Of a DNA stretch of 64,000 nucleotides, positions 1-64,000 are shown piece by piece. This DNA is from Fistulifera solaris. Taxonomy: Eukaryota; Bacillariophyta; Bacillariophyceae; Naviculales; Stauroneidaceae. The stretch lies in the NCBI GenBank assembly GCA_030295235.1, contig AP026130.1, positions 1,054,001-1,118,000 on the forward strand, in the 5' to 3' direction. How positions within the stretch are numbered: position 1 is the first letter of the stretch; the number at the start of each line of letters is the position of its first letter. Both the position numbers and the translations under genes were made by a program. Below the pieces are notes generated by a model. That model did no database searches. It was not told where the DNA came from and saw nothing but the letters and a program-made list of their open reading frames with translations.

Positions 1-1669
1 GCATCCATTCCCAGTCTTCGGCAGTATTTGCTTCCATTGCAACTTCAGGAAGAAACTCGTATTGCTCTTAACAACGGAGGTGTAGGATTGATTCCAGGAA
101 TGGATTTGGGAGGACTGAAAGTAGCAAACTCGCATCTGCCGCCTCCTCCTACAGTACCCGGAAGTTTCCCTCTTCAGGAGCAGCAATTCACATCTCCTAC
201 CGGTGTTACACAGCAACAATCACAGGACCCAGCTTTTACTCCCACCGACACCGCAACCTCATTTTCTTCACATTATCTACCTCCACCCCCGGTCATGACC
301 TCGTTAGCATCGTCTACTTCGCCGGATAGCGGCGCTCCTCCTTCGGGTTCTTCTGCTGGCTCTATCCCAGCGGCTCCTTCTTCGGCAAATCGTGACTACT
401 CTCTCCGAGGATACTCTTCTGCGGCTATCGACATCAAAACGAGTGACGGACGAAGGGTTTTAAAACCGGATGGGTTCCATTCTTCGAGCTCCGACAAACG
501 ACTCCAGCAAAAGTACGGTCATCAATCGGGAAATCGTTACGCGAACTTACCTCCTCCACCACGATCCGGAGAACAAGTCACGCCTCCGGTAACGAGTCCG
601 GCGTCCGGTGGGGTTTCCGGTGCTCCTTTGAGCGCCAACAGTAACCCTTTGCGGGAGGACGACAACAACTCGTTGGTGTTCGCCCGTCGACTCGATACGT
701 TGCCGTGGATCATGTCACAGGTCAGCCAGCACCACCGGCAATCAGTGGACACCCGACTCCGTATACCACCCCAGTGGCAGCGAATCATCCCGTGCCTTCC
801 TTCTCGACATTTCAACCTACTCAATTTGCCGGCAGCCAACAACAGGTGAATGCCCCCGTGCCGATGGTTCCGCAGCCTGCACCGATAGCACCAATCACCT
901 CGTCGCCCGCGCCCGCCTTTCAACCCCCGCCTCAGCTGATTCAAGTATCCAATACACCCGCCACTGCCGCGGGTCTCTTTGCCACACCGTCACCGGTTCG
1001 ACAACTAGGACAACCCGATCAGAACATCTTCAGTCCGCAACAGACGATGGATCAAACGCCATCGGCAACCCTTACTACCCCGGGAGCCTACAAAGTTTCT
1101 CCTGCCCCAAGAAGCGGGGAAAGTCCTTTTTGACTGCTTCACCGACGAGGGCATCCAAAATGTTTTCCGCACCGCCCGAAAATTTACAAACCTTGGCCAT
1201 TGAGACACCGCAAGAAACACAACAAAGTGTCACGGCAGTGAAGGCAGAAGTCACGCCAGCAACGAGCGTTGACGACGCTGCCGCAATGTTTGCTTCTGCT
1301 GCAACACTCTCCGACTCGTCTACGGTTCCCATAGCAGCTGAACCATCGCCAGTTGTTACTACTCATCTGGAAGCAACGTCAACGAGTAAAGGTAGTCCGT
1401 TTGCACAGGCTTTGAGAGATTCCTCAACGGCATCGGATCTGTTCGCGAGTCCACCCAGCAATGTCACAGAGGAGTCACCGCAAACCGAAACGGTGACTGC
1501 TACAAGAGACGAGCAGTCCCAAGCGCCACCGCAAGCGACGGAAGAAGACGAAGTCTTGGACGAAATTCCTTTATCCCCAACGAAAACATCTACGATGCAG
1601 CCAGAAAATGGTAAGGATGGTCTCTACCAGGCGATTGGCATGCCACCACCGCCCATTTTACGAAAGTAG
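1..1669 (+). CDS. Pro/Ser/Gln-rich protein, 3' part only, two frame breaks
   Basis: The reading frame is already open at base 1, so the 5' end lies outside the window. About 557 codons are visible, ending in PPPPILRK. The protein is low complexity (Pro, Ser, Thr, Ala, Gln) with LPPPP motifs and a basic, tyrosine-containing stretch (KRLQQKYG, then NRYANLPPPP). The frame changes twice. The first break is best explained by one T missing from the run at 648-650, which gives a peptide containing RPSTRYVAVD; an 80-bp intron at 641-720 (GTAACC...TCACAG) would restore the same frame. The second is one T missing at 1127-1131. I recognise no catalytic domain. Proteins with this composition include COPII scaffold (Sec16-like) tails, but that is a guess. 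It converges on the DUF1350 gene. Confidence 0.6.
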
Positions 1670-1762
1670 AAGAAAAAACCAGCTGCATTCGTTAACACGT
1701 AAAGCTATTCATCCTATTTTTACATTCAGTGCTCTCGTAGCAGTACATCTACTAGCGAAATT

Positions 1763-3131
1763 CTATAATTCGGAGTCCTCTAACCAGCGGACAATGGCAG
1801 ACACTGTTTCGTCTGCCTCGGTATAGCGCAGCCCTTCCTTCGCCGCATCGGCGCCCAAAATATCTTCTATTCGTTTTGCCAGCTCTAGCGGTGGCGCAAT
1901 CAGAGGCGCAGCATGCCCTCCTAGTAAATCTCGCCGTTGTACGTCGATATCAACCATCATTGGCCGCTTCATGGCAGCAGATTTGCCCGGCTGCTTGTAG
2001 CAGCTCTTCTATTTCATTCGACTCATCGATGGGATCGTCGGTGTATTTTATGATCAGTGTTCGTCGCGCCCGGTACGCACGACGTGCTGCTTCTTTGACT
2101 CGTATCGGTGTCGGGTCAAAGTCCCTGGCTCCTAAAGCGACCTCATCAATCAAGCCGGGAATTTGTTCAAGAGCTTGCAAAACCTCTACAACAAGCGGAA
2201 CGATCTCGGCATTGGAAAGCGCCGACGTCGTGGGAGCCGTGAGACGCAAAAACGCATCCCGTACTGCCGGAGGGACGACTAGGCTGTCCTCACTAGTAAA
2301 GGGTCCTCGCGAATAAAATGGGGGCGGAACCAGTAACCGGAACGCTTTGGATAAGAGTTCATCGGACGGAATCTCGCCTTTGGCAGCACTTTGTGCCAGT
2401 CGCAGGCCCGTATTGATTACTTCACTGCCGCGAGGACGCGAGGTTTCGTTCAAGGCAGCGGCATAGGTGAAAAATGGTACAAATACTTCTTCGAAGAACG
2501 GAACAGCCTCTGTCACGGGTTTGTTGTTAAATGAAATTAAGGCGTTCGCGGCACGCGGTGTGTCGGGAAAAAGGCTGGTAATGAGGACCTGCAACAAAGC
2601 ACCACACGAATGGCCCATCCCAATCACAGGTAATGCGCCATAGGTTTGTGCTATTTGACCGGCGATTCGCTCAAAGCGAGAGATGACCATATCACATGTA
2701 CTTAAGTGATCGAAGGATAGTGTATAGGGTGTCGCGATAATAAGAAACCCTTGTTCCGCGAGTCGTTCCAAAACGTAGCGGTAACTAATGTGTGGAGATG
2801 CGCCAACCAAAGCGCCTCCTAAAAAGTGAATGACAGCCCTAGGCGGACCTTGTTCGATGGAAGGTCGTAATATAAAATTGTTTTCCAGCTCTTCCCACTT
2901 GCCGATCTTGTATGAGGTCTCTAATTTTCCGACTGAACTTGATGATTCCACGCCTTTCGCCAAAAGGACTGTTTGAGAGGCATAACCCTGAAGGTGATTT
3001 CGACTGAGCTTGTTGCTGACTTGAAAGGGTAACGCAAACCGACATAATGCCACAAGAAAAAACCACAATCGGAAAGATGGACGACAAATGAGCGGTGCCG
3101 TCTCTCGGCTCGTGGTGCGTTTTCTTGCCAT
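1763..3131 (-). CDS. DUF1350 family plastid protein (alpha/beta-hydrolase-like), one frame break
   Basis: The body matches the DUF1350 family of plants, algae and cyanobacteria: AVIHFLGGALVGASP, then PVIGMGHSCGALLQVL (a nucleophile-elbow-like GHSCG), ISFNNKPVTEAVPF and DDPIDES. The start at 3131 (MARKRTTSRE) is preferred over an in-frame ATG at 3185 because it is followed by a hydrophobic segment and ALPFQ, a plausible signal-peptide cleavage site before a plastid transit peptide. The frame ends early at 1950, but the family's C-terminal block (SAAMKRPMM, then LLGGHAAPL) continues one frame over to the stop at 1763. Removing one base from the G run at 1986-1988 joins them, so a base-calling or assembly error is the likeliest cause. 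The biochemical role is unknown; plastid targeting is inferred. Confidence 0.85.
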
Positions 3132-3454
3132 GATGATTATTCTCAAAGAACAAATTCTCGCAACCGCTGCACGCTGCAATTTCAATTTCGATAGTACTTG
3201 AGATGCCGCCTTTGGTTCTTTCTATTGTTACCGATACATGCAGCGTCGAATAAAAACAAATGGCAGAGGGCAAAGGGTGAGTCAGTGCTTTCATTTGTGT
3301 CGTTTGCGTTGACGAGATGGAGTACTGCGCCAAACGGAAATTCTAGTTATGGGAGAAAAAGTCCGGTGTTTTCACACTAGTCAGAAAAGCTGGTTATGTG
3401 GTGTGTCCATCTAATAAATAACTAAGGAGTATGTAGTATGGTCAAAAGTGTGTG

Positions 3455-3900
3455 TCAATTCTTCCACGACTGCGCTTCAGTCATGAGTAACTATTCTTTC
3501 AAGCGACAATGCTGCCAACAATATCTTCGTTCAGCAAAAAATCTTGAGCTTAATCAGTCATTGCTGCAATACAATACTCTTTAGCAGCGTTTGCGTTACA
3601 CGTCGTTGTTTTTTAACGTCGAAGCGCCTTGCGATATGTTGTCTTTCGTATCGACCACGGTGTTGTCCGGATTTCACCACGACTGCATTCCAGTCATGAA
3701 TCAATGTTCTTTCGAGTGACGAAATAATGTTGTTACCCCCCTAGACTATAGATGCACTCAATGAATAAAACACTGATACACTTCGTTCGTTCAGAAAAAG
3801 TATTGCAATAGTCTTTAGCAGCGTTTGTATTACACGTCAATCAGATATTTGCGTCGAAAAGCCTTGCGAAACATCTTCGTCCGTATTTACTATGGACCTA
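3455..3900. repeat. Diverged tandem duplication, about 205 bp per copy
   Basis: Two copies begin at about 3463 and 3674. Each opens with CACGACTG...CAGTCATGA, then a TTCTTTC-AG-GACG block, a CTTCGTTCAG block, TCTTTAGCAGCGTTTG, TTACACGTC and a GTCGAA..GCCTTGCGA block. The second copy carries a small insertion. There is no coding signal. The leading palindrome recurs elsewhere in the window. Confidence 0.7.
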
Positions 3901-3984
3901 AAGGGATGGTTCTCGGAGACCAAAATGCATTTCTTGCCATGAATCACGACTTGATTACAGCACATTTACTAAGCAAATAAAGAC

Positions 3985-4135
3985 ACGGCAAACGCAGATT
4001 TTCTTTGCACGTGAAGACACCGTACGCCCATATTTCTGTTCCCGTGAAGATACCACGCAACCTCTTTTTTGGGCCTGTGACGACACTCCCGAATTTCTAG
4101 AGACATGACAACGCCACACTCCCAAATTTTCTGGG
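3985..4135 (-). repeat. CCAGAAAAT repeat family, locus 1 (reverse orientation)
   Basis: Four or five degenerate units of about 36 bp, each reading on the minus strand as TTTTCACG-tgTCCAGAAAAT-tggGnGTGTG. The same unit forms arrays at 26.04-26.41 kb and 49.64-50.1 kb. The last unit overlaps the 3' end of the cyclophilin-like gene, so its final codons come from the repeat. Confidence 0.7.
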
Positions 4136-5290
4136 TACGTGAAACGTCACAACCCAGTTTTCGCCTCCATCACCTTTTTGAATGGCCTCTTTCAACGATC
4201 CAAGCTCTTTTGATCCCCACTTTTTCACGAGCCAAATATTGTTTCTTGTAGGCATCTCATCCAGTCGCTTTATGGTGTCAAAGCCCGAAGTAATAACACC
4301 AAAGCAGGGCTCGTCGTCATGAATGTCTTCATTATCCGCAGTGTTGATATAAAAGGCCGGGCTTCCATCAACCGCAAACCCGACGGTATTTTTCTTATGA
4401 GGATAGAAATGACTGTACTCGCGAAACACCACTCCATTGAGACCCGCTTTGGTGAACGCTTCCGCCTTGGCAACGGCCGAGCTGCCATCGAAGGGTATGG
4501 GGGCTGCTTTGATGGCATGATGGGCGTTGAGAATAAACGAACACCCATTCAACAGTCCTGACGATACCATATCCAAGAATGTCAAGACAGTGTGCGGGAG
4601 TAATTCGGCTGGCGCGAGTTCAATGATGAAGTGGGTCGGTCCGTCGGCTCCGTCCGGAAACAGCAGTTCCATTTCGACTTCGATGGGGTCATGACCGTAC
4701 TTTTTCCGCACTTCGACGAGACTAGTGGATTGTATTTTTTGAATGAGCTGTGAAACCTGAGCCTTCTCTTTAGTCACTTTAGTTTCCAGTACTTTCATGT
4801 CATGCATGGCGCGAAAGCTTTTGACGCTGTTGGCGAACCCATTGGAGGGCTCTTCGGGTTGAATGAGTTTCATCAAGGCATCCGCCTCCCGCTGCATCGC
4901 ATAAAGTTCTTTCGCGGTGTCTCGGACCTTATTACCGACCCGTAACTGCATCTGTTCCATGATCTGAACTTGCACGGCTGTATTTTTGACGGCCTCTCTG
5001 GAAATGTAAATTGAAGCCATGCCCAAAATGACAAAACTCATGAGAATCAGCGGCAACTTGCGTCTATCACCGGATGCCGAAAATATACGTCCTCGTCTCG
5101 GAGAAGAGGGAGATGGAACGGAAGAAAGAGATTCGTCATCAGAGAAGGGATCCGCAGGATTGTGTCTTCTCTGCGAAAGAAGAACATGCCGTTTGTCCGG
5201 CGAAATACTTATTGGTAGATGTGGATTATTCTTGCTTGTGTGGTCTTTTGTTCTCTGTCCATTAAAACTACCGCTGGATGACCAATGCAT
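4097..5290 (-). CDS. Type II membrane protein with lumenal cyclophilin-like domain
   Basis: 397 aa. A Ser/basic N-terminal tail of about 80 residues (including PSPSSPRRGR) precedes one transmembrane segment (LPLILMSFVILGMASIYI), a coiled-coil stretch (ELYAMQREADALMKLI to LIQKIQS), and a cyclophilin-type beta-barrel domain over roughly residues 200-390 (PTHFIIELAPAELLPHTV, FREYSHFYPHKK, CFGVITSGFDTIKRLD). The canonical catalytic Arg and the FHRV motif of prolyl isomerases are not visible, so the fold may be non-catalytic; the role is unknown. Membrane topology suggests a Golgi or ER location. The last 10 or so residues fall inside a repeat unit, so the natural C-terminus may have been altered by repeat growth. 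Confidence 0.75.
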   Translation of the reverse strand: MHWSSSGSFNGQRTKDHTSKNNPHLPISISPDKRHVLLSQRRHNPADPFSDDESLSSVPSPSSPRRGRIFSASGDRRKLPLILMSFVILGMASIYISREAVKNTAVQVQIMEQMQLRVGNKVRDTAKELYAMQREADALMKLIQPEEPSNGFANSVKSFRAMHDMKVLETKVTKEKAQVSQLIQKIQSTSLVEVRKKYGHDPIEVEMELLFPDGADGPTHFIIELAPAELLPHTVLTFLDMVSSGLLNGCSFILNAHHAIKAAPIPFDGSSAVAKAEAFTKAGLNGVVFREYSHFYPHKKNTVGFAVDGSPAFYINTADNEDIHDDEPCFGVITSGFDTIKRLDEMPTRNNIWLVKKWGSKELGSLKEAIQKGDGGENWVVTFHVPRKFGSVALSCL

Positions 5291-5669
5291 TGTTTTCCAT
5301 TGTCAAAAACGCATTCCTTTTCTTTTTGAAGTAATAGCAAAATAATAAGAGAGCTTGGGGATGGACTTGTGACACAAAGACCTCAACAAAAAACGGTTCG
5401 TTGCGTTGTTTTGTCGCCTTGGCGTTTTTGTTGACGGTGTTTGCCGGCACTCACAGAGTGAAAGATCCATCACGGTGTGACAACCATGACTCCTCCTCGG
5501 GCTCTTGGACGACGAAGAATGCAAAGCAACTGCGATTATTTTATCTAGGTCTATATAAACTAACCTTTAACATTAGGTGACGCGAATAGATTCTTGGAAT
5601 ACTAGCATATCAATCGGAGCGTCTTTCTCGTATTTTGAATTTCCATTCATATTCTTGAGATCGTTGTTG
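5291..5669. other. Intergenic, nothing recognised
   Basis: This stretch contains the 5' flank of the cyclophilin-like gene and the 3' flank of the acyltransferase. It has only short, composition-driven open frames. I see no RNA gene or repeat. Confidence 0.5.
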
Positions 5670-6612
5670 TCATATAGCTAAAGTGACGATATACAGGTCC
5701 AGAAATATGCATATAAATACCAAGCAAACAAAACATTGAAAGTAAGGCATATTCTTTTGCCGATAGCAGTTCCAGTCCAGGGGCACCTAGGAAAGATAGG
5801 TGAGAATCGGAAGCTAGAAATGCAAACGACAACCTATATCATCCTTTGAAAACTCACGTGTGATCAAAGCCTTCCACCACTACTGCACAATCCGGATCGT
5901 ACTGTGCTCGTCTCGGGCGGTAGGATACCGCTTGATCGGTCCATCTCCAAGTACTCTCGTCTTGCGGTGGTGGCTTGTGGTATTTGTACAAGATGCCCGG
6001 ATCCGTGCATGCCGTCAACGCGAGAGATACCACCAAACCGACAGTACATAGCGCCCACAAAAGAATGACAGCATATGGAGTGCTTCCTTTTAATATCAGC
6101 TTGAAAGTATACCATGAAGCGGCGAAAATGAGTGGATAAGTGATCAGCATCAGCATAGGCCAAAAGGGACCCACCACAATTTGAATGACGGGTCGCGTAA
6201 AAGTTCGGGATATTATTTCTCCTGATTCTTCATCTTCTGTCACTTCTTCGACCAACTCTTCAGTTGACTTTAACACACTCATATTCCCGACTCGCTGCGC
6301 ACCCAACCGAGAACAAAACCAAGCCGAACAACACAAACACCCCGAGTGATCGCGTTCCAGTTCCGAATCACCGTACGCTCGATTGGGTTTACACGGTTTG
6401 CGACTTTCCTCCCACCAGGTGGGTTCTGTAAGTCCGACGGCGAATGGGGAATCATGCCATTGCTGCACTCGCATGTTGTGTCGTTCAATGTCATACGGAT
6501 CATCGACCGACGAGCGAGGCCCACCACCTTCGAGCGATAAACTGATGATTTCTCGGCTCTCCGGCCCCACTTGTTGCCTGTCCTTTGCTACTGCTGCGCG
6601 TCGTTGTGGCAT
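5670..6612 (-). CDS. DHHC-like protein acyltransferase, DHTC variant, paralog 1
   Basis: Two exons, 5858-6612 and 5670-5786. The 71-bp intron (GTGAGT...CTAG) interrupts the Thr codon of the DHTC motif. About 290 aa: a hydrophilic N-terminus, a Cys-rich knuckle (GCLCCSAWFC), two membrane segments, the acyltransferase DPG motif (TACTDPG), then YRPRRAQYDPDCAVVVEGF and FDHTCPWTGTAIG, and one further membrane segment. In normal DHHC enzymes this region is a zinc-binding Cys/His domain. Here most ligands are replaced, while the palmitoylating Cys of DHxC is kept. Exon 2 needs one more A at 5752-5753 to read KRNMPYFQCFVCLVF as in paralog 2; without it the frame stops at 5678. Only three membrane segments are visible rather than the usual four. 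Substrate and location are unknown. Confidence 0.8.
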
Positions 6613-6707
6613 GTTATCACGGTGTTCATTTCTTTCCTAAACAATTCACTCTTTTTTAACATCGGACCAAAAAGGCACGCAAGAAGGCAATACAATAATT
6701 CAGCTAG

Positions 6708-6758
6708 AATGTCCGGGTTCCCCCTCTGTCGATAAATTTCCATACGGAGGCCTACGTG
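6708..6758. repeat. 51-bp repeat element, solo copy 1
   Basis: This block (AATGTCCGGG...CCTACGTG) is identical over 51 bp to 8408-8458, with unrelated flanks. A related core recurs twice in every unit of the 60-62 kb array (CCGGGT, then GATAAATTTCC, then GGCTACGT or GAGCTACGT). Here it is followed by CTACGCGTAGAC, also seen in the array. Confidence 0.8.
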
Positions 6759-6945
6759 GGTTCTACGCGTAGACAATAAAAGCGTTGCATTATTGCACCC
6801 TTTGGATGCACCGGCTCAAATTGCACTCAAATAAATATGAATGATACGCAACAACACTGTCGGCGAGGTTGAAAATGATGTCGCTGCCAACGAGACCCGA
6901 AAACGGATGCATTCGAAATTTCCTAGAGAGTCAATTTTGACATTA

Positions 6946-8250
6946 AGTCGCGATCGCGTACAACCAACACTTAACCATTATAGTGAAAATGGCGGTCGAC
7001 GATTCGGATGCTTTTCGACGCAAATAGTTGCGTTTCGAATGAAGATGATAGTTAGCTTATATATTGGTATTTCCATGGCATTTGATTATACACTTCGCGC
7101 TTTTTTTTGTGGACAACTTTGGTGCTCTCATTGCTACGGTGGCGTTTCAAGTGACTGAAAGTTAGTCTCGATTGCGTACAACCAACACTTAACCATTATA
7201 GTGAAAATGGCGGTTGACGATACGGATGCTTTTCGACGCAAATAGTTGCGTTTCGAATGAAGATGATAGTTAGCGTCCCTACTACTCCTTATGGTAGAAT
7301 CCCCTACCACATGGATCCACTAAAATCGCGAAAACCTTTATTCGCACGTGTAATTTGTACGACAAACCCGACCTGACCCGACTTGGCGATCTGAAATTTT
7401 CCGAAAAATTTATTTTTCTCCAACAATTTAAATAATAGATACTTTATCATCAGTTGTTCATGATAATAATAATTAAAGTCTTGAAAACATTGAATTTGTC
7501 AACAAAATTTGTGTTTCAATTATGATTAATTAGGGGTAAGGATATTATCTTGTACAGAATCTACACAAAATTTACGTTGGAGCCATGTGGTAGAATTCTA
7601 CCACAAGAGGTTTTGTACCATAGACGTAGGTTTCTACGCTTAAGGTAGAATAATTCTACCACAAGAAAATAGTTGGGATACCCATGGCATCTGATTACTT
7701 CGCGGCTTTTTTTTGTGGACCACTTTGGTGGCGTTTCAATATCGTTACCTTATGCTGATCGTGACTGAGATCAAGTCGCGATCGCGTACAACCAACACTT
7801 TACCCTTATAGTGATAATGGCAGTCGACGATACGGATGCTTTTCGAAGCAAATAGTTGCGTTTCGAAAGAAGAGGATAGTTAGTTCATATATTGGTATAT
7901 CCATGGCATTTGATTATACACTTCGCGCTTTTGGTTGAGGACCACTTTGGTGCTCTCATTGCTACGGTGGCGTTTCAAGTGACTGAAATTGAGTCGCGAT
8001 TGCGTACAACCAACACTTTACCATTATAATGAAAATGGCAGTCGACGATACGGATGCTTTTCGAAGCAAATAGTTGCGTTTCGAATGAAGATGACAGTTA
8101 GCTTGTATATTGGTATATCCATAGCATTTGATTATACACTTCGCGCTTTTTTTTGTGGACAACTTTGGTGCTCTCATTGCTACGGTGGCGTTTCAAGTGA
8201 CTGAAAGTTAGTCGCGATTGCGTACAACCAACACTTTACCATCATAGTAG
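6946..8250. repeat. 218-bp tandem repeat array, about 4.2 copies
   Basis: Unit starts (AGTCGCGAT or similar) are at 6946, 7164, 7774, 7992 and 8210; uninterrupted spacing is 218 bp. Each unit contains ACAACCAACACTT, ATAGTGAAAATGGC, CGATACGGATGCTTTTCG, CCATGGCATTTGATTATAC and CTTCGCGCTTTT. Copy 2 is split by the insertion at 7276-7678 and has a small deletion; copy 5 is truncated after about 40 bp. Open frames in the units differ between copies and are not treated as genes. Confidence 0.9.
7276..7678. mobile_element. MITE-like insertion within the 218-bp array
   Basis: 403 bp of AT-rich sequence interrupts repeat copy 2. Its ends form imperfect inverted repeats of about 25 bp: the left end begins TCCCTACTACTCC and runs to GGTAGAAT; the right end, read inward on the other strand, begins TCCCAACTATTTTC and runs to GGTAGAAT. 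There is an internal palindrome GGTAGAATTCTACC near 7588. It has no coding capacity. A target-site duplication is not clear, perhaps because of a small deletion at the junction. The superfamily was not identified. Confidence 0.65.
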
Positions 8251-8407
8251 ATAGTAGCACGCAGCGCTCTTCCATTCAATCGGTCATGACGAAGGGGAAT
8301 AGCTCATCAAGATAAATGTTTAGTCAAGAGTCAAGAACTAGACTATGCAACGCGACGATATTTCATTATTTCTGTTTTGTTTGTCAATCAACTGAACGGT
8401 CTGCCAA

Positions 8408-8458
8408 AATGTCCGGGTTCCCCCTCTGTCGATAAATTTCCATACGGAGGCCTACGTG
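8408..8458. repeat. 51-bp repeat element, solo copy 2
   Basis: Identical to 6708-6758 over 51 bp, with different flanks. The two solo copies bracket the 218-bp array. Confidence 0.8.
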
Positions 8459-9684
8459 CGTTGCGTCAATTGCTCCTTTCGGATGTTCAATCAATCGTAC
8501 CAGGTAACCAAATACCCGGAGTGCGAATGAATGATGTTGGTGAAGGTAATAGGCACACGAGCCAAGTCGACGCGAGAAACGGTCTGCTCGAATTGAATCA
8601 TATCGAAGCATCCTTTACTTCGGTACATTTCCTATCGACTCTCTTTCGTTCGTTGACATAAGCGTTGACAAACACGCGGCAAAACCGTCGTTCGAGATCA
8701 CAATGGTCCATAACTTGAAGAAATGGAAAGAGCGATTTATTCGCGTCTTTCAACAGCATAACTGAATCATATTATCTGCATCGGAAAGTGGCACATCCAC
8801 AGGTGTTGCGGCATGTTCCTTGTCGCCATACCGGAAACAACGGTGCGGTTTCGCGTGCATTCAAAGTCGGAAAGCTTCGCGCCGCTTTTATGTAATACTA
8901 CGACTGTGGCCTCTTTATCAATACGAAGAGTTAATATCGGGGAACAAGCTGAATTGCTTGCGAAGTCGAAGTCTATTTATGACACGACGTCTGTTTTCTA
9001 AGCTGGTTTTTCATATTCAAGCTGCGAGAAAGTAGTTTTGAAAAGCTCTCCGTTGATCTTCAAACATTGCAGCTGAAAGCAATCAACCATTTGTAACTGA
9101 CAGAAAGCGATCGCCGTCAACGCGAACGACCCACCAGTACTTCAAACAATCAGCCAAGAAGGAAAGAAGCTATCAAAAAGAGAATGAAATGGCCATTTAG
9201 GATGCGTGCATGCACAAATGGGAAGCTTTTGTCGTTTGATTCTAAGTCAGGCGAAAGCGCCCAGATTTCGAAAAGTCGTTTTCTCCTTTCAAGTGGTCGA
9301 AATAAAAATAGTGTTGCTGTACGAAGTTGCTGGTATTAGAAATGGATTCATTTCCCTTTAGTCATCGGATGGATCAGATCAGATATTTGTCTTGTTAAAA
9401 TGAGAACGCAGCGCGTGACAAGTGGACTTTTTAAACCTTAGATTGATGAGGACGAAGAGTGAATGACCGACATTTGTTGAAAAATGCACCTCCGGTACTG
9501 ACACTGTAATGTTACAGTACAAGTGCGACACAAGAGGGGTCTTAATCGAAACGGGATACGGGAACACGACCTGACGCGACAACATTATTTTTTCGCAACA
9601 AAGCACGCAAACACACTTGCACCTTCATCATTCATTTCTACGCCAGTGTTGAATGTTTCATTTTTTAACATTCAGCGCAATACA
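8459..9684. other. Gene-poor stretch, nothing firm
   Basis: No convincing coding sequence. A short minus-strand frame across 8384-8611 includes GAIDATHV, which faintly resembles the catalytic region of Harbinger-type transposases; this is too weak to annotate. The last 200 bp should hold the promoter and leader of the HA-repeat gene. Confidence 0.4.
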
Positions 9685-12109
9685 ATGGATTTACTCGACT
9701 ACAGTTCAGACGAATCATCATCGATTGCATCCACGAATAACGACGGAACAGCGCTAGAAACGCGACAGGAGACGTCCTCCGACGATGCATTCTGGATGGA
9801 GAAGTACCGGCGCCTCAAAACGTTTCACGAAGCGAACGGGCACTGCAATCTTCCCAACTCGAATGAAAACGAACAGCTTTTGTCATGGGTCGCCGATCAA
9901 CGATCTTCCTATCATGCGGGCACGTTGCGCAGTAATCACCAAGTACTTTTGAATGCATTGGGTTTTGTTTGGAGTCTCTCGAGCACCGAATCGAGCACCG
10001 AAGAACAAGCAGCCGATTTGCGCTGGATGGAACGATACAAGCGCTTGGTTGCATTTAAAGCGAAAAATGGTCACATGAAGGTCAAAGCACATGAGGATCT
10101 AGATCTAAAGACATGGATTAACTTCCAACGGGTCCACAAAAAGAAGGCAAGCTTCGAAAAGATCGAGAGCAACTTTTGAATCAGCTTAAATTTGTTTGGA
10201 GTGCGCGAAACATTAAACGACAAGAAGCCGATTCGCGCTGGATGGATGAATACAAGCGGCTCTCTGCATATAAAGATAAACACGGGCACATGAAGGTCAC
10301 ACCGAGCGAGGACAAAGACCTAAGCCAATGGATATACAACCAAAGATCCCACAAACGCAAAGGAATGCTCCGAAAAGATCGGGAACAACTTCTGGATAAG
10401 CTTGAATTTCCTTGGAGTATGAACAACAGCACTGAAAAAGGACGAGCATTCGATGTACTTTGGATGGATCGATACAATCGACTCGCTGCATACAAAAAGA
10501 AGAACGGCCACTTAAATGTCAAAGAGCATGAGGACAAAAACCTAAATAGGTGGATAAGCAACCAGCGGGTCCGTAAGAACACAGGCAAGCTTCCAGAGGA
10601 TCGAGAGCAACTTTTGAATCAGTTGGAATTTGACTGGAAAGCACCCAAACACGTTGTCCAGGACATGTCGACAACTGGGATGAAGTCAGATACACCCTCA
10701 GAATCTAATAACGCAGTTTCTGTTTCCACTCCAGAACCGGTTCGCAGTGTCAACACTCGAAGTGCGAGAATCGATGACAGGGTCTGGAACGCCAACTTAC
10801 AGCTTCTCTTTGATTATAAGAAGCGACATGGTCACACCGATGTACCCCGGAGAGGAAAGACGAAAGAGCTAGGCCAGTGGCTTGTCGTACAGAACTCTCT
10901 CATTGAACGCCGTAAACTTTCAGAGGATAAAGCCACGAGGTTGCTTGATCTGCTGAAAGTGGATACAGTTGAAGATTTACGATCCACGAATTATCAATCA
11001 CCGACGGACGAAGAGTCAAGAGGCAGCACCGAGTCGTCGGAGTCAGCAATCTCATGGACACACGAGAGCGACACGTCGGAAATCATCCAAAGATTTCCCG
11101 TTGGGACTCGGATTGAGAAGCAGTTTGAGGTAGAATACGGCAAATTTGAGCCCTTCGGCGGAACTGTCGTATCCTTCGACCACTTCGAGGATGACGAAGG
11201 TAATCAGTATTGGGGATACATGATTCACTACGACGACGGCGATAGGGAGCATATGCTCGAAGCGGACGTAACCAAACTCGTTGTGGAAACGAAAGGCAAA
11301 AAGAGGGGCCGACCGAGAAAGAAGGAAACAACCATAGCCGAGCCCTGTACTGTACGTGAAGCGAAACGCAAAAATAGGGGCCAGCCAAGCAACGACGATG
11401 CGAATTTGACTAAACGGCAGAAGAAGAAGGGGCATTCGAACGAAGAACTCTATCCGAATACGAATGAGGAGAGAAAGGCGAAAGCCGCGTCAGTTGTAGT
11501 GGCAACTGGCAAGTCGGATAAGAAAGAGTCTAGTGCCCGCGCGGAGAAAAAAGAAGCAGCAAACCAACCTTCTATGCGTACCGAAACGAATGACGTAAAC
11601 AGTAATATGTTGCAACAACAATCGGAGCGAAAAGTCACGCTAGACGACTTTGATCGCAATAACCAAGTCGAGGACTTCGTCGGAGGAGGTGCAGTGATGC
11701 ATATCGGCAATTTATCTACAGAAAACCATGAAGTGGATTCCGAGTCGTTGAATATTGCACGTCAGAGTGAAACAGAAGTGGAGAACGAGGAAAAGAGATT
11801 CGATGAACTAGATCACGAGGATGAGCGTTTGGCTAGTGTCGTGTCTCCAGTTACGGCAGAAGCCATAGGTCCCAAGTCGTCCACCGCGAGCTATCCAAAC
11901 CAAAAGTTTGCAATCGGCACGCCCATTGTCAGAATGTTCTTTGACATGAGCGATAATGAAAAGAAAAGCCGTACTCTGGTAAAGTCACCGAATATGTTTA
12001 CGTCGCCGAGGAGAAGCTTGGGTTGTACTTTGTGCAGTATGACGACGGGGACACAGAGTTTATGGAAGAATGGGAAATTGCCAAATTCTCTTCTTCGCTA
12101 AGCATTTAA
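9685..12109 (+). CDS. Helicase-associated (HA) repeat protein with AT-hook and Tudor-like domains, two frame breaks
   Basis: About 808 aa once two one-base gaps are allowed for: G at 10146-10147 and A at 11964-11967. The start MDLLDYSSDES is chosen because the upstream in-frame sequence looks non-coding. Five HA modules follow one another, each with W..Y.RL..(F/Y)...(N/H)GH...V, W...QR and LL..L.F.W; the fifth (VWNANLQLLFDYKKRHGH) is the most diverged. Next come a Tudor-like module (FPVGTRIEKQF, then YMIHYDDGDREHM), an AT-hook (KKRGRPRKK), a long charged linker and a second Tudor-like module (YFVQYDDGDTEFMEEWEI) that appears only after the second correction. HA repeats are expanded in diatoms, usually without a helicase, and none is present here. 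A chromatin or nucleic-acid role is inferred. Without correction the gene appears as two fragments. Confidence 0.82.
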
Positions 12110-12302
12110 CCAAACTATAAAGCGACTACTCTACTGTCATATTCAGTCATTTTTTCATTTTCGATCGACCGTTGGTGAGTTTGTTACTTCAAAGGTAATA
12201 GCAAATGTTCGATCACAAACTCATGCAGAGACCGCGGAATTAAGTAGGTAATACTCTAGTTTCGGATGCATTATCAGCAAGCAAACGCAAGAATAATGCG
12301 AT

Positions 12303-13317
12303 TTAACCGAAAACACCAGTCAAAAGAAAGACATCAAGAAGCAAGCAAACAAAAACCATAAAGACGAAAACATGGAAAGCACGCAAATTGCGTTTCCCGA
12401 TAGCAGTTCCTGTCCAAGGGCACCTAATAAAGGAAGCCACCGTCAAAGTTAGATGTTCAAGAAATCCGATTCAGCATATCAATTTTTCAAGACTTACGTA
12501 TGGTCAAAATCTTCCACTACCACGGCCGTGTCGGGATCGTAATACGCTCCAGGAGGACGATACGTCTGAGCTTGATCTGACCACCGCCATGTACTATCCG
12601 GCAGCGTTGCTTGTCTCCTTAAGATTCCAGGGTCACGACAACCCGTAAACGCAAGGGAAACGACGAGAGCGATAGTACAAATCAACCACAGAGCTATTAA
12701 GCCTGACGCAAGACGAAGAACAAGATCCGTGAGAAGTACCATTTTCGGACCATACCTTCAATTTTGTCAATCACATCAAAACCTACCAAGCGACTTTGGA
12801 GCCCCGGTCCTTATGCCACCCCAGAATGCCCAAATTGTGACCACCAATATGAGTGGATAGGTCACAAACACCAACATTGGCCAAAAGGACCCACAACAAT
12901 GTCTAAAGATGGCTTTGAAACTTTGCGTTTTTCAAGAATACCAGTTTCCTCATCCAGAACCTCTTCTTCTACCCAGTGTTGCGACTGCCGAAGAACTGCC
13001 ATATTCCCAACTCGACCGGCTTTAAAAAAGGGGCAAACCTTTGCGGAACAACACAAGCAACCCGAATGATCGGGTTCTATATCAGAGTCACCGTACGCGT
13101 CAGTTGCTTTCAGAGGACGATCCCGTTCATCCAACCAGCTCAATTCTGTGAGACCTACAGCGAAAGGAGATTCTTTCCATCGTTTTAATCGAAGCACGTG
13201 CTTCTCCTTTTGACATTCTTCTTCGAGAGAGAGCGGCGCCAGTTCCGACGACTCATTCTCGTTGTTCTCATCCTCTTGCAAACAAGGTTTTAATATTGGA
13301 GCACGACGATGAGCCAT
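12303..13317 (-). CDS. DHHC-like protein acyltransferase, DHTC variant, paralog 2
   Basis: Three exons: 12787-13317, 12498-12702 and 12303-12423. Introns are 84 bp (GTAGGT...GTCAG) and 74 bp (GTAAGT...TTAG); the second sits at exactly the DHTC position used in paralog 1. One T is missing in the run at 12893-12896; restoring it gives GPFWPMLVFVTYPLI and a total of 286 codons including the stop, divisible by three. Layout matches paralog 1: Cys knuckle (GCLCCSAKVC), RVGNM, first membrane segment, second membrane segment ending in GCRDPG, YRPPGAYYDPDTAVVVEDF, FDHTCPWTGTAIGKRN and a final membrane segment. The DHHC zinc ligands are mostly absent and the catalytic Cys is kept. The end of this gene faces the HA-repeat gene. 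Confidence 0.82.
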
Positions 13318-14152
13318 GTTATACGTGAATGCTGATCATGAGAAGAGGAGCAACGAGTGGACGAAAAGAATGAGAATGCAGAGAAAATCTATTATCATTC
13401 GATTATTCACTGCAAATAAAAAATGAAAACAAAATGCGGACGACTATCTCCAAGACTGAAAGTTTGCTTTAGTCGGGAGTCCAGTCACATACACAATTTT
13501 ACGGCATTTGCGAGTTAACGAAAGAAGTTACTCCGGAGTAATCTAGTTTTATTTGAAATGGCAAAGAATAACTGAGTTCCTTGCCTTTCAGCCCACCAAA
13601 TCGTTCATGTACTCTTGACTTTTTATGAAGATTATTGTTAGACTTGTCATCGTCGAGAACTGCCCCGGATGTAGAGCCTATAATGTCTTGGCAATCCGCA
13701 TCTAAACATTGGTAGGGACGGATTGTGTTACGGTTCTGTCATAGAGATAGGAAATAAGCACGCTAAACTCTCAATTTTTATTTTTATTTTATTTTAGCTT
13801 AACGTGTAGGCTAACTTTTCCACGACTGCTTTTCAGTCACGTACGACGATCATTGATTTATTCGTTATTCCTACAGTACCAGGTAAGCTTACGACAAATC
13901 TAAACTATGTTGTGTTCCTTAGAATAATCTACCAATGAATAATGTATACGTAGCTGATGCTGGGGGATAGATATGATAGGTAATGCACACCTGAATTCGA
14001 TTATTTTTCGATGAAACTCGCCCCGGATGCTTCCGGAACAGACCAAGTACTAGGCTTTTAACCATACCATGAACTGCTTCAACAAAAAACGGTTGCTTTA
14101 ACATTACATGTTACACTCCGTGCGACTCAAAACGATGAAAGGCGTGTTTCTC
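13318..14152. other. Intergenic with one copy of the CACGACTG palindrome
   Basis: No gene recognised. A CCACGACTG...CAGTCACG palindrome lies near 13820, the same motif that opens the duplication at 3.46 kb. The rest is AT-rich. Confidence 0.5.
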
Positions 14153-16249
14153 TTAGTTCACGGCAGTCGCCTCGGGAATCGATGTGATAATACCCACACC
14201 GCGGACACGTCCATCGCGGAATAACATACGCATTCCTGGTCGTACATACTCGGGACGTTGCGCAAATTCGAAACGAACTTTCGCACGACTTCCGGGGCGC
14301 AACACGATGTGATTTTCTTCGTTAGATGCGTAGTGGCTTCGAGTCACTCCGCCGATGCTGTTGTTAACAATCTCGATACTTTTTGCAAAGGCGCTCTGCC
14401 TGACGTTCAGAATGTGAACGTACGCTTGATACGACCTTCGAATCGTTGTGCCTTCTCCTTTCAAAACACAGATTTCGGCATCGAATTCACGGGTAGAAAA
14501 CGGGTCCTCTTTTAACACGACCATTCCACGACGTAGTTTCTTACGCATCTCTTTGTTTAACGCGAAAGCAAGACACGCCGACTGACCTGCGGTGATGTGT
14601 GTCGTATTGATGCGTGCGATATGTGCGGATTTAGCAACCGTCTTCATGAAACTTCCGTCATCGGTGGGCCCCACATAAACGTTGCAGTTCGATCCTACAT
14701 GCAATTCACCCGCGTTTACGAATCCAGAAACCACAGGACCAACACCAGGAACGTTGAAAATATCTTCCGCCAAAAACTCAAACTTGCGATTGATTTTGTT
14801 CTCGTGTTTACGTCGCTTGGGCAATGAAAAGAGCATTTTCTGCAACAACGTAATGCCCTCGCCAGTAACGCACGACGTCTCAAACATCGGCGCAAGAGTG
14901 TGGAGTTTGTCCATTACTGTGACTACATCCTCTTCATTCCTGATCTTGAACGGCTTTTTCCCAATTTCCGGCGACCGCAGCATTTTTGTAACCTCTTTTC
15001 GACATGTCTCATATGCGTGTTCAGGACAGCCATCAATCTTGGTGAAAACAACGATAACTGGAATACCAAAACTACAACACAGATTCAAATGTTGTTGCGT
15101 CATGTGCGTGGGTGGCTGTCTAGCGTTCACCATGATCAAAGCGTAATCCGCAAAACCCGAGGACACACCATGGATACTGTATCATTATGATCCAAGTCAG
15201 TCAAACAGCAGTACCGCGACACACAAACCAACTCGTCTCACAAAGCTACTTACGTTGTTTTCAAGTACTTCTCGTGCCCCGCAAGATCCATGAGTGTCAC
15301 CGTCTTATACGACTCGCGAGCCACTTCGTCTTCACTTTTCCGCTTGGCTCGTACCGCATCGCGTCCCGTGACCGGTTCTCCCGTCGAACGAAAACCCAAC
15401 AAATGCGTTGTGGCCGTCGAAGTGCGACCACTTTCAATTTCGTGCCGATGTTTCATAATGGCGGTTCGACTCTTTCCACGACCGTCATCCAACGCTGCCG
15501 TAATCAAAGTACCAATGAGAGTCGATTTTCCCGCATCAACATTTCCAACTACTGCCACTCGGATGTTGCGCGCCGACAAGGTCTCCCCAATACTGAACGA
15601 CTCGTCGTTGCTGGTATCCATAGTAGTACTTCCTTGCGATGCGTTCGCCAATTCCGCCACGGATTTCGGCGATGGATCCAACAGATGTGTTTCGACACGA
15701 TGAATCGACAATTCTCCTCGTGTTATGACACCCGGCTCTTTACACAGCATGGGATCTTCTTTGACAACCACTGGATGGCCCGCCGCATCTCCAAAAATGG
15801 GTGCTTCGTACGCCTTGAGCGACGTTCCTACCAATTCCCCCTCCACGACTTCCTTTTGAATCATGATTCGTTCAACCACAATGGCATTGAGTGATCGCGC
15901 GATGCATTCGAGCACCCGCGCCGATTCGGCGACCGATGGATAATCGAGCAGACTGTGACAACCATCATCTTCGACTCCGATATAATAACGACAGGATCCG
16001 CCTCCTTCGTCCATACGAAACGACATTTGTGTGGCTAATGACCGTAGTCGAGCCGTATTGGCTTGATTGACTTGTCGCTTGTATTCGATGGGTCCTTTCT
16101 GGAATGCGGAAATGAGAAACGACGATGAAAGGAATGAATGAATCTTGCACTCCCAGTCTTGCACCTACCTGTTGTTCCGGCGGTACGACAGGGATCGACC
16201 GCCGCATATCATCTCTTGGTACCGATGGTTTATTATTATTTAATGTCAT
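14153..16249 (-). CDS. GTPBP1/GTPBP2-type translational GTPase
   Basis: Three exons, 16169-16249, 15254-16098 and 14153-15176, with introns of 70 bp (GTAGGT...CCAG) and 77 bp (GTAAGT...ACAG). Every junction keeps frame, giving 649 aa with no break. The G domain shows the P-loop GNVDAGKST (residues about 212-220), the switch II motif DLAGHEKYLKTT split by intron 2, and TKID (G4). Downstream are EF-Tu-like beta-barrel domains (NVPGVGPVVSGFV, then LRPGSRAKVRFEF and RPEYVRPGMRMLFRDGR). The length and the spacing before the P-loop fit the eukaryotic GTPBP1 family, linked to mRNA surveillance and ribosome rescue. The 27-residue first exon (MTLNNNKPSVPRD) is the only upstream ATG that splices in frame. 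Confidence 0.92.
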
Positions 16250-16844
16250 CTTTTCAACAAGATACCCACACTTCGAGGAAGTGTTGCGGGCCTTCTATTT
16301 TCTTGTACCTTGTGGATGTTGATTCGGTATGTCGTTGTTGACACAGCGACGCTGTAATAATTCTTTCGGAGATTTTGTAGCGCGGGTGCGGGGTTGGCGT
16401 TTTGGATGTTGCGGCTTTATTTTCCCCCGCGCTGACGTGATGGATCCATTTTCGATCGGGACTGCAGGTCATTTCATTCCCGAACGAAGAAATCCGAACA
16501 CGCGGATACGCACACGTCACACTGGTCCTCGGTTTCGGCGAGCGTCGTTGTCGTTGTCAAGCTTGTTTTATTCTATACGAAGCAATACCACTCCGACGTT
16601 TCGTACGTAGGGTCGCTAATGACGTACGAGGCCACTGGCGATTGCACTGTATCTTTCTATACAATGCCAATCGCTGGCGACGGGCCACGCGCAGGTCTGT
16701 TTGCAGCGTGCACGAAGCACGACACCCATTTTTGCTTGCGAAAAGAAAGCGTTCACCCGCAACTAGAACCTTTCTTATACTTGTGAATCCAAATTCATTC
16801 GGTTAGTGATCCTAACACGTGCCAATAAGCGCCCCCACAATATC
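16250..16844. other. Divergent promoter region with a stable hairpin
   Basis: This is the shared upstream region of the GTPase gene (minus) and PGRL1 (plus). It contains an inverted repeat at 16638-16674: GCGATTG and CACTGTAT pair with ATACAATG and CAATCGC, with one mismatch, one bulged C and a 6-base loop. No tRNA or other RNA gene was identified. Confidence 0.5.
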
Positions 16845-17923
16845 ATGTTGTTCCGATTGACATCCGCATTTCTGAGCGTCCTGTTGCTGGCGCCTTCGGC
16901 GACCGCCTTTACCATCCATCCACAGGCCACAACAACGTTCACTCGATCGGGAAAATTGACGGCCAAGGATGATAAAGCCGAATCCTTTTTACCGAAGAAG
17001 AAGAAAAATCGAAATTCATTACATCGGTCTTTAATAAAGAACTCGCGTTTGATCAAAAGTCGGGTCGTTTTTTTCGAGACGGGTTTTGGCGAAGGTGATT
17101 GCGTCCCCGAGGAAGAGTTTTGTATGGTCGATGACGCATCCGGAACTCCCGTTCGATTGACTGTCGAAGAGAAGGAACGAATTTTCTTGGATGCCCTTCA
17201 GGTGAGTCATACATAAACTGTTGTCATTGAAGCCTGTTTTAGCGCTCATCGTTCGCTCACTTCCTCAACTACCGATAGTCGTACTATGTGTCAGGTCGAC
17301 AGATGTTGTCGGATGCCGAATTCGACAGATTGAAAGAAGATTTAGAATGGAACGGATCGCCTTTGGTGGCAATGAATCAAAAGGAAGTCCGATACATGAC
17401 AGCCATGCAAGAGTACATGAAGGGAACGCCCGTCATGAGTGATGCCGAGTTTGATAAGCTGAAGCAGGAATTGAAAGAAGAAGGATCGCAGTTTGCGGTA
17501 GACACGGAACCAAAATGCTACATTGATACGGGGATTTGCAAAGTGACGTTTCAACAAGACAAATTCCGAAACAATCTTCTCTATCTACCGGCTGGATTAA
17601 TCTTGTTTTTGACCTGGCTCTTCTTCAGCTACGAACTCATCAACCCTCTCATTGCTATCAACCCTGTTATCCTCGCGACGGTTGGATTGCCTTTTATCTA
17701 CAGTGGTTCCAAGGCCGTTACGGAAAACCTCATCTTTACCGACAACAAGGTCCTCTACGGACCGTGCCCGAACTGCAGTTTCGAAAACCGTGTTTACTTT
17801 GGCAACATCTTGGGTGTAGATGGCTTTACGGATGTAGCAAAATGCAAGTGCCCCAATTGCAGAACAGAGTTCAGTGTCTTGAAAAATACGATGCGAGCGA
17901 GCACTATAGTACCTAAAGCTTAA
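16845..17923 (+). CDS. PGRL1: PGR5-like protein 1 (PGRL1), plastid precursor
   Basis: Two exons, 16845-17201 and 17279-17923, around a 77-bp intron (GTGAGT...GATAG); 333 aa. The start MLFRLTSAFLSV gives a signal peptide ending in SATAF|TIHP, the diatom plastid targeting motif; an in-frame ATG 39 bp upstream would spoil it. The mature part has the PGRL1 pattern: LSDAEFDRLKEDLEW, a repeated MSDAEFDKLKQELKEEGS, CYIDTG, two membrane spans (residues about 220-275), and a C-terminal CPNC...CKCPNC set of cysteines. In plants PGRL1 works with PGR5 in antimycin-sensitive cyclic electron flow around photosystem I in the thylakoid. All expected motifs are intact. Confidence 0.92.
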
Positions 17924-18264
17924 AAAACAACATCCGTCCTTTGCAATGATACAAGAATTGCAAGCTGCGACACTAGCGGACTAACGAAAAATAATTAAAA
18001 TCCCTTGAAAGCAGGAGACCAAATAAATCTTTCTTACTGTGCTCAACCTAGATTAGCGTCATCAACATCCAATTCAAAATGAATCATCTCAAGAGGTTTG
18101 TCACAAGGAGTCAACCTCGCGTGTGTTGACAACAAATAATAATGAAAAGCGGCACACAAACACGTACAAAATAAAATAAAGAGCTTAGCAACATCATACC
18201 CAAGAAGCACCAGATGAATCATACCCAAGAAGCACCAGATGACACATTATTGTGATTTAAATCC
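17924..18264. other. Intergenic with a short perfect direct repeat
   Basis: Holds the PGRL1 3' flank and the 3' flank of the SNARE gene. A direct duplication of about 25 bp (ATCATACCCAAGAAGCACC) occurs at about 18197-18242. No gene seen. Confidence 0.5.
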
Positions 18265-19233
18265 TTATGTATACACCACGAGAAGAAGTAGCAAAAGCAT
18301 GATTCCAAACAGAACCATAATCGTATACAGTTCGCCATTGTTCTTTGTTTGCAAAAACTTGGATAATTTCCCCATCACCAGTCCTAATTGTTGTTCGGCT
18401 TCATCGAGATCCGACTCCATTTCCGTCAACATTTTATGTTGTTGCCCAATCTCATCATGAATCCCATCGGCCATGCGTCCCACGCGCGTCACGGCGGCAT
18501 CCAATTCATCCAATGTTTCATCCTGATGTTGCATTAACAAAGAAGTCCGCGCCTGAGAATCCAAAATCCGCGTCGTATTTTCGCGTTGCGCCGCATTGGT
18601 GGCACCCAAATCCCCCGCCCGCCGCACCGCCTTGGCGCGTTCGTCTTGCAGCAACTTGGCCTTGACGGCCTCGGATGCACTCTCCTGTTTCGCGCGATGA
18701 ATCCGTCCCGCACTCGTCTCACACAGTGTCCGTCGTTCGTACAATTCAGCATCATGAATGTGGGGAAATTTGTCACGATCGTTGTCGACCAATTGTACCG
18801 TCATTTGCACGTCTTTCAAAGTCGCTTCCGCATGTTTCAAATGTCGTTTCAGTGTTTTCTTGGAACTTTTCATTTCGTATGTATTGACGGATGTATCCTG
18901 ATGCGAGTGAATGAGAAACGTATGAAAAAGAATGACGCAGAAACGAACACGACGTACCGTTTGATGCACGACGCGCAAAAACTCGGCCAGTGCTTCATCG
19001 ACCAGTTCGAGTTGCTGCATTAAATCAGCGCGAAATACAAAATACGGATCTTCCGGTGACTCATCGTGATTCATTCCCGCCGTCAGAGGTTCCGATAAAT
19101 GATCCTGGGAACGCATGCGAAACGATGCACCCGACGCTACCGAGGCGGCCGCAGAACGAAGCGTGCTGGGTCGGAAGGACGAAGAATCAAAATTACTTTT
19201 GCAATTGTTTCCGTTCAGCGATTCGTACGACAT
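18265..19233 (-). CDS. Qc-SNARE, syntaxin-6/SYP61-like
   Basis: The open frame is 322 codons, but 18898-18957 (60 bp, GTACGT...CATCAG) is most likely an intron that is a multiple of three and free of stops, leaving 302 aa. An N-terminal syntaxin-6-like segment (EDPYFVFRADLMQQLELV) is interrupted by this intron. A helical region, the Qc SNARE motif (QDETLDELDAAVTRVGRMAD through GQQHKMLTEMESDLDEAEQQ) and a C-terminal membrane anchor (IMVLFGIMLLLLLLVVYT) follow. This arrangement fits SNAREs of the trans-Golgi/endosome system. The polypeptide translated from unspliced RNA would add 20 hydrophobic or basic residues (VRRVRFCVILFHTFLI...) between helices. Confidence 0.88.
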   Translation of the reverse strand: MSYESLNGNNCKSNFDSSSFRPSTLRSAAASVASGASFRMRSQDHLSEPLTAGMNHDESPEDPYFVFRADLMQQLELVDEALAEFLRVVHQTVRRVRFCVILFHTFLIHSHQDTSVNTYEMKSSKKTLKRHLKHAEATLKDVQMTVQLVDNDRDKFPHIHDAELYERRTLCETSAGRIHRAKQESASEAVKAKLLQDERAKAVRRAGDLGATNAAQRENTTRILDSQARTSLLMQHQDETLDELDAAVTRVGRMADGIHDEIGQQHKMLTEMESDLDEAEQQLGLVMGKLSKFLQTKNNGELYTIMVLFGIMLLLLLLVVYT

Positions 19234-19538
19234 TTTTACAAGAATATATGTTTCAATTGCTTCACAAGACGAGGAATATGTTCGAGGAAGGGTTTACAAA
19301 CAAGAAGCAAGTGACAACGAAGGCCTCATCATCATTTTTGTGTTTGTTGTTGTGTTGCATTTTATTTTTTTGTGTTTCAAAAAAGGTCGCGTGCCTTTCG
19401 TTTGTAGTGGTTCGGAAGCGTTAATAATAAAACGTGTCGGACGTCAGAGCGGTTCTAATTTAATGTTGCAACGCAAAACACGCAACACACTCGTCGCCAT
19501 TTTCCGTTGAAACGATCGAAGAGATACCACAAACGACC
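19234..19538. other. Divergent intergenic region, nothing recognised
   Basis: Separates the SNARE gene (minus) from acyltransferase paralog 3 (plus). It is T-rich around 19330-19380. No repeat or RNA gene seen. Confidence 0.5.
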
Positions 19539-20579
19539 ATGATATCCGCCAACAGCGAACAAATCATTCAAGAATGGAACCGCGTCGTCAATGGCATTGA
19601 AGAAGGCAGTGAAGTGGCGTCACTGGACGAAAGTGTTCAAGAAAACGACGAGGTTGCCCGCCATTGGCGGGCGTCACCCTTGCCGTGGGAAAATCCAAAA
19701 TTACGTGGGCCGATGAAGATGTTGGTTGTAGAACGTGCTGTCGTTCGTGTTTTACTGGAAAGAAGAGTGTTGTGTTACAATTCAGTGGTCTCATTTGTGG
19801 AAAATTACCGGTCGGTCGCGTCGGGAATCTCATTGTTTTGAAACAAAGGACGGAAGCCGTTCTCGATGACAATCAACAAAAAATAGGTGAACGACCACGA
19901 CTTTTATGTGTGTTAGGTCCTTACTGGCCCATGATGGCTTTTATTACAATACCGGGTCTGGTTTTGTTTTCTTTTTCGACTTGTTATATGCATGAACTGT
20001 GGAACAGCACCTGGCAGTTTGTTATACTATTGGCGGTCAACACAATTGCCATCGTTTCACTCCTCATGACGGCGTGTTCCGATCCGGGAGTCTTGTATCG
20101 ACACGCCGAACTACCGCCGGGTCACACGGCCGAATCGACCATTTGGATTTGGAGTGATCAAGCCTTGACCTATCGACCACCAAATGCACGATTTGATCCA
20201 GAAACGGGGGTGGTCGTGGCCGACTTTGATCATACGTGCCCCTGGACCGGAACCGCCATTGGAGAAAACAATATTTTGTGGTTTCGTTTCTTTGTTCCCT
20301 TTGCTTTCATCTCGTTGATAACGAACATGGTCATACTCGTTTGGCCCGATTAGTTCAAACGCGGCGAATGAACAACAGCTGTTCAATTTTGAAAAGACGA
20401 CTAACAAAGCATTGGCGGTGGCCGTTGTTGAGCCTTCTGTAGCGGGATGTACAGATTGTGAAACTCTTGCTTGGAAAAACAGCCTCTACTGTGTGGACGA
20501 TAAGAACGAGAATGAGGAGAAGCTCCAATCTAAACAAGTGATACTTGAGTCTGACATTCACCTGAAACCTTTGACTTGA
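19539..20579 (+). CDS. DHHC-like protein acyltransferase, DHTC variant, paralog 3
   Basis: Two frame breaks: one T missing at 19680-19681, and one base too many near the T run at 20340-20342. With both allowed for, the frame runs 347 codons including the stop, to 20579. Features follow paralogs 1 and 2: RHWRASP, a Cys cluster (GCRTCCRSC), VGRVGNLIVLK, LGPYWPMMAF with the first membrane segment, a second segment ending in ACSDPGVLY, YRPPNARFDPETGVVVADF, DHTCPWTGTAIGENN and a third membrane segment. Unlike the others it has no intron in the DHTC codon and appears to carry an extra hydrophilic tail containing GCTDCETLAW. It is the most diverged of the three. Zinc ligands are lost as in its relatives. 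Confidence 0.75.
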
Positions 20580-21545
20580 AAAATATCAGAATATATAGCT
20601 CATTCTAAAAAACACTTGTTTTGGACTGCTAGCTGTATATTCTTGGCACACGTCCGTAAAATTCCTGTAAGCGAACTCCTCAGCTATCATCCTTGTTGCA
20701 CTCCGCTTCGCCCATGTTCGATCCAGTCCTTCTAGTTCTCGGTATCAAACCTTTCTGTGTTCACTCGTTGATCCGACCCGCTTGTTGAAATGGATGACGG
20801 CCACCTTTACGTAGATGATGAAAACGAGATCATGTCCTTGAAAGTTGAGAAGAACGATGACTGTTGATTGAAGTCGTCTTTAATTCGTGCGATCTTTGTC
20901 AGAACAACGGGCACCGGTCGACGCGCATTGACGACACGAGGAAGGAGCGTCAACTTAAGCAGAATTTAACAATGAAATGAACGCCTTTCGCGGCATTTCC
21001 GTCATTATACCGTCTTATTGATGAATAGTGATAATATTTGTCAAGGAAATGTCATGAAATGAAAGGTTTTCAGTCAAAAAATCGACCATTGCAGATGAAT
21101 GAAATGGGTGCAAAAGAATGGGCCAAAAATCATGGGCAACCCCCTTGCATTTTTGAGCAAAAATTCACGGTTTGATACAGTAGCTGTCTAAAGTAGGCAT
21201 ACGACGCATCTAGGTCCAATGAGTAGATTCGTCTTCCGAGCGGTACTTCTGTGTTGCGACATGTCGGAGCGTGTATCAAAAATGTCCCTCAGGACGCACG
21301 GACAGACTGGACCCTCTTTCAGACACTCGCAACCAAATGAGACCGTGACTCATAATCCTTGTACGACATTTTGCATAGTGGCCGCTGTGAAAGAGAAAAC
21401 GAAGCAGAAAAACTGTTTATTGATTTCATTTAGTATACTAGGAGGAACAAAGAATGGTAATGACCTCGTTATTGCTTTGTTGTGATATCAAAGGCGACAT
21501 TATGTTTTGTTGAAGGCATCGCGACAAATGAAACAATTGTGATGA
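20580..21545. other. Gene-poor stretch, nothing recognised
   Basis: Only short frames of no recognisable similarity. It leads into the 230-bp array. Confidence 0.45.
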
Positions 21546-22795
21546 TTCATGACTACTGTACGATCTAGTCTTGGCTGGTGTAAACCAACACTCAATTTAA
21601 TAGTAAAAGTTCAACGTGTCGATCCTCGCAACTTTTCCACGTGAAAATAGGAGAAACTTTCAATAAGTAGTTCATAATGATCATTCTTGCGATTTTATTT
21701 ACTACCCGTGATTTTAATTATATTTGCAGTTGAATGACAATAGACGGATGCGAGAGACGCGAAACGGAGCCCTTTGCTGTTCAGTTCATGACTACTGTAC
21801 AATCCAGTCTTGGCTGGCGTAAACCAACACTCAATTTGATAGTAAAAATTCAACGTGTCGATCCTCGCAATTTTTCGTCGTGAAAATTAAAGAATGTAGT
21901 TCACAATCATCATTATTGCGATTTTATTTAAACTACCCATGATTTTAATTGTGTTCGCAGTGGTATGACAATGGACGGATGCGAGAGACGCGAAACGGAG
22001 CCCTTTGCTGTTCAGTTCATGACTACTGTAAAATCCAGTCTTGGCTGGAGTAAACCAACACTCAATTTGATAGTAAAAATTCAAGGTGTCGATCCTCGCA
22101 ATTTTTCGACGTGAAAATAAAGAAGGTACTTCACAATCATCATTCTTGCGATTTTATTTACTACCCGTGATTTTAATTATATTTGCAGTTGAATGACAAT
22201 GGACGGATGCGAGAGACGCGAAACGGAGCCCTTTGCTGTTCAGTTCATGACTACTGTAAAATCCAGTCTTGGCTGGCGTAAACCAACACTCAATTTGATA
22301 GTAAAAATTCAAGGTGTCGATCCTCGCAATTTCTCGACGTGAAAATTAAAGAAGGTAGTTCACAATCATCATTATTGCGACTTTATTTAGACTACCCGTG
22401 ATTTTTAATTGTATTCGCAGTGGAATGACAATAAACGGATGCGAGAGACGTGAAACGGAACCCTTTGCTGTTCAGTTCATGACTACTGTACAATCCAGTC
22501 TTGGCTGGCGTAAACCGACACTCAATTTGATAGTAAAAATTCAAGGTGTCGATCCTCGCAATTTCTCGACGTGAAAATAAAAGAAACATTTATTAAGCAG
22601 TTCGCAATCATCATTCTTGCGATTCTATTTATACTTCTCGTGATTTTAATTATATTTGCAGTGGAATGACAATGGACGGATGCGAGAGACGCGAAACGGA
22701 ACCCTTTGTTGATCGGTTCACGACTACTATACAATCCAGTCTTTGCTGGCGTAAACTAACACTCCGTTTCATAGTGAAGTTTCAAGGATTCGCAC
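21546..22795. repeat. Tandem array of about 230-bp units, five full copies plus a partial
   Basis: Units begin TTCATGACTACTGTA (or a close variant) at 21546, 21785, 22016, 22244, 22476 and 22717, spacing 228-241 bp. Each has CCAGTCTTGGCTGG, GTAAACCAACACTCAATTT, GATAGTAAAAATTCAA, GTGTCGATCCTCGCAA, TTTTAATTATATTTGCAG and GGATGCGAGAGACGCGAAAC. Copies are about 85-95 percent alike by eye. The AACCAACACT...ATAGT.AAAA core is shared with the 218-bp array at 7 kb. Confidence 0.9.
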
Positions 22796-22933
22796 GAAAA
22801 AAAAAATAATGTTTACCTCATCATTTTTTTCATCCGACTTTGGTTGATAAACGTTCGTCTTTTGCTGATCATTGTCTTTTCTTTCTTTCGACTTCCTACA
22901 CACAGTAGAAGACTTTTAGCATAAACAACAAGA

Positions 22934-23678
22934 ATGACAAAACGAATTGCGGTCATTTTCGATTATGATTTTACTTTGATCGATTGCAATTCGGACACGT
23001 ACGTCTTTGAGCAATTATGGCCGTCGCGCCCCGCCGTCGTCCAGGAATTATATGCCGAACAATTCCACCAGTGGACGCGTTCGATGGATCAAGCCTTCGC
23101 TTTGTATTATAACATCATCCGAATGCGAGTCGTAAAACGATTCTTTCCACCGTGGCACAGGTTCCGGTGCAAGAACAAATGTTGGAGGCCATTCAATACT
23201 GCCACACCTTTGCGGATCTATTTATCGTCTCGGATGCGAATACGGATTTTATTCACGCGTTTTTGGAAAAGAAGGAATCCAGCATCTGTTCACGCGTGTT
23301 ATTAGCAATACGCCCACAAATACAAATGGTCGGTTCGGTGTGGCGCCGTATTATAATTTCCTGACACGAGAACCGCACGGCTGCTCGTTGAAATGCCCAC
23401 CGAACATGTGCAAAGGCAGAATTGAAGAAGATGAACTACAAATACTGCAAACGTACGAACGAGTCATTTACTTGGGAGACGGCATGGGAGATTTCTGTCC
23501 GTGTCATCGATTGCGGAAGACAGATTATGTCTTGGCCAGAGCGGATTTTCCGCTGGCCCAGCACATACAAGAGAATCCCATTGCCGCGAACGTTCGCTTA
23601 TGGAAGTCGGGACATGATGTTTATCAGCTGCTTACGACTCTTTTGAAAGAACATGAATCGCGTACCAGTACATCGTGA
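22934..23678 (+). CDS. PHOSPHO1/PHOSPHO2-type HAD phosphatase, two frame breaks
   Basis: Three consecutive frames make one 248-aa protein when single bases are allowed for at 23134-23137 (A run) and 23274-23275 (GG). The corrected length, 747 bases with stop, is divisible by three. Visible motifs: VIFDYDFTLIDCNSD (HAD motif I; Asp nucleophile), LFIVSDANTDF (motif II, SDAN as in PHOSPHO1), CSLKCPPNMCKG (the family's Cys-rich signature) and VIYLGDGMGDFCP (motif III, GDGxxD). Vertebrate PHOSPHO1 acts on phosphocholine and phosphoethanolamine and PHOSPHO2 on pyridoxal phosphate; the substrate here cannot be told. Probably cytosolic, since there is no presequence. Confidence 0.88.
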
Positions 23679-24079
23679 AATGATAAGTGCGTCGCATCAG
23701 TTCGTGAAAGTACAGTCGTCAGCTCTGGATGACGAGCTTGACAACACAGACCCAACCAAGATACTCCTCTCATGGTTGCTCTGAAACGAAATGTTCATCG
23801 TTTGGAGAATGCTGTGATTCTATCAAATGTCATCTGCCAAACTTGTCGCAACGCAGTCATTACGGAGAAGGGTCATGGTGAAGGACGACGCTCGTATTCG
23901 GCTCTTGCTCAACTAGAGCACTGAACGGAAATATAGCCACAAATGTAACTCTTATTATGCGCAATGTGATGTTTCGAAAAATGCCATGATACTTATTCGG
24001 GATGATCGAGAGATAGGAATGCGCCGCTTGCCAGTCAAAAATTATTGTTAGAGACCTAGCTCAAATTGAATCTAAACTG
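23679..24079. other. Convergent intergenic region, nothing recognised
   Basis: Lies between the 3' ends of the phosphatase and the polymerase genes. No repeat or RNA gene seen. Confidence 0.5.
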
Positions 24080-25969
24080 TTACAGTCTCTTAAAGTAATC
24101 ATCGATCCTCTGTCGTTTCTTAGGCTTTACTTGTCTCAGCTCAGATATTACATCGGGAGGCAGTTGCGATAGAATAGAGGGATCAATTTTATTGTTGTGA
24201 AACATAGAAGCCTGCTCGTGAATCGACATCTTTGTTGACGCCCCGTTCAACGCATCCCGTGGTGATCTGGATTTCCCATGTTCTGTTTGCTCGATGAACG
24301 TCGACATGTTCGACTGACATGGTTGCGTAAAATAAGTAGGCGAATCTTTTGGGCGAGCCGATAAGTCCTGGAAACCAGTCGTAGCAATGCTTGCTCTGGT
24401 AATGTCAATGACATCCGACTTAAGTTCAAATGCATGTAGAAGTGGAAGCGCTGCCCTTTTTAGAAATGCAACTTGTTGAGCGGAATCACGAAGTTGCATA
24501 AAAGCCAATCCATCAAACGAGCTTTGTTTGCTCCGAGTGACAAAGGGGCGACGTTTCTTCGAAGCTAGCTTTTCGTCAACGGTCCGAAGGGTCAATTTTA
24601 TTGTCGTGGGATAAGCAAGTCTCGATGAATGCGACCATTCACGTCGCTCATGCAACAGTCTCGACAAACGACGATACAGTTCTTCCAATTCAGCGCAAAG
24701 TACGTCTTTCCTTACCAACGTACCGCGACGAAAAGAATTTTCCACAGACAGCGCTTTTGGCGCCCCGCCTTCGTCATCCTGAATTTGACTATGATCAACG
24801 CCAATGCATTTTTGAAGAATGATATCAGCTTGCACCTCACTTTGCAATGAACTAGATGAGTTACCATAATTCGCGTCCACACAGCCTCTTCTTCATCCTA
24901 CTCACCACGAATGCTTGAAAAGAGGAACTTGTTCAAGACAGGAAACTATGTCCTGTTTCGGTACTGACAAAAGATCCCTGAAGCGATCGTGAGATACGAT
25001 TGCGTAGATGCATCCCGTCCCACAAATGAAGCGAATTACTTACTGACAAGTCCAGAAATTTGGCTGCGATGAGACAGCATTCTTTTCTAGACAATGCTGT
25101 AAAGCTTTCACAGTAGTCCTTCCCACACCAGGAATCATGCGAAGTGGCATGGAAGCTAGCAGGGACTGACTCCTCCAGGGAAAAAGAACATTCACAGTCG
25201 CTGGTTTCTTCAATCCACTGGCAATCTTCGCTAAGAGAGGATTCACAGACACACCCATAGTTGTCGTGAAACCTGTACTTTGCAGTATCTCTCGGCGAAT
25301 TTGAAGAGCGATATGGGAAGCTCGTTGTAGCCTTTCCGAACAAGACCATTCCGACGGACCGAGGGAGCGCACTTGAAACTCTTGCACAATTTTACTGCAC
25401 ACACCGGTTTGATCTTCTGTTAATGCTATTGATTCTCTACCGTTGGCGCCATAGATATATACATTGTCGTTCGAGTAATCGACACGATCGTCTCCATCAA
25501 TACTAATAGCCACTGATAAATCTGCCATCATTTCGTCCATCGATCCTCTTCGCACCGCAATCTCCGGATGAACGCGTTTGCACGCGGCTCGAAACACCTG
25601 ATAAATTTTTCGAGCATGAATTCGGTAGCGCTCTAAGTCACTGCCTTCAATAATCAAAAGTTGCGGGCAAGCTTCGTACGCTGCGGTTCGGCTCTGCAAT
25701 TTCTTCACACCCATGGCGCGCGCTGCATAATTGCTGGTGACAATGATATGCTTCTGACCGATGGCAAACGGCTTGTCTTTTGGTATCTGACGATCTTGGA
25801 CCTCACATTGACAGTAAAAGCAATCGACGTCGACATGTAGAATGCAGCGATGGTCGGAAGCAAGTCCTTCAGCGGATGCTGTTCCGTCGTCGTCGCTTTC
25901 ATTGCTAAATGCATCGTCTTCGGAGTCACATACGCTACTTTCGGCTGATAAATCATAGTAGTTCGGCAT
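24080..25969 (-). CDS. POLI: Y-family DNA polymerase, Pol iota-like
   Basis: Three exons, 25044-25969, 24906-24977 and 24080-24851. Introns are 66 bp (GTAAGT...TTCAG) and 54 bp (GTGAGT...CTAG). All junctions are in frame, giving 589 aa. The palm shows HVDVDCFYCQCE (metal-binding Asp), KPFAIGQKHIIVTSNYAAR and GSMDEMMADL (the SxDE catalytic pair); QKxxVVTxNYAAR and EGSDLERYR favour iota over eta or kappa. A helix-hairpin region (MIPGVGRTTVKAL) and the little-finger start (LSVENSFRRGT) follow. Near the C-terminus is a ubiquitin-binding motif (DPSILSQLPPDVISELR), and the last residues (RQRIDDYFKRL) form a PCNA-binding box whose first Gln is replaced by Arg. Role: translesion synthesis at stalled forks. 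An acidic N-terminal tail of about 40 residues precedes the catalytic core. Confidence 0.9.
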
Positions 25970-26039
25970 TGTCTTGCGCGACGCTGTTTAACAGCAAAGA
26001 ATAAACGAGAGAGACTGCTGCTTGTCCTTCTGATTCGAA

Positions 26040-26410
26040 GCGCTGCAATACTTGCACAGCAAAAATGTGGGCGTGTGATTTTTTCACGTGTCCAGAAAAT
26101 GTGGGTGTGTGATTTTTTCACGTCTTCAGAAAATGTGGGGGTGAGATTTTTTCACCTCACCAGAAAATGTGGGCGAGTGATTTTTTCACTGGTCCAGAAA
26201 ATCCTGGCGAGTGATGTTACCACCTAACCAGAAAATCTGGGGGAGTGATGTTTTCACATGTCCAGAAAATCTGGGGGTGCGGTGTCTCTTCTCATCCACA
26301 GAGAATCTGGAGGAGTGTTGTTTTCAGTTTCCAAAAAATCCGGGATTAAAAATCTGCGCTTGTTGTCTTTTCAGCTCAACAGAAGATCTGGACATGCTGT
26401 GTCTTACTTC
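26040..26410 (+). repeat. CCAGAAAAT repeat family, locus 2
   Basis: About ten units of 33-38 bp reading TCCAGAAAATGTGGG, then GTGTGATTTTTTCACG. The first four are close to identical; later ones degrade (CAGAGAATCTGG, CCAAAAAATCCGG, ACAGAAGATCTGG). It lies immediately upstream of the Pol iota start, in its promoter region. Confidence 0.8.
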
Positions 26411-26916
26411 TCTTCCAAAGAAATTCGAAGACGTTGTGTTTCATCATGGTGCGTCGGAAGGCTGTGGGCCTATACAATGTATAGGCGCACCTTTTTCGCG
26501 CTTCCCGCATCTCGCAGTTTCGCCGCTCGCCGCATGTGGTTTCGCATTTCAGAGAGTCGCACGTCGTACGTCGCACGTCGCACCCCGCACCGCACCCGTC
26601 AATGCTCGAAAAATTTACTTATGCCTTTCGTGCGACTGGAACTTGGCTTTCCGTAAACCAACATTCAAAATGACAGTATATTTGGACTGTCTGGGTAACT
26701 GTAGCCTGGTTTTTGATACTCAATATCTACTTTGGAATCTCGGCGTCTGACAGTACAGTAATTTTCACAGCCACGATGAGGGCAATACTTTTGGATGGAA
26801 ACAACGAGCGACCAATTTTGGGAGTGAGATATTTTATTCGAGATTTTGCATTGCATCATCGTCGTACGAAGGCGATGATGCTGTGATCCTCTCTCCTTCA
26901 TTCATTCAGGATCAAA
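26411..26916. other. Intergenic, low-complexity GTCGCAC stretch
   Basis: A run of imperfect CGTCGTACGTCGCACGTCG repeats occurs at about 26555-26600. An AAACCAACATTCAAAATGACAG segment near 26656 resembles the core of the 218-bp and 230-bp arrays. Open frames here differ in all phases and are not called. Confidence 0.5.
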
Positions 26917-27906
26917 ATGAATCTAATAACAGTTGCGCTCTTTACTTTCTTCTCCTCGAATGTCGTTGTAGCAAGAGGCTTCCCGGGATTTTTCGATTCC
27001 GAGTTTCGAAAAACGCTTCCATGTTTTAAGCCCGACGTGGAGCCCTCTACCGCACCTTCGGGAGCGCCTTCGGAAACACCCACACAATCACCTGTCGTTC
27101 CCGCCGAAACATTAATTATTTATGCAACAGGAGATGTTCCGTACAGTGCCGTGGAAGCGGTGGGACTTATGGGGCAAATGCAAGCCGTTCCGAGTGATGC
27201 AGAACTCGTGCTGCATGTCGGAGACATTCGTCGTTCGACCACCACGCCCTGTTTGGCCAGTGAGTACGAAGCCGTCCAAGGCATTCTCAATCAATCTACG
27301 GCACCACTCTTGGTGATAGTAGGAGACAACGAATGGAACGATTGTACGAATACGGATGAAGCCTATTCTTTCTTTCATCAGTATTTTGCCCAATTCGAAA
27401 AGCAATGGTCGTCACTCGAAGCACTCGTCGTTCGGGATCCAGTCTATCCCGAGGTCTTTTCTCTTGTGCAAGAAGGCATTCTCGTCTTAGGATTGAATTT
27501 GGTGGGAGGACGAGTGCACAACTCCACGGAATGGCAGAATCGATTGACGTATCAAGCGAATCAAGTGCAGGAACGCATATTGGATTATTGGGCCGAAACG
27601 GGGGACGCCGCCAAGGTGATTGTGACGGGCCACGCGGATCCTCGCACGCGACATGCTGGTTTCTTCACGCCCTTTCAAAATTTTGTTGCCAATACACTGA
27701 ACAATCGAGTCCCGATTTTGTATTTGAATGGAGATTCTCATGTCTACAAGTACGAACCAACCTTTTTGAATCAATCCAGCTTGTTGCGTGTCATGGTGCG
27801 AGGAGGAACGGTCGAAGCACCGATTCGGATTCAGGTGAATTTAGAGGTCAATACTACGGATCCGAGTGTGGCATTCACGGTTCTTCGCAATGCTTATGTG
27901 TGGTGA
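26917..27906 (+). CDS. Secreted calcineurin-like metallophosphoesterase
   Basis: 329 aa, intact. An N-terminal signal peptide (MNLITVALFTFFSSNVVVA) is followed by a PSTAPSGAPSETPTQSP linker typical of diatom extracellular proteins. The metallophosphatase signature is recognisable but divergent: YATGDVPY, VLHVGDIRR, VIVGDNEWNDC (in place of GNHD/E), VTGHADPR and LYLNGDSHVYKYEP. The missing first DxH and the GHAD form suggest altered metal binding, so activity is uncertain. Several N-glycosylation sequons (NQST, NSTE, NQSS, NTTD) agree with export. Substrate unknown. Confidence 0.8.
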   Translation: MNLITVALFTFFSSNVVVARGFPGFFDSEFRKTLPCFKPDVEPSTAPSGAPSETPTQSPVVPAETLIIYATGDVPYSAVEAVGLMGQMQAVPSDAELVLHVGDIRRSTTTPCLASEYEAVQGILNQSTAPLLVIVGDNEWNDCTNTDEAYSFFHQYFAQFEKQWSSLEALVVRDPVYPEVFSLVQEGILVLGLNLVGGRVHNSTEWQNRLTYQANQVQERILDYWAETGDAAKVIVTGHADPRTRHAGFFTPFQNFVANTLNNRVPILYLNGDSHVYKYEPTFLNQSSLLRVMVRGGTVEAPIRIQVNLEVNTTDPSVAFTVLRNAYVW

Positions 27907-28160
27907 GAGAGTTGCGACCCATGTTTTGGAACGATTGTAAACGGTTTTGTATGTGTGCGATAGAATGATAAATGCTTTATAGAATATAGAGACAACGATG
28001 AGGCGTCATTTGTCATTTCGACTGTTGGGAATAAGCTAGAGGGACATAGCAACTCAACCCGAACCCTGTCGGCGTCGTATGGGGTCGACGACAAATTTTA
28101 GATGACAGTTTCGTTTTTTGTCAACAACACAAACTGTAACCTTCGATATAATGCTCCAAC

Positions 28161-29444
28161 ATGCGGAGGAGGAAGCTTGGAGTGATCTCATTTGTTCGCT
28201 TGTTCCTATTGCTGACAGTGCTAGTGACGATTTCATTAAATTGGCATTTCTATAGCGCAAAGAATATTCTAAAGAGCGATGAGCTCGAACGCAACCGTGT
28301 CATAGCGCACACCGACTCATCGACGACGGCCTTGCCCGTATGGATGCAAGATTACTTCAAATGGCATGCTCTGCAATCTCCCGACGACTCATCGGTAGAA
28401 TATTTGGTCGTTCGTTGTCTTCATCAAGACACGCATTGCGGAGGGACAGCGGATCGATTGATGCCTCTTCCGCTATTTGTCATGATGGCAGCACGCATGA
28501 AGCGTGTTCTCTTGTTTCATTGGGAACGCCCGTGCCCATTGGAAGAGTATCTTGTTCCATCGACCGATATCGATTGGAGAATCCCGAAAAATCATGATTT
28601 GTTTCAGTCACTCGATTGGAAATCCACTGTCCGGATCAGTCATCAGTTGAACGTGTTGCAAATTATCGATCCAAAGTTCGAACCACCCACGCGCCGTCGA
28701 AGCAAGCCCTTACCGACAGTCTTACCGCGCGTGGTGACAACGGCGTATCAATCGCAATTGCATGGTGCCGATTTGTACGATCAATTTCGAAATCGAACCG
28801 ATTTGTTTCAACGGAAGGATGTCTCAGATGGAGGCACTGCCTCGCATGGAAATGAACCATCGTTCGAACAAGTCTATTCAGCGTTATGGAAAACATTCTT
28901 TCAACCTTCACCAAGACTACAGAGCAAAATCGATGCGGCGTTGCGTGACATGCATTTGACGCCCAACGACTACGTGGCGGCACACATTCGGGCCTTGTAT
29001 CAGCAAGAGGCTGGACCCAAGAAAACAGCGTTTGTCGCACGCAATGCCATGCATTGTGCGAGTCAATTCCTGTCATATAAGGGACAGCCTATCTACGTTG
29101 TATCTGACAGTGTCAATAGTACCCAAATGGCCATGCAGTACGTTCACGAACAGCATTCCGACGAAGATGTGGTGGTAGTGACCCGACCGGTGACTGAGGT
29201 CTTGCATTTAGACCGTGGGACGGCCTTTTTGAAGAAAGATGCGGATCAGTGGACAAAAAATGGCTATTGTGCGGATTACGATGATACCTTTGTCGATCTT
29301 TATTTGCTGATTCTAGCCAAATGCCGCACGGTTCACTTGGGATCTTTCGCCAAATGGGCACACCTGATACATGGTGGGAACTGTATCAATAGTCATTTTC
29401 AGAAACAGTGCCGTTGGAATAAAGTATTTGATTCAAAACTGTGA
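28161..29444 (+). CDS. Type II membrane fucosyltransferase-like protein
   Basis: 427 aa. A short basic N-terminus and one membrane anchor (FVRLFLLLTVLVTISLNWHF) precede a lumenal domain with DTHCGGTADRLMPLPLFVMM, LFHWERPCPLEEYL, VAAHIRALYQ, IYVVSDS and a C-terminal FVDLYLLILAKCRTVHLGSF. These resemble the GDR-, HxR- and final conserved regions of the O-fucosyltransferase/alpha-1,6-fucosyltransferase superfamily. A Golgi glycosyltransferase is therefore likely, with GDP-fucose as the probable but unproven donor. No frame break. It converges on the CLN3 gene. Confidence 0.65.
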   Translation: MRRRKLGVISFVRLFLLLTVLVTISLNWHFYSAKNILKSDELERNRVIAHTDSSTTALPVWMQDYFKWHALQSPDDSSVEYLVVRCLHQDTHCGGTADRLMPLPLFVMMAARMKRVLLFHWERPCPLEEYLVPSTDIDWRIPKNHDLFQSLDWKSTVRISHQLNVLQIIDPKFEPPTRRRSKPLPTVLPRVVTTAYQSQLHGADLYDQFRNRTDLFQRKDVSDGGTASHGNEPSFEQVYSALWKTFFQPSPRLQSKIDAALRDMHLTPNDYVAAHIRALYQQEAGPKKTAFVARNAMHCASQFLSYKGQPIYVVSDSVNSTQMAMQYVHEQHSDEDVVVVTRPVTEVLHLDRGTAFLKKDADQWTKNGYCADYDDTFVDLYLLILAKCRTVHLGSFAKWAHLIHGGNCINSHFQKQCRWNKVFDSKL

Positions 29445-29663
29445 TGAACTAGGAGAAGGAATGAGAATGCGTTTATGCTTTTCCTAAATTGGCAAAAGAA
29501 GGTTGTCGGACTCGATGGTTCATTTACACTACAGACTACCGCTCGTTAACGGCGCCCAGCTTCTAAGCTAATAGCCGAAGAAGAACATCGAGGTTATAGC
29601 TTATTTCAAAGCTGATCATCAATTATTGTTGTCAAGGAGATTTATATTTGTCAGCCGTTGTTT

Positions 29664-31175
29664 TTACGTCCTCAAACGGGAGCCCTTTATGGGGCAGTGA
29701 ACCAATGCATTATCGAGATGATGAACTTGATACAAGCAGCCTTGGAGGAATAGCCCCAAAATATCCGCCATAAGTATCCCTATTCCCTCTGCAACAGAGG
29801 TTGTCGCGAGAGCCATTTCCGTCAGAGAAGTTCCCTGAAAATCAACGAGGATTCGTTTGTATCCATGAACATAAACGGCACCACCCAAAATACCCGTCCA
29901 AGTACTCGTAGCATACAGCAGCGGTTGATTGTAAAGCCAAGATGTTTGGGGTGACTGAAGAGCAATCACAGAGAAAAACAACAAGTTTAGGACTTGCAGT
30001 AAAGGTAATACCCACAAAGTGGTTGGGGAGAGGGTCAAAAACGTGCCGCTGGAGCGACTCACAAACACCCCTGTTTGATAAAGCCAGTTTGATGTTTGAT
30101 AAAATTGATTTCGTTTCGTAGAGTCTTCGATGGGAAAGCCCATTGCCGTCCAAACACCCGCTTGGCATGCGTACTCAGCAGCATAAACAAGAAAGAGCGG
30201 AACTGTGTACGGCCACAAACTGAGAATAAAGTGGAATGGACTGATCGTCTCAAATTCGTTTGTTTCAATCTGTTGTCGTGAATCGGATAGATCGTCTGTG
30301 GCGCGTATCTCCTCCTGTGCGGTCCCCATTGTGATCAACGACGCTTGTGATGTATGAATGCTTTCTCGTTCTGCGCTTGCGCCAGATCTTTCGATGGCGT
30401 TCGCTACTAATAGTAATTCATCAGTCAGTTCGATATCTCGCGAAAGAGCATACGAAGCAAGATATTTCTCGTCATCAATATCTCCGAGCACAATCTTAAA
30501 TATCAAAGCGTAAAATACAGCAAGAATCAGAGCCGAAAGAATTGTCCATGCAACTCCGAAACCGAGCCATTGTGTACCTGCTACAGTCCAAAGATACCCA
30601 GTCAGACCAGCAGCACCTGTCCCAGACGACCATGCTGTCAAGCAGCGTCCTTTCGCACTTTGTGAATTGATTGGCTGATTGGAAGAAACGCGTAGTGAAT
30701 CACATTTCCCAGCGGCAGCAAGCAGTGTTGCTTCCCCTAGTCCGCATTGAAAAGACACCAGGGCAACTCCAACAAATGGGAGATATGGCATTGAGTCCGA
30801 ATAATTTGAATCCTGTAGCCGTCTCTCAGAGTATCCTGTTATGAAAAAGGCCATTGCCATGCACGCCGCCGCTATCGAAACTCTGGATTGATACGTCACC
30901 CGATCAAACCAATACGGTGCACTCAGCTTGACCGAAATACCGGGAAGTATATTGGCTATATAAACGAGCCCCGTTCCGCCTTCCGATAAGGACTTGGCTG
31001 CCGCCAGCATAATGACGTACGATGTATTGTTCAAGAGTCCAAGACAAAAAAATGCTGCCGCACGTTTTCGGGCTTTCGCTTCGTCATTTTGGCACCCCGC
31101 GATGGTATTAGAGGGAACCGACGCATGCAGCGAAACCGGTTCGTATCTAGCGGAGTCACCAGAACTTGCGACCAT
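29664..31175 (-). CDS. CLN3: CLN3/battenin family membrane protein
   Basis: 503 aa with about ten hydrophobic segments. Family hallmarks are present: FFCLGLLNNTSYVIMLAAA in the first membrane span, VSFQCGLGEATLLAAAG, AWSSGTGAAGLTGYLW, and the C-terminal GGAVYVHGYKRI plus LFLQGCLYQVHHLD. A long hydrophilic loop (residues about 245-310) separates two halves. Human battenin is a lysosomal/endosomal protein needed for glycerophosphodiester clearance; yeast Btn1 affects vacuolar pH and arginine transport. By analogy this protein would sit in the vacuole or late endosome membrane. No C-terminal CAAX box. Intact and intronless. Confidence 0.92.
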   Translation of the reverse strand: MVASSGDSARYEPVSLHASVPSNTIAGCQNDEAKARKRAAAFFCLGLLNNTSYVIMLAAAKSLSEGGTGLVYIANILPGISVKLSAPYWFDRVTYQSRVSIAAACMAMAFFITGYSERRLQDSNYSDSMPYLPFVGVALVSFQCGLGEATLLAAAGKCDSLRVSSNQPINSQSAKGRCLTAWSSGTGAAGLTGYLWTVAGTQWLGFGVAWTILSALILAVFYALIFKIVLGDIDDEKYLASYALSRDIELTDELLLVANAIERSGASAERESIHTSQASLITMGTAQEEIRATDDLSDSRQQIETNEFETISPFHFILSLWPYTVPLFLVYAAEYACQAGVWTAMGFPIEDSTKRNQFYQTSNWLYQTGVFVSRSSGTFLTLSPTTLWVLPLLQVLNLLFFSVIALQSPQTSWLYNQPLLYATSTWTGILGGAVYVHGYKRILVDFQGTSLTEMALATTSVAEGIGILMADILGLFLQGCLYQVHHLDNALVHCPIKGSRLRT

Positions 31176-31487
31176 GCTGCTAATTATCCATTCGTTTAAT
31201 CGGAAGGGCCTTGATAAATGGACAGTCCAATGAGAACACGGAAGAAAAAGCGTTGCAACAAGAAATTCGAAATTCGAAGTGGATGACGCCGTATAGCTTT
31301 AAAGTGTACACGGTGTAAGACTGGACTATAAGTCACGAGCTTGCTTATTGGAATGAGCGCATAGCCTGATAAGAGGAAATTCATATTAATTTGAACAACA
31401 GGGACAACAAGGGTCGATCTTGTCCGTTAAATTAACTACGAACAAGGATACAATCTTGCCGTGATCTTCACATTCGAACAACATGCT
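31176..31487. other. Intergenic, nothing recognised
   Basis: Lies between the CLN3 start and the 3' end of the WW-cyclin Y gene; AT-rich, no repeat. Confidence 0.5.
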
Positions 31488-33589
31488 CTAGTTGCACCTT
31501 GCTTTTCGCTGTTCCTGATCCATTTCCCGTTTGTTCAAAGTTTTTGACGAAATGGATGTCATCAGATCCCTCCGAGAAGTGGCTTTGTGTTGAAATAAAC
31601 TCGACATATGTTGCAAACGTTTCGCGCCTTCAATATCTAGTGGATCAGATGCCTTCATCTTTTCGCCGCCGAGACCACTCTTAATCAACATCGAACGTAA
31701 TAGGAAATAGTACTTGGCATATTCGCCAGCTGGAACCTTCACTTGATAGTCCAGTGTTGCAAGAAGAGCAATCTCGAGCTCATTGATTCGCTGTAAACTG
31801 AACTCTACCCCCGTTGGACATGTTTCGCTGAAGTCGACATTCCACATAGATAAATCATCCCAAACCTTTGATGCGAGAACCATGCAGCTGAACAAAATGG
31901 ACCTCCAGTTGCTCGTTCGCGGTCGAAGTTTGCCTTCCGTTGTCTTGATAAGACGTTCAACATATATTAGAGTAATGATCATGCAATCGGGTTCCATTTT
32001 TGCAGCATAAAAGACATCTCGAAAGAACGCGGTAATCTCTTCCAAGGCAGGTGGAGAAGGTTTCACAACAAAGACAGGGGCGCTGAAACCTTTCTTTGAA
32101 GTTCTCTTGTTCTGCGAAGGCTTTTGTTGCGATTCCAAATCATTGAAGATACGATAATCGTGACCATCTTCATCGTCATCTCTTTCTGAATTCAATATAT
32201 GAGCCCGATAGACACCGCAAATGCATTTCAACGTTGCATCTGAATCAGGCGTCGACATTGTGGACCCGACGTACTGAGGCAATTAAAACGAAATTCGTCA
32301 GAAGAACCGCAAATTTATTACCAGTGCATTTGAAAGAGGACGTACCAAATTCCCACAAGTGTTTCGTCTCTCAAACGATGGTTTCGACAAAAGATTTTTA
32401 CGAGAGGATTGATGTTTATTTTTCTCCTTCAAACGCATGGAGTTGCCTCGCCTCAAAAGATCATTTCCTTTTTCAGTTTCAAGCCACGGCGTTCCTCCTC
32501 CTACATCCATGAGCGGAGGAAGCGTTCTCACACCGTCTGGGGTTGCTTCGCCATCCTTTTCTTCTGTTTCTGTATCACTTTCATCCTCGCTCTGTGATCC
32601 CTCATGGATGTCTCGGAGAAGCATCATATCTCTATTACTCGTAAAGTCTGCATCAAATTCATGCACTCCTTCATTACTAATTTTCGCCATTTCCTCGGAA
32701 ACCATGGCCAGCTCTTCTAGCGCTTTAGTTTCTTCGAAAGTAAGCCTGAAACTAAGCTTCGATTCATCAAATGAAGATGCTCCGTAGAGGGAGCGCATAC
32801 TTTTAACGCCTTCTTTTGGCAATTGTTGTAGCAAAGTGCCCAAGCTAGCTTCTCTATAAAGCGTGTGCCTCTCACTTTTCTCGTCATCACCGTTGTCTTC
32901 AAGGTCCAAATCACCAAAATCACGAAGATCCAACTGCATGGCACTCCCATTAAGAGAGTCGAATTCGTCAATTGCATTCAAGGAGCTTCTACTAGACAGT
33001 TTGGCATCCATTAAAAGCGACCGGGTGCTACGCTTCGTCGCCTCCAACAAGGAAAGACCCGGAACTACGCTAATATTTTTCGCCACTGGTTCCATTGTAG
33101 GGAGATCTTGCGACGAAGGAAGCTTGCGGGTCGCGGTAGGTGTCTTTTCGGCATCTTGTGGTTGAAAGACAATCTCTTTGGTGTCGTCGCGTGGTTCGGC
33201 GACGCGAAAAACGTTGCGCGTCGAAGGCACGCGACACACCAAGTCAACCAAAACCGAATCTTCCATGGAGCTTATCGTGCGAACCATTTGAGACCTGCGG
33301 GAATTATCCTGGGGTGGGCGACTTCCGGGGTCGTGTCGAAGCGTCGGCACAACAATCTCTTGATTCGTTGGAGCAAAGTTCCCCACCGCAATCGAGTTCA
33401 TAATGTTGGCTTCCATTGCCGCAAAAAATTCCCTTTGCTGCCGTTCTTTCTCTTCAATAGCCTTTCGCTCTTCGTCGGTTGCCAGCTCCAGCGGCTTACT
33501 CCACTGAGTCTCTCTCGTTTCAGTGTGATAATAGTAAGTTCGGCCGCTGACAGGGTCTTCGGCCGACTGCCAAAGTGACTCTTTTTCAT
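31488..33589 (-). CDS. Cyclin Y-like protein with N-terminal WW domain
   Basis: Two exons, 32346-33589 and 31488-32273, joined across a 72-bp intron (GTACGT...CTCAG), about 676 aa. Exon 2 alone looks like a separate cyclin, but splicing puts FERRNTCGNL directly before YVGSTMSTPDSDATLKC. That matches the conserved pre-cyclin segment of animal cyclin Y, so it is one gene. The cyclin box is DCMIITLIYVERL, ASKVWDDLSMWNVDF and YAKYYFLLR. At residues 6-32 is a WW domain (LWQSAEDPVSGRTYYYH...TQWSKP). A long Ser/acidic linker (about 380 residues) lies between. The first suitable ATG (33589, MKK) is one base out of frame with the WW domain; one extra A in the run at 33582-33586 gives MKKESLWQS. Animal cyclin Y activates CDK14/16; a WW domain would bind proline-rich partners. 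Confidence 0.85.
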
Positions 33590-34338
33590 GTTGACAAAGA
33601 AAGGTGTTACTTCTAAAAACACAAGCCCTTCCTTGCTCACAGTTCTCACTCGTCACAGCAGCAATGATAGAACGATTCAGAGAAACGACGACTCTATATT
33701 CGTTGTTGATCTGACGAGGATGGAACTCAATGGACGTTGCGAAAACGAGGACGAATATAAATGGAGATGGCGGGTCGCTTTTCGTTTCTCTACACACCAC
33801 GATCCATTTCTTATTCACGGTCAGTCTTGTCACAGAACTGTAGTCAGAAAAGAACTCCTTTTTCTACGATCGAGTACCGTGATATTTTTCGATCTACTAC
33901 TTAGCATAGTCAAACTTCCCAGTCATGTTCCATAATCGATAATCCATAACTGACCTACAGTACTCACGTACTCACTCGGGGTACTGAACAAAATCACTTG
34001 ACTTTCTGTCGGACCAATTACCAATAAAGTACTTCTGATTACCGTAAAGACAATGACTAAAAGGTGATTGACACTATACGTTATCAGTACAGAGCAAAAA
34101 TTGAGTTCGAGGGACTCACTTCTCTCCCGCAGCGGTTTTTTGTACGTTGAGCAAAGGGGCCATGACTGTTTTCATTGCAAAACTGCTCCGTTTCGCTTTT
34201 ATTGTATGTCTCTTCCTCGTGATTCGGAAGAGAGGATTATAAAAAAGCACCGAGATAGCAGCATAAAAAGGGGTTGCGTCTTTGCTTTTTGCTTAGAAGC
34301 AAGATTCACGCTTTGCGAGAGATAACAGCTACAGCACA
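33590..34338. other. Divergent intergenic region, nothing recognised
   Basis: Upstream of both the WW-cyclin gene and the DUF1769 gene. A tiny upstream frame (MDRGV-stop) precedes the WW-cyclin start. A short TACTCACGTACTCACT repetition near 33960. No RNA gene seen. Confidence 0.45.
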
Positions 34339-35392
34339 ATGGAACAAGTCACCGAAGGGTTCGCGAACTCTGTGTCGATTGCGGATGTTGTGGATGCCCA
34401 GCTGGGGCAGCACCCCGCGTTAGACACGATGTGTGTCATGAATTGTCAGACAAAGCAACGTATTATACCGAATTCGTCCGTTTCGATCTTGGATAATGAA
34501 GCATTTACAGGGCAGGTAATGTTGCTCGTCCGCACCCCAGACGTTGACGATCCTCAAGATGGTAACATTCTCAGTGAAACGCCGGCTCGTATTAGCAAAT
34601 TCTTCAGTGATAAGAAACGAAGATTTGAGTTTCAGTTTCAGATCAAATTGAAAAAAAGTACCCGAGGGCCCTCTATTCCTCGGCTGTGAGCTAGAGCATC
34701 AAATCAAATGCGGAACCATTACCAAAGCAATGGTGAATCTTTTGTTGACCATGGTTCGTAGGATTAACCCAGGATTTCACTACTCCTGGGGACCGGAACC
34801 GAGTAAGAAGGATTATGTCTCGGGTAACTACGAGAAGACGCATCTCAGCTTCCCGGTCGAAGCCAGTATGGATCGCATTATCGTCTCCAAACCGGGGGAA
34901 ACGCCGCCCGAACTCGGATACGAATTGTTCGAGTCCAACGAATCGGTCAAGCGCCGCCGAAAAATGGGCGCCGGAAGTGTCGTCTGGAATTTGGAAGACA
35001 CATACACCATGTGTCTCTGGAGTGCTTACTGCGATTGGATTCTGTGGAAGTCACTCAACGTACCGGGCATGGCGCCGTTTTCGTTGTGCCGTGTGACGGG
35101 TCAGCAACCGATCTACTTGTCCGTCTACGAAGTGACGGGGACGACTCCGGCGGAGTACAGGAAGAAACGGCCTCCGCACTATCGGAAAAATTTGAATGTC
35201 TACACGCGTTTGGAATTTAGTAACCTGGAGCATACATCCGGGGGGATTGGCCGAGACAGTATTGCGTCGATCGAAAGTCATTGCCGGTTTGGAGCAGCAA
35301 TCCTTGCCCGATACGGATTCCGTGGACTCGGATTTCGAAACGGCATCGCGGATCAGTCACATTACGTCGTAAAATGGTGCCCCGCAAAGTGA
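34339..35392 (+). CDS. DUF1769 (UPF0590) family protein, one frame break
   Basis: 350 aa once the A run at 34651-34657 is shortened by one, joining KLKK to VPEGPLFLGCELEHQI; the corrected length is divisible by three. Characteristic segments: FTGQVMLLVRTPD, a (K)RRFEFQFQIKLKKVP block, GFHYSWGPEPSKKDY, HLSFPVEASMDRIIVSKPGE and PPELGYELFES. The family is found in fungi, protists and plants and has no assigned function; no catalytic motif can be proposed. No signal peptide or membrane span, so cytosolic or nuclear is likely. Confidence 0.85.
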
Positions 35393-35569
35393 TCTTTTGT
35401 GAATCTGTTTAAAAATAAAGAATGATGATAAATACAATTTAAAATGAAGAGAGACGTTATTTGCTAGTAGTGAGCTCTCGCATGGCCGTAGATTTTTTAG
35501 CAATTAAACGTTTACAGCTTCAGCCTACAGTATCGAATATTTCAGGTAGCACTATTGTGTAAAGCTGCG

Positions 35570-36619
35570 TCAAGAAATAGCATCCGGTTCCTTCCGCAGT
35601 CGCTTGGGTACGTATTTCTCTTTCTTCGATTGTTTGCCTTGCAACACTTGCTCAGCCCAGGCTAATTCGTCCGCCGTCAAATCTCTCACTTTCCCTTCGG
35701 GCAAGTCTCCCAGTTGTATCATTCCCAAACGCTCTCGTCGAAGATCAACGACTTCATGACCACAATTCGCGAGTATTCGGCGGACCATACGATATTTTCC
35801 TTCCTGCACCGTCAATCGCACCGTGGAGAGCTCATTCGCCTCAAAGATCCGCCAATGACCTTTTTCTTGCAGATCGGTCTGATTGTAATGCGACGGAACG
35901 GCTGCTTGTACTTGTTGTAGGTAAGGACGGACGGTATCCGAATCCCAGTGTTGAACATCCAACAAGACGGCCGTGTGCACCCCTTCCGATGTTTCGACGC
36001 CATCTTGGAGCTGTTGACGCAATCGTTCGGCATCGACCGCACCCGTCACGACGGCGACATATTCCTTTTCGATTTCATGCTTCGGATGTAGCAATTGTTG
36101 TGTCAGCGTTCCTGAACTGCTGAACAAGAGTAATCCGGATGTATCGTAATCCAGTCGACCGACCGGATGTAGATTGGGACAAATATGAGCAATGCAGGGA
36201 CGCTGCATGGGATCGCTTCGGACGGACAGCATCCATTTCGGTTTGCAATAGACCTGCGCGAGAGGCGGTGGCAACGGAATTTCGTGTGCTCGATCAATAA
36301 AAAGGGATGCTTGCATGGGAATTTGTTCAGCGGGTCCTTTGACAACCTGAAAGTTGCCTTCATCGTCGAGTTTTTGCCAAACGCGTTTGTCTTTCAAGAG
36401 TTGAAAGCACTGCGAGCGACTTTGTCCAGTTCGATTGGCTAGAACTCGGTCCGCACGAAAATAATTTCGGGCAGCGAGTGCGGTCGATGAATACAGCGCC
36501 TTCATTTGGAAGAAGGCCTGCGTCGAGCAAAGATGATCCGAGAAGAGGGAAAGTACAAGCATGTTATGAAGGAGAGAAAGAGCGACTGAAGAATTGAAAT
36601 TGCTCCAACTTTTCTTCAT
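35570..36619 (-). CDS. Pseudouridine synthase, RsuA/RluB/E/F family, probably plastid
   Basis: 349 aa, intact. An S4-like segment (RADRVLANRTGQSRSQCFQL) is followed by a pseudouridine synthase fold with VYCKPKWMLSV, HPVGRLDYDTSGLLLFSSSG (catalytic Asp in GRLDxxTSGL), EIEKEYVAVVTG and YRMVRRILANCGHEVVDLRR. Bacterial members modify 16S or 23S rRNA. The N-terminus (MKKSWSNFNSS, then a hydrophobic LLHNMLVLSLF and STQAFFQMKA) fits a signal peptide followed by a transit peptide with a Phe near the cleavage site. Plastid rRNA is therefore the likely substrate; this is inference. Confidence 0.88.
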   Translation of the reverse strand: MKKSWSNFNSSVALSLLHNMLVLSLFSDHLCSTQAFFQMKALYSSTALAARNYFRADRVLANRTGQSRSQCFQLLKDKRVWQKLDDEGNFQVVKGPAEQIPMQASLFIDRAHEIPLPPPLAQVYCKPKWMLSVRSDPMQRPCIAHICPNLHPVGRLDYDTSGLLLFSSSGTLTQQLLHPKHEIEKEYVAVVTGAVDAERLRQQLQDGVETSEGVHTAVLLDVQHWDSDTVRPYLQQVQAAVPSHYNQTDLQEKGHWRIFEANELSTVRLTVQEGKYRMVRRILANCGHEVVDLRRERLGMIQLGDLPEGKVRDLTADELAWAEQVLQGKQSKKEKYVPKRLRKEPDAIS

Positions 36620-37295
36620 TTCGTGCCTCTGAAATTCAAGAGTGAAGAAGTTGGTAGAAGGAAGGACTTGGGTGAGAAGTGATCATTACTTGGGACTCTT
36701 CGATGTCATCATGTTGTGTGATGGTTATTTCATTTTTTCTTTTCTAGCTGCGTCGAGCTGAATTTTTCCTCACAATCCCCTTGCAAAAAGTCACGGATTA
36801 TACTTAATAAATATTGACGGATTGTCTCGGATTGTATTTACATATCTAAAACCAGTTCTGTAGTATGAAGCTTTGTGTAGCACGAAAACTTTAATCGATT
36901 TCGATTTCCGCCACAATAATTAAGGTTATGCAACTTTTAACAGAGATAACCTTAATAATTTTTCGATTTCGTAGGTCCTTTATGGATATCATTCTACACA
37001 AATTACTATAGTGATGAAGTGGCTTCAGAACGATAAATACAATCCGTGTGAGCCTTCTATTTACTTTATAGTGTAATCCGTAAATTTTGCAAGGCATTAA
37101 TTAGCAAGGGAAAAATCAGCCATTCTTGTCCACGAGCAAAAGCTCACAATGATGCCCGCTGTTGCTTTCAATTCATACAAGTATTTAATCCGGGTGCTGT
37201 AATTTCTACTTATTTAAGCGTTAAGCATTCTCCGGTTAGTCGTGTGTCAAAAGCTTGAGGCATCCCGGGAAGGAAAAGAGCAGAAAATCAGCAAA
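36620..37295. other. AT-rich intergenic, nothing recognised
   Basis: Very AT-rich around 36780-37130 with short self-complementary stretches (AATAATTAAGGTTATG and GATAACCTTAATAATT near 36915-36960 pair over about 14 bases). No coding signal. Confidence 0.45.
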
Positions 37296-38983
37296 ATGTC
37301 GCACGCCGCCGCAGCACGTCGAAACTCGGATGAATTTGGTCGTCGCCGAGGTAGTGATAGAGATGATCATTCGCATGAAGACAGTGAACAACGAGAGCAA
37401 CGGTTACGACAGAAAATAAGGAATAAGCGCCGCAATGACGATGAAGATTATTTACGCAACAAATTATTGAATAAATCCAATCGTCGTCATCGAGACGATC
37501 CTTCCCCTCCGCACGACGATCGCCGTTATGCTGATTCGTATAGAAATGATTACTCACGTGATGATGCTGATCGTTGGCGACGGGAAGATAGTTATTATCG
37601 CGACGATCGATATCGGGACGAGGACGATGATTCTTATGGAAGAACGTATCGTGGTGATGATCGCGGAAAGCGTCGACAATACGCAGAAGAGGATCGCTAT
37701 CGTGACGACGAACGGCGATATTATGATCAACAAGACCGCCATGAAAACAATACGATTGAGCCGGGTCAAATTGTTCGGGGACGTGTCGTGAGAATTGAAT
37801 CCTACGGCGCCTTTGTCGAAATTAGGCGCAATGTTACCGGCTTGTTACATATTTCGCAGTTGGCTCCGTTCCGTGTGGAGCGCGTAGAAGATGTGGTACA
37901 GTTGCAACAAGACGTATACTGCCGCATTTTGGATGTTGAGGACCGTGGTCGTATTCGTCTCGGTATGGTGGGCGTCGATCAGCAAACGGGGAAGTTCTGC
38001 CGCAGCAAGGAAATCGTGACGATCGACGATCGCGCGGACCACAAAATTTGGAACGACGCGCTCAAGAGCGGCTCCGTTGGTGTCATGGCGAACGTCGTCC
38101 CGCTTGGAACGACACGGATGATTCTCATTTTCTACTAGCAAAAGATGCGCGGCTATTGTGGTCTCGTAGTCCCAGTCCTCCTACGCAAAAACCGGAACGC
38201 CAAGCTACCAAACTTGATGCTTCTTCTTCTTCCTCCTCGGCGTCCTCGTCATCATCGTCATCTTCCGAAGATCGTCGAAAACGGCAACGAAGCAAAGCAA
38301 GAAGTCGTCACAGTTCTCGTGACAAACGCAAGTCGAGGTCACGGAGATACAAACGACGTGGTTCGACGTCGTCGTCGTCATCTTCGTCTAGTTCGAGTTC
38401 GTCTTCATCAAGCTCGTCGTCTTCATCATCCTCCGAGTCGGAGAGGTACAAGAAGAAGCGCGCCAAAGTAAGCGTCCAGCCCCCGGAAGAGATCATCACG
38501 TTGCCCGAGAATACTAATGCTGATGTGAATCCGGAAGTTCGTGATTTCAAGAAAGCTGTACAAGGGGATGCGAACGACAGCGACGACGATGACATTGGCC
38601 CGCGTCCTTTACCCCAATCTAATGCTGCAATGGCCATGGACCCCAGACAAGCTCAAAAGTCGTTCGGAAAAGCGTTGCTTCCTGGAGAAGGCCAAGCGAT
38701 TGCCCAGTATGTTCAGCAGAACTTGCGCGTTCCACGTCGTGGTGAAATCGGATACGGGTCAGAAGAAATCGACAAGTACGAAAGCAGTGGATACGTCATG
38801 TCAGGCTCTCGTCACGCTCGAATGAACGCTATTCGTTTACGAAAAGAGAATCAAGTCTATTCGGCAGAAGAACAACGTGCGTTGGCATTGATCACCATGG
38901 AGGAGAAACAGCAGAAAGAGGCTGCGTTGGTGGAAGATTTCCGAAGAATGTTGAAAGAGAAACAACGAAAGCGGGATTTGTAA
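37296..38983 (+). CDS. S1 RNA-binding domain / polySer-RS / NKAP C-terminal domain protein, one frame break
   Basis: 562 aa when one A is added to the run at 38043-38046, joining ...DHK to LERRAQERLRW; length then divides by three. The ATG at 37296 (MSHAAAARR) is the first true start. Residues 1-165 are Arg/Asp/Tyr-rich. An S1 domain follows (IEPGQIVRGRVVRIESYGAF, GLLHISQL, DRGRIRLGM). An RS-like region contains a run of about 22 serines (SNP-prone codons TCG/TCT/TCA). The C-terminus is the NKAP/SynMuv domain (RRGEIGYGSEEIDKYESSGY, VMSGSRHARMNAIRLRKENQ, YSAEEQRALALI). NKAP proteins associate with spliceosomes and transcription repression. S1 together with NKAP in one chain is unusual to my knowledge; a pre-mRNA splicing role is inferred. 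Confidence 0.85.
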
Positions 38984-39464
38984 GTGAAGTTTGTAGCAGT
39001 TTCAAAAGAACACAATCTGCAAAGCTTCTCGACATGATGAATCCAACATTGCGGCTTGCATTGCAAATGTTTTAGTAGAGGTAATTGCATTTCTAATGAC
39101 GAAAGTTACAGTCTAACACAATTTCAACATGCTGTAGAACGAACAAAGGTCTTGGGCAATCCTACGGCCTCACGAATCACGAACACTCGTGACAACTCAT
39201 CGTGAGTGATTCGTGATTCATGAATGGAATGCAGTCGTGATAAAAGGTAATCGACATTTTGGGGTATAGTAAGCGTTCGAGCCCGTTTTTTACTTATGCT
39301 ATCGAGTACCGTTCTGTTATTCGTCATCCAATCCAGGATGGCGTTCCATTCCAACACTTACCAGTATTTGACGAAAACACCATGAAAAGCCAATGCGCCT
39401 TACTACTTTGATCCTTGTCTGAATTCATCCTTGTCTGAATTCATTTGTTCTTTTCAAGTTCATA
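38984..39464. other. Intergenic with an inverted repeat upstream of EXO1
   Basis: An 11-bp perfect inverted repeat (TCACGAATCAC / GTGATTCGTGA) spans 39170-39216 with a 25-base loop; directly after it come a partial TGATTCATGAATGG and a GCAGTCGTG arm of the dispersed palindrome family. CTTGTCTGAATTCATC is duplicated at 39414-39444, just before the EXO1 start. Confidence 0.55.
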
Positions 39465-41576
39465 ATGGGAATATCGGGTCTATTAGTCGGTTTGAAGTCG
39501 ACAGCATGCGTTACGGGTCACATACGCGACTTTGCTGGGCAGGCAGTTGCCGTGGATGCAAGCTCATGGTTGCATAAATCCGTCTACTCCATTGCCGATC
39601 ACTACGTAGAGTGTGTTGAGAATCATAAGACTGTCGATCGAAAGTGTATCGAGGCGGCATCCAATTATATCATCAAACGCTGTCAGGAACTTTCCTGTGC
39701 CGGCATTGTTCGAGTGTTTCTTGTTATGGATGGCCAGCGATGCCCTTTGAAGGCACGGACAAATCAAGACCGAGAAAAACGCCGCTTACAGAATCTCCAG
39801 CAAGCTCGCGAGTACAAACAATTGGGAAACTACGACAAAATGTATGAAAAGTACAAGACTTGCATCAAAGTACATCCAAAGCTTGGTCAGGAAGTTGTCA
39901 AAGAAGTGCAACAAAAGCTTAAAGACTCTAGGATTCAAATTCAAACGGTTTGGGCACCCTACGAAGCTGACGCCCAGCTCATCCAACTTTGCGTCGAAGG
40001 CCTTGCGCAAGCAGTGATTACCGAAGATTCCGATGTTCTGCTGTATTCTGCGACGACATACACTCCGGTCCCTGTCATTTTCAAATTGGATGGCCAATCG
40101 GGAAATTGCGATATCATCTCTATGAAGTGGCTATTTGATGCTAAGAATACTTCCTTTCAGGTCGACGAACAAAAGAAAAAGAAAGCTTCAGGTATAGAGG
40201 CGTTCCTTCAGACATTCTCCACGAGAGAGGAAAGAGCGAAAGGGTTGGGAGTACGATTGTTTGTCCAGGCGTGTGTGTTTGCCGGTTGTGATTATGCCCC
40301 CAATGAGCTTGGTGGCATCGGAACCGTTACGTCTTTTAAGCACATACGGAACAATATTCATCGTAACGCAGAAGACCGCTTTCGTTCGATCTTACAGCAA
40401 TGCGGCAAACAGGGGACGCCCGAGTACGAAGTCTTGCTTAGCAAAAGTGAAACAGTATTCTATTACCACCCCGTTCTCGATGTAGGGACTGGTCAAGTCA
40501 AATACCTGAACGACCCTTACAACGCCACAGAACATCAACCAAATCTCGAACGCTTCGGATCCGATTGGTCAGATTTTCTTGGAGATGTCGACATTGCAGT
40601 CAAACCTGGATCTGTACCAGCGTCCCGTGAAAACCAACAGCCAAATATTCCCAAGATGTTCTCCGCCGCTGCATCCGCAAAGCGAAACGTCGTTGCAATT
40701 TCAAATCCTTATGCTAGGACTGGTAAGCGCGCGCGTGCTGGTGACACGGAAAGCAAGACTTTGCCTTTACAAACGATTAGCATGAATACCAGCGACACGG
40801 ATCGAGAGGCATTAGCGGGCAAAGGCAATCCATTTTCAGACTTTTCTCTCAAAAATCCTAAGTCACGTTTGAAATCGGAGTCCCTACACAGAAAGAAAGA
40901 TGCACTTGCTTCATTTTACGGTGATAGCGAAGATGTCAGGGGTGTGAAACGGATTTTTCCCAAGGACGGTACTCGAGTCACCCTGAAACAGAAACCCATA
41001 GATCTGCCGAAATGTTTGCCCACGTACCCTCTATCAAATCAAACCGAAACATTGATAGCGGATGATGACGATGTCGAAGAAATCGGTGAACAGAACGACA
41101 GCCATTTTATTCTAGCCGAAAACGAGCGAGTTACGAGCCGCTTCTTTACCACTGAAGAGCGCATCATCTCGAGACGCGTAAGCTACGAGCCCGAGTCCGT
41201 TAATCGCAGCAAAAGTGAGACACTAGATCGTTCAGAACCGCAGCAACACAATTCGCAACAGAATCTTGAAGACGACTTTTGGTCCCCCAAAAAGGCACCG
41301 TATGATGCCCAGCCCTTCGACGAAGATGATATTGTAGAATCGTCTCCCACATTTGGTTCACAACGTCCATCTTTGCAAAAGCCGTTTGCTAGTCAACCTA
41401 TTCGCTTTCAGGTCGGAAAGCTCACCCTGCCGTCGACGCGTCCCAAAACTATTCCAGTTCGGTCCGACAGTAATGCAATCCGAGGGCGTAGTGACAGACA
41501 AACAACGCTGCTCAAGCATTTCAATGTTAAAGCTGGACTCAATTCCGACAAGCAGATTTACAATACAGAAACATAA
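39465..41576 (+). CDS. EXO1: Exonuclease 1 (XPG/FEN1 superfamily)
   Basis: 703 aa, intact, no intron. The start MGISGLLVGLKS is the invariant EXO1 N-terminus (the alpha-amino Gly participates in catalysis). N-nuclease region: VAVDASSWLHKS and FLVMDG; I-nuclease region: WAPYEADAQLI, VITEDSDVLLYS and FVQACVFAGCDYAPNELGGIG, containing the expected metal-binding Asp/Glu residues. The C-terminal half is disordered, ending with RQTTLLKHFNV, which fits a PCNA-interacting box (QxxLxxHF). Role: 5'-3' resection in mismatch repair and double-strand break processing. EXO1 and the Pol iota-like gene lie 14 kb apart; there is no sign of co-regulation. Confidence 0.95.
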   Translation: MGISGLLVGLKSTACVTGHIRDFAGQAVAVDASSWLHKSVYSIADHYVECVENHKTVDRKCIEAASNYIIKRCQELSCAGIVRVFLVMDGQRCPLKARTNQDREKRRLQNLQQAREYKQLGNYDKMYEKYKTCIKVHPKLGQEVVKEVQQKLKDSRIQIQTVWAPYEADAQLIQLCVEGLAQAVITEDSDVLLYSATTYTPVPVIFKLDGQSGNCDIISMKWLFDAKNTSFQVDEQKKKKASGIEAFLQTFSTREERAKGLGVRLFVQACVFAGCDYAPNELGGIGTVTSFKHIRNNIHRNAEDRFRSILQQCGKQGTPEYEVLLSKSETVFYYHPVLDVGTGQVKYLNDPYNATEHQPNLERFGSDWSDFLGDVDIAVKPGSVPASRENQQPNIPKMFSAAASAKRNVVAISNPYARTGKRARAGDTESKTLPLQTISMNTSDTDREALAGKGNPFSDFSLKNPKSRLKSESLHRKKDALASFYGDSEDVRGVKRIFPKDGTRVTLKQKPIDLPKCLPTYPLSNQTETLIADDDDVEEIGEQNDSHFILAENERVTSRFFTTEERIISRRVSYEPESVNRSKSETLDRSEPQQHNSQQNLEDDFWSPKKAPYDAQPFDEDDIVESSPTFGSQRPSLQKPFASQPIRFQVGKLTLPSTRPKTIPVRSDSNAIRGRSDRQTTLLKHFNVKAGLNSDKQIYNTET

Positions 41577-41628
41577 AATAAAAAAATTAACGTAAGCGCT
41601 ACGTTGGGGTATTACCGAACATATATTG

Positions 41629-43124
41629 TTAGATTGCAGACCGTCGTCGATTTACTCTTCGACGCGGCGTCTGTTCACCGTTGGCCCTGGCTTCATTGAT
41701 AGCTTGCCGGAAAGCCTGCATCTCCAGGAATTCGTGTGCTTCCTCTCCGGACAGAACAATCTCATCGACTACTGTGTTGAATGATTGGCAGTTGTTGCAC
41801 TGGACACCTAGAAAGTGCCACGCTAGTGCATGCGCATTGATTTCGCAATCGTTGCAAGTTATATTCACAACGCGGGCTAGCTCAGGAGGGACTGGCTGCA
41901 AAGCAACACTCTGTGCCATAGCCGTCCATGTTGGCATCATTCTCTCACGTGTTTCCGCGGTCTTTTTACAGACCGGACAACGACTGTCGTGTGCTGCTAG
42001 CTGGCGAAAACATTCCCAGTGGATCGCGTGGCCACATGGCATTTCATGCGATGCTGATCGCGAACTAAATAAATATTCTTGACAAACAGGACAGTTCGAC
42101 TTGTACTTGCCTGCCTTGCAGTTGTGTGTATTGTACAGCGATCGATCAATGCACATGCCACAATCATTACAATGCTGGAAATTTTCAGCACCGCCAACTC
42201 GGCAAAAGCCGCATTCAGCGCAATGATACGGCTGTTCATCCGCAGACATCCATAAATTGCATATGTTACAATGATACTCCCCGAAAGGCATCTCGCAGTT
42301 GATACAAAAATTGCTGGATGTGAAATTATCGAAATACGGTCAGTCAAGATCTTCATCGACGCTCAGAAGTTTACACTTTCAACTTACGTTTTGCTGGATT
42401 GCCTAGTGAAGCATTCACGACAAATAACCTCCTTGATTGCAAATCGATCAATTTGATGATGGTTATCTTCCGGGATGTGTTGAGCTGGCATGCTGGTGAA
42501 GCTGCTCGGTAGAGATGCGCTGCGATGAACGCGACGACTAGAAGGAGTTCGTTCAATCTTTGGGGGAAGTACTGGGCAGTCATCGTGACAAATTCGACAA
42601 CCGAATGCAGCCCCACAACAAGGTGCAATAATCGTGCAATTTCTTTCATAATGTGAGCAATGAGGGCGGCTGATTTCCAGCCTTCTTGTTTCCTCATCGC
42701 TTCGGGGCCGTATTTCCTCATTCTCAGCTTTAATAACTCCGTTTGTATCTCCATAACCCATGTCTTCGTAACCCATTGAATTACCACCGAGACTTCCTGT
42801 GCTACCTGTGCTGCTGTGAACACTTCCAGCTCCGATACTAGAGCGTCGACCATCCATCAAATGTTGAATTGAGCGCCGCTTTTCCATCGGACCTAAGGAA
42901 GGGTCGGCCATGATGGCTTTGATGCTTGCTCTCCTTTCTTTCTCTTCTGCAACAGTCATGCTACCTCTTCGCCCTGATGGTGCAGCGTCACCGTATCCCA
43001 TGTCGACCGGTTCCTCCCGCTGCATAGGGACCGCATAGCCGTATCCCATGTCAACCATTTGCTGCGCCGGACTGGAAACATGGGAAGAATCGTCGTATTC
43101 GTAGTCCATGCTGTCGTCGGCCAT
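41629..43124 (-). CDS. RCHY1: CHY/RING zinc-finger E3 ubiquitin ligase, RCHY1 (Pirh2)-like
   Basis: Two exons, 42388-43124 and 41629-42313, with a 74-bp intron (GTAAGT...TCCAG) in the Thr codon of SSKTNFC; 473 aa. After a 170-residue N-terminal extension (MGYG-rich, a Ser/Gly stretch) come the CHY zinc finger (CSHYERNCTIIAPCCG, CRICHDDC, VICRECFTRQSS, CINCEMPFGEYHC), the CTCHY domain (HCAECGFCRVG, HCNDCGMC), a RING-H2 finger (CPVCQEYLF...MPCGHAIHWECF...CPVCKK) and a C-terminal zinc ribbon (CNDCEINAHALAWHFLG, CNNC). This is the full Pirh2 order. Plant relatives act in stomatal, iron and stress signalling. The long N-terminal extension has no assigned role. Confidence 0.94.
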
Positions 43125-43884
43125 TTCTCAAACTTAGCCAGCGCAAATATCAGTCAATAACAAGGTCTTTTAGAGCAGTAACGTGTTGCGTTCTTAATGG
43201 ATTGTTTAATTTCTCCGTTGAATGAGTCGGCTCATCGCGACTTCTGAGATGGCATGGAACAGCGCTTGCGGTGATTTTGTTGAAAAAATGGAAGAATGAC
43301 CGGCATGACCTATCGATGACCGCACACCACATTCGCATTTAGCAACTTGGGAGTACCGGTTGAGTTCCTCTACACTCTACACTTATCGAGATAGTACCCT
43401 TGTTCAGTCAGGACTCAAGTGACTCATGACTGAGCTTCGTCTGACCTAGTCTCTAGACCAAATAATCATAGGTCGTGTGGAAAGCCAGGAGCTAGAGGTA
43501 CCGACTTGGGGCTATTCAGTTAGTTTCCGATAAACTAAACATTAGATTGGATACTGAAAAACTGAAATGGACGAGCTAAATGCAATTCCTGCCTTTTGTT
43601 TCGCGTTGATATCCTTTATCAGCGCTTTTCTGGTCTGCATGCCGAGCTCCGCAACCCCCAACTCTAGGGCACTAGCACCTAGCACTCGCTACAAAAAAGC
43701 TACTGTACAATCGTCTTCATACTTGCATGGGACTGTGATTGCTTCGGGTATCATACATTTTGGACCCTGGAAGCGCCCGGATTTGGGAACCGATTTTCCG
43801 TCAGCGTTAACTTTGACAACCTTATGTTAAAAACAAAAGAAACAGTGATCTAACTAGTTTACATTGTGGCGGTTTATCATGGAA
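43125..43884. other. Intergenic; one uncertain small frame
   Basis: An 87-codon frame at 43567-43830 (plus) starts with ATG and has a hydrophobic N-terminus (FALISFISAFLVCMP) that could be a signal peptide, but nothing supports it further. An ACTCATGACTGAGC motif at about 43420 belongs to the dispersed palindrome family. Confidence 0.4.
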
Positions 43885-44694
43885 TCAAGCTGCGGGAGCC
43901 AGTACCGGTGTTCGATTTACTGTGAGAAGGATGTTCATGTAGAAAAAGACGTATTCTTCCTTCGACAAGATGCGCTTGTTGCCAATCATAAAGAAAACTG
44001 TGAAGAGCGCTTCAACGCATAAGCGTGTCTCTTTCAGATGAATAAAGTGAGAGTGAATATGCCCCATGTTGTTGCAGAGTGCGAGTAGTAATACATCACA
44101 GACTTCAGGATGATACATGCCCAAGCTGGCATGGTAGACAAGCTGTGAGTGGGCAGCACTGTAGTTCTCAAGAGCTCGCTCGTACTTAGCATCGCAGTTC
44201 TCTCGAAAAGCAATCTTGTGCCAAGCCAACCCGCTGTTGTAAAGCAATATTGCGGGGATGTGATTCGAATACCTTTCCCACTTGAGCGATGAGATGTCGG
44301 CAATTTCAATCACACGATTGTAAATTGTGAAGAAATTACTTGGTGATGCTGCTTCCACCTCCTTATCCGGAAGCTGTAAGTCTGGGCTAGCACTGAATGG
44401 ATCGTCGGCATTTCTTGTGAAAACAATCGGGTCGCTTTCGGAGAAGGCACTCGACCTCATCGTCGTAGGCATCGATTCATCATCCAGAATACTACTCGAT
44501 GAGAGCAAACTTCCGGCGGCCGGAGCACTTAATGCATTCCCAAGTAGATTGATAGCTTCTTCGTTTTTCCCTTGACTGATTAAAGCAAGAGCGGTATTGT
44601 TCAAGGCGGCCACGATTACATTCGCAGACGGATGCGTGCTACTTTTGGTTGCGCTTTTGGAGACGCTGGTGTGATTGAGAGCTGTGCAGTTCAT
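43885..44694 (-). CDS. TPR-like diatom protein of unknown function
   Basis: 269 aa, intact. Helical repeats are suggested by VIVAALNNTALALISQGKNE (a TPR-like helix pair), ILLYNSGLAWHKIAF, YERALENYSAAHSQL and LLLALCNNMGHIHSH. The YNxGLAWH and LCNNMGHI segments are common to a group of related proteins that I associate with diatoms, none with a known function. No presequence or membrane span. It is probably a protein-interaction scaffold. Confidence 0.7.
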   Translation of the reverse strand: MNCTALNHTSVSKSATKSSTHPSANVIVAALNNTALALISQGKNEEAINLLGNALSAPAAGSLLSSSSILDDESMPTTMRSSAFSESDPIVFTRNADDPFSASPDLQLPDKEVEAASPSNFFTIYNRVIEIADISSLKWERYSNHIPAILLYNSGLAWHKIAFRENCDAKYERALENYSAAHSQLVYHASLGMYHPEVCDVLLLALCNNMGHIHSHFIHLKETRLCVEALFTVFFMIGNKRILSKEEYVFFYMNILLTVNRTPVLAPAA

Positions 44695-45346
44695 TGTGGG
44701 TGTGATGTGATGCGTCGTTTTGTGAATGATATGGATTTTATGACATCGTTTATTGTTCCAATAATAAGTTGGCCTTCATGCGATCTGCGGAAATGAATTT
44801 CTTGAGAGAACAATGCAATCTGGTTTCAGTTCGGATGATGATTGTAGACAGATGCAATCCAACAGAAAAGCACCTGCTTCAACTGTTTCACCCATTGTGA
44901 AAATAGGCGACCCGATCGTAGGGGCAAAACATGTTCGATGTTCCACTCATCTGCTTTGTTCTCCAGGCCATCTGCTGCATCTGCTTTTAAGTACACAAGT
45001 CGGAAAGGGGCTCACTTGGCCTTAGTACCAAATGAAGAGACATTCAGTACTGTACACTTCAAACGGTGCGTCAGATGTCAGATGTCAGATGTCAGATTTT
45101 CTTGTTTCGTTTCTCTAACTTACAAAAATAAGCTTAAACTCTAATCTACTCATGAAATCTAGATCTAGCTAAAGTCTAGAGAACCTTTAGGAGAGCTCTT
45201 TTGTATAATAGACTAGTCTAATAAGGAATCTATTTTCTGTATCTTTTGAACCGACCTCCAATCAAGAGTCGTGCGAGGGTCTAGATGTCATGCTTCTTAA
45301 GATGATTTTTCAATCGACAATGAATTCGATTCAGACAATCAGGCAT
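44695..45346. other. Intergenic with a short CAGATGT microsatellite
   Basis: TCAGATG units (four copies, 7-8 bp spacing) at 45067-45098. AT-rich with repeated TAGATCTAG and TCTAG motifs around 45160-45180. No gene seen. Confidence 0.5.
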
Positions 45347-47271
45347 CTAAGAAACGATCGCCAAGTCGCACAGAAGACTAACATGATCACTAGGGGCATT
45401 TTCGTTCGGCATGAAAGACAGCATGTCTTCGGTAGGCATATTGGCATGACTAAGCGGAACAAGACCGTTACTGATCACGATATGGTCCAAATTGGCACTA
45501 AAACCAGGAATCAAATGAGTGAAAGCGGGGGCGGGGATGATAGCAGAATTCATTTGCTGAAAATTGTCCCCCACAGATATTTCGGGAAAATCGTCGTCGC
45601 TTGTTGCGGTCTCGAAGCGGCGACCTCGCTCACCCCATTGAAAGGCGTTCAAGTGGTCCTTCAAATCTCGATGATTGGTCGGCACCACACCTTCGATAAG
45701 AAGTTTTCCACAGCTGTTTACTAGTGAGCTATTGAAGTCTCCGCAAAGAATGATGCGTTGATCCGTCGATGATGCATTCACCTTTGCTTGTGCTAACAGG
45801 CGCAAGATCGACCACATTTGCAGGGTGCGAATATGGCTTGCATTAGGATGAAAGAACAAATGCGTATTGCCGACAAGTATCTCCGCTCCTGTAGTTTTCT
45901 CTCGTACTTGAGCCAGCTGTAGAATGTGGCCCAACTTGCACAGAATGATTTCCTCCAAATCGGGCCTTTGCTTTAGTAACTTGTATATGTCATCACTAGA
46001 ATCCCAACTGTCATGTCCCGGTCCATCGATGGGTAGAGCCGATTTGAGTTCGTGGGATTCGCAACTGTTCCATTCTAGTCGTTTCGAGTTGATGAACATC
46101 CCGCACCCTTCCATTTGCCCATCTGTTTTCTTGCTGGAATAGTAACCTGCATAGCCATACGCATTGAGGACTGGTTGAAGCAACTTCTGAAAGATGTGTT
46201 CGTCGACCTCTTGTAAGCAAATAATGTCCGCATGATAAGACAGAATCTCGTGAACAATGAGCGGAAAGCGCCGTTGTTTGAGCAAAACTGCCTCGTCGCA
46301 ATAGGGATGCCACGAAGGAGTGCAATTCTGATCGGCCAAAATGTTATACGTCAAGACACGGAGGTTTGAATCCGTGGAAAGTCGTGGTTTCGTCCACTCC
46401 GGTCTGATTGCTAGCAACGTGTTTTCTGGAAACGGTTCCACTCTCTTTGTAAAACTATAAGCTTCTTGACAGCCTTCTCCATCGTGTTCGTCTGTTCGAT
46501 ACGGGCGAATACAAACAGTCACTTCTTTCCCAATGTCCTTGTCTGTCGGTACATACAATGAGCTGTCATTCTGCACAAGAACGCCGTCGGCATACCAGTC
46601 TACAACCGCACTAGTGGCGAAAAGACAGCTCACCTGCACATGAACCGGTACTTTGGCAAAGATGTTGGCCTGAAGGTTGTCAAAGGAGCTCACACTGGTA
46701 ATAGTAGGGGGATTTGCTTCAATGATTACGCGTAATGGTTCATCACAACCGACCACAGGAATCTGGAGGAAAATTTGTTTTTGCAATGTTCCTGCAGTAA
46801 AGCACCGCAAGAGACTTCGGAGATATCCAGTTCGACCGCGGAAGCCTCCTCTTGTTTCCACACCGACGGCAAATCTGCGACGTCGTTTTTATTGTTGCTT
46901 TTACTCTTTTTGCATTTTGATCCCATCTTTTTCGAAAGGGAGATCTGAATGCGTTTCAAAGTGTTCGAAAATGGCTCATCCGCGTTTCTAAATAGTTGCA
47001 CGATTTTGCTTTCGCTAGCTCCATCGTATAGGTAGAGTGACAACTCACATGTCTTGCCGGTGAATTCTACCTCGCTGTCAAGCGCGATGCAGGGACGAGA
47101 GCGAGATAATCGAAAAGACGAAGGTGGGCTGAAATTGGGGACCAAAAATGAGATGCGACGTTGCACGGGTTTATCGCATTGGTCGTAATTGGGATCGAAG
47201 CCGAGCGGAAGAGTTCGAGCGAACAGATGGCCATCCCATCTCTTTTCTTGAACAGCATTCGAGTCATTCAT
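45347..47271 (-). CDS. PDE12-like 2',5'-phosphodiesterase (EEP nuclease), one frame break
   Basis: 641 aa after allowing one base at 46785-46786, which joins LLQEH to LQKQIFLQIP; the corrected length divides by three. The N-terminal 190 residues are variable. A central beta domain (PPTITSVSSF...WYADG) precedes the exonuclease-endonuclease-phosphatase domain: VLTYNILAD (Asn), ICLQEVDEHIF (Glu), GNTHLFFHPNA, CGDFNS (Asp/Asn) and APSDHVSLL (His). The YCDE...RRFPLIVHEILSY segment is typical of PDE12/CCR4-related enzymes. Human PDE12 removes mitochondrial poly(A) and degrades 2-5A. No clear mitochondrial presequence here, so the site of action is open. Confidence 0.87.
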
Positions 47272-47805
47272 TTTGCAAAACGGAATGAAGTCTTCGGCAA
47301 TTCGTGATAGTTTAGGGGCGATATCGACAAGAGTATTGATTTATAATGAGATAGCATGACATAATAGAGGATTATATTGAGGTGCATGACTGCGCCGCCG
47401 ACAAAAATGAAGCGAGAAGACGACGACTGACTCTCCAGGAGGTGCGTGACAGGACTGAAAAGAAACCGACATGCAAGTAATCCGAAGTATGATTGTTTAT
47501 GTAGATTACTTTTCTACACTCTCTATAAACAAATTGTCTTCTAGTTTTGATATACGATTATAAGTAGATAATGATCCGTTGTCACAACATATTCTCGCTA
47601 CAAAGGTACAAAGGGTCACATTTCTACATTTCATTGCGATAAATATTTGAATACATAGAGGAGGAAACTCGCTAACATAATTGCACCACAAAATCACAAC
47701 CAGTAGGTCAATGAACAAAGAACCATCGATGATTCCCTCAAAGCAAACTAGTCAGTTGAGGAGACGAGCAAAAGGAAAACAAAGATCATTGTTGATTATC
47801 GAAGA
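47272..47805. other. Divergent intergenic region, nothing recognised
   Basis: Upstream of both the phosphodiesterase and the small unknown gene. AT-rich with no repeat or RNA gene seen. Confidence 0.5.
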
Positions 47806-48210
47806 ATGGGATCACAAGCGCCATTAGCGAGAGGTGCCTCAATCGAGATTTTGAAGAAGAATGAAGGTGACAAGATGACCAAGGATCAAAAACGCTTGTT
47901 CATCGTTTTCACCAAGATTTTACTGCGATACTTGCAGAAGAAAGATCCGGTCACATATTTGCTAGCCCGACAAACAATACGAGAGGCTGTCGATCATGAG
48001 CGCCGTTCAACAGCGGGTAACGCATGCCCCGTGAGTCGCATGAAGAGAAGATTGGAGGTGCTCGTTTCTAAGGAACATTGGAAGAAAGCTGAGGAGTACC
48101 TTCTAAACAAACTAAGAAGCACCAAGCCATTAGAAGAGAGCAGTGACCCGAGAGAGGTCGATGGAGGGATTCTTGATTCATCGTGCATATTCAACAGTAT
48201 TTGTTCATAA
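47806..48210 (+). CDS. Small unknown protein, helical
   Basis: 134 aa. Mostly helical and basic in the middle: QKRLFIVFTKILLRYLQKKD, VTYLLARQTIREAV, MKRRLEVLVSKEHWKKAEEY. The pattern (K-I-L-L-R-Y-L-x-K-x-D followed by I-R-E and a distal W-x-K-A-E-x-Y-L) looks like a family that I believe is repeated in diatom genomes, possibly related in shape to KIX domains. No function is proposed. Codon pattern and the lack of stops favour a real gene. Confidence 0.6.
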   Translation: MGSQAPLARGASIEILKKNEGDKMTKDQKRLFIVFTKILLRYLQKKDPVTYLLARQTIREAVDHERRSTAGNACPVSRMKRRLEVLVSKEHWKKAEEYLLNKLRSTKPLEESSDPREVDGGILDSSCIFNSICS

Positions 48211-48371
48211 TCGACGTGTTTGTTTCCGAATTCCGAAATCTGAAGAGAGATTACGCGAATGTCGGGCACAACCAATGCTGCTTGAATACTCACAAAAATA
48301 TTACTCCGTATCACAACATGAAATAGACTGATAGATTACGAGAAATCGTTGCCAAAATATATCAGATTAGC

Positions 48372-49484
48372 TTAGCCGTAGCAGCGAATGGTGGTATCAT
48401 CTCCTTTTCTCGCACTCTGTCCGCCTTTAAGTAAATATTGCTGATGATAGTCTTCAGCAAACCAAAATTTTTCAGCGGGCAAACACTCGGTAACACAGTC
48501 TTCTCCAAAGTCCCCAACAATTGCTTCGGCAATTCGCTTTTGTTCCGGCGTGTGAAAGTAAACACCGTGTCGATATTGTGTTCCTCGGTCATTTCCCACT
48601 TGATTTTTCAAATACTTATTTTCTCCCAGTCGATCCATAGCTAAATGAACTAAGCGTTCGTAGGATACGACATCCGGATCGTACGTTACGGCAATGGCTT
48701 CGGTGTGCCCGGTGGTTCCCGAACAAACTTCTTCATACGTGGGAGCAACACGTTGGCCTTGTGTATAACCGACCGCTGTAGCCACCACACCAGGTTCTCG
48801 CATGTATGCTAATTCTCCACCCCAGAAGCATCCCAGAGCAAAGGTCGCCACTTGGAACCTCGACGTCTGTTTTTCTCCAAATACTGTCATTGTAGGTCCA
48901 TCCTCCACACTTATCAGTGTCACAGACGCCTCGTACGTGGCTCCAGCCAACGGCGGATTAGCATCAATGGTAAAATCCTTTTCTTTGACTTTAGTGACAA
49001 CACACTTGAGCCCATTGGCCAGCATCAATTCCACTCCCGGTCGAATTTGTGAGGGATCGTCGATAGCAGCTTGTGCGAATTCAACGGTAGCGACCAAATC
49101 CGATCTCCGTTCGCCCCAACCTGCATCGAGACTAACACCATTCACCGACTCGCCTACCTGTAAGCCTTGCACGAGATCGTGCAGACCGGGCAAGTAGTTG
49201 CCGCGGCCGAGCGCAAACGTCAGACGTGCGGGCGGACTTTCATCGTGCAAGACGACGCCGTCAATCAACGGTTCTGGCACATAATCGCCTTCTGGTTTTA
49301 AACGGCAATCTACAGTGACAATGGATCCTTCCTGTATGCGAATTGCGGGCTTTTCTTCCTCTGAGAAGGTTTCAGTAGCAGCGAAACGTAATGTACTGGT
49401 CACAGGGGTTTTGGGAAAGATCCATGCGTTTCCTTTTGTAAAGAAAAGGAAAATTGCCAGTGAATACAACTTCAAAGCCGACAT
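48372..49484 (-). CDS. Plastid FKBP-like (SlyD-type) / methionine sulfoxide reductase A fusion
   Basis: 370 aa, intact. The N-terminus is a signal peptide (LYSLAIFLFFTKG) ending before NAWIFPKTPV, an ASAFxP-like plastid motif. Residues about 50-190 form a SlyD-type FKBP module (VTVDCRL, LTFALGRGNYLPGLHDLVQG, GESVNGVSLDAGWGERR, PPLAGATYEASVTLISVE) with its inserted flap. Residues about 205-365 are MsrA: ATFALGCFWGGELAYM (catalytic Cys in GCFWG), AVGYTQG, EEVCSGTTGHTEAI, YDP and NDRGTQYRHGVYFHTP. MsrA reduces methionine-S-sulfoxide in proteins; the FKBP module could present unfolded clients. The resolving Cys probably lies near the C-terminus (TTIRCYG). Stroma location is inferred. Confidence 0.9.
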   Translation of the reverse strand: MSALKLYSLAIFLFFTKGNAWIFPKTPVTSTLRFAATETFSEEEKPAIRIQEGSIVTVDCRLKPEGDYVPEPLIDGVVLHDESPPARLTFALGRGNYLPGLHDLVQGLQVGESVNGVSLDAGWGERRSDLVATVEFAQAAIDDPSQIRPGVELMLANGLKCVVTKVKEKDFTIDANPPLAGATYEASVTLISVEDGPTMTVFGEKQTSRFQVATFALGCFWGGELAYMREPGVVATAVGYTQGQRVAPTYEEVCSGTTGHTEAIAVTYDPDVVSYERLVHLAMDRLGENKYLKNQVGNDRGTQYRHGVYFHTPEQKRIAEAIVGDFGEDCVTECLPAEKFWFAEDYHQQYLLKGGQSARKGDDTTIRCYG

Positions 49485-49639
49485 TACTGCTCAAATTGAG
49501 AGATGACAGAGCTGATAAAGTGCTGAATAATGTAAAAGAGATTGATTTATCGATGCAAATTGAATTGCTTTTACAGTGTCTCTTCTCGCAATAATGAATG
49601 TGTCTTTTTGTTAAGGTATTCACCGCGACGAGAAAAATA

Positions 49640-50095
49640 GACTAGCAGCGTTTCTGTGTGAATTCCAGAAAATCTGGAAATGCGATCTCGTAATACAGAA
49701 ATTCTGTTTGATTGGTCCAGAAATTCTGGACCAGGTGGTTTCATCTTTAGGTGGTTTCATCTTCAGTTTCATCTCACACATCATAGGTTCTGTGCTGGTT
49801 CCAGAAAATCTGGAGACGGTGTTATGGATCGTACAGAAAGGTTGTATTGCTTCCACAAAATCAGGAGACGGCGTTTTTCGACCAACAGCGCTTCTGTGTG
49901 TATTCCAGAAATTCTGGAAATGCGATCTCGTCATTTTTGTGACCGAAAGTGAAATTTCAGAATTTCTGGAATGCACGAAAAATCTCTGCGTGCCGCAAAA
50001 CACAGATTCCAAGGTGATTTTTCGCATGTCCAGAAAAAGAAAAGAAAAAAAGAAAAATGTGATGGGGATGTGTGGTATTTTCACGTGTCCAGAAA
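49640..50095 (+). repeat. CCAGAAAAT repeat family, locus 3
   Basis: Scattered units (CCAGAAAATCTGG or CCAGAAATTCTGG) at about 49666, 49720, 49799, 49901, 49956 and 50087. A longer block (TTCTGTGTG, TTCCAGAAA, TCTGGAAATGCGATCTCGT) is duplicated at 49650-49690 and 49892-49933. It lies between the FKBP-MsrA start and the next gene. The unit is nearly palindromic and contains TTCnnGAA. Confidence 0.75.
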
Positions 50096-50239
50096 TTGAA
50101 TTGTTCTTGATGATGAAAAAATAATTATATCGTAACTTTTATTTATCATGAATACTGCAATTGCCACGCTTCACCCCTAAAGACTTTAATTGCAGGGCTG
50201 GAAAACATGTGCAGGCCGTCAACACGTTGAAGAGGAAGA

Positions 50240-51923
50240 ATGAAGCACAGCAAAGGATTTTGGTTGCTGCTAGCAATACTTGTCTACAGTTTCCTTTGGA
50301 TGACGATATCCTTTCAACAGTTAGACTTAGGCTTAAAGTCGCCTGTTGGTGGTGTTCTTGTTCGCTTTTCAGCTATCGAGACGATCATGGACGACAATAT
50401 ACTTGAAGAAAACTATGCGGAAGATATACTTTGTCGCTCTTGTCGGCACGCCTTCGCCACAGAGTCGATGCGTTGTGGTGCCTCAATTCCTGAAAGTTCG
50501 TTTCATTCAGACACTCACATTGCGAAAAGAATTCGTCAAAGTGGAATCGAAGTTTCGCGCCAATATCCACAGACTTGTGCGCAGTGTCATCCCGATCACT
50601 GTCCTCCCGCCGACAAACGCTATTGGAGGTACGATCGCGTTGACATCGCAACTCAAAAAGCCGTTCACGTAGAACTGAATGCTGTGCCATTTCGAAATCG
50701 GTTACCTCCGCACGCGGTCGAGAACATCACACAATATTTACTCATGGATTATCCCGAACGAATCTATCCAGCACGAGAATACTTCTTTGATTACAATCCA
50801 TCTATTATTCAATTACCGGAGCCAGATGGGAAAGCGCGCTACCTAGCTTCCTTCCGTGTGTCCAATCAACATTATTGTTTACATCCCGACGAACGAAAGC
50901 TCATGAACGGTATCATGAAAACCGATGGATCGCTGGACAGCGCAAAGTCTCCACCGCCCGCAAAGAATTGGCTGGGTTTAGCGTGGTTAGACGAACAGCT
51001 TCAGATCGTTCAAGATACAATATTGGATGTACGCCCGGTAGGCTTCCCTGCAGCCGAAGATTTTCGACTGGTTCGTTTGGGAAACGAAATCTATTTAACC
51101 AGCTACGATCAGATTGCACCTTTGTTTTTCATGAAAAGAATGATACTGTTCGTATTCCACAAGTTCACCCCGAAATACCAGCACCAACCGTGTACTTGAG
51201 AAACTTTGTGTCGTGCGCACCGTGCCGACGGACTTCGAAACGAGGATTCTGCGGAAAGAATTTCAATTATGTTGGCCTTACGCCCGATCAGGCGATCGCA
51301 GAGATATGGCCTTCTCCGCCGCATCTCGTGCGAACCGTCAATTTGACACAACCATGTGATCGCAGTGCAGAGCCGGAAGACTTTGTTGATGTCGCTGCAT
51401 CGCTGCGTCCGTCTTTGCTACTGTAGAAGAAGTTCTGTTTCCTCATTTGCCTTCCGAGGCGTCGCTGTTGACCAGGGGTCGCGGTGGTGCGTGTTGTATT
51501 CCCTGGGTGGACCCTCGCACCCAGCAACCCGTGTGGGTGGGAGTCCTTCATACAAAAACACCTTCACAAGGCAATCGACAGCGCGTCGCAAATGTTACGG
51601 CCAATCATTACTTGTCTCAGTTCTATGCGTTCGAACAAGCCCCTCCTTTCAATCTGGTAGCACTATCGGGCTTCTTTTGTTTAGGCTTCCAGGACGGTGC
51701 AGACCGTGTGCATCACTTGGCCCAACTCTCTTCGTGGCGTCGACTTGAGCTCGGTATTACTTTTAATTGCCCCCGCATTCACTTTGTAAGTGGAATCACG
51801 TTTAAAGCGGGTGATCCCTCGACAATCGTTTTAGCCTTGGGTGTGAACGACTGTTATTCACTATTCTTGGAAGTGCCGACGAGCTCGGTTGATGAAATGC
51901 TATTTCAGTGTCCGCCTGGTTAG
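50240..51923 (+). CDS. Type II membrane protein, probable lumenal beta-propeller, two frame breaks
   Basis: About 561 aa if single bases are allowed for at 51121-51123 (T run) and at about 51385-51400 (not obviously a homopolymer); the corrected length divides by three. An N-terminal anchor (GFWLLLAILVYSFLWMTISF) is followed by a lumenal region with several Cys pairs (CRSCRH, CAQCHPDHC, CAPCRR) and blades such as YLASFRVSNQHYC, DILDVRPVGFPAAEDFRLVR, YLTSYDQIAPFVFHEK, GACCIPWVDPR and WVGVLHTKTPS. The pattern resembles five-bladed glycosidase or glycosyltransferase propellers, but I cannot name the family. Its stop lies 36 bp from the stop of the convergent GnT-I gene. A Golgi location is inferred. 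Confidence 0.65.
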
Positions 51924-51959
51924 TTTTACCCCTTTTTTGGCCTCCCACGCTTCACTCAT

Positions 51960-53294
51960 TCAAGGCGTTGCCTTTAGTGCTTTTAGCGTTTCGTGCAGCG
52001 GAGGTGTAAGAAACAAAAGATGGTCACCGTGGGGTCTCGTCTCCACAATGCCTTTATAAGCCGTTCGGGGAATCATCGCCTTTTCATCGTCCATTAACTT
52101 CAAAGCCCGCGCTAGCCGTTGATATTCTTGGAAGTTTCGGTATTCAATACGAGTGTCGCGTTGTTTAACGCTTTGAAGAGCTTGATCAATTGAAGTCTCA
52201 AGTTGAGCTGCTTGTATCAGTGCTGCATAATTTGCATTATAACGCGGTAATTCGAGATTTTTCATCAGTTCATCGCTGGTATGCCTCCAATTTACGGGTG
52301 TTCGGTCTAAAAGAACATTACTCAGTCGAGACCCAAATTGATTCATACTGGCTCCTCCCTTGACCCCGAAGTGAAAAGTGCGACTGATTTCCGGTCGCAG
52401 AATGTGTCTACTTTGTCGCTGCGCCGGCTCTCGCAACCAATCATCCCAATAGCCCTGCGGCCACTTGTGTTGGAGTTCCTCCTCCCACAATTTGCGTGTC
52501 ATCATCCAACCCAAACCCGGAAAGAAATCGGACCGCAACACACGATCCGGTTTCAATACTTTTCCTTCGAAGCCATTGTCATTGAACGCCGAAACCGCCA
52601 GCAACGTAAAATCTTTATCTAAAATAGGGGCCATCGCCGCAAAATACTCAAAGAAATCCTCGGCCGTGTGCAAGTCTTCTTCGAGAATGATGACTCGTTG
52701 TGGCAAAACACTCTTTCCCGGCGCTTGCGCTTGATTGCTGAATACTTGCGTGAGACCCCACCCGTAATGCACCGCCAATTCGATGTAAGGCTTGCCCCGA
52801 ATACTGTTATGATGCTGTAGATGGACTACAGGAATACCAATCTCGGCAAATTGTTTCGTGAAATTTTGTATGACATGGATGACGGCGGGGTCATTGCCAT
52901 CTTGGGAAAGCACAATCGGACAGCCAATACTGCAATCACGGGGAATATTCTTGAGTATATCTGACAGGGTGTCTCTTAGATAATTGTCGCGTTGATAAGT
53001 GAAGATGATCAAGGGTGATTCATAAGGCAACAAATAATTCTTGCGTGGACTTTGAGTTGCATTGCTAGGCAACCCATGCCCTTCTCGGTAGGCGTGAACA
53101 AAATCAAATACAGTGTTCACGCTGCTGTCATGTGGAAAGAAACGATATGAAAAATAACCGTGATAAAACAATGTTCCCACGAGAACAAAGACCCATCCCC
53201 ACGCAAGTAATAATAACAACACGATGGCCAATCGTTCACAGGCAAACGACGACGATGTGTGACTTCGTTTGACCCTCCTTGTCAGTCGCACCAT
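51960..53294 (-). CDS. MGAT1: N-acetylglucosaminyltransferase I (GT13)
   Basis: 444 aa, intact. Type II topology: basic N-terminus, anchor (ERLAIVLLLLLAWGWVFVLV), stem, then the GT13 catalytic domain with PLIIFTYQRDNYLRDTLSDI, IVLSQDGND, RVIILEEDLHTAEDFFEY (EED, the metal/UDP-GlcNAc site), LAVSAFNDNG, SDFFPGLGWMMTRKLW, YWDDWLREP, ILRPEISRTFHFG and GGASMNQFG. The enzyme adds the first GlcNAc to Man5GlcNAc2 in the medial Golgi, starting hybrid and complex N-glycan synthesis. A functional GnT-I has been reported in Phaeodactylum. The anchor and all motifs are complete. Confidence 0.93.
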   Translation of the reverse strand: MVRLTRRVKRSHTSSSFACERLAIVLLLLLAWGWVFVLVGTLFYHGYFSYRFFPHDSSVNTVFDFVHAYREGHGLPSNATQSPRKNYLLPYESPLIIFTYQRDNYLRDTLSDILKNIPRDCSIGCPIVLSQDGNDPAVIHVIQNFTKQFAEIGIPVVHLQHHNSIRGKPYIELAVHYGWGLTQVFSNQAQAPGKSVLPQRVIILEEDLHTAEDFFEYFAAMAPILDKDFTLLAVSAFNDNGFEGKVLKPDRVLRSDFFPGLGWMMTRKLWEEELQHKWPQGYWDDWLREPAQRQSRHILRPEISRTFHFGVKGGASMNQFGSRLSNVLLDRTPVNWRHTSDELMKNLELPRYNANYAALIQAAQLETSIDQALQSVKQRDTRIEYRNFQEYQRLARALKLMDDEKAMIPRTAYKGIVETRPHGDHLLFLTPPLHETLKALKATP

Positions 53295-54552
53295 CTCCCG
53301 TAGTGCTTTTTGTCTCTTCTATAGTCAAGTCAACGAAGATACTGAGAAAAAAAGTTATCAGAAGGATGTAAAGGGTGTCATTGATGTGTGATGTGCAATG
53401 TGCAATGTGACGCTATTATTTGTCACGTGAATGTCGTGACAATGTGACCTCATGACTGAATCAAAAAAAGCAGTCGTGCAAAAAGTTTTTTTCTCTTTGG
53501 CCTACAGTAAAAGCGGAAATAAATATTTATAAACCTTTTCGACGTAATGACCGAGGTTTGTACTACAATTGCTGCTGTTATGAGATACGAACATAGTCGA
53601 GAGACAAATGCATGGTACGACATGAGGGAGGCAACTGAGATTCAAGAGCAATCTAGCGTTTAGAGATATTGGTTCATGACTGAAATGTAGTCTTGTAAAT
53701 ATTTGTTACACTCTGGACCTATAGTAAATTTTGAACAACGACTACAAGGATCTTAGAAGTAAAGAATCGAGGGGTGCATCACAAATGCTGCTAAAGGTAA
53801 TTGGAACATATTAAAGAGACGAATGAAAGCCGTCTAATTAGCAAAGAAACGAAGGCCCGACGACAGTCGCGCCGAAAAAGAGTAAAAAATGGCTAGAATC
53901 AAGAGTAAAAAATGGCTAGAATCAATAATTCTGATTTGTGGGTGCCGCGATAATCACAACCCTCATTGTTGTAATGCACTTTCTATTTTTTTATTGAAGA
54001 GGAGTAAAACAATGATTTACAGGGACTTAGACGTCAGGATTAATAATCGTGGCCTCATCAAAGTCACTCTACTAGCCGTCGTTGACTACATCTTGCATCA
54101 AGGTGCAGGTTAAATCGACCGTTGGGTCGACGAGATTTTCGCGCACATCCAACTGCAAGTTGCGCGCTCGGATGTCTTGGAGAGACTTCTATACACAATA
54201 TCCAATAGTATTAAGAACCGGTCACTTTTGTTTCTCGGCTTCCTATTGGCTGGGACAGAAAAACACGAGTACGATTTCTGATTTGTCGATACAAAAGTGT
54301 ACTATAGTTTTCGTCGGCGTAAAAAGGTACAATAAACCTTAGCAGCAGCGACTGCGATCGAGCACTCTAGCATCGGGTCGTTTTTGTTGCAAAGCAGAGA
54401 AAGAGATGGGTTATTGCGTTGGATGAATGCCTAAACTGATTATTCTTTCATTTGTTCTCGAATCCTTGAAACGTTGTTACGTCCTTCTCTCTTCCTCCTG
54501 TATATATACTATCAAAGCAGTCATTATAATTGATTCATTTTAATTCAACGAC
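53295..54552. other. Gene-poor stretch with short repeats
   Basis: Contains two members of the palindrome family (CTCATGACTGAATC...GCAGTCGTG at about 53448-53480, and TTCATGACTGAAATGTAGTC at about 53673), a TGTGCAATGTGCAATGTGACG run near 53393, and a perfect 23-bp direct repeat (AGAGTAAAAAATGGCTAGAA) at 53880-53925. No gene recognised. The ZIP gene promoter should be at the right end. Confidence 0.5.
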
Positions 54553-55699
54553 ATGACAATAGCCAACGAAGAGAACGTCGGATTGGCGTTCGGTTTGGTA
54601 ATAGGAGCAGGCTTGGCGACCGCGTTGGGCGCCTCGGTAGTCTTTGTTCCGTCTTTGATTCATCTGGCGAGTCGGCGCACACTAGCGGGGGCTTTGGGAT
54701 TTTCGGCGGGGGTTATGACCTATGTTAGTTTTGTGGAAATTTTCAATAAAAGTAAAACCTCCTTTCAGGATTCTGGATTGGAAGAAGAAAAAGGCGTATG
54801 CGTATGCTACGGTTTGCTTCTTTGGAGGAGTCGCTTTTATGGTGGTAAGTCTTTTCAGTGCAGGTGAAAGATTGTGATCCTTTGCATCGTCTCACGCATT
54901 TTTCTTCAAGGCGTTGAATCACTTGGTGACTGCTTTATTAGGAGGACATCATCACCATAGTCATGATGATCCTATCGGTAGAGACACAAGAAATGAAAGT
55001 CGCGATTCATCTGCTGACGGAGGAGCAGCGCATACTGAACCAGTTGTAGAAGTACCTCGTCCTTGTCCTTGTTGTTCCGAGGATCCGGTTGCTGATTTAC
55101 AAACGATTCAACACATGGCGGCCGAAATGGAACATGCCGAACATTCCGACACGCACAGTAGTCAAAATGCGCACTCACACGACGAAGAAGAAGATCATGC
55201 GGTGGAAAATACACCGCACGTGAGAAAAAGAAGAAGACGCAAAGCATCTGATGCTTATGAGTGTCAATACAGCAATAGCGATTGGACTTCATAATTTTCC
55301 AGAAGGTCTAGCGACATTTGTGGCGACTCTCAATGATCCGGGTGTCGGACTTGTTCTCGCCGTAGCCATTGCTATTCACAACATTCCTGAAGGATTGTGC
55401 GTCGCGATGCCCATTTATTATGCTACCGGCAACCGATGGAAAGCCTTTGGTTGGGCTTTGTTTTCAGGACTGGCGGAGCCCGTCGCGGCTCTGCTGGGCT
55501 GGTTGGTATTGGCGAATTCTTTTCCGATCAACTCTATGCTGTCTTGTTCGGTATGGTAGCGGGTATGATGGTCATTATCAGTGCACGAGAACTATTGCCC
55601 ACAGCGCATCGATACGATCCGGAAGATACGGTGGTCACCTATTCCTTCATGACGGGCATGGCGGTGATTGCACTTTCTTTGGTTTTATTTGTGCTATGA
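54553..55699 (+). CDS. ZIP-family metal ion transporter, three frame breaks
   Basis: Two exons (54553-54844 and 54911-55699, 66-bp intron GTAAGT...TTCAAG). The frame changes at A runs 54788-54792 and 55241-55243 (each one base too long) and at the T run 55520-55523 (one too short); the corrected total, 1080 bases, divides by three, about 359 aa. Expected ZIP features: N-terminal spans ([37 protein letters not shown]), a His-rich loop ([10 protein letters not shown] and HSHDEEEDH), then the metal-site spans [18 protein letters not shown] and [30 protein letters not shown], and [20 protein letters not shown]. The HNFPEG/HNIPEG pair matches the GufA/ZupT-ZIP11 side of the family. Zinc or iron import into the cytosol is inferred. 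Confidence 0.88.
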
Positions 55700-56092
55700 T
55701 CTTGACCTTTTGCGGAACCTCGCTTGTGAGACGTAAAATTTCTCTACTCTGTTTTTGGTCTCCTTGAATGCTGCTCCTTTTTATAAGCTCTTATTATTAC
55801 TTGACGTGTTTATTAGTCGAACTAGAGAGACGGCGATTGTCACTACAGTAATCACGATGTTGCGCAGAAACGATTCCGATTCTATTCTTTGTAAAATATT
55901 GTCAACATTTTGGTCACCAAGTGAATAGCTTGGTGACAATTAGAAAGAATAAAGTGCAGGTGCCATTGAAACACAATTGAAAGCGACATTGGTGTAAAAT
56001 TGGCATTTTTATTTGTTTTGAAGAATGAATAAAGTCCATTAGCGTACAGCGGGGACTGAATCGATCCGCAATTAATAGATATATACACAGGT
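55700..56092. other. Convergent intergenic region, nothing recognised
   Basis: 3' flanks of the ZIP gene and the cyclin gene. No repeats found. Confidence 0.5.
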
Positions 56093-57305
56093 TCAGTTCG
56101 TAACGACACTGCGAGGAGAAATGGAACGAGATACATGTCCCGGAAACTGCTCTTCGTAATACGACCAAAGATGATTGAAAACAGGGAGAATATCGAACTC
56201 ATCGTATCCAGTCCGACGAATGAGTTCTGGTCGCCACTTCGGCTCAACCTGCAAAGCAACCCGAGAGGCCATGATGGCTGCCGCTGCTAGCATCGAAGGG
56301 CGGTACTGTTGAAAGGAATAATCCTGTAAAGCCAGGTTGCAGAAGAACTCGGCGTACCTCTTGAGATATTTAGGAATCTTAGGAATCAACTGGCGCCCCT
56401 GCCATGCGTCATTGACAAAGCAGGCGCCCTTGGCTAGGATGTATCCAACAATGTGCAGGGCCGGAAAGGCGCGCAATTGCCAACCAAGACGCTTCAGAAT
56501 CTCTACTTCGCCATCTCGAAACGCCAACGAATCATAACCCGAATGAGATAACTTTGTGAATCTCAACAGTTCTGGAATATGAGGACAGTGCTCCTCTGCT
56601 TCTTCGTACTTTGCCGCCACCGTGATACATGCTGTAGCAAAGAGCTGCCATAGACTGCGGGGGATATGATCCGATCGGAGAATTTTATCCATGTACAAGA
56701 CACTCACATGAATCGTGGTGTTGTGCAAGCGATAATGTTCTCCCACATCGCTCATCCAGTCTACCAGGAATCTGCGGTAGGTCAGATACGAGGCCGTCGG
56801 ATTATACGAAGAGGGTGAAACAAAGTCACATTCTCGTTCCAGCATATCACGATACAGATCTTCCGTACATACATTCAGCGCTCGATCCACATCCATCTGT
56901 TTCACAAACGTCAAAATAGAATAGAAGATTCGTTAGAAGTTTCTTAGAATGTAACTGATTTATCTTTCAACACTAGTCCATGTAACACAATAGTAGTTGC
57001 AATACGTAATAGACATGGCGCCTTTTCGTGGACAGGAGTAAGACTCACCTCAATACCGTACGCAGGCGATTCCGTGAACTCTTCGGCTGATCTTTTGTGT
57101 ACGCTCTGCAATATATTATGCGAAGCGTTTCTTTCCCATAGCTTGAAATAATAATGAACAAAAGAGAGGGTAAGAATCAGCATTCAGTTGTAATCCATTA
57201 CTCGAATGATTGAAGAGGGTTTCCCTGTATCTTCGTGGCTTGTCGCAAGCGTTCACGTAGCAATGTCCTTACCTGAATTGGTTTAAAGGTGAAGTCACCC
57301 GTCAT
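56093..57305 (-). CDS. Cyclin with N-terminal cyclin box (A/B/J-like)
   Basis: Three exons: 57273-57305, 57049-57141 and 56093-56896. The introns (131 bp GTAAGG...TTCAAG; 152 bp GTGAGT...AACAG) are the longest in this window, and all junctions keep frame, giving 309 aa. The mature start is MTGDFTFKPIQ|LWERNASHNIL, then SPAYGIE|MDVDRAL. The cyclin box reads RRFLVDWMSDVGEHYRLHNT, VLYMDKIL, LFATACITVAAKYEEAEEHC and EILKRLGWQL; a weaker second box follows (YAEFFCNLALQDYSFQQYRP, MLAAAAIMASRVAL). It lacks a clear destruction box. The MRxxLVDW-like motif favours a CDK1/2 partner of the A/B/J type, but the subclass is uncertain. Confidence 0.82.
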
Positions 57306-58407
57306 TCCTCGACTTCTCTCCAAAATATGACGCTGCCTGTTGGATGATGTGGAGTAAACACTAACAGAGTTACAACGATCGATCCAGGAAAGGTGGCGGT
57401 GGCGAACGGGTGATAACTTTCGGAAAGGAAAATTAGATCACAGTCAGTTTCATGGAGGATCCAACGCTATCAGTCTTGGAACGGCGCTGGGAGAAGTTAT
57501 GTCGGCTTTCACCGTCTTTGTAATGAATGAAGAATGGAGGGTTTGTGTGTGCCTTGCGTCGTTGATGCCGTCTTTGGTCTCTGGAATTCCGGACGAGATC
57601 TTGCGTCCGGTACTCGTCCTGGACGGAATCCTTTCCGTTGAAGAAACGTCTTCTACTTTATGTGGGAGCGTCACAACATTTCGCGCTTTCGGCTAACTTG
57701 GTACTTATCACGTGCCGTTGGCTATTTAAATCGAAAACAGCATCTGCCATACACGAAAGTACTTTCCCATGTTTCACAGAAATTTGAAAACAATTCACTA
57801 TACGAGCGAATGTAGGAGGAATGCGTCCGACCGCCGACTGAACGGGAAGTCAGTCCCGACAATCTCTAGGGGAATGAATGAATAATCATCTCTGAACTAT
57901 CTTCGAAAGGTTCTTATCGAAATCATCCATTAACCATGAAATAAAAAAAGTCTCTTGTCATTGTTGCTCTATAGTTTGGCTTGTAGATCTTGTCGGAATC
58001 ATCATTTACGCGTAGCTCTTGGCAAATAATGTTACGAAAATAGCAACGTTGTAAAGCGAATTATCTACTAAACTTGCACGCCAAGATGCACTACTTTTGC
58101 TTGAAAGAACAGAGAAGGCGGGAAAGATGCGGGCCTCAGTATTATGTCTCATTTCACAAGTTGCTCTTTGTCGCGTGGGCGCGTCGAAGCTCGCAGCATT
58201 CGATTCACGGTCGGTGGACGAACACAAACAAAAATGACACGTAAAATGCTTTCTGCGGTGATGGGTCACTTATTGCTGGACAACAAAGTAATGAAAAAGT
58301 AATCTTCGAAAGGTTCTCAATCGCCAGAATTCATCAAACAACTGCTACAGCGTAGTTCATAATCAAAAAATCACAATCGGAACTTTCAACGCATCGATCA
58401 ATTAACA
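57306..58407. other. Gene-poor stretch, nothing firm
   Basis: Overlapping opposite-strand frames at 57450-57696 show no similarity that I recognise. No repeat family member was noticed. Confidence 0.4.
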
Positions 58408-59301
58408 ATGATTCACAAAAGATTCATTCTCGTCGCGCGTTTGGTGATTTTGGTGTTATCGTCGGTGCGATGGTGCGCCGCTTCGTCTAATTTATGGAAA
58501 TTACCTCCGGAAACAATGGCTTGTGTGACGGGAGGCACCAAGGGAATCGGTAGAGCGATTGTAGAAGAGCTGGCTGGGACACACGGCATACAAGTCTTCA
58601 CCTGCGCCCGCAATGATAAGGAGCTCTACCTATGTTTAAAGGAATGGCGACAGGAAGGAATGATCTGCGACGGAATAGTGGCCGATGTCGCGACAAAGAA
58701 AGGGAGGGAAACTCTCATCAAGGGACTGAAGCGGTGGTTGAACGGCAGAGCGTTGGATATTCTGATCAACAACGTCGGCACCAACATTCGCAAGCCGTCG
58801 GTCGAATACACGGAAGACGATTACAACTTTATATGGAACACGAATCACAAATCCATGTACGCTCTCACTTGTGCCTGTCATGAATTATTGAAGCGCCCCA
58901 ATACCCGTGGGGCATTGTCTTGTAGCAGTATTGTGCACATTGGAAGCGTGGCAGGTGTGACGTGTATGAAAAGTGGGACACTGTATGCTGCCACCAAGGC
59001 CGCCATGAATCAATTAACGGGAAACTGGGCATGTGAATGGGGCCTGGACGGAATTCGCGTGAACTGCGTAGCACCTTGGTACATCAACACCGAATTGGCA
59101 CAGCAGGTTCTGAAAGATCCAGCTTATCGGAGGACGGTGATAGAGCGAACACCTTTGGGCCGCGTCGGAGAACCAGAAGAAGTGGCGGCACTTGTGGCTT
59201 TCCTTTGTATGCCCGCGGCAGGTTACATCACAGGACAAGTGATATCGGTGGATGGCGGTTTTACACGCAATGGATTCTACGATAGCTTTTACCGATCTTA
59301 G
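58408..59301 (+). CDS. Short-chain dehydrogenase/reductase, tropinone reductase-like, with signal peptide
   Basis: 297 aa, intact. An N-terminal hydrophobic segment ([21 protein letters not shown]) looks like a signal peptide or anchor. The SDR core is complete: [18 protein letters not shown] (NAD(P) loop TGGxxGIG), [13 protein letters not shown] (NNxG), [10 protein letters not shown] (catalytic Ser), [11 protein letters not shown] (YxxxK), [13 protein letters not shown] and GQVISVDGG. Best resemblance is to tropinone reductase-like SDRs, which in algae act on unknown small ketones or alcohols; NADPH preference is suggested by CARN after beta-2. ER or plastid entry is inferred. Confidence 0.88.
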
Positions 59302-59364
59302 TATGTAGATACTTTAACCCATTTCTTCTCTCCAGCTACAAATCTGTTTGCCGTAAACCAATAA

Positions 59365-59964
59365 TTAGAGACGCCGCCTACCGACAAGATATCCTACCGC
59401 AAAGCTAGTGACTAGAGCAAGTAAGATAGTACATGCACCAGCGACGGGTAATCCTAGTGGCAAGACGATATCTTTCGTGTGAGGGTTAGGTGATTCGGAA
59501 ACTTTGTAATGTAGAAGTCGCCCTCCCTGGCTCCCCCTTAAATGATGTTTCAACAATCTTTCGATACGGTTTATAGAACCATGCATGAAAGGGCCCGTCC
59601 CACCACTCCGCCAGTACAGTATCTTCGAGAAAATGAAACACATGCGGAACAAATGGAGGGATGCGAATGTACTGGTTTTCCCTATAAATTTGTTTCCTTG
59701 TTGAGCCATCTTTTCCAAACACCAGACCTCCACTGCACCAGAAAAGACAAAATCGTGTTGATAATCTTTATGGATATCACCTGACCGCATGACCCCGGAT
59801 TTCGTATGCAGGAGGTTAAGGCGTCGGCCTCCGATTTTGAAGTTATGAATTTCACCTCGTTCGTCTACATAGACAGAGGGTGTCGCCACCGCCGCATTTA
59901 CACGAGCAGAAGCTTCATGCACTTCATCTAATAGCAATATTTTCTCTCTTCCGACCCAGTCCAT
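59365..59964 (-). CDS. Tail-anchored cupin-like protein, two frame breaks
   Basis: 199 aa. The frame leaves and returns: one A is missing at 59711-59714, and the C run at 59533-59537 is one too long, so the net length (600 bases) is unchanged. The corrected order is LNLLHTKSGVMRSGDIHKDY, HDFVFSGAVEVWCLEKDGST, YIRIPPFVPHVFHFLEDTVL, AEWWDGPFHAWFYKPY, which fits a small double-stranded beta-helix (cupin) fold with HPVFHF-like metal-side residues. The C-terminus is one membrane segment (PLGLPVAGACTILLALVTSF) followed by GRRRL. The start at 59964 (MDWVGREKI) is preferred because an upstream in-frame ATG (60012) lies inside the tandem array. Function unknown. Confidence 0.65.
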   Translation of the reverse strand: MDWVGREKILLLDEVHEASARVNAAVATPSVYVDERGEIHNFKIGGRRLNLLHTKSGVMRSGDIHKDYQHDFVFSGAVEVWCLEKMAQQGNKFIGKTSTFASLHLFRMCFIFSKILYWRSGGTGPFMHGSINRIERLLKHHLRGSQGGRLLHYKVSESPNPHTKDIVLPLGLPVAGACTILLALVTSFAVGYLVGRRRL

Positions 59965-59967
59965 TGC

Positions 59968-62017
59968 AAAAAATGCTTGTTGGGCAACGTCTTGTTGGCA
60001 TTGGGGTCCCAAAAGACGCGAAAAACGGTGTGATCGAAACTACACAATATCCGGGTATCCCCTCTGTCGATAAATTTCCTACGAGAGCTACGTAAAACTT
60101 CGTAGACATTCGAAGTGTTGCATCACTCGTTCGATCGACATTTTGTTTTCAAATCGATGTCCATAATTGCTTCCTGATACGAATCCAATACGGGGGACAA
60201 GGAAACGTTGGCATCTGTGCACTTTAGATGCATGAATTCATGACGGAGAAAAACACAATATCCGGGTACCCCTGCAGAGATAAATTTCCTATGGCGGCTA
60301 CGTAAACTACGCGTAGACATTCGAAGCGCTTTTTCTTTCTACTGTTCCATGTTTCATTGTCCTTTCAAGGTCGATTATTGTTTCATGGCACGCATAAGCG
60401 ATGTTTGGCAACGTCTTGTTGGCATTGGTGTCTAAAGACGCGAAAAATGGTGTGATCGAAACTACACAATATCCGGGTTTTCCCTCTGTCGATAAATTTC
60501 CCCACGAGAGCTACGTGAAACTTCGTAGACATTCGAAGTGTTGCATCACTCGTTCGATCGACATTTTGTTTTCAAATCGATGTCCATAATTGCTTCCGGA
60601 TACGAATCCAATACGGGGGACAAGGAAACGTTGGCATCTGTGCACTTTAGATGCATGAATTCATGACGGAGAAAAACACAATATCCGGGTACCCCTGCAG
60701 AGATAAATTTCCTATGGCGGCTACGTAAACTACGCGTAGACATTCGAAGCGCTTTATCTTTCTACTGTTTCATGTTTCACTGTCCTATCAAGGTCGATTA
60801 TTGTTTCATGGCACGCATAAGCGATGTTTGGCAACGTCTTGTTGGCATTGGTGTCCAAAGACGCGAAAAATGGTGTGATCGAAACTACACAATATCCGGG
60901 TTTTCCCTCTGTCGATAAATTTCCCCACGAGAGCTACGTGAAACTTCGTAGACATTCGAAGTGTTGCATCACTCGTTCGATCGACATTTTGTTTTCAAAT
61001 CGATGTCCATAATTGCTTCCTGATACGAATCCAATACGGGGGACAAGGAAACGTTGGCATCTGTGCACTTTAGATGCATGAATTGAATGACGGAGAAAAA
61101 CACAATATCCGGGTACCCCTGCAGAGATAAATTTCCTATGGCGGCTACGTAAACTACGCGTAGACATTCGAAGCGCTTTATCTTTCTACTGTTTCATGTT
61201 TCACTGTCCTATCAAGGTCGATTATTGTTTCATGGCACGCATAAGCGATGTTTGGCAACGTCTTGTTGGCATTGGTGTCCAAAGACGCGAAAAATGGTGT
61301 GATCGAAACTACACAATATCCGGGTATCCCCTCTGTCGATAAATTTCCCCACGAGAGCTACGTGAAACTTCGTAGACATTCGAAGTGTTGCATCACTCGT
61401 TCGATCGACATTTTGTTTTCAAATCGATGTCCATAATTGCTTCCTGATACGAATCCAATACGGGGGACAAGGAAACGTTGGCATCTGTGCACTTTAGATG
61501 CATGAATTGAATGACGGAGAAAAACACAATATCCGGGTACCCCTGCAGAGATAAATTTCCTATGGCGGCTACGTAAACTACGCGTAGACATTCGAAGCGC
61601 TTTATCTTTCTACTGTTTCATGTTTCACTGTCCTATCAAGGTCGATTATTGTTTCATGGCACGCATAAGCGATGTTTGGCAACGTCTTGTTGGCATTGGT
61701 GTCCAAAGACGCGAAAAATGGTGTGATCGAAACTACACAATATCCGGGTTTTCCCTCTGTCGATAAATTTCCCCACGAGAGCTACGTGAAACTTCGTAGA
61801 CATTCGAAGTGTTGCATCACTCGTTCGATCGACATTTTGTTTTCAAATCGATGTCCATAATTGCTTCCTGATACGAATCCAATACGGGGGACAAGGAAAC
61901 GTTGGCATCTGTGCACTTTAGATGCATGAATTGAATGACGGAGAAAAACACAATATCCGGGTACCCCTGCAGAGATAAATTTCCTATGGCGGCTACGTAA
62001 ACTACGCGTAGACACTG
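59968..62017. repeat. 424-bp tandem array, about 4.8 copies, each with two half-repeats
   Basis: The landmark ATGTTTGGCAACGTCTTG is at 60401, 60824, 61248 and 61672 (spacing 423, 424, 424), with a more diverged first copy from 59968. Each unit contains two related elements: AATATCCGGGT(T/A)(T/C)CCCTCTG...GATAAATTTCC...GAGCTACGT and AATATCCGGGTACCCCTGCA...GATAAATTTCC...GGCTACGTAAACTACG, both ending GTAGACATTCGAAG. Internal copies differ by only a few bases, so the array is recent. Open frames in it are repeated identically with the unit and not called as genes. The array abuts the cupin-like gene's start. Confidence 0.92.
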
Positions 62018-62263
62018 GACGGTTCGTGAAAGATTTTTTTCTGTGTTGATGATTTGATCGATGGTCATCGAAACGCAACGCATCATTCGCTGCAGGGTCA
62101 AACCTATAATCATTAAACCAGACCTTTGAGACAATACATTGGTTTAGAAACGAAATATTAGTTAAAGGTTCACTCTTGATCTATTGGCTTGAAGGTATTA
62201 AGCCAGTAGAGTTCGCTTGCAACTTGCAACAATACATCGAGTCGGGTTTCAATAAAGTCAACA

Positions 62264-63269
62264 ATGTCTGCTTTGGCAAAGAGTCAAAAGGCCAAGGCGG
62301 AAACCTTTGTGCAGCAAGCTGAGGCCACCTTGAACAAGAAAAGCTGGTTCAGCAGCAGTAAAGAGCGCAACCAGGAAGATGCCGCGGAGACGTACTTGCA
62401 AGCGGCAAACGCCTACAAAGTAGGAGGCTGGCAACAAGAAGCCGGAGACATTTATTGCAAGGCGGGAGAAATTTATCGCGATCTGTTGAAAAATCCGAAC
62501 GAAGCTGCTAAGGCTTACAGCAACGCGGGTGAGTAATGATCGGAAGTTTATTTCATTTGTGTGGTCGTGTCTCTAAACATTGCGTATCGAAGGGTCTTGC
62601 TACAAAAAGAGCCACCCGGCGGATGCTGTCTCTGCGTATCAGTCGTCGATTTCCCTCCTCACGGATGCTGGTAGGTTGTCGCAAGCCGCCAAATTGTGCA
62701 AAGAATGTGCGGAACTGTACGAATCGGAAGAAGTTGGAGGGGACGCGAACAAGTCATCTGTAGTTTATGCGATCGAAATGTACGAACAAGCCGCCGAGCT
62801 GTTCACCTTGGAAGATGCGAAAAGCTCCGTCAATCAATGCAACGCTAAAATCGCCGAACTCTGCAGTGCCGCTTTGGACCCTCCCGATTTGCTGCGAGCA
62901 TCCCAGTTATACGAAGACTTAGGTCGTAATTGCTTGGATTCCAATTTGCTCAAGTTCAATGCGAAAGGATACTTTTTGCAGGCGGTTTTGTGCCATCTTG
63001 CGAACAATGATGCCGTTGGCGGCCGTGAAGCGCTGTCCCGATTTGAAGGATTAGACTACACCTTTTCCGACTCGCGTGAGGGAAAGTTTGCCACGCAGTT
63101 GGTGGATTGTGTCGAGGGTATGGATGCCGAAACGCTTGCGACAGCCTGCTTTGAGTATGATCGCATATCCAAACTCGATCCATGGAAGACTTCGATGCTT
63201 GTGAAAGTCAAGCGTAGCATCGAAGGTGACGAGGGTGGCAACGACGAAGATGATTTTGATTTGACTTAA
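62264..63269 (+). CDS. Alpha-SNAP (NSF attachment protein)
   Basis: Two exons, 62264-62528 and 62593-63269, with a 64-bp intron (GTGAGT...GAAG) inside the Gly codon of SNAGSCYKK; 313 aa, intact. The all-helical TPR-like SNAP fold is shown by KAETFVQQAEATL, AETYLQAANAYKVGGWQQEA, IYRDLLKNPNEAAKAYSNAG, AIEMYEQAAELFTLED, LYEDLGRNCLDSNLLKFNAK and the C-terminal DPWKTSMLVKVKRSI with an acidic EDDFDLT end, which stimulates NSF in animals. Role: recruits NSF to SNARE bundles for disassembly, probably including the Qc-SNARE encoded at 18.3 kb. Confidence 0.94.
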
Positions 63270-63546
63270 TGAATTAACCGGCGTTTGAGATTCATTCTAT
63301 AAAAAAGAACATTTTAATAATTGAATATTTATGTGCAAAAAGCTTTTATCGTTTGCGACGTAGGAACGGAGGCAAGCTTCTTACAATTTTCAAATCCCAA
63401 AGACGCCAATTATGGTCAAAGCAGCGTGCCAACTTCGGTGACGACAGTGTTCGAAAGAAACAGCAGGTTATAATTTATGCAAACTATCTAGAATCTTGAA
63501 AACGCAAATCAGCATTGACTACATATTATGATGAAAAGAATTTACT

Positions 63547-64000
63547 TTACTTCTTTGCCCGATAGAAGTTGAGATACGACATGTGCCAGTCTCCACCGCC
63601 CTTTAATTTCAATACATCCTCAGTCTTACACGGACTCACTTCATCGTCATCGTACACATACCAATCTTCATTGTCTACGTCCGTATCGGCGATCTTCTCA
63701 ACCTTCCCGCCGCTGGAATTGTTGTCGGCTTTGACCCAAGCCATGTAATGACCCCCGTCTGCATCACGCCCCTTGTGTGTAACAACGGCGAAAAGCTCGT
63801 AAATGCCTTGAAAGTTTTCAGGCAAACCAGGACCCACCGGTGCCAAGGATTCTTCCATACTCATGGCTAACGCAGACTTGAGCTCGTCATCCATCTCAAC
63901 TTCTTCTTCTTCTTTGGCTTTGTCCTCCACTTCCATTGCGTCGACATTACCATTCTCCAACTGGCCCTTTAACTTTCGGTTGATTCTATCTTCTTCCTCC
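63547..64000 (-). CDS. USP14: Ubiquitin-specific protease, USP14/Ubp6-like, C-terminal part
   Basis: Open to the window's edge; only the last 150 residues are present. The catalytic His region is clear: YELFAVVTHKGRDADGGHYM (His in GGHY), AWVKADN, DWYVYDDDEVSPCKTEDVLK and LKGGGDWHMSYLNFYRAKK, matching the C-terminus of USP14. An acidic stretch with EEVEMDDELKSALAMSMEES resembles a ubiquitin-interacting motif (L-x-x-A-x-x-x-S) inserted in the catalytic domain. USP14 trims ubiquitin chains on the proteasome. The Cys box and the ubiquitin-like domain lie outside. Confidence 0.9.
   Translation of the reverse strand, partial: EEEDRINRKLKGQLENGNVDAMEVEDKAKEEEEVEMDDELKSALAMSMEESLAPVGPGLPENFQGIYELFAVVTHKGRDADGGHYMAWVKADNNSSGGKVEKIADTDVDNEDWYVYDDDEVSPCKTEDVLKLKGGGDWHMSYLNFYRAKK

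Follow-up and report, generated by a model that had tools for sequence, protein, structure and literature searches.

Three short DHHC-family genes with few or no zinc ligands in the diatom Fistulifera solaris

The window, by which we mean the whole stretch of 64,000 nucleotides of Fistulifera solaris DNA analyzed here, carries three paralogous genes, g1, g2 and g3, with the following features.

5678-6612, minus strand: g1; exon 1 5858-6612, predicted intron 5787-5857, exon 2 5678-5786; from N to C terminus TM1, TM2, a ligand-free CRD, DHTC, TM3
6313-6339, minus strand: g1 N-terminal Cys cluster, CLCCSAWFC
5759-5949, minus strand: g1 CRD, WRWTDQAVSYRPRRAQYDPDCAVVVEGFDHTCPWTGTAIG, split by the intron 5787-5857
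12303-13317, minus strand: g2; exon 1 12787-13317, exon 2 12498-12702, exon 3 12303-12423
12703-12786 and 12424-12497, minus strand: predicted introns of g2
13033-13059, minus strand: g2 N-terminal Cys cluster, CLCCSAKVC
12396-12589, minus strand: g2 CRD, WRWSDQAQTYRPPGAYYDPDTAVVVEDFDHTCPWTGTAIG, split by the intron 12424-12497
19539-20353, plus strand: g3; ATG at 19539, stop at 20351-20353, no intron seen
20144-20263, plus strand: g3 CRD, WIWSDQALTYRPPNARFDPETGVVVADFDHTCPWTGTAIG

A predicted intron splits the Thr codon of the DHTC motif in both g1 (71 nt) and g2 (74 nt), and g3 alone among the three has an uninterrupted DHTCPW. The partner contig C12 carries homoeologs of all three genes, and the gene structure is alike on both contigs. 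As assembled, each gene has at least one frame change. In g1 there is one relative to its homoeolog, near 5753, and the protein has 287 aa as assembled and 292 aa in the intact C12 homoeolog; in g2 it falls near 12884, in exon 1, and reading across it gives 285 aa; in g3 it falls near 19680 and is common to the homoeolog. We count five frame changes in 2.5 kb of g1-g3 versus five in 4.7 kb of control frames, about twice as many per kb, and the control genes likewise show single-base frame differences. Save for the shared one in g3, these changes look like assembly noise.

An earlier note on this DNA took the three paralogs for DHHC homologs, and the Pfam DHHC profile (PF01529, curated cut-off 28.7 bits) bears this out at 48-56 bits. 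The score is 55.9 bits for g1 scored as its C12 homoeolog (E 6.2e-15, profile positions 7-69 of 133), 49.5 bits for g2 read across its frame change (E 5.8e-13, positions 7-68) and 48.3 bits for g3 scored as 19682-20350 (E 1.3e-12, positions 13-69). These E-values exclude a chance resemblance to the family. The solved chains that best match g1-g3 by sequence are ZDHHC9 and ERF2 (8hf3, 8hfc). Pfam gave only DHHC above the cut-off, with no ankyrin repeats in any of the three, and NCBIfam returned no families with the g1 protein as sole query. Judged by sequence homology, g1-g3 belong to the DHHC family.

DHHC enzymes are usually described by their zinc ligands, by at least four helices and by a TTxE motif. 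The ligand positions, which we take to be numbered C128, C131, H141, C142, C145, C148, H155 and C162, were located by aligning g1-g3 with parts of the DHHC20, ZDHHC5, ZDHHC9 and ERF2 chains; they read T A Y D C V T A in g1, S A Y D T V T A in g2 and S A F D T V T A in g3. Thus 1, 0 and 0 of the eight ligands are kept and the two zinc sites are missing, a loss more extensive than the "at least three" positions first noted. Hydropathy gives three membrane segments for each gene, in agreement with the earlier note, instead of four, and all three genes end after the third membrane helix. TTxE is absent from up to 1 kb downstream, in three sense frames, in 10 of 10 sequences.

The catalytic residues are a different matter. 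The DHHC motif corresponds to residues 153-156 in the numbering given in PMC8227752, and the equivalents of D153, H154 and C156 are all kept in g1-g3, as is DPG (TDPG, RDPG and SDPG, respectively), so the catalytic Cys and the DPG motif are intact as had been claimed. The CPW Trp and the GxxN Asn are also unchanged, the Asn of g1 being read in its homoeolog. The motif reads DHTC, without the second His of a literal DHHC, and this alone is no ground for exclusion from the family because Akr1, Akr2 and Pfa5 are described with DHYC (PMC8107437). In losing most zinc ligands and keeping the catalytic residues, g1-g3 show an Akr1-like trait. That they are acyltransferases we infer from sequence, and can put no more strongly, because TTxE, an active-site contact, and a recognizable fourth helix are missing.

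Is this loss decay? The earlier note argued for selection, and the comparison of homoeologs agrees. Ka/Ks is 0.125 for g1, 0.109 for g2 (computed without exon 2, where most of the CRD lies) and 0.115 for g3, and the CRD is identical between homoeologs at 39/40, 40/40 and 39/40 positions. At the DNA level the homoeologous CRDs (for g2 and g3 including the start of TM3) differ by 6, 5 and 10 nt, with 1, 0 and 1 amino acid changes, so that silent differences are present in the CRD of all three genes. Purifying selection acts strongly on the ligand-free domain; a Ka/Ks of 0.11-0.13 together with a near-invariant domain is not what decay produces. Between paralogs, the CRD is identical at 32, 27 and 32 of 40 positions for the three pairs, compared, in the same order, with 47/97, 13/45 and 12/45 for the N-terminus, 24/53, 17/52 and 15/52 for TM1-TM2, and 12/29, 7/29 and 7/29 for TM3.

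The genome holds other members of the family, including canonical ones with all ligands. Ligand loss is found in 8 of its 17 DHHC gene pairs, that is, in five further pairs besides g1-g3, in a table that shows one member for most pairs, has one residue supplied by guess at the exon junction of the L027 row, and joins the C39 row (labelled L030; D025 in the tree) across an assumed intron, with position 162 uncertain. The CRD of L022, L026 and L028 is not readable in a single frame in the assembly. The Cys142-to-Asp change is common to seven of the eight ligand-losing pairs. Some zinc-poor paralogs, L014/L015 and the C39 gene L025, reach TTNE or TTIE. The C1/C2 pair has a DHLC motif and two zinc ligands, and also ends after TM3; C1 has three hydrophobic segments and, like the C12 homoeologs of g1-g3, keeps the catalytic Asp, His and Cys, the CPW Trp and DPG, and C2 keeps the CRD with its catalytic residues.

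In a tree built with the ligand columns removed, the short forms (g1-g3, C1/C2 and L020/L021) cluster with support 93/98, a value not starred in a tree that has long branches. The tree leaves out L022, L026-L030, C2 and the C12 copy of g2; one of the alignments (A4) leaves out exon 3 of g2. Among these grouped forms the ligand count runs 8 (L020/L021), 2 (C1/C2), and 1 and 0 (g1-g3). A single zinc-poor clade for the genome is rejected (AU p 0.00026), with reserve given the long branches.

The pair L020/L021 (on C16/C15) is like g1-g3 in its N-terminal Cys cluster, which stands beside a VGRM box (RVGN box in g1-g3), in its lack of TTxE and in its tree group, and L020 also has three hydrophobic segments; unlike g1-g3, the pair has a DHHC motif and 8/8 zinc ligands. 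This bears on the proposal that a GCLCCSxxxC knuckle in the N-terminus replaces the lost zinc site. The knuckle is there in g1 and g2, whereas g3 has another cluster (GCRTCCRSC...ICG). As a substitute site we reject it: L020/L021 has a comparable cluster, CSSCCTPC, while retaining its full set of eight ligands, and in g3 the cluster residues are arranged differently.

Enzymes of the Erf2/ZDHHC9 type have TM4 and TTxE, which g1-g3 lack. These enzymes share with g1-g3 the TM1-TM2-CRD-TM3 order and the RP, D-H-x-C, W and GxxN residues; Erf2 differs by having all eight zinc ligands. Akr1 of yeast has the usual C-terminal half. It resembles g1-g3 in that most zinc ligands are gone and the second His of DHHC is replaced; it is reported to lack six of the eight ligands (five Cys, one His) and to be active nonetheless (PMC8227752). 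Unlike g1-g3, it has proven activity and bears ankyrin repeats, as described in PMC3234281, whereas g1-g3 lost seven or eight ligands and stop after TM3. The activity of Akr2, a relative of Akr1, is stated to require Asp-His (PMC8107437). A Trichomonas clade described in PMC4109852 also has DHHC duplicates in which conservation at the HC, C and DHHC positions is poor; there release of the duplicates from constraint is discussed, whereas here we measure purifying selection on the ligand-free domain.

The novelty implied by the earlier note is too high, because Akr1 is active without six ligands and ligands are missing from five more gene pairs in this genome. This goes part of the way toward the refutation that the note itself named, a good existing description of zinc-poor forms, although we found no published description of the DHTC form itself in the open-licence literature searched. 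No further diatom sequences turned up in the collections searched. In viral_contigs, an alignment scan for the g1-g3 family gave 33 pattern stretches, none confirmed, the patterns CPWTGT and DHTCPW gave one chance match each, and a further scan, with four DHHC proteins of ordinary type as queries, gave 17 stretches, none confirmed; in genome_contigs, none of 15 DHTCPW stretches lies in a DHHC context.

Our preferred reading, in which belief and doubt are about evenly balanced, is that g1-g3 are short (~290 aa), three-helix, zinc-free relatives of an Erf2/ZDHHC9-like DHHC S-acyltransferase that keep the acyl-cysteine chemistry. They would descend from such an enzyme, the simplest order of loss being the fourth helix and the TTxE tail first and zinc later. 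The domain would fold metal-free, with Asp, aromatic, Val, Ala and Thr/Ser side chains filling the ligand positions, and would still hold its Cys at the membrane surface, where acyl-CoA could acylate it. The zinc-binding residues are nearly all lost, yet the catalytic residues are under strong selection, and so g1-g3 probably retain acyl-cysteine chemistry and may work without zinc; Akr1 is a precedent for dispensable ligands. The core of DHHC enzymes consists of four helices. In DHHC20, TTxE is described as touching the catalytic Asp and His (PMC8227752, PMC8107437). For both reasons the three-helix form may be inactive alone, and it could function as part of a complex, either self-associated or joined to a full-length DHHC enzyme contributing the absent elements.

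Several observations count against that reading. The frame change in g3 is common to both homoeologs. An AlphaFold2 prediction for the g3 frame, with four alignment rows from the window only, has mean pLDDT 44 and pTM 0.31, a quality too low to reveal a folded CRD, and mutation of zinc ligands is reported to change the structure of DHHC3 (PMC8227752). Some parts outside the CRD are as conserved between homoeologs as the CRD itself (19/19 in the DPG linker of g1, 29/29 in TM3 and 44/45 in the N-terminus of g3), and to these we add the unstarred clade support and long branches.

We give a real, though smaller than even, chance to the genes being pseudoenzymes that transfer no acyl group and serve true DHHC enzymes as regulators, decoys or subunits for substrate binding, with the CRD kept as a binding surface. 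No TTxE, no recognizable fourth helix, 0-1 zinc ligands and the coexistence of canonical members in the genome would all fit. Pseudoenzymes usually lose their catalytic residues first, however, and here the order is reversed: the structural ligands are gone and the catalytic residues stayed, in g1-g3, their C12 homoeologs and C1/C2 alike. A bolder form of the preferred reading, which we regard as rather unlikely, makes g1-g3 metal-free half-DHHC enzymes, auto-acylating via D-H-T-C in a zinc-free core, with the active site completed in a dimer or by a partner. They would then represent one of several separate losses of zinc in this genome's DHHC family, perhaps adaptive in zinc-poor seawater.

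Distinctly improbable is that these are ordinary Akr1-like zinc-poor enzymes with the standard mechanism, whose C-terminal part is an unrecognized exon. The activity of Akr1 despite the loss of six of its eight ligands (PMC8227752) and the zinc-poor genes that do reach TTNE or TTIE make it conceivable, and look-alike hydrophobic stretches occur in both homoeologs downstream of g2 (+516/+520), C1/C2 (+338/+290) and L020/L021 (+457/+453). Against these stand the 10 of 10 sequences with TTxE absent within 1 kb, and the nature of the stretches: the one downstream of g1 is the start of a neighboring cyclophilin-like ORF, that of g2 is antisense to a helicase-associated-repeat ORF (11751-11807), those of C1/C2 are only 12/19 alike versus 98% in the coding part, and that of L020 recurs in a repeated tract. 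Moreover, g3 has no hydrophobic stretch downstream in either homoeolog, and the homoeolog alignment stops 75 bases past its stop. Decaying duplicates that lost ligands and C-terminus through neutral drift are scarcely credible: the frame changes in every gene, at about twice the control density and with one shared in g3, are outweighed by the low Ka/Ks, the silent changes in a near-invariant CRD, the same gene structure on both contigs and the frame differences of the control genes.

A lineage that has given up zinc ligands, four helices and TTxE while its catalytic residues stay under strong selection would provide nature's own minimal test of the enzyme's requirements. The series of 8, 2, 1 and 0 ligands among the grouped short forms of one genome makes the order of loss testable, and the recurrence of Cys142-to-Asp suggests a particular means of metal-free stabilization of the domain. 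Sequences lacking conservation of DPG, the DHHC-CRD or TTxE were discarded from the main data set described in PMC4109852, and family surveys with such filters would miss proteins like g1-g3.

The three DHHC-family paralogs of this region, g1 to g3, which carry DHTC where the family has DHHC, have the DHHC domain as their sole Pfam match above the cut-off, and a sequence search against solved structures places them with ZDHHC9, ZDHHC5, ERF2 and DHHC20. They lie in the window as follows.

5678-6612, minus strand: g1, DHTC, 1/8 zinc ligands kept, one predicted intron
12303-13317, minus strand: g2, DHTC, 0/8 zinc ligands kept, two predicted introns
19539-20353, plus strand: g3, DHTC, 0/8 zinc ligands kept, no predicted introns

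The loss of zinc ligands from the Cys-rich domain (CRD) proposed in the earlier note is thus borne out, as are its three membrane segments (three hydrophobic segments per protein) and the retention in all three of the acyl-carrying Cys and of DPG. The catalytic Asp and His, the CPW Trp and the GxxN Asn are also kept (the g1 Asn is read from its homoeolog).

The window (C11:1054001-1118000, in a genome of 51.7 Mb and 61 contigs) has a homoeologous counterpart on contig C12, where g1 to g3 recur in identical order and orientation. DNA identity is 84-87% in the blocks that hold them and 73-85% in the region's other aligned blocks. Paired contigs and a window GC of 0.458 agree with an allopolyploid F. 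solaris, described in part of PMC5935921 as having 42 homoeologous chromosome pairs and about 45% GC. The stretches separating the three genes encode a helicase-associated-repeat protein, a protein with a GTP_EFTU domain (read as two ORFs) and a syntaxin-6-like protein, and hold two further ORFs with no match above the cut-off. The helicase-associated-repeat protein (PF03457, 9502-12101, between g1 and g2) diverges faster, at 61% homoeolog amino-acid identity (best stretch of 10122-12101) vs. 71-99% in the compared neighbor ORFs.

Comparison of homoeologs upholds the view that selection, not decay, shaped these domains. Ka/Ks is 0.125 for g1 (261 codons), 0.109 for g2 (214 codons, without the second exon) and 0.115 for g3 (268 codons), and the 40-residue CRD is identical at 39/40, 40/40 and 39/40 positions, as are some other parts of the proteins. 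The underlying DNA differences (6 in 39 codons, 5 in 49 and 10 in 47, the g2 and g3 counts also taking in the start of TM3) are largely silent, with 1, 0 and 1 amino-acid changes. Between paralogs the CRD stands out, at 27-32/40 vs. about 24-50% elsewhere.

The reading frames are imperfect. On C11, g1 has a single-base difference that alters the frame of its final codons; g2 has one frame change per contig, at differing positions; and g3 has one on C12 alone and one common to both contigs (19670-19690), with conserved protein on either side, which may reflect systematic miscalling of a base, recoding or an ancient lesion. Over about 2.5 kb, the homoeolog alignments of g1 to g3 hold 5 single-base differences that break the frame (one at the edge of the g1 start codon), and five control frames hold 5 over about 4.7 kb (some at exon edges). 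We take the changes not common to both contigs as assembly noise, even though frame breaks are roughly two times as frequent in g1 to g3 as in the control frames. Homopolymer single-base frame differences inside ordinary genes, at 4735 and 14513, suggest that base-calling errors are present in the assembly.

The genome has at least 17 DHHC gene pairs. Nine of the pairs tabulated, most by one member, keep 8/8 ligands, and eight have losses: besides g1 to g3, five pairs lack ligands at one or both zinc sites (8/17 in total).

Other ligand-poor pairs, and the short pair with complete ligands
C1/C2: DHLC, 2/8 ligands
L014/L015: DHFC, 1/8 ligands
C39/C38 gene (L025+L030 / L026+L029): DHYC, 1/8 ligands, position 162 uncertain
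L013/L017: DHYC/DHFC, 4/8 ligands
L018/L022: 5/8 ligands
L020 (C16:710617): DHHC protein, 8/8 ligands
L021 (C15:768245): homoeolog of L020, 8/8 ligands

Ligand position C142 is Asp in 7/8 ligand-poor pairs, and the Thr codon of DHTC is split by a predicted intron in g1 and g2, with another at the same site in C1 and C2. A single zinc-poor clade is rejected (AU p 0.00026); the zinc-poor rows separate in the tree, where long branches are present. Built without the ligand columns, the tree, with 10/24 inner branches open and long branches included, groups g1 to g3, C1 and L020/L021 (support 93/98, not starred). Ligand state needs at least 6 changes, a count that does not distinguish gain from loss.

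The proposal that an N-terminal Cys knuckle substitutes for the lost zinc site is not supported, since L020/L021 have a comparable cluster and keep 8/8 ligands. Both also stop after the third hydrophobic segment (three measured on L020) despite complete ligands, an end point comparable to that of g1 to g3; neither feature need result from zinc loss. TTxE, the motif that follows TM4 in standard enzymes, is absent within 1 kb downstream in 10/10 sequences searched. g1, g2, C1/C2 and L020/L021 are each followed by a hydrophobic stretch that resembles its counterpart in the homoeolog, and g3 by none. We read these stretches as probably something other than TM4: that of g1 begins the next ORF, that of g2 is antisense to the helicase-associated-repeat ORF, that of L020 recurs within a repeated tract, and that of C1/C2 is just 12/19 alike. 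The latter, short and about 340 nt (L034) or 290 nt (L077) past the gene stop, may have arisen by chance or belong to an antisense gene or to an unrecognized exon.

Can such proteins work? In the parts of PMC8227752 concerned, the active-site Cys of DHHC20 is not a ligand of the zinc ions, which suggested a structural role for zinc, and yeast Akr1 is active despite the loss of six ligands; by analogy, it is plausible that the CRD of g1 to g3 could work without metal. The absent fourth helix and TTxE are a bigger obstacle than zinc loss, because TTxE touches the catalytic Asp and His (PMC8107437 and PMC8227752, in part). That g1 to g3 are active, singly or within a complex, we put at even chances; that they are pseudoenzymes we hold to be less likely. 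Poorly conserved DHHC duplicates are reported for Trichomonas in a section of PMC4109852, whose main data set drew on two diatoms, with poorly conserved sequences taken out. Among the matches listed from the open-licence PMC literature (subscription papers being outside this scope) there is no description of DHTC-type proteins like these. We conclude that g1 to g3 are a variant of an already known kind of protein, and that the variant itself is new.
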